Of a stretch of DNA of 20,243 nucleotides, positions 1 to 20,243 are shown piece after piece. The notes under the pieces are model-generated. The model worked only from the letters and a program-made list of their open reading frames with translations, made no database searches and was not told where the DNA came from. How positions within the stretch are numbered: the stretch's first letter is position 1; the number at the start of each line of letters is the position of its first letter. The translations under genes were made by a program, and so were the position numbers. This DNA comes from a virus, in IMG/VR virus record IMGVR_UViG_3300035665_000293, positions 1-20,243 of that record. One strand, 5' to 3'.

Positions 1-2549
1 GGGCCAGCCTCGGCCTTAGAAGCAAGAACCTCTTCCACTGCCTGTGCATTGCTCATGCCGGGGAGTTTGACCGCATCCGCCGCAGCGCGAGTCGCCGGGT
101 TAGTGTCGTAGATATCGTTCAGGATGTCGTCAAGACGAGTGCGGAACTTTTGGCGCAAACCAAAATGGCCTAGACTTTCATGGAGGACAGTCGCATGTAC
201 GTCAGCCCGGTCATTAGCGCGACTGGCGATAACGTAGGTCTTACCTTCTTTGTAAAAACCTTTGGTGTTCGGTTTGATCTGCACGCCTTGTGGAATACGC
301 GCATCGTTCTCATCGTCAAGAACAACAATTTCTGGTGCGTTAGTCCAGCCCTGAGCGGCTTCGTTTGCGGCCTGCTCGACATCAGGCTTTGCCATAACAG
401 GCGACGGCGGCACTTGCCCCGTGCGGAACAGATCATTGGGATCAACTTCAATTAAAGGAGTTGGGCGGGTTTCTTCAATTCCAGAAATATCACCTAATGC
501 AGGCTCGACTCTTTCCGTTCTTGGAGCAACATCAGCAGCAACTCGTGGAGCAGGCTCCACTCTTTCACTTTCAACTGGCGCAACTTCTGATCTAACGGGT
601 TCTGGTCCCGGTAAAGGCAATTCAGGGCTTCTTCCAACTGTTCCAACGTCAGGCGTTTCAGTAACTGTTGGTGTTGTTTGGACGGATACACTCGGAGCCT
701 CCCTAGGTTGCCCCATCGTGATACTGCGCTTTCCTTTCTTGATAGGTGTGACAACCCCTTCAAGTTCCATTCGTTTAAGAAGTTCAGTGGCTTTCTTGAG
801 CCCAACGTTAAGCGCCTTCTGAATCGTTGCAGGGGCGGGATTACCAGACTGCAGAACAACTTCAACCGCTTGTCGATAAAGCGGATCTTCAACAGTGGTT
901 GGCTCCATTGGCAGCGCGACTTGAGCGCCTGCGGCCTGCGGAATGGGAGCAACACCTCCTGACGGTGCGGGAACCGTAACAGGTTGAGTCTTAGGCGCAG
1001 TCTCTGCGCCGGGGACACCAATAGCCGCTGCCAGCGGCTGATCAATTTGAAGAGTCTGCTGCGCTCCTGCTACCTGCGGAATCCCTGTAATCGGCGTAGC
1101 CGGTGTGGTCGGCACTACCGGAGGAGGGGTCTGTATTAACTGCTGCTGAGCAGTCGCAGTTTGCGGAATTGGAGGAACGGGTGCTGCGGGCGGGGGAGAT
1201 ACCGGTGTGCCTGACAGTTCTTGAAGTCTTAAACGAATGTAAGGAATGGCTTCTTTGAGCCTATCAGCCTTTGCAAGGAGCCTTTGTTCAACCTCAACAG
1301 GATCGAGTCCCGTCTTACGAGCAACTTCTTCGTTCTCTTCAACTTTGGCAGGATCAGCAAGATCAAACGAAAGTCTTTCTAAATCGGCTTCTGCTAATTT
1401 AAGCGCCTCAGCCGCCTCCTTTGGCGTGTCAAGTTTATTTAGAACTGAACGCAGTTCGGGGGAAGCCCCCTCAAAAGACGTAGGCAGTGGAGGCTCGGCG
1501 GCTTTGGCTGCGGCTTCCTGTTCTTTCTTTACCGCTTCGATTTCTTCTTGCGTTTCAGAAACTATGTCAGCAGGAGGAGCAGTCTCTTGTACTTTGTCCC
1601 TAGCAGCAGATCTACTAGCAAGCCTACCGACAGCACCTAGTGGAGCCATCAATCCAGTCTGATACGCAACCTCGCCATACTCTCGCATGGCGTCATCACT
1701 TGTAAGCGGAAGTCCTGCTTGAGCGCGTTCTAATGCTTGCTGAGCAACTTCGGTGGGAACTTCGGCAGCCACACCTACGACGGCACCTTTGGCTACTGTC
1801 TTGACTAAACCTTCTTTAGCCAGTTTTTCAGCGGCCTCGATATCTCCTTTTGCAAGTAAATCGTCTACTTTCTTACCAAGTTCACCAAAAAGTTTTTTAC
1901 CTAAAACTCGTCCAACGACAAGAAATTGACTTGCTACATCAAGCGCGGCTTGCGGAACAGCAGCGGCAGCGGCGGCTGTACGAGAGATATCCACATCCCG
2001 GCCTGCAGCGATGTCTTCTTCGGCCTGACGCTGAATGTTAGAACCGTACTGCTGCAAGAAAGACGGAGCAACGGCACCGGCTGTACTACCAACCAACGCG
2101 CCAATAGGCCCAAGTGGAGCGCCAGCAGCCGAACCTGCTATAGCCCCCGCCACGGTAGCACCCATCTGCGGCAACTGTTCTGCGATAGCACCGGGGATAC
2201 TGCCGACAACTTCGCCCGCAGCGCCTAACGCGCCACGTTCACCGTAGGCTTGCTTAACTTTTTCAAGACTCGCGCCTTCGCCGTACTCTTCAGTGATTCC
2301 TCTGCTACGCTCAGCAGCAGCAAGTGCGGCTTTCTCGGCATCGCTTAATGATTCAATAGCAGTGCGGCCACTCGAAATCATCGACTTAAGGCCGCTCATG
2401 AACCTATCGCCTACGCCGCCTTTTTCTTCCTCTTGTTGTTGTGCCTCAAGTTGTTTCGCATAGGCAATGGCCTGCTCCAGAGTTGCCCCCGGAGGCCCAT
2501 TAACTTCATACTTTTTTCCAGACGGCGAAGTGACTAAAAACTTAGGCAC
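1..2549 (-). CDS. Large multidomain (polyvalent-type) phage protein with FtsK-gamma-like domain and HExxGH metallopeptidase, 3' end cut by window
   Basis: The frame is open from a GTG at 2549 to the left edge: 849 residues visible, C-terminus missing. The GTG is preferred because a TGAGGT Shine-Dalgarno lies 7 bases upstream and the first residues, MPKFLVTSPSGKKYEV, match the N-terminus typical of large phage proteins. Visible in order: that N-terminal domain (1-40); a Gly/Ala-rich, membrane-compatible stretch (about 105-165); a helical part with the phrase PTEVAQQALERAQAG (about 265-280); a charged coiled region (330-440); a Pro-rich linker with three IPQxAxAQ motifs (about 460-550); an FtsK gamma-like winged helix (553-610); a Pro/Glu linker with ERVEPA twice (610-690); and a zincin-type metallopeptidase with HESLGH at 790-795 and AVEEVLASKAE near 837-847. 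Large phage proteins of this kind are thought to travel in the virion and act in the host; that role is inferred here from composition and gene position. It is the last gene after three other ejection-like proteins. Confidence 0.88.
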   Translation of the reverse strand, partial: MPKFLVTSPSGKKYEVNGPPGATLEQAIAYAKQLEAQQQEEEKGGVGDRFMSGLKSMISSGRTAIESLSDAEKAALAAAERSRGITEEYGEGASLEKVKQAYGERGALGAAGEVVGSIPGAIAEQLPQMGATVAGAIAGSAAGAPLGPIGALVGSTAGAVAPSFLQQYGSNIQRQAEEDIAAGRDVDISRTAAAAAAVPQAALDVASQFLVVGRVLGKKLFGELGKKVDDLLAKGDIEAAEKLAKEGLVKTVAKGAVVGVAAEVPTEVAQQALERAQAGLPLTSDDAMREYGEVAYQTGLMAPLGAVGRLASRSAARDKVQETAPPADIVSETQEEIEAVKKEQEAAAKAAEPPLPTSFEGASPELRSVLNKLDTPKEAAEALKLAEADLERLSFDLADPAKVEENEEVARKTGLDPVEVEQRLLAKADRLKEAIPYIRLRLQELSGTPVSPPPAAPVPPIPQTATAQQQLIQTPPPVVPTTPATPITGIPQVAGAQQTLQIDQPLAAAIGVPGAETAPKTQPVTVPAPSGGVAPIPQAAGAQVALPMEPTTVEDPLYRQAVEVVLQSGNPAPATIQKALNVGLKKATELLKRMELEGVVTPIKKGKRSITMGQPREAPSVSVQTTPTVTETPDVGTVGRSPELPLPGPEPVRSEVAPVESERVEPAPRVAADVAPRTERVEPALGDISGIEETRPTPLIEVDPNDLFRTGQVPPSPVMAKPDVEQAANEAAQGWTNAPEIVVLDDENDARIPQGVQIKPNTKGFYKEGKTYVIASRANDRADVHATVLHESLGHFGLRQKFRTRLDDILNDIYDTNPATRAAADAVKLPGMSNAQAVEEVLASKAEAG
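3..200 (-). other. Zincin-type metallopeptidase domain (HExxGH), truncated at window edge
   Basis: Residues about 784-849 read DVHATVLHESLGHFGLR, followed about 44 residues later by AVEEVLASKAE. HExxGH supplies two zinc-binding histidines and a catalytic glutamate in DPP III-type (M49) enzymes, and large phage polyvalent proteins often carry HExxGHxGLR followed by an EE motif that would give the third ligand. The rest of the domain lies beyond the window. Substrate unknown. Confidence 0.72.
720..893 (-). other. FtsK gamma-like winged-helix domain inside the large phage protein
   Basis: Residues about 553-610 read EDPLYRQAVEVVL, then a turn, IQKALNVGLKKATELLKRME, then LEGVVTP and a basic tail. 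The FtsK gamma domain has the same order: DPL(Y/F)xxAVxxV, xxQRxxxIGYNRAAxxIxxME, GIVxP. In FtsK this domain reads KOPS (GGGNAGGG) and contacts XerD. Length and hydrophobic spacing match. The IGYNRAA part of the recognition helix is VGLKKAT here, so the usual Asn and Arg are both replaced by Lys and the target may differ. The assignment is pattern recognition from memory, not a profile search. Confidence 0.78.
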
Positions 2550-2556
2550 GCTTTAT

Positions 2557-2562
2557 ACCTCA
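2557..2562 (-). promoter_or_regulatory. Ribosome binding site that decides the GTG start at 2549
   Basis: The minus strand reads TGAGGT, 7 bases before the GTG. The TGA of this site is also the stop codon of the preceding 465-residue gene, so termination and initiation are coupled. The same arrangement, TGAGGTA plus an A-rich spacer, occurs before the fibre gene at 16125. Confidence 0.7.
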
Positions 2563-3957
2563 GTCAACTTGCTGACCGCTCCAAGCACCGCCACTACTAG
2601 CAGCAGGTGCCCCACCGCCTTGTGCTTCGAGTATGTTAATTGGCTCTTTTTTTGTACCGTTTGAAGATGTTTTAGTTGAAAGAAGAGACTCGGTTATTTT
2701 TGTTACTTCCGCATCCGCACGTTGTAGTTGAGCCTGCAACGCAGCCTTCTTAGCCGGGTCTTTTTCAATAGCAACTTGTTCTCTTAAAACCCCAGCCTTA
2801 GCCAAAGCGCTGCCAAGCACGTAGTCAGTTGAAGTACCGCGACCCGCTTCAACTCTAGCCCGCGCGTCGTTAACAACAATTTGAGTGCCACGATCATACT
2901 GAGCCAACTGCATACGAGATGCGGCTTCAAACCCGGCCAAAGCGGTGCGGAATTTGTATTCTTCCGCAATTTTTTCACGCTCAAATTGACGATCATTAAG
3001 AGTCTTTTCAGCGTCAATCAAACGCTGTTCATTTTTGTCTACACGGTTCATTGCGGCGGTCGTGCGCGTTGCTACCGCCGTTTCTTTAGCCTTAGTCAAA
3101 CCAATAGCAGCCTTCTCCCGTTCATTACGAGCAGCGCGAATCTCCTTCTCAAGTTCGCGCTCACGAGTTACCGCTGCACTACGGGCTTTAGCCATAGACA
3201 TCAACAGCGTAGGCGACTTAGTAGCGTAGCCTGCAATATCCGCAGCCTCTTGCCGACGCAGGTTTTCCTTATCCCGCATCAACTCCTCAAGCGACCGCTT
3301 CTCTTGCGTCTTCAACAAATTACGTTCTTCTTCAAGAGACTTGGCGTACTCGCCAATACCTTGTTCTTTCTCAATTCCTTCCAACGTTTCTTCTTCTTTC
3401 TTAAACGCCGGGACGTAACCTTGTCCCATAATGTTAGCGTAGTAGTTAAACAACTCTTGATCCGAGCGCGGTTTCTGCAAATTCGCAGCCACGATGGGCG
3501 GCGCAGACTGAGGCACCCCACCTTCTTCAAACGCCACGATGCCGCCACCCGCGAAGCCCTGCGGATTCTCCATCGCCCCTGCATTAAGAGCGCCAAGACC
3601 CTGCTGCATCGGAGGCGGTTGTTGTGGCATTTGCGGCATCTGCCCTGCCATCTGAGGAGGCATACCGCCCTGCGGCATACCTTGCATAGCACCCATAGGC
3701 ATCCCGCCTTGTTGAGCCTGAGCCATAGCGGCAATCTGCTCACGAATAGTCGGGGTCTGCGGAGACTGAGTTTCCGGTTGCTTCAACTGCTCAAACTGCT
3801 TGAGCATGGCAGGGAGATCAATCAGCGGGGCAATACCCTGCTGGGCCATACCTTTGACATAAGTGGCCGCTTGATCGACGGGCATACCCCTCTGCATTGC
3901 CCCGTGAAGCGAAGTGAGCATCGTCCGCACAAGCGGATTAAGTGGAGATACGGCCAT
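2560..3957 (-). CDS. Coiled-coil, Met/Gln/Gly-rich probable internal virion protein
   Basis: This 465-residue protein has a helical N-terminus (1-60, MAVSPLNPLVRTMLTSLHGA), a low-complexity Met/Gln/Pro/Gly stretch (about 80-130), the phrase GFAGGGIVAFEEGG (134-147), a long highly charged helical or coiled-coil part (about 185-370), and a Gly/Ala/Ser-rich tail. It contains no cysteine. I recognise it only as a type found in uncultured aquatic phages next to the Gln-rich protein encoded just upstream. Composition and position, after the nozzle gene and among other large helical proteins, suggest a DNA-ejection or internal core protein; this is inference. The ATG has GGAGG 9 bases upstream (3967-3971), inside the end of the previous gene. 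No catalytic motif was found. Confidence 0.85.
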   Translation of the reverse strand: MAVSPLNPLVRTMLTSLHGAMQRGMPVDQAATYVKGMAQQGIAPLIDLPAMLKQFEQLKQPETQSPQTPTIREQIAAMAQAQQGGMPMGAMQGMPQGGMPPQMAGQMPQMPQQPPPMQQGLGALNAGAMENPQGFAGGGIVAFEEGGVPQSAPPIVAANLQKPRSDQELFNYYANIMGQGYVPAFKKEEETLEGIEKEQGIGEYAKSLEEERNLLKTQEKRSLEELMRDKENLRRQEAADIAGYATKSPTLLMSMAKARSAAVTRERELEKEIRAARNEREKAAIGLTKAKETAVATRTTAAMNRVDKNEQRLIDAEKTLNDRQFEREKIAEEYKFRTALAGFEAASRMQLAQYDRGTQIVVNDARARVEAGRGTSTDYVLGSALAKAGVLREQVAIEKDPAKKAALQAQLQRADAEVTKITESLLSTKTSSNGTKKEPINILEAQGGGAPAASSGGAWSGQQVD

Positions 3958-3959
3958 TA

Positions 3960-5054
3960 TTACCTTCCTCCGAACAAGGTGCCGAGACCACCGCCGCTAC
4001 CCAGCACACCGCCAATCATACCGAAAGTGCTAGACGGCTCGTAGATGCTGGTAGTTTTATCCGAAGACGGCGTACCGCGCAGAAGATTAGAGAAGAACTC
4101 AAGTTGCTTGTACGGGTACTGCATCTCGTCAATGAAGCGTTGGTAATCCGATGCCAGTTTCTGCTGCATAAGATTCTGCTGCTGACCACCCGCACCAAGT
4201 TGCGCCTGATTAATGCCCAACTCTTGTTGATACTGTTGCTGACCAAGATTGCCGAGCATACCTGCCGCAGCCAACTGTTGCTGAAGCCCTTGAAGCCCAA
4301 GACCCGCGCCAAACTGACGGGACTGCTCACCCAACTGTGTACCGGCTAATCCGTATTGAGCACGAAGTTGTGCGTCTTGCGCCGCCTGCTGTGCAGCCTG
4401 TTGGTAGGCGTTCTGAAGCCCCGTGGCTTGAATGTTAGACATTTGATCGGCCAGCCCACGACGGCTTTCAAACTCAGCCAAGGCTTGACGGCTTCCGCCA
4501 AGTGCGCCAGCACGTGTTCCAGCAGCACGCATACCGGGAATCTGCCGGGAAAAGTCCTTAACAGCCTGTTTTTTCTGCTGCTCTACAACGCCCTGCATGT
4601 AAGGCGACATGTATTTATCAAGACCGCCCGGAGCGTCAAAAGCAGATTTATAAAAATCACCCGGCTGTAGTGCTTCATATTGACCGGCTTTTTGTGCGGC
4701 GAGCCCTGCAAGCCCTGCCAGACCAGTAGCCTGACCGATCTGCGGGGCGACTTTCATGCCCCCAATAGACTCCATCGCCTTCTTCTGCAGATCGCTAAAG
4801 TCAGCGACAAGCGGGCGCTCATACGGACGGAAGCCCGATTCAAGGATCGGTACCTGCTTTCCATCTTTATCTAGGATCGGCTGACCCGTAGAAGGATCAG
4901 TTTGAAACATCGGCTTGCCCGTTTTCGGGTCAATCTTTTGCTTCGGATAAGTTAACGCTGCGCCGTACCCGAGCAAGTCTTCGGCGTACTTACGCGCCCA
5001 CTCAGGGATGTTAGAAGTAATCGTGGTGGTTGATGTAGGAGTTGATTCAGCCAT
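3960..5054 (-). CDS. Gln/Ala/Gly-rich probable internal virion (ejection) protein
   Basis: A 364-residue protein. Residues 1-20 are Thr/Ser-rich, followed by IPEWARKYAEDLLGYG and a short stretch resembling an Asp-rich turn repeat (about 40-70, DPKTGKP, DPSTGQP, DKDGKQ). The core is a long Ala/Gln/Gly-rich helical region (about 105-300) containing YMSPYMQGVVEQQKKQAVKD and AGALGGSRQALAEFESRRG, a signature I recall in uncultured aquatic phages. The C-terminus is Gly-rich and weakly hydrophobic (MIGGVLGSGGGLGTLFGG), which could touch membrane. It contains no cysteine and no enzymatic motif. Long Gln/Ala helices resemble podovirus internal core or ejection proteins; function inferred. The ATG has a strong GGAGG 7-8 bases upstream. 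Confidence 0.87.
   Translation of the reverse strand: MAESTPTSTTTITSNIPEWARKYAEDLLGYGAALTYPKQKIDPKTGKPMFQTDPSTGQPILDKDGKQVPILESGFRPYERPLVADFSDLQKKAMESIGGMKVAPQIGQATGLAGLAGLAAQKAGQYEALQPGDFYKSAFDAPGGLDKYMSPYMQGVVEQQKKQAVKDFSRQIPGMRAAGTRAGALGGSRQALAEFESRRGLADQMSNIQATGLQNAYQQAAQQAAQDAQLRAQYGLAGTQLGEQSRQFGAGLGLQGLQQQLAAAGMLGNLGQQQYQQELGINQAQLGAGGQQQNLMQQKLASDYQRFIDEMQYPYKQLEFFSNLLRGTPSSDKTTSIYEPSSTFGMIGGVLGSGGGLGTLFGGR
3967..3971 (-). promoter_or_regulatory. Ribosome binding site GGAGG for the 465-residue protein
   Basis: The minus strand reads GGAGGAAGGTAATAATG. The site lies within the last codons of the upstream gene, whose TAA ends 2 bases before the ATG. Confidence 0.75.
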
Positions 5055-5061
5055 GATTTAA

Positions 5062-5067
5062 TCCTCC
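5062..5067 (-). promoter_or_regulatory. Strong ribosome binding site for the 364-residue protein
   Basis: The minus strand reads TAATGGAGGATTAAATCATG: the TAA stop of the 1203-residue gene, then GGAGGA, 7 bases, then ATG. It is one of the clearest Shine-Dalgarno sites in the window. Confidence 0.8.
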
Positions 5068-5068
5068 A

Positions 5069-8000
5069 TTAGCGCCGTGATTTCTTGCGCGATGGGACAG
5101 GTAAAAATTTATCTACGTTAACTTGCGGGGCTTGCTTTGACTTACCCGTTCGCGCTTTACGAATCAGCGCCATCATCTGATACAGTTTTTTAGCACCGGC
5201 CTCAGTCGATCCGTTGCCAAGATGCGACACCACATCAGCGGGGATAACGAACTCGCCATCCGCCAACGCAGCACGCTGCACACCCTTACCCCGTATCACG
5301 GCAGGAATATCATCAGACATACCGTCTCCCGGTCCTCGCAGGAGTTTACCACCGGCTTGGTATTCCGGCATGGGCGCCATACCGCCTCGGGCGAAGCCAA
5401 AGTTGTATCCGTCAGCGGGGTTCCGCGCTCCGCCAATCCTAGGCAAATCGGCTATTCCGCCCATTTGATACTTTCTAATACGTCCTTTTTTCACATGTCC
5501 TCCAGCAAACCCGCCTTTACCATCTGATAAATCTTTATAACATCCTAGCCATGGGTCAGCCTCATAAGGAACCCCACGTTCGTCATAACAAAGTCCATCT
5601 TCTCCAGCAGGACTATCTTCCCACCACCAAACGCAGCGACCTACTCGTGCGTCAAAAAACTGCCCAAACGAGCACTGCGGTTGCGGTACGTTGCCATAAT
5701 CAGGTGCGTCCCCACTCGGTTCACGACCTTCAGGAATCGGCGCACAGTCGTCAGAATAAATCGGGTTACCGTCACCGTCGTAGCCCATGAATTGCTTTGA
5801 GTATCCAAACGGGCATGACCCATCCGCGTTTTTAGGCACCCTACCTTCTGACGGAGTTGGGGTCGGCGTTGGAGTGGGTTCAGGTGTAGGCTCCGGCGTA
5901 GGAGTCGGAGCGGGTTCGGAGGTTACTCCGCAAGGCGAAGGCTCCCCAAGTCCACGGGTGTAAGTCATACCATCCGGGCATCTGCCGTAGCAAACGTCGC
6001 CTACTTGCACTTCATCCGGGGCGCACTGTTCTTGTCCGCCACCGCCACCGGGCGCAGGGGTTGGAGTAGGTTCGGGTGTCGGAGTAGGTGTTGGTTCGGG
6101 AGTTGGCGCAGGGGTGGGTTCCGGCGCAGGGGTCGGAGCCGGGGTGGGTTCCGGTGCAGGGGTCGGAGCCGGGGTTGGAGCAGGAGTTGGAGCAGGAGTC
6201 GGAGCGGGAGTCGGAGCCGGGGTTGGCGTCTCCCTAATAGGGCAATTCTCCCAAGATGGAATAAGCGAGCCATCTGGGCATCTTTTAAGCAGCGTCTCTG
6301 GCGAAGGGGCCGGAGTAGGTGCGGGGGTAGGCGTGGGTGCGGGCGTTGGAGCCGGTGCAGGACTTTGTTTTTTACGGCAAGCACCTAGCCCACCGTCTGC
6401 TCGCGGGTCATATTCGTATTCATTACCGTACTGCGCCTGACAGTCAGTATCACTGACTCCGTTAAATCGGCACCGGCCTATCTCATAGTCATAGACATAC
6501 CCCGGTTCAGCGCATCGGGGATCTTGCGTAGGCTCCGGCTCAGTAGGCGTCGGTACGGGTGTAGGAGTCGGAGTGGGTTCAGGTGTAGGTGCAGGCTCCG
6601 GCGCAGGGGTTGGAGTAGGTGTTGGTGCGGGTGTAGGTTCAGGTGTAGGAGTCGGAGTGGGTGCGGGCGTAGGCTCCGGCGCGGGAGTCGGAGTAGGTGT
6701 AGGTTCGGGGGCTGGAGTCGGGCAGACTTCCCATGAGGGAACAATAGACCCGTCAGGACAGGTCTTGAGTAATGGTTCTTCCTCCTCCGGTGGGGTCGGA
6801 GTAGGTGTAGGTGCAGGCTCCGGCGCAGGGGTTGGAGTAGGAGCGGGTTCCGGCGCAGGGGTTGGAGTGGGTGTAGGTGTAGGCTCCGGTGTAGGAGTCG
6901 GAGTGGGCGTAGGCGCGGGTGTAGGTGTAGGTGTAGGCTCCGGTGTAGGAGTCGGAGCGGGCGTAGGCGCGGGTGTAGGTGTAGGTGTAGGCTCCGGTGT
7001 AGGAGTCGGAGCGGGCGTAGGCGCGGGTGTAGGGGTTGGAGCCGGGGTTGGAGCCGGAGCAGGCGTAGTTCCGCCAGTATCACCGCCCGGCGTAGTACCT
7101 CCGCCACCTGTACCCGGACCTGTACCACCGCCGGTACCCGGACCAGATCCGCCGCCATCGCCGCCACCATCGCCGCCCCCAGTGCCGGGACTCTTTACAC
7201 AGGGATCAAGCCCCGCTTCCCATCTGGCAAAATCAAAAGTAAAGCCCGGCTGGCACTCGGGTTTAGACGGAGGCGGTGCGGGGGTTGGAGTCGTGGGAGG
7301 CTCCCACGGATATTTAACTACTGGGCCATAAACAGTCTCCGCACGTTGCGGAGTGGTTCTTAAATACTCATCAAGATTCAGATCCATCGGCTTCGCGGCA
7401 GTCGGCGGTCTGAGCAAAGACTGATACCAATCGGCGAGTTCTTGATCGAACGGCATACCATTGGTATCAGCCTTCACTCCAGTCGGAGCAGGCTGAGGAA
7501 GTCGATTAACCGGATGGCGCTTTAAGTCATCTTCGCCCTGAACTGGGGCGCTGCCAGATTCGGCAGCGGCGCGATACCATTCAGGCAGGGCGGGGGCGAA
7601 AGGGAGGAGGCTTTTGAAATACTCCTCTTTGGCTTTTTCAGAATCAGCAGTACCACCTTCAGCGAAGGTTTCTTCGCCTGTGTAAATGTCTACTTTAGGC
7701 TCATACCCGTTACCCTGTGTGCGGACCATCGGATAAGAAAAATTCGGCTGTGGCACTACCCCGCCAACCGCCATACCGCGTCGGTAATAATCTTCTTCCT
7801 CATCAGGTGGACGTTCTGGTGGAGGAGACTGGTACGGCGAACTCTGCCGCATCCCTTGTTGCGGGTTCTGCGTATAGCCCGGATATTCAGTGCCGTAGCC
7901 GTAATCAGCGTAACCGCCTTCAATAAAGTACGGTTGGCCCGGCTCACCAAAACGCGGGTTGACTCGACCGGGGCTGTACTGAACATTCCTATACCCAACC

Positions 8001-8680
8001 GGAGTCGGCTTAGGCATCCCGCCTCGCGGGTTCATCTTCTGCTCCGCCTTGTTCAAGGCGTACATCGTAATAGCCTGCATGATCGGGTCTTTGGTGAGCC
8101 CGAAAAGCCCTTTGGGCTGGCCGCCCTGTTGCGGAGCGCCTAGAAGTCCACGCAGACCACTAGAAACATCTTTGCCCAGAGGCTGCTGTACTGTGGGTTT
8201 TACCGGTTCAACGCCAATACCGGGGGCAATCTCACCAAAATCTTCAGGACCGGGAGGACGTTCTCTATACCCAGTTGGACCGGCGATCCCCGGAATCCTA
8301 CGCTGGGCTTCTTCTGCAAGACCTCCAAGAATCCGCGTACCGGCATAGGCTTTCATGCCTGCCTCAAGACCTTTTTGCAGATCTCCCTTCACCGCGCCAT
8401 ACGCGGCTCCGGCAAGCATGGCGGTCGTTTGCGGGTTTTGGATGAGAGTCTTTCCAACAGACTGAACGCCTTTGACTACGGTGTTTAATATATTAGTAAG
8501 CCACCCGGCTTCCGGCAGTCCCGTAGCAGGATTACGCGGCATCTCCATACCTTGAGCGCGAGCCAAAAACTGAAGATTGCGTACTTCTTCAGGTGACATG
8601 TGGACAAGTGTGCTATCTGGTCCACGGCCTTGGGAGGCAAGGAGGGACGCAAGTCCTGCTGCGGGAGGTTGCTGGTTCAT
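5069..8680 (-). CDS. Giant Pro-Thr repeat protein with 20 cysteines in small modules; virion-associated
   Basis: A 1203-residue protein. Residues 1-475 are Gly/Pro-rich without cysteine; a weakly hydrophobic helix lies near 60-130. Residues 500-535 are almost all Gly with Asp, Ser, Thr and Pro. Pro-Thr-Ala-Glu tracts occupy about 538-720, 774-795, 817-877 and 922-943. Between them sit short cysteine modules: C476/C494, C641/C653, C723/C737/C747/C768, C801/C813, C886/C897/C901/C917, C956/C979 and C1003/C1016/C1031/C1047. Two are near copies ([26 protein letters not shown]). The C-terminus (about 1115-1190) holds [34 protein letters not shown] and a basic end, a conserved domain I recall in aquatic phage virion proteins. 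It lies between the beta-sandwich protein and two ejection-like proteins. Rigid Pro-rich spacers plus possible disulphide knots suggest a fibre or periplasm-spanning part; inferred. Confidence 0.88.
6118..6177 (-). repeat. 30-bp tandem repeat, two copies
   Basis: Two adjacent copies open with gtgggttccgg on the plus strand and differ at one visible base (ggcgcag versus ggtgcag). Each encodes a 10-residue [10 protein letters not shown]-type unit. Exact borders are approximate because flanking units are related. Confidence 0.7.
6881..7033 (-). repeat. 54-bp tandem repeat, nearly three copies
   Basis: Copies begin at 6881, 6935 and 6989, exactly 54 bases apart, each opening with aggctccggtgtaggagtc on the plus strand. 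The first two differ at one base that I can see (gtggg versus gcggg); the third diverges near 7033. Each unit encodes the 18 residues [18 protein letters not shown], so copy-number change would keep the frame. Confidence 0.9.
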
Positions 8681-8686
8681 AGATGT

Positions 8687-9286
8687 TTACTCATTTGCCT
8701 CGTAGTTTGATACCCACACCACTGTCAGAATGATGGACGGGATCGCTGGAATGTTACCAGTCGCGGCTACATACGGGATAACCACGTTGATGTCCGAAGA
8801 CTGCCAAGCCAACTCAAAATAGTCGTTTGCCTGCAGCACAAGCACAAAGTTCCACGCCGCCACAATCTCGTTGTTGGGGCCGTCAATAACGATCTTGGTA
8901 GCCGAGTCCGGCAGGTTTACCCCGTTAATTCGGGGCCAGATATATACGGCGCTTGCCGAACCGCCCGTTTTATCTAATTGGGCAGAAAACTGAAAGTTAT
9001 AAATACCCGTCTGAGCAACGAAGATTTTAGATGTGGGTACGCCGCGATTAACAGCCTGCTGGGTAACGACTGAATTGTAAGTAAATAAATTAACCGCATC
9101 CGCAACCGGATTCGGCTGCGTCGTCGTATCAAAATACGAAGCGTGTGCGGTCGGTGAATTAACCCGGTTGGCTACCTGACTAAAGAAAAGCCGCAAGACA
9201 TTACTAAACTGATCCTGATAACGGACACTATAATCCGCCGGTGCAACCGGTAGGTTTGGCGGAGATATGCCACGTGCGACGGTCAT
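8687..9286 (-). CDS. Beta-sandwich-like virion protein (probable tail-associated)
   Basis: A 199-residue, beta-rich, cysteine-free protein. The N-terminus reads ISPPNLPVAPADYSVRYQDQFSNVLRLFF, followed by a hydrophobic beta pattern (about 60-195) containing IYNFQFSAQLDK, VYIWPRINGVN and FVLVLQANDYFELAWQSSD. That spacing, with a GIYNFQFS-like strand and a DYFELAW-like strand, resembles jelly-roll/C1q-like domains found in phage receptor-binding proteins and decorations; this is inference from pattern only. The ATG overlaps the stop of the nozzle-like gene by four bases (ATGA, 9283-9286), so the two are translationally coupled and probably made in similar amounts. Confidence 0.85.
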   Translation of the reverse strand: MTVARGISPPNLPVAPADYSVRYQDQFSNVLRLFFSQVANRVNSPTAHASYFDTTTQPNPVADAVNLFTYNSVVTQQAVNRGVPTSKIFVAQTGIYNFQFSAQLDKTGGSASAVYIWPRINGVNLPDSATKIVIDGPNNEIVAAWNFVLVLQANDYFELAWQSSDINVVIPYVAATGNIPAIPSIILTVVWVSNYEANE

Positions 9287-11574
9287 CGACGTCCATCCGG
9301 TCGAACATCAATTCGCATCATGCCCATTTGCCAAGCAACGCCTAAGTCAGTCGAGTCCACACGGAACGCCATCTGGCGACCTCGGATACGAGTGTAGACC
9401 TGCCCCGTGTACTGCTGAATCGGTATCGTCGAGGTGCGCGTAACCACCGGCTGATCTGCTGCGGTGTAGTTTGAACCCGAGTTCTGCCTTGGCTTAACCG
9501 TCAGCGTAACGCTCGGACTACTGCCTGTTGACCCCGTAAAGTTAAGGTCAGGCAAGATGCGCCAGACATAGCCAAAACTCTGACCGTCTTGGATGTCGAA
9601 ATCAGACGATTCAATAAACGCCTCAATCGGCAGGGCTGGGGTCACTGACGCGTCGTCATTGCCAAATTCGTGATAGAGAACTTGGTTCGGCACTCTTAAC
9701 TCAACCATCGTGTACTGTTCATGCGAAGCAGCCGTCGTGCTATTCGCGCCACGAACGCAGCCTATCAAGGTATTACCGTCTTTAGACGTATACGTAATCT
9801 GCTCCGAGTCAATAACAACCGTACCCGCATTGGGGTAACTAGACGCATCCGTCAGAGCAATCGTCGTCACCAATGAGTTAATCGAAGTCGCTAAATACCC
9901 AATCTGGATCGAAAACGCGCCCATCGGATACTGCCGCTGAGTGTGTTCAGACCACGCGGTACGGTTCAAATTGCCGTAGTACCAAACACGTTCAAGATAG
10001 TTATAAATGACATAGCGGTCATTCACGAGGCTATTGAGAGACGGATAGAACCACCATACCTCGTTGTACCCTTCGTTTGCCCCAGAACAGATTTGATCCA
10101 ACTGGTCGAGGTTAATGTCGCTATAGACGAACTGACGAAGGGTGCAAGGCAGCGTCTCGACCCGCCCCGTGTACATGAAGAACTTATCCCGCCCCATCCA
10201 ATAGGTCACGTTGTTGACCGTAATTGCCGCGTTTTGCGAAGCAATTGATACGTCTTGGTCAAGAAGATTAAAGCCCCAGACAAACGGTGGTCCTAGATAC
10301 TGCATTGAGAAGATGGCTGTATCTGTCCAAATCAAGATCTCCTGACGAGTATTAAGCGCCGTAACTATGTACGAGCCGTGCGAGAGCGTCTGTTCTCCAG
10401 ACTGGTTAGTGACTTCCGGCACCCACTCAAACGCATTACTCTGGTCAGACCAGCGAACAAGGAGCGGATTAAACGTCGTTTGAAAATCAATCGGGTTATA
10501 CGGCGTGGCCCCAGCACAGATCACAAAGTCATTTACCGGCGAGTCAATCACCATTAGAACTTCTTTAGGGACATGTTGTCCTGCGTAACTAAATGCCAAA
10601 GCCGACACTGTGGCCGAGGCGTTTGTCGCCGTAGAAATCGTTACCGAAGTAGACCCATCCCATGCTGTCGTGACGTATGTGCCGGTCACGATGCCGCTAC
10701 CTGAAATGACTGCGCCAGTGTTAATCCCTGTGGCGTCATCCACCACAATAGTAGTTACGCCTGAAGCAAACGCTGCGGTTGCTTCCCATTTAGTTGTGGC
10801 ATCGGCTTTATCGGCAAGGGGAATAGCCCGACTCCAACTCGTCGTATCTAGCGTCCAAAAGTATATCGCCCCGTTACGCTCGGCAAATATGAGGTCATTC
10901 CCGTAATTAAACATAGACCAAAGACGCAACGGGACGCCTGCCCCCGTGCTTGATCCCCAACCCCCTTCGCCCCACGGAGGCCCACCCCAGCCGACTTGCG
11001 TCGTGGATATGGCAGTGCCTGCATCGATATCGAACTTGGCAATAACAAGCGATCCTCCGCCCGTCGCAGTAGAGGACGCCGTAGCGGAGGCGTAGATTGT
11101 GAAAGTATTAGAAGTTGGAACGGACTGAATGGGGTAGTCCCCATTAATTGTAAGACTCGCTACCGCTGTAGCCCCGCTAAAATTGACGTAAGTACCAACC
11201 GCTGACGCGTGGGCCGAGGCCGTTACCGTGACTAGACGACTACCTGATGTAGTAGAAAACGGGTCGGAAGATAACGTAAGGGATGCGGCAAGGGGCGTAA
11301 TATCGTAATAAACGCCGCCCAGTTCTGTATAAACTTTCTGGTTAGTACCGACACCCAGAAGATTCTGATTGAGTGTAGAAATCCAATTCCACAGGATTCG
11401 GGCTACGCCTTTAAACGTATTACCGCCGTTGGTGATATTGGTCCAACCGCCCAGTTTCTCCGCGTAGCCAGAGCGGAAACGAATTTTATCGCCCGCAAAG
11501 AACCCGCCTTCGTTGGCATAGGAGGTTGATTCACGATTTACGCCGGGGCGCAATTCAAGTTTTTGTAGGGGCAT
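9283..11574 (-). CDS. P22 gp10 / nozzle-like tail protein with three inserted beta modules
   Basis: A 763-residue protein. The start MPLQKLELRPGVNRESTSYANEGGF and a beta-propeller-like pattern of aromatic strands (LWSMFNYGNDLIFAERNGAIYFW, VWWFYPS, VIYNYLERVWYYGNLNRTAW) are typical of the large tail nozzle or stabilisation protein in short-tailed phages, which plugs the channel below the adaptors. Three low-aromatic Thr/Ser/Ala modules interrupt the core at about 95-178, 264-333 and 560-622; the last, IDSEQITYTSKDGNTLIGCVRG, is a mobile surface module seen in many phage proteins. The C-terminus (650-763) returns to beta structure. The ATG directly follows the TAG of the endolysin gene, with GGAG in its last codons. 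Nozzle is more likely than tape measure because no long helix is present. Confidence 0.87.
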   Translation of the reverse strand: MPLQKLELRPGVNRESTSYANEGGFFAGDKIRFRSGYAEKLGGWTNITNGGNTFKGVARILWNWISTLNQNLLGVGTNQKVYTELGGVYYDITPLAASLTLSSDPFSTTSGSRLVTVTASAHASAVGTYVNFSGATAVASLTINGDYPIQSVPTSNTFTIYASATASSTATGGGSLVIAKFDIDAGTAISTTQVGWGGPPWGEGGWGSSTGAGVPLRLWSMFNYGNDLIFAERNGAIYFWTLDTTSWSRAIPLADKADATTKWEATAAFASGVTTIVVDDATGINTGAVISGSGIVTGTYVTTAWDGSTSVTISTATNASATVSALAFSYAGQHVPKEVLMVIDSPVNDFVICAGATPYNPIDFQTTFNPLLVRWSDQSNAFEWVPEVTNQSGEQTLSHGSYIVTALNTRQEILIWTDTAIFSMQYLGPPFVWGFNLLDQDVSIASQNAAITVNNVTYWMGRDKFFMYTGRVETLPCTLRQFVYSDINLDQLDQICSGANEGYNEVWWFYPSLNSLVNDRYVIYNYLERVWYYGNLNRTAWSEHTQRQYPMGAFSIQIGYLATSINSLVTTIALTDASSYPNAGTVVIDSEQITYTSKDGNTLIGCVRGANSTTAASHEQYTMVELRVPNQVLYHEFGNDDASVTPALPIEAFIESSDFDIQDGQSFGYVWRILPDLNFTGSTGSSPSVTLTVKPRQNSGSNYTAADQPVVTRTSTIPIQQYTGQVYTRIRGRQMAFRVDSTDLGVAWQMGMMRIDVRPDGRR

Positions 11575-12063
11575 CTAGGCAACTCCCGACAAATATAAAG
11601 CCTGCTCATCTTTACGGCGTTTGACAAGACCGGGCAATACACGCCCAGCCGCCTTCGTCCATTTCATGAATTCTTCTGCCGCTTCTTCAAAGTCACCCCG
11701 GTTGGTCTTCATCCGAAGGGAAGAACGCTGGAGATTGCCAAGACCCACGTTGAAGGCAAAACTGACGAGAGAATCGAAGACTCCCTGACGACCAACAGCA
11801 GCAGGGCAAAGTCGAACCACGCCACGCTCAAACCGGCCAAGGTCTTGAGAAAGAATCCGATCCACCTCGTCCATCGTGAGGGTGCGATCCCAGCCTGCGG
11901 GTACCGGTAGACTCTTGCGCTCCTCATACTTCACCGCCGCGTGAGTCGGATCAATCACATGTCCGCACCCCACCGTCCACAACAGCGCCGGACAACGGTA
12001 AGGCTTAGTCCTCACCCCTTCGTGGTGCTTTACAAGTTTAATCAGTTCAGGGCTAACCTTCAC
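11575..12063 (-). CDS. Endolysin, GH24 lysozyme (phage muramidase)
   Basis: A 162-residue protein that cleaves the beta-1,4 bond between MurNAc and GlcNAc in host peptidoglycan at the end of infection. The catalytic signature is at the N-terminus: E15 in HHEGVRTKPYRC, C24 nine residues later and T30 in WTVGCGH, the E-x8-(D/C)-x5-T pattern of the T4/P22-type family, here with Cys in the Asp position. DSLVSFAFNVGLGN (about 97-110) and a C-terminal LPGLVKRRKDEQALYL (about 143-158) match the usual family end. No signal or anchor sequence is visible, so export should depend on the holin genes just upstream. The start is GTG, overlapping the holin stop as GTGA (12060-12063). Confidence 0.95.
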   Translation of the reverse strand: MKVSPELIKLVKHHEGVRTKPYRCPALLWTVGCGHVIDPTHAAVKYEERKSLPVPAGWDRTLTMDEVDRILSQDLGRFERGVVRLCPAAVGRQGVFDSLVSFAFNVGLGNLQRSSLRMKTNRGDFEEAAEEFMKWTKAAGRVLPGLVKRRKDEQALYLSGVA

Positions 12064-12545
12064 TTTTGCGAGAACGCTCTGCCACCAAAATGGAACGCAA
12101 TGATGGACGCCAGAATTGCCATCTCATCGTCGCTGAATACGTTTTCCATCGCAATCGCAAAGGGAATGCCGGTTGTGTAGGCATACCAAACGCCAGCCAC
12201 GTTCAGCGCAACCAACTCCAGCACGAAAATGTAGGTCACAACAGGACGGACGCTGGCTCGCAGGTTAATCATCCACTGACTCGCACCCTTGCCAATTTCG
12301 ATGTCGTGCTGGTACAAAGCCTGCCTCTCCTCGCCAGCCGTCTGCGTCTGGATTTGCTCCAGTTTGATTTCCTCAACCCGTGCCTGCGCGATAAACCCAC
12401 GCTCTGCCAATGCTAACTCGCGCTCTTTCTGGGCTGCGACCAAAGCAAGTTCGTGCTTTTTGTCCTGCCGGTCTTGGAAGATTTGCAGAATCTTGGGCAG
12501 TCCACCCGCAAGGAACGACAGAAAGGTGCTAATCATGGTCATCAT
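12060..12545 (-). CDS. Holin of the 3TM (GTA-type) family
   Basis: A 161-residue protein with an amphipathic or hydrophobic N-terminus (1-24, MMTMISTFLSFLAGGLPKIL), a long charged Lys/Glu/Gln-rich helix (25-90), a strong membrane segment (about 99-125, RPVVTYIFVLELVALNVAGVWYAY) and a C-terminal hydrophobic helix ending in FHFGGRAF. This layout, with S-x-RPxxTY and FxFGxRA-like phrases, matches the 3TM holin family named from gene-transfer agents. It would make membrane lesions that let the endolysin reach peptidoglycan. Overlaps: ATGA with the gene before (12542-12545) and GTGA with the endolysin gene after. ATG codons at positions 1, 2 and 4 leave room for dual starts. Confidence 0.83.
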   Translation of the reverse strand: MMTMISTFLSFLAGGLPKILQIFQDRQDKKHELALVAAQKERELALAERGFIAQARVEEIKLEQIQTQTAGEERQALYQHDIEIGKGASQWMINLRASVRPVVTYIFVLELVALNVAGVWYAYTTGIPFAIAMENVFSDDEMAILASIIAFHFGGRAFSQK

Positions 12546-12799
12546 TTGTTGCGTTCCTCCATCAGTTTGACGCGCACTTGCAAGTCATGGATGTCCTCCA
12601 TGATGTCGTCTTTCAGTTCTTGACGACGGGACGCGCTTAACGGGCTATCGGTAGGCACCCCATCCTCGGTGATTAGGATAGGGATTTTGGACTCAATGGC
12701 GATCAGACGATTGTTGAACGATGCGATTTCCGCAAGCAGCCAGCCGACAGCAGCCAGCAGGACTGGGAACAGCATATCCACAATCTTCTGCATGTTCAC
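12542..12799 (-). CDS. Small single-pass membrane protein of the lysis block
   Basis: An 85-residue protein with one N-terminal hydrophobic helix (about 6-27, IVDMLFPVLLAAVGWLLAEI) followed by a polar, coiled C-terminal part (SRRQELKDDIMEDIHDLQVRVKLMEERNK). I recall similar short proteins beside holins in aquatic phages but cannot name a function. Antiholin, second holin or inner-membrane spanin are possible; none is shown by the sequence. The start is either GTG at 12799, giving a GTGA overlap with the previous stop, or ATG at 12793 two codons later, just after that stop. Confidence 0.8.
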   Translation of the reverse strand: MNMQKIVDMLFPVLLAAVGWLLAEIASFNNRLIAIESKIPILITEDGVPTDSPLSASRRQELKDDIMEDIHDLQVRVKLMEERNK

Positions 12800-13209
12800 T
12801 TGGACGCCCTCACCACATCGTCACCCTTCGTGACAGTCACATGGTCGCCCTCGACATCGACACGCATCGGCATTTCCTTACGGTCAAGTCGATCCAGTTT
12901 GTTAATCAGTTCTTTGATTACGCCAAACTCGGGCTTGTCTTCCTTTTCGTTAGCCCCGGCAATGTTGTTGAGCATGGAGATCAGCGCGGTCAGTGACGCG
13001 CCCAATAGGCCCATTACCGCCGCAATCTTCTCGCCTTCCAAAGCAAGACTGGAAACGACACCGATGACCACGATGACCGTGATGTACTTGAGGCCATCTT
13101 TGCCAATGGCCTTGCCTGCGACTTCTTTTGCCGAGGATTGCGCCTCAAGCCGATTCAACTCGGCTCGCACCTGCGCCTTGAACATTTCGATGTCGGTCGT
13201 CTCAGTCAC
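12796..13209 (-). CDS. Small membrane protein with two helices, holin-like
   Basis: A 137-residue protein with a charged N-terminal helix (1-38), two hydrophobic segments (about 40-57, LKYITVIVVIGVVSSLAL, and 62-84, IAAVMGLLGASLTALISMLN), then a charged tail (86-137) rich in Lys, Asp and Glu. Helix-turn-helix membrane topology with charged ends is compatible with a class II-type holin or a regulator of one. Function inferred from neighbours: it lies two genes before the 3TM holin. The start is GTG, overlapping the previous stop as GTGA (13206-13209). Confidence 0.82.
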   Translation of the reverse strand: MTETTDIEMFKAQVRAELNRLEAQSSAKEVAGKAIGKDGLKYITVIVVIGVVSSLALEGEKIAAVMGLLGASLTALISMLNNIAGANEKEDKPEFGVIKELINKLDRLDRKEMPMRVDVEGDHVTVTKGDDVVRASK

Positions 13210-13400
13210 TTTTGCAATGCCTCCACCAGCATCATTGCCATGGAACCCAACGCGCCGACCAGCACCAGAATGACCGTGCCTCCGACTGAGATCACGAGCC
13301 TCTCCAGACGCTTTAAACGCGCATGGATCGCTTCGTACCGTACCGAACAGACATCAATGTGGCTGGTTACGGTCACTTCCAGTTCTTGCACGGTGGTCAT
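13206..13400 (-). CDS. Small single-pass membrane protein
   Basis: A 64-residue protein with a soluble N-terminal helix carrying one cysteine (C18) and Arg/Lys/Glu residues, then a C-terminal membrane helix (about 36-61, LVISVGGTVILVLVGALGSMAMMLV) and a three-residue end. It has no lipobox, so it is not an obvious o-spanin. The ATG overlaps the previous stop (13397-13400, ATGA). Probably part of the lysis block; its precise job is unknown. Confidence 0.78.
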   Translation of the reverse strand: MTTVQELEVTVTSHIDVCSVRYEAIHARLKRLERLVISVGGTVILVLVGALGSMAMMLVEALQK

Positions 13401-13549
13401 TGCTTCACTTCATCCGGCTTTGGCACCTGCGGCTCGGCCTGCTCCTTGATCTTGACGATGAGCGGCCACGCCCCCGTCTTGCTCGGCAAGTCGCCTAGCA
13501 CTTGCAGGATTGCGTTCACTTCTTCAATGGACAGTTCTAGTTTAATCAT
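13397..13549 (-). CDS. Small soluble protein (50 residues)
   Basis: Read directly from the minus strand: MIKLELSIEEVNAILQVLGD, then LPSKTGAWPLIVKIKEQA and a Pro-rich end. Small phage proteins with the pattern LxLsxeEvnxilxxLgxlP are common next to fibre and lysis genes; no function is known to me. It overlaps the genes on both sides by four bases (ATGA at 13546-13549 and 13397-13400), which strongly supports it as real despite its length. Confidence 0.82.
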   Translation of the reverse strand: MIKLELSIEEVNAILQVLGDLPSKTGAWPLIVKIKEQAEPQVPKPDEVKQ

Positions 13550-13872
13550 GGCGTCACCCACGGCAGCGGCGGCGACACGATGGGCGGGTTGATTTGGTTT
13601 TGAATCTGCCCCTCGACCGCAGCCTCGGTCGCGGCCTTATCCACGCCGTTGGCCCAAATCCAGCCCAGCACTTGATCCTGCGTCAAATCAGCGTAAGGCG
13701 TGAAAGCCTCGCCCTGCACGACGGGAAACGAACAGGTCGAGTAGACGCTGCCGTTGTATTGGCCGTCTACGCCGTTGCACTGCCAGTGACAGCAGATGAC
13801 GTAATCCGCGCCCTCTGCGGTTTGCGGGATGCAGTTAAGAACCGAGATGTTCCATGTGATTACAGTAGACAT
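13546..13872 (-). CDS. Conserved phage protein next to the tail fibre (possible fibre accessory)
   Basis: A 108-residue protein starting MSTVITWNISVLNCIPQTA and containing VICCHWQCNGVDG and a helical QDQVLGWIWANGVDKAATE, ending Pro-rich. I recognise this as a protein conserved downstream of S74-type fibres in uncultured aquatic phages (possibly the DUF7936 family; recalled, not checked). Five cysteines in the first half are unusual among its neighbours. The ATG follows the TAA of the fibre gene with no gap, and its stop overlaps the next start. A role as fibre cap or chaperone is inferred from position alone. Confidence 0.87.
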   Translation of the reverse strand: MSTVITWNISVLNCIPQTAEGADYVICCHWQCNGVDGQYNGSVYSTCSFPVVQGEAFTPYADLTQDQVLGWIWANGVDKAATEAAVEGQIQNQINPPIVSPPLPWVTP

Positions 13873-16125
13873 TTATTTGCTCTCCAGTTGTGCGACACGC
13901 GCACGCAGCGATTGAATTTCCTTCACAAGCATCGGGACAAGTTTGCTGTAGTCCACGGCCATCATGTCATCAGGATCTTCTGGCTTATATACCGCCTCTG
14001 GCGCAACGGACAACAACTCTTGAGCAACCATGCCGTAGCGTTGGTGCGAGTCATCAAACTTCCAATCAAAACTGCGGACTTGAATAGCGTCAATCAAATC
14101 AGAAGCAGCGGGGGCATCTTGAATGTTCTTTTTTAAGCGTTGATCCGAAGATACGTTGTAGGCTGTTGTAGTAGATGTGGTGGTGATTGAACCGGCAACA
14201 GAACCATTGTTATAAAATCTAACTGCTTCGTCTGATCCGCCGTTTGTCGTGTTGATTGCCATCGCAAAGTTGGCGGCTTGAACATCAAGCCTTGGCGCCA
14301 CAGCCGACGCGCTAGTCCGCCCAACCAGCAAATCCCCCCCGCTCGTGATGCGGGCGCGTTCTGAATAGGACTCGCTACCAACTGCTCCAGTGTAACTATA
14401 AAAAGTAAGGCCAGCGCCATTAGCAGAATTTATTAAGCCGCCAGCGGAAGAACTTGTTCCGTGAAGTTGAATTCCTGCGCCGATACTGTTCGACAAAACC
14501 TGCCGAACCGATGTTCCACTCGCTGCTGTGGTAGTCCCCACCAGCAAATCTCCATCCGCATCCAGCGTCATCGCCTGCGTGAACGAGATGGTGCCGCCTG
14601 CGGTTGGCGTTACGTCGGTTGAGCGATACCAGTAATGCGCGCCAGTGGCTTGCGAGTAATGCCCAGCAGCGGCTGAAGATTTGTAAACAAAATTGCCGGA
14701 GGTATTAAGGTACGAGTTGGAAAGCAGATATATGTCTGTGTTTGTGCTTCGGCCCATAAGGCTTCCGCTGCCAAACTCAAACGCTCTATAAGACGTACTC
14801 CACGCACTCGGCGTCACGCCCAGACCGAGGTTGCCGGTATTGGTCAGCACCATCAAATCAGAAGTCTGATAACCGCCGTTGTACAACGATCCAAACGACA
14901 TCGTTGATCCGGTAGAGGCGGTGTAACTGATGCTAATTCGGCCCAATGCGTTAGTGGCGTCAGTCCACAAAATAGATTTATTGCCAGAGGGGTTGCTGTA
15001 ACCAGACTCCAAGTTCAGCAGCGTAACTGCCGTCCCCGTCGCGTCTTTAACGTGCAATTTTGCGCTAGGCGAACTCGTCCCGATGCCGAGGTTGCCGGAA
15101 TCGGTAAGATTTAATGTTGGGCTACCGTCGCTTTTTTGCCATTCGTACGTATTAGCACGATATGCGGCGGCTACGTTTGCCGATGCAGCGTCGTTTAGAT
15201 AGTTTTGGCGAACAGCAGAGCCGGATGTCTGGAAGTAAATGTTGTACCCAGCACTTGTCTGAACGTGTAGTTTCGCACCCGGCGAACTCGTCCCGATGCC
15301 GAGGCCCGTCGAGGTGAGGCGCATACCTTCGGTGGTCTCAGCACCAAAAGACAAATAGCCGTTTCCGACTTTTAAGTAATTTTCTAGACTACCGGAATTG
15401 TTACGGATTTCAATTTCGTTAGCGGATGAGTTAGAACGAACCCACAAAACAGCGGCGTTGTCAGAAAATCTTGGAAATTGAATTTTAGAACCGGATGTGC
15501 TGCCAACTTGTACATCAGTCCCGTTAAAAGTCAGCGCACTCCCCGAAGTCGCCACCTTTGACCCGTTCAAGTACAACACGCCGTTGGCGGTGCCGCCGGA
15601 GAAAGTAGGATTGTTAGTGAGAGTGGTGATGCTGGCGGAAGTGGCAATCAGGTTGGTGATCGTGGCCGAAGCAGAAGTTAGAACTGTGATATTTGCGCTG
15701 GCCGCGCTGATGTTCCCAATATAGTTCGTCGCGTCAACTACATCCGTGCCGTTGCTGACCAGAATGATCTTGGCCTTATTCGGCACCGACACGCCGGTTT
15801 GACCCGAAACCTTGACGGTAACTTGGCCGGACGAAGTGTTATTGAAGATGAAGTAGAGTTTCTTGTTGGCAGGAACAATAAGGTTCGTGCTGGCCCCACC
15901 CGTACCCGTCAGTTCAATGTACATGTTACGGGCGACACCGGTCGCGCCGTTCGGGATGGTGATGGTGGTATCCGTTCCCGTGGAAACGGCCTGAGTGACG
16001 TAACCTGAAATCGCCTGTTCGATTAGGGTTCCAAGGTTGGTGTTCGTGGTATTACCCCACGTACCGGCTTGGTCGCCCGTTCCGATCAGTTCAAGAGCCA
16101 GATTAGTGCTGTATGTACTACTCAT
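13873..16125 (-). CDS. Tail fibre with C-terminal self-cleaving peptidase S74 chaperone
   Basis: A 750-residue protein. The N-terminal domain (1-140, MSSTYSTNLALELIGTGDQ) is probably the virion-anchoring part, well conserved in aquatic phages. The middle is a beta-rich fibre shaft with repeats: GLGIGTSSP(G/S)AKLHV near residues 272 and 343, and GDLLVG twice (about residues 533 and 596). The end is an intramolecular chaperone domain, S660-D-x-R-x-K665, then VRSFDWKFDDSHQRYGMVAQE, DYSKLVPMLVKEIQSLRARV and a coiled coil. In this family the Ser-Lys dyad cuts the chain before the Ser once the trimer has folded, which would release about 91 residues. The ATG has TGAGGT 8 bases upstream, containing the stop of the repeat-protein gene. 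Receptor unknown. Confidence 0.95.
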   Translation of the reverse strand: MSSTYSTNLALELIGTGDQAGTWGNTTNTNLGTLIEQAISGYVTQAVSTGTDTTITIPNGATGVARNMYIELTGTGGASTNLIVPANKKLYFIFNNTSSGQVTVKVSGQTGVSVPNKAKIILVSNGTDVVDATNYIGNISAASANITVLTSASATITNLIATSASITTLTNNPTFSGGTANGVLYLNGSKVATSGSALTFNGTDVQVGSTSGSKIQFPRFSDNAAVLWVRSNSSANEIEIRNNSGSLENYLKVGNGYLSFGAETTEGMRLTSTGLGIGTSSPGAKLHVQTSAGYNIYFQTSGSAVRQNYLNDAASANVAAAYRANTYEWQKSDGSPTLNLTDSGNLGIGTSSPSAKLHVKDATGTAVTLLNLESGYSNPSGNKSILWTDATNALGRISISYTASTGSTMSFGSLYNGGYQTSDLMVLTNTGNLGLGVTPSAWSTSYRAFEFGSGSLMGRSTNTDIYLLSNSYLNTSGNFVYKSSAAAGHYSQATGAHYWYRSTDVTPTAGGTISFTQAMTLDADGDLLVGTTTAASGTSVRQVLSNSIGAGIQLHGTSSSAGGLINSANGAGLTFYSYTGAVGSESYSERARITSGGDLLVGRTSASAVAPRLDVQAANFAMAINTTNGGSDEAVRFYNNGSVAGSITTTSTTTAYNVSSDQRLKKNIQDAPAASDLIDAIQVRSFDWKFDDSHQRYGMVAQELLSVAPEAVYKPEDPDDMMAVDYSKLVPMLVKEIQSLRARVAQLESK
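14146..14151 (-). other. Predicted S74 autocleavage site in the tail fibre
   Basis: The bond between S659 and S660 in NVSSDQRLKKN is where S74 proteins cut themselves. The S-D-x-R-x-K spacing of the Ser-Lys dyad is intact (S660, K665), so the fibre should mature to about 659 residues. Confidence 0.75.
15068..15304 (-). repeat. Direct 24-bp repeat pair within the fibre gene
   Basis: Identical 24-base copies lie at 15068-15091 and 15281-15304. Both encode the G-T-S-S-P part of the GLGIGTSSPxAKLHV shaft motif. They are 213 bases apart (71 codons), so recombination between them would remove an in-frame block of shaft. Confidence 0.85.
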
Positions 16126-16133
16126 CTTTAGTT

Positions 16134-16139
16134 ACCTCA
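16134..16139 (-). promoter_or_regulatory. Ribosome binding site TGAGGT for the tail fibre
   Basis: The minus strand reads TGAGGTAACTAAAG before ATG. The TGA is also the stop codon of the preceding repeat-protein gene. Confidence 0.72.
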
Positions 16140-17039
16140 CGCCGCAATCTGCGTCCAATTTGGGTTTTGCGTCGTACTAATATCTGTCCAAGTCGCGCTT
16201 TGCGCGTTGTTAATTCCTGTCCAATTCGCGTTCTGATTGGTATTAATCTGTCCCCAGATGTTGACTACCCCAACCGCGCCGGTTCCGGCTACCCCAGAGA
16301 CTACAACATTTGAGCCTGACGATGTAGTGACCGTGCCGACTGCACCGCTTGCCGATACACCCGTGACAAAAACCTTGATTTCAAGCCGTACATCGACCGT
16401 TCCAACTTCCCCTGTACCCGAGACTCCGGTGACCGAGAGGTTCTGATCGGTGACAACAAAAACTGTCCCAACCGCCCCGGTCGCAGCCACTCCGGTAACA
16501 GCAGCAACCGCTGCCGCTGCAACTAGGACATCCCCGACTTCGCCCGTAGCAGAAAGCCCGGTAACAGGAACAATAGCCGCTGCCTGTACCGTAACAGTGC
16601 CGACCGCTCCCGTCCCCTCAACGCCGGTAACGGCAAGGACTTGATCCGTTTTAACGAATACGGTGCCAACGGCACCCGAAGCCTCAACCCCGGTAACGAC
16701 CGCAACTGCCGAGGCCGCAACGACGACGGTGCCAGTCTGGCCGGTAGCCTCAACGCCCGTGACGGAGATAACTTGGTCGGTGACGACAACAACTGTGCCA
16801 ACGGCACCCGAAGCCTCAACGCCTATGACGGGGACATTTGCCGCCGCAAAGACAAGAACCGTACCGGTCTGGCCTGTAGCCTCAACCCCCGTAACGGGGA
16901 TATTTACGGAGCCCGTGACAACAACAGATCCTACCGCACCCGTTGCAGTAAGATTGCCAACACCTTCGCCCCAACCTTGTTCGCCCCAGCCTACGCCGGA
17001 AGCGTTCCAACCGTCGAAGGCGACTATGACGCCTGCCAC
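16137..17039 (-). CDS. Repeat protein of eleven 22-residue VTGVxATGxVGTV units, likely fibre or decoration
   Basis: A 300-residue protein. After a Trp/Gly-rich start (FDGWNASGVGWGEQGWGEG), residues 27-268 are eleven 22-residue units with consensus VTGVeAtGavGTVxV plus a variable AAxVxV half; the last is degenerate. The C-terminus has Trp every 11 residues (W262, W273, W284, W295) in INTNQNANWTG-like units, half the main period. Regular Gly-Val repeats predict a beta-solenoid or beta-helix shaft. It lies just before the S74 fibre, so a fibre segment, decoration or receptor-contact protein is likely; inferred. The start is GTG at 17039, preceded by an in-frame TAG four codons upstream and only a weak Shine-Dalgarno. 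It contains no cysteine. Confidence 0.87.
   Translation of the reverse strand: MAGVIVAFDGWNASGVGWGEQGWGEGVGNLTATGAVGSVVVTGSVNIPVTGVEATGQTGTVLVFAAANVPVIGVEASGAVGTVVVVTDQVISVTGVEATGQTGTVVVAASAVAVVTGVEASGAVGTVFVKTDQVLAVTGVEGTGAVGTVTVQAAAIVPVTGLSATGEVGDVLVAAAAVAAVTGVAATGAVGTVFVVTDQNLSVTGVSGTGEVGTVDVRLEIKVFVTGVSASGAVGTVTTSSGSNVVVSGVAGTGAVGVVNIWGQINTNQNANWTGINNAQSATWTDISTTQNPNWTQIAA
16236..16961 (-). repeat. 66-bp tandem repeat, eleven units
   Basis: The region is exactly 11 x 66 bases by protein register. A 26-base identical block recurs at 16663-16688 and 16795-16820, 132 bases apart, and unit types alternate (ATGQTGT versus ASGAVGT with TDQV). The last growth therefore seems to have duplicated a two-unit, 132-bp block. 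Confidence 0.9.
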
Positions 17040-17046
17040 GGCCCCT

Positions 17047-17063
17047 GCCTAATTAAATTAGGC
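17047..17063 (-). other. Perfect inverted repeat around a stop codon
   Basis: GCCTAATTAAATTAGGC has 7-base arms and a 3-base loop. It covers the TAA of the 151-residue gene and ends 7 bases before the GTG of the repeat-protein gene. No T-run follows on the minus strand, so it is not a typical terminator; it could modulate translation of the weakly signalled GTG start. Confidence 0.55.
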
Positions 17064-17513
17064 GATACGGAGGATTGCGGTTGATGCTGCAGCAGCCGGG
17101 AACTGGATAGTGAAGTTGCCCGCCGTCGAGGTTTTATCCCCGCCGAACGCCAGCACCGCCACCGCCTTGTTACTTTGACTGCTGTTGTAGATCAACGCGC
17201 CATTTGCCGTAATTGTGGCCGAGTCCCACGTAATGTCGTCAAAATCCAAATACGCCGTCGTGCTGCTTGAAGTCGGTACTTGCGAGATCGTCAACGTCTT
17301 ACCGCCAGCAGTGTAGTTCGTACCAGACGAAGAAACTTCGTCCGTAGTCGTATATGCCGTAGTAGACGCACTCAACGTAGCAGACGAGGTGTACAAAGCG
17401 ATCTTGAAGACATCCGCAGCCGTCGAAGCCCGGATTACGCCGGTCCCAAAGTTGTGGATTCCGTCAAGAATCTCAACCTTAAACGACGTTGCCATTGCCT
17501 GAGTAATAGCCAT
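17058..17513 (-). CDS. Small beta-rich virion protein, family common in aquatic phages
   Basis: A 151-residue, Thr/Ser/Ala-rich, cysteine-free protein beginning MAITQAMATSFKVEILDGIH, with FKIALYTSSATLSASTTAY (about 36-54), SSGTNYTAGGKTL, AYLDFDDITWDSATITANGALIYN and a final FTIQFPAAAASTAILRIA. This pattern is well conserved in uncultured phages and in some prophage tail regions. It is probably a structural protein such as a minor tail or decoration component; the family has no function I can name with certainty. The ATG is preceded by AGGAGATTGAG, a leader duplicated exactly before the gene at 18777. Confidence 0.88.
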   Translation of the reverse strand: MAITQAMATSFKVEILDGIHNFGTGVIRASTAADVFKIALYTSSATLSASTTAYTTTDEVSSSGTNYTAGGKTLTISQVPTSSSTTAYLDFDDITWDSATITANGALIYNSSQSNKAVAVLAFGGDKTSTAGNFTIQFPAAAASTAILRIA

Positions 17514-17525
17514 CTCAATCTCCTA
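17506..17525 (-). repeat. 20-bp duplicated translation-start leader, copy 1
   Basis: The plus strand reads atagccatctcaatctccta: on the minus strand a TAG stop within TAGGAGATTGAG, then ATGGCTAT. The identical 20 bases recur at 18770-18789 before a different, unrelated gene. Confidence 0.9.
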
Positions 17526-17760
17526 AATGCTCTATAGCATTCATAAAACCGTTTTCAATCAATATGCGCCGCAGGTTCATCCGCTCGGATTCCTGTGCTT
17601 CCTTGAAGTACTGCGCCAGAACACGTTTAAGTTCTGAACGGTTATTAATGCGAAGAAGGCGATCAACAGCACGATCTGCCATCTCGTCTGGCGTAAATCC
17701 ACGACTGTCCGTGGTAAACACCTTTACCGTACCAAGTTCTAACCCACCTTCAAAACTCAT
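17515..17760 (-). CDS. Small conserved phage protein (81 residues)
   Basis: Begins MSFEGGLELGTVKVFTTDSR and continues GFTPDEMADRAVDRLLRIN, then a charged helix (SELKRVLAQYFKEAQESERMNLRRIL). The opening is conserved in aquatic phages, always near the adaptor genes. The mixed beta then helical layout suggests a compact soluble protein; no function can be assigned. The ATG overlaps the adaptor-like gene stop (17757-17760, ATGA), and the following gene begins one base after this one ends, so it sits in a tightly coupled group. Confidence 0.87.
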   Translation of the reverse strand: MSFEGGLELGTVKVFTTDSRGFTPDEMADRAVDRLLRINNRSELKRVLAQYFKEAQESERMNLRRILIENGFMNAIEHLGD

Positions 17761-18395
17761 GTGACCGGAATCCTCGCTTGTCCTGAACGGTACGCATCCT
17801 GACGATCCAGACCATCGCCCAGACGCTTCAATTGAGCAAGGGCTTCCTGATACTTCTGCTCGTAGTACTGCATCATATCGGCTTCGCCCTTGAGATAAGT
17901 GTACGCCTCGCGGAGCGATCCGTAGAGCAACACGGTCTCAAAGTTGTCCCCAAGCCACGATGTTGAAGATGAAACGATAGAAGTAGGGTAATAATAGTAA
18001 TGCAGTTCTGCTGTGTAGTTAGCGTTCGGAGTCGGCCCCAACAACATAGTCGCATTATCAAAAATGGCGTAGTACGCAGGCTTGCCCGTACTGTTGGGCG
18101 GTGGGTACGCAGCGCGGATGTAGTTCACATCCTTGTTCAACAGGTACTCGTACTCACCCGTAGTCGGGTCAATCACCGCAAGCGAGAACGTCGAGAGCCA
18201 ATCAGACGGCAGGGAGAAATACTGAAATTGCGCCGTCATCGTACCGGTGACGTTCTTACGAATCGCCGGGATCTGGACTGAGTTATAAATCCGCTCTTCA
18301 GCCAACTGCACAAACGTAGGGATATTCGCTACAAAAGACGTTTCCGTGCTTTCGCAGTAATCCTGAATCAACGTTGAGAGTTGGCTGTAGTTCAC
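17757..18395 (-). CDS. Phage adaptor (head-tail connector) like protein
   Basis: A 212-residue protein. MNYSQLSTLIQDYCESTETSF, FVQLAEERIYNSVQIPAIRK, a beta part (FSLPSDWLSTFSLAVID, YYAIFDNATMLLGPTPNANYTAELHYYYYP), then WLGDNFETVLLYGSLREAYTYLKGE and a C-terminal helix. This helix-beta-helix layout is that of the adaptor proteins that sit under the portal of short-tailed phages and join head to tail. The start is GTG, with its stop-start overlap GTGA at 18392-18395 and no good Shine-Dalgarno, so translation is probably coupled to the gene before. It is the second adaptor-like protein in the window after the one at 19889. Confidence 0.86.
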   Translation of the reverse strand: MNYSQLSTLIQDYCESTETSFVANIPTFVQLAEERIYNSVQIPAIRKNVTGTMTAQFQYFSLPSDWLSTFSLAVIDPTTGEYEYLLNKDVNYIRAAYPPPNSTGKPAYYAIFDNATMLLGPTPNANYTAELHYYYYPTSIVSSSTSWLGDNFETVLLYGSLREAYTYLKGEADMMQYYEQKYQEALAQLKRLGDGLDRQDAYRSGQARIPVT

Positions 18396-18589
18396 GGAGA
18401 CCAGCCAGACCGGTACTTGCTGTTGTTCTCAAGATTGATCTGAGACACGAACTTCGTGCCCTTGGTCGCAGCGCCAGCACCCTTCATTTTCATGTGGGTA
18501 ACGCCCTTGTTGACATCCTTCTCAGGATAGCCATTACGACCCGTCGAATCCGTGTTCGGCCTAATCTTGCCGGGGTTCAGTTCTTTCAT
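18392..18589 (-). CDS. Small basic protein (65 residues), conserved in aquatic phages
   Basis: Reads MKELNPGKIRPNTDSTGRNG, then GVTHMKMKGAGAATKGTKF and a polar end. Basic and Gly/Lys-rich without a predicted fold; MKMKGAGAATKG is a signature I recall from aquatic phage genomes in this same position. The ATG has GAGGTAAG upstream, overlapping the stop of the previous gene. It could be a head-interior or connector-associated peptide; not determinable from sequence. Confidence 0.85.
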   Translation of the reverse strand: MKELNPGKIRPNTDSTGRNGYPEKDVNKGVTHMKMKGAGAATKGTKFVSQINLENNSKYRSGWSP

Positions 18590-18594
18590 GATGC

Positions 18595-18777
18595 TTACCT
18601 CGGGCCAGAAGACTTACGCACCGGGCTGCGCTGGTTCATCACCTTCGCCATATTCCGACCGTACTTCTTCATGTCGCTGTTGGTCTTGCCACCAGCACGC
18701 ATGTTCTTGACCCGACCCGGACCGTGAGCCTTGCTCGCCGGGAGAGCCGCGTGTTTTTCAAGTTTACTCATAGCCAT
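18595..18777 (-). CDS. Small very basic protein (60 residues)
   Basis: Reads MAMSKLEKHAALPASKAHGP, then GRVKNMRAGGKTNSDMKKYGRNM and a basic end. Lys/Arg-rich with few hydrophobics, consistent with nucleic-acid contact or a packaged peptide. I recall similar KYGRNMAKVMNQ-type peptides next to the 65-residue protein in aquatic phages. The ATG follows AGGAGATTGAG, the leader shared with the gene at 17513. Function unknown. Confidence 0.85.
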   Translation of the reverse strand: MAMSKLEKHAALPASKAHGPGRVKNMRAGGKTNSDMKKYGRNMAKVMNQRSPVRKSSGPR

Positions 18778-18789
18778 CTCAATCTCCTA
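18770..18789 (-). repeat. 20-bp duplicated translation-start leader, copy 2
   Basis: The same 20 bases as at 17506-17525, with the last stop codon of the upstream gene, AGGAG Shine-Dalgarno, 6-base spacer, ATG and the second codon in identical places. The two genes that follow are unrelated. Confidence 0.9.
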
Positions 18790-19164
18790 GGTCGTAACGA
18801 CCGTTACCGTCCCGACTTCACCTGCCGGGGCTAAATCATTTGGGGTTAACCCGGCATCGTCTGCTCTAGCCCCTCCTACGGGAGCCCAGCCCCATTGTAT
18901 CTGACGACTGCCATTTGCGCCGTCATTACCTACCGCAAAATAACTCGTATCCGGTCGTGGATTCCGCAACGCCTGCGGGTCGTCCACGGGGTACAAACCA
19001 AGCGATAATTGAGGCTGATCCGGCTCCCAACACTCCGAACATACCAAGATATTTACGTTCTTGGTCTTGATCACGAGCGACTTTAACTGCTTCAGTTTGT
19101 ACTGAAACCCGCAGCGGTCGCACATGGCGATAGCGTTTTTGCCACTGGCAAACCTGTTTGGCAT
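18787..19164 (-). CDS. Zinc-ribbon virion-associated protein with a C-terminal GEVGTVTV tail
   Basis: A 125-residue protein. C15-x2-C18 (CDRC) and C42-x2-C45 (CSEC) form a likely four-cysteine zinc ribbon within RFASGKNAIAMCDRCGFQY and VIKTKNVNILVCSECW. The middle, SLGLYPVDDPQALRNPRPDTS, is a conserved phrase in aquatic phages. The C-terminus, LAPAGEVGTVTVVTT, matches one unit of the 22-residue repeats in the protein encoded at 17039-16137. It is placed between the adaptor-like gene and small basic proteins, which suggests a connector or head role; inferred. TAATG overlap with the gene before (19164). Confidence 0.88.
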   Translation of the reverse strand: MPNRFASGKNAIAMCDRCGFQYKLKQLKSLVIKTKNVNILVCSECWEPDQPQLSLGLYPVDDPQALRNPRPDTSYFAVGNDGANGSRQIQWGWAPVGGARADDAGLTPNDLAPAGEVGTVTVVTT

Positions 19165-19889
19165 TAGTAGCCACCCAAGAAACTCTCACGTGGGACAAAG
19201 CGTACTGCGGCTTTCTCACGATCCTCGCCAGAAGCCAAATCCCAAGCCTCGTCATACTGGGCCTTCAAGACCTGAGTACGACCCTCTGCACCCGGAATCT
19301 TTAGCGACAGCATATAGGCCAGCCCAGCAACCATGCAGGGCAGGAAGCGGAACGGGATATCCTGACCATTAACGCCTGTACCGGGGTCAAACATACGACG
19401 CAGACGGGTGTAGTAAAGAATCCAAGTAGTGCTGTTATCGGGCTTCGGCCAGACCGTAAACTGAGGGTAAACAATTACGTTATCCGCACCCGTCGCGCCC
19501 GTGCGGCGATTAATCCAAATCTGGATCGGTCGGCCTGTCGCATTCTTGTTCGGTATTGATACGTAGGTGCTGGATGAAATACGCGAGATATTGATGTCCT
19601 GCTGATTGGTACCAGACCCAGTACGGATTACATGGTCAAGCAGGTCTACCGTATCCACCGGCAAATCATAAGTACCGACGTTGTAGGTCAAAGTGTGGGT
19701 GCCCTGCTCCAGCGTCCACAAGTTCACGCCACGATTAGCCCAGTCCATCAGAAGCAGGGCAAGACTACGCTTCGACGTACGGAAGTCATAGCCCGTACGC
19801 AATTCAGCCCCACAACGCTCAAAAGCCTCTTCAATAATAGTATTGAGGTCGAGGTTGAAGTCTGTCGTTGCTGTAGTTTTATCGACCAT
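19164..19889 (-). CDS. Adaptor / P22 gp4-like tail accessory protein (probable)
   Basis: A 241-residue protein. FNLDLNTIIEEAFERCGAEL and GYDFRTSKRSLALLLMDWAN (helices) precede beta-rich RGVNLWTLEQGTHTLTYNVG and YDLPVDTVDLLDHVIR, followed by PIQIWINRR, FTVWPKPDNSTTWILYYTRL and helical PFRFLPCMVAGLAYMLSLKI, then AQYDEAWDLASGEDREKA. That order suits the head-tail connector/adaptor family, of which P22 gp4 is the best-known member; the identification is by fold pattern and neighbourhood, not a search. The ATG lacks a good Shine-Dalgarno: the stop of the previous gene is 18 bases upstream. It is the first complete gene of the window. Confidence 0.86.
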   Translation of the reverse strand: MVDKTTATTDFNLDLNTIIEEAFERCGAELRTGYDFRTSKRSLALLLMDWANRGVNLWTLEQGTHTLTYNVGTYDLPVDTVDLLDHVIRTGSGTNQQDINISRISSSTYVSIPNKNATGRPIQIWINRRTGATGADNVIVYPQFTVWPKPDNSTTWILYYTRLRRMFDPGTGVNGQDIPFRFLPCMVAGLAYMLSLKIPGAEGRTQVLKAQYDEAWDLASGEDREKAAVRFVPRESFLGGY

Positions 19890-19907
19890 GAATATTATGC
19901 TCGTTTA

Positions 19908-20243
19908 CTATTCAAAATTAAGGCCGAAATCAGAAGGTGAGCGATAAGATTTAAGTGCGTCATCACTATAATCTATATTCTTCTCTTTTAAAAAGTTCAT
20001 TACTGTATTCGGATCAGTAGCACCTTCCCCTACTCTGTTATACCCTTTATTGGCTGCAAGAGTGTACATAGCCGAATTTCTTTGGGCGTCGGTTATTGGG
20101 GTGTTTTTTAATTCTTCATATCTAGCGGTTGTGTTTTTATTCCTTTCTAAACGGCTTTCATAATTTTTCAATTCTTCTGGATTTATGTATTCTCTGTCGC
20201 CAAATTGGACATCCGCAGTGCCCACCGCACCATTAGCAAACCG
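19908..20243 (-). CDS. C-terminal part of an unidentified phage protein, 5' end cut by window
   Basis: The frame is open at the right edge, so the GTG at 20225 is not a real start; residues RFANGAVG precede it. The visible 111 residues include INPEELKNYESRLERNKNTT, TPITDAQRNSAMYTLAANKG and the end SPSDFGLNFE. It is charged and helical and contains no cysteine. Base use is visibly AT-richer than the rest of the window (many T-runs on the plus strand), a sign of different origin or lower codon optimisation. The phrase RFANGA resembles Gly-rich phrases in the ejection-like proteins at the left end. I do not recognise the family. A portal or head protein would be expected upstream of the adaptor but nothing here proves it. 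Confidence 0.7.
   Translation of the reverse strand, partial: RFANGAVGTADVQFGDREYINPEELKNYESRLERNKNTTARYEELKNTPITDAQRNSAMYTLAANKGYNRVGEGATDPNTVMNFLKEKNIDYSDDALKSYRSPSDFGLNFE

Follow-up and report, generated by a model that had tools for sequence, protein, structure and literature searches.

An FtsK gamma-family winged helix with altered recognition residues in a phage polyvalent protein

The FtsK gamma domain is small, reads DNA and is known above all from FtsK, the bacterial chromosome motor. A domain of this kind is encoded in a large phage gene of the window analysed here (20,243 nucleotides of the virus record IMGVR_UViG_3300035665_000293 in IMG/VR). We asked what such a domain may do in a phage protein that has no motor. 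An earlier note on this DNA had offered anchoring at host KOPS, interference with FtsK and recruitment of XerD as possible roles.

The gamma domain and the protein that carries it

The earlier note had placed a gamma winged helix at residues 553-610, and the Pfam search that it proposed recovered the domain there. PF09397 (FtsK_gamma) matched residues 554-610 of the 849-aa ORF with 39.4 bits (E 4.8e-10), and the isolated nucleotides 720-893 with 45 bits (E 9.1e-12). Both scores exceed the curated cut-off of 30.6 bits. The best sequence matches in the PDB were the solved gamma domains of P. aeruginosa and E. coli FtsK. Structures 2j5o and 2ve8 were matched by phmmer with an E of about 3e-8, and the E. 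coli domain 2j5p with an E of 2e-4. The AlphaFold2 model of the domain consisted of three helices (pLDDT about 85-94) and a short wing, in agreement with the predicted winged helix. The top 13 Foldseek matches in the PDB were all FtsK gamma chains (rmsd 0.9-2.1 Å), and the model was closest to the KOPS-bound FtsK gamma (2ve9/2ve8, rmsd 0.9-1.7 Å). Since the alignment used for the model contained real FtsK gamma domains, the fold match cannot count as separate evidence from the sequence match, with which it agrees. Judged by sequence and predicted fold, the gamma match in this ORF is beyond chance. Sequence family, length and winged-helix fold are shared with FtsK gamma (PF09397; 2ve8/2ve9, 2j5p), whereas the window protein lacks the motor and has changes at the KOPS-reading and XerD-contacting residues that are described below.

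The ORF runs off the window. The complete protein was obtained from a near-identical contig (L002), which agrees with the window at every one of the first 849 residues and gives a full length of 1,854 aa. Its order is an Ala/Gly-rich N-terminus, Pro/Ala-rich linkers, gamma, a Pro-rich linker, the HESLGH motif, LPD39 and a DarB-like C-terminus (Table 1). The Gly/Ala-rich segment said to be joined to gamma was thus confirmed by composition. No RecA-type motor was detected in the 1,854-aa protein with Pfam or PHROGs, so gamma is indeed detached from any ATPase. A metallopeptidase had also been claimed next to gamma. A motif is present, but it is of the HExxxH and not the HExxH type. The HExxxH class has been described among polyvalent-protein peptidases by Iyer et al. 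(PMC5512222). Based on the HESLGH motif and a match to phrog_14770, the segment is a putative peptidase; its fold was predicted poorly, and a structure search with the poor model returned no homologue.

Table 1. Features of the window that bear on the gamma domain
Feature	Position	Strand	Residues	Basis or remark
Phage polyvalent protein, 5' part (849 of 1,854 codons, GTG start)	3..2549	-		ORF list; runs off window
HESLGH (HExxxH) metallopeptidase-type motif	165..182	-	790-795	sequence, alignments
Pro-rich linker after gamma	390..713	-	613-720	composition, linker HMM search
FtsK gamma-like winged helix	720..893	-	553-610	PF09397, PDB sequence matches, AlphaFold/Foldseek
Recognition helix LKKATELLKRMEL	762..800	-	584-596	limits from model, alignment to E. 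coli and P. aeruginosa FtsK
Pro/Ala-rich linker preceding gamma, PIPQxAxAQ repeats	894..1229	-	441-552	composition; repeats in relatives
Ala/Gly-rich N-terminal region	1620..2219	-	111-310	composition
Gene similar to 'DNA ejection protein' family (phrog_4287)	3960..5054	-		upstream of polyvalent gene, same strand
Virion structural protein like podovirus 'stabilization protein'	9283..11574	-		late-gene context

LPD39 was found above cut-off at residues 945-1097 of the full-length protein. The C-terminal region of about 740 residues is homologous to DarB-like antirestriction proteins (phrog_10089, phage P1 DarB), and the match is restricted to the C-terminal region of that family (3944-4632 of 4647). 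Unlike DarB, the full-length protein gave no Pfam or PHROGs match to an adenine methylase or a SWI2/SNF2 helicase. Several unrelated domains are therefore combined in one protein, with FtsK_gamma and LPD39 above cut-off and the DarB-like C-terminus. LPD39, the DarB-like C-terminus and an ART-PolyVal domain in a member of the same lineage (L219) support the class assignment: the 1,854-aa protein is a phage polyvalent protein. Its late-gene neighbours are the DNA-ejection-like protein, the podovirus-type stabilization protein, a tail fibre and an endolysin. In line with the earlier note, the protein is probably ejected or a virion component, as its gene adjoins the DNA-ejection-like gene. Another of the virion genes (5069-8680) encodes 1,203 aa with long repeats rich in proline and threonine (PTPAP); the repeat number differs in another near-identical contig (L005). 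A search for tRNAs in the window found none.

Conservation and exchange of the module within the lineage

The gamma domain was found in all near-identical contigs, and at the same place in relatives that are 71% identical. Between L002 and the relative L019 the domain is 77% identical and the following linker 56%. The dN/dS of the domain was about 0.15, a rough value because dS was above 1 and synonymous sites were near saturation. We then considered a lineage sample of 80 contigs, which was collected via a helicase gene shared with the distant contig L152 (54% identical). The polyvalent C-terminal region was present in 17 ORFs of this sample. Clear gamma domains were seen in the window-type contigs, the 71%-identical group and L223, where the domain has the same position, about 39% identity holds over the C-terminal region and the peptidase motif is missing. 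In L225, a closed ORF, neither gamma nor the peptidase motif was found, so the gamma module is dispensable. Several other ORFs of the lineage are cut by contig ends, and absence of gamma there means little. In L226, L261 and L262 the winged helices were either weakly gamma-like or of other types; in the N-terminal half, HTH_IclR was above cut-off in L261 and a MarR-like domain just below it in L262. As both segments are missing from L225, gamma stands alone in L223 and other winged helices occur in relatives, the gamma and the peptidase segment can be regarded as independent cassettes. L152 has the domain order of the window protein together with KOPS-type residues. Because the motif scan that detected it required such residues, it carries no statistical weight.

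Some smaller features of the linkers were observed. The PIPQ(T/A/V)AxAQ repeats of the linker before gamma are retained in L217, L223 and L291. The linker after gamma contains a 55-residue Pro/Gly-rich element that ends near (V)EPAL. It is conserved in L219, L223, L224 and L225 and is also kept in lineage proteins without gamma or the peptidase motif; it may mark the edge of a cassette or a place where the protein is processed. In L005 (6849-12674) about 90 extra residues lie between gamma and the peptidase motif. A similar stretch sits directly before gamma in L152, suggesting module shuffling.

Relatives outside the lineage were also sought. Two scans of cellular genome contigs, meant to point to a host, found no prophage relative. 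The gamma query of these contigs returned true FtsKs, with a helix GY-x-RA(A/S)R unlike that of the window, and one unrelated motor-less ORF. A search for LPD39 in Burkholderiales gave a single strong prophage protein (L212), which has a similar C-terminus without gamma and was set aside. A tblastn search with the window protein did not turn up any named phage whose polyvalent protein carries gamma.

The recognition helix and possible functions of the module

Residues of E. coli FtsK were numbered by counting back from the C-terminus of the sequence, a numbering that agrees with the published positions 1289-1297. These positions read RQFRIGYNR (PMC5052618). In the alignment, N1296 corresponds to K585, R1297 to K586, R1300 to E589, E1303 to K592 and E1306 to E595. 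The Asn and Arg of the helix had been noted earlier as both being Lys, and these substitutions are real (K585, K586). The key changes lie instead at R1300 and E1303, where the charges are reversed to Glu and Lys; R1297 is not among the tested specificity residues. KOPS recognition in E. coli is impaired by R1300A as well as by E1303A, each as a single substitution (PMC2680272). As a control, 36 FtsK gamma domains from cellular genomes were compared. R1297 and R1300 were invariant, position 1303 was Glu or Asp in all 36, and position 1296 was Asn in 34 and Ser in 2. The base-contact trio 1296/1300/1303 is K/E/K in the window, A/E/R in L019, R/E/N in L223 and N/R/E in L152. With the recognition residues altered, the warning that the target sequence may differ was correct.

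On balance, we favour the view that the FtsK-gamma-family winged helix is an exchangeable dsDNA-binding module that would keep an ejected protein tethered to DNA; the incoming phage genome is the most likely partner. The polyvalent protein, made with the virion genes, would be packaged and ejected together with the genome. The winged helix is basic, with a net charge of +4 compared to a mean of +1.6 for 145 gamma domains. On its flexible Pro-rich tethers it would keep the effector domains (peptidase-like, LPD39, DarB-like C-terminus) on dsDNA. We infer action in cis on the incoming phage DNA by analogy to DarB, which reportedly belongs to the virion and protects phage DNA in cis (PMC5512222). 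The rebuilt recognition helix may contact a sequence other than KOPS, or DNA in general. Against tethering to DNA, a winged helix can serve as a protein binder instead. A wider idea, namely that ejected polyvalent proteins carry exchangeable DNA-reading cassettes and that the gamma scaffold was re-targeted, placing the injected proteins of relatives on different DNA sequences, is put forward tentatively and is rather doubtful.

A more specific role, in which gamma reads a non-KOPS site on its own phage genome and positions the protein during packaging, ejection or first transcription, appears unlikely. As such a role would have it, relatives retain the scaffold and differ precisely at the base-contact positions, and the gamma-terminase fusion of Bacillus phage Sam46 suggests that phages can use gamma on their own DNA (PMC8190038). 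However, the module is replaced by other winged helices in some relatives and absent in L225, which argues against one essential site. We consider it improbable that the domain is a structural spacer or a protein-protein module without a DNA function. The lost recognition residues, the disordered-looking Pro-rich linkers on both sides and the dispensability in L225 would fit, but the domain is basic and conserved, and the same proteins show other winged helices of the DNA-binding type.

Binding of host KOPS, whether for anchorage on the host chromosome or in competition with FtsK, is very unlikely, even though family and fold are those of a KOPS reader. The charges at 1300 and 1303, needed in E. 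coli and retained in all control FtsKs, are reversed, N1296 (kept in 34 of the 36) is Lys, and the trio in L019 is A, E, R. From these residues, KOPS reading by the window domain is unlikely, and with the recognition helix rebuilt the tethering module should not read KOPS. GGGNAGGG is absent from the window (expected 2.8, sd 1.6) and occurs once in L002, which lends weak support. Anchoring at KOPS was therefore dropped as the leading idea, and interference with FtsK at KOPS, which would depend on the same residues, fell with it.

XerD is contacted in FtsK by the side chains of Q1288, R1289, R1292 and N1296 and by I1293 and G1294 (PMC5052618). Mimicry of FtsK gamma that would activate or block Xer recombination through XerD is very unlikely. 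Q1288 is unchanged, and Lys in place of R1289 could preserve the charge of the main salt bridge, but R1292 is Asn and N1296 is Lys. With half of the four contacting side chains altered (in L019, G1294 is also Asn and N1296 is Ala), the proposed XerD recruitment is unsupported and was set aside.

Detached gamma domains in other phages

The novelty implied for this locus was overstated. Iyer et al. (2017) had already counted the FtsK wHTH as one of the less frequent DNA-binding domains in this protein class, predicted dsDNA binding, and found it in polyvalent proteins with zincin peptidases, with Cupriavidus WP_029307715 as the named example (PMC5512222). The window protein shares with these proteins the giant multidomain late-gene type, the FtsK-type wHTH, an HExxxH-type peptidase motif and LPD domains. 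It differs in its phage lineage, and its recognition helix, compared with that of FtsK, has lost the KOPS residues. A small terminase containing gamma has been published for the Bacillus phages Sam46 and Sam112 (PMC8190038). This too is a motor-less gamma fused to a phage protein, but it is a packaging protein and has a conserved, bacterium-like DNA-binding surface. A small terminase of this type was the best match to the gamma model in a viral structure library, in which the fold matches also included a large polyvalent protein.

A scan of IMG/VR contigs for KOPS-type gamma motifs, confirmed by HMM, placed gamma in an ORF without a P-loop in 104 of 107 contigs. About 42 of these motor-less ORFs (L091-L209) are C-terminal fusions to RdgC-like proteins, and the others include uncharacterized proteins. 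A search of a limited set of papers on phage gamma and RdgC found no description of an RdgC-gamma fusion. Two giant polyvalent-type proteins were among the scanned contigs, L116 (4,304 aa, InPase and ART-PolyVal) and L152. By these sequence matches, detached gamma domains are common in phages. Given the listing by Iyer et al., the published terminase fusion and the widespread detached domains, FtsK wHTHs in polyvalent proteins are already known, and the window adds one more member. Here phages have put a cellular DNA reader to new use as a separable piece of a multidomain protein that is probably injected, and the surface that reads the sequence has been rebuilt. Some sister phages have the module and others lack it, which offers natural comparisons for the role of DNA-binding parts in polyvalent proteins.

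Two further phage proteins with gamma domains were observed. In gene 60 of Rhodobacter phage RcKemmy (L008, 2084-3505), gamma-type domains occur in tandem, the first with a changed helix and the second KOPS-like. In L184 (7417-9036), FtsK gamma is joined to a GapR-like DNA-binding domain in a phage protein, both above the Pfam cut-off.
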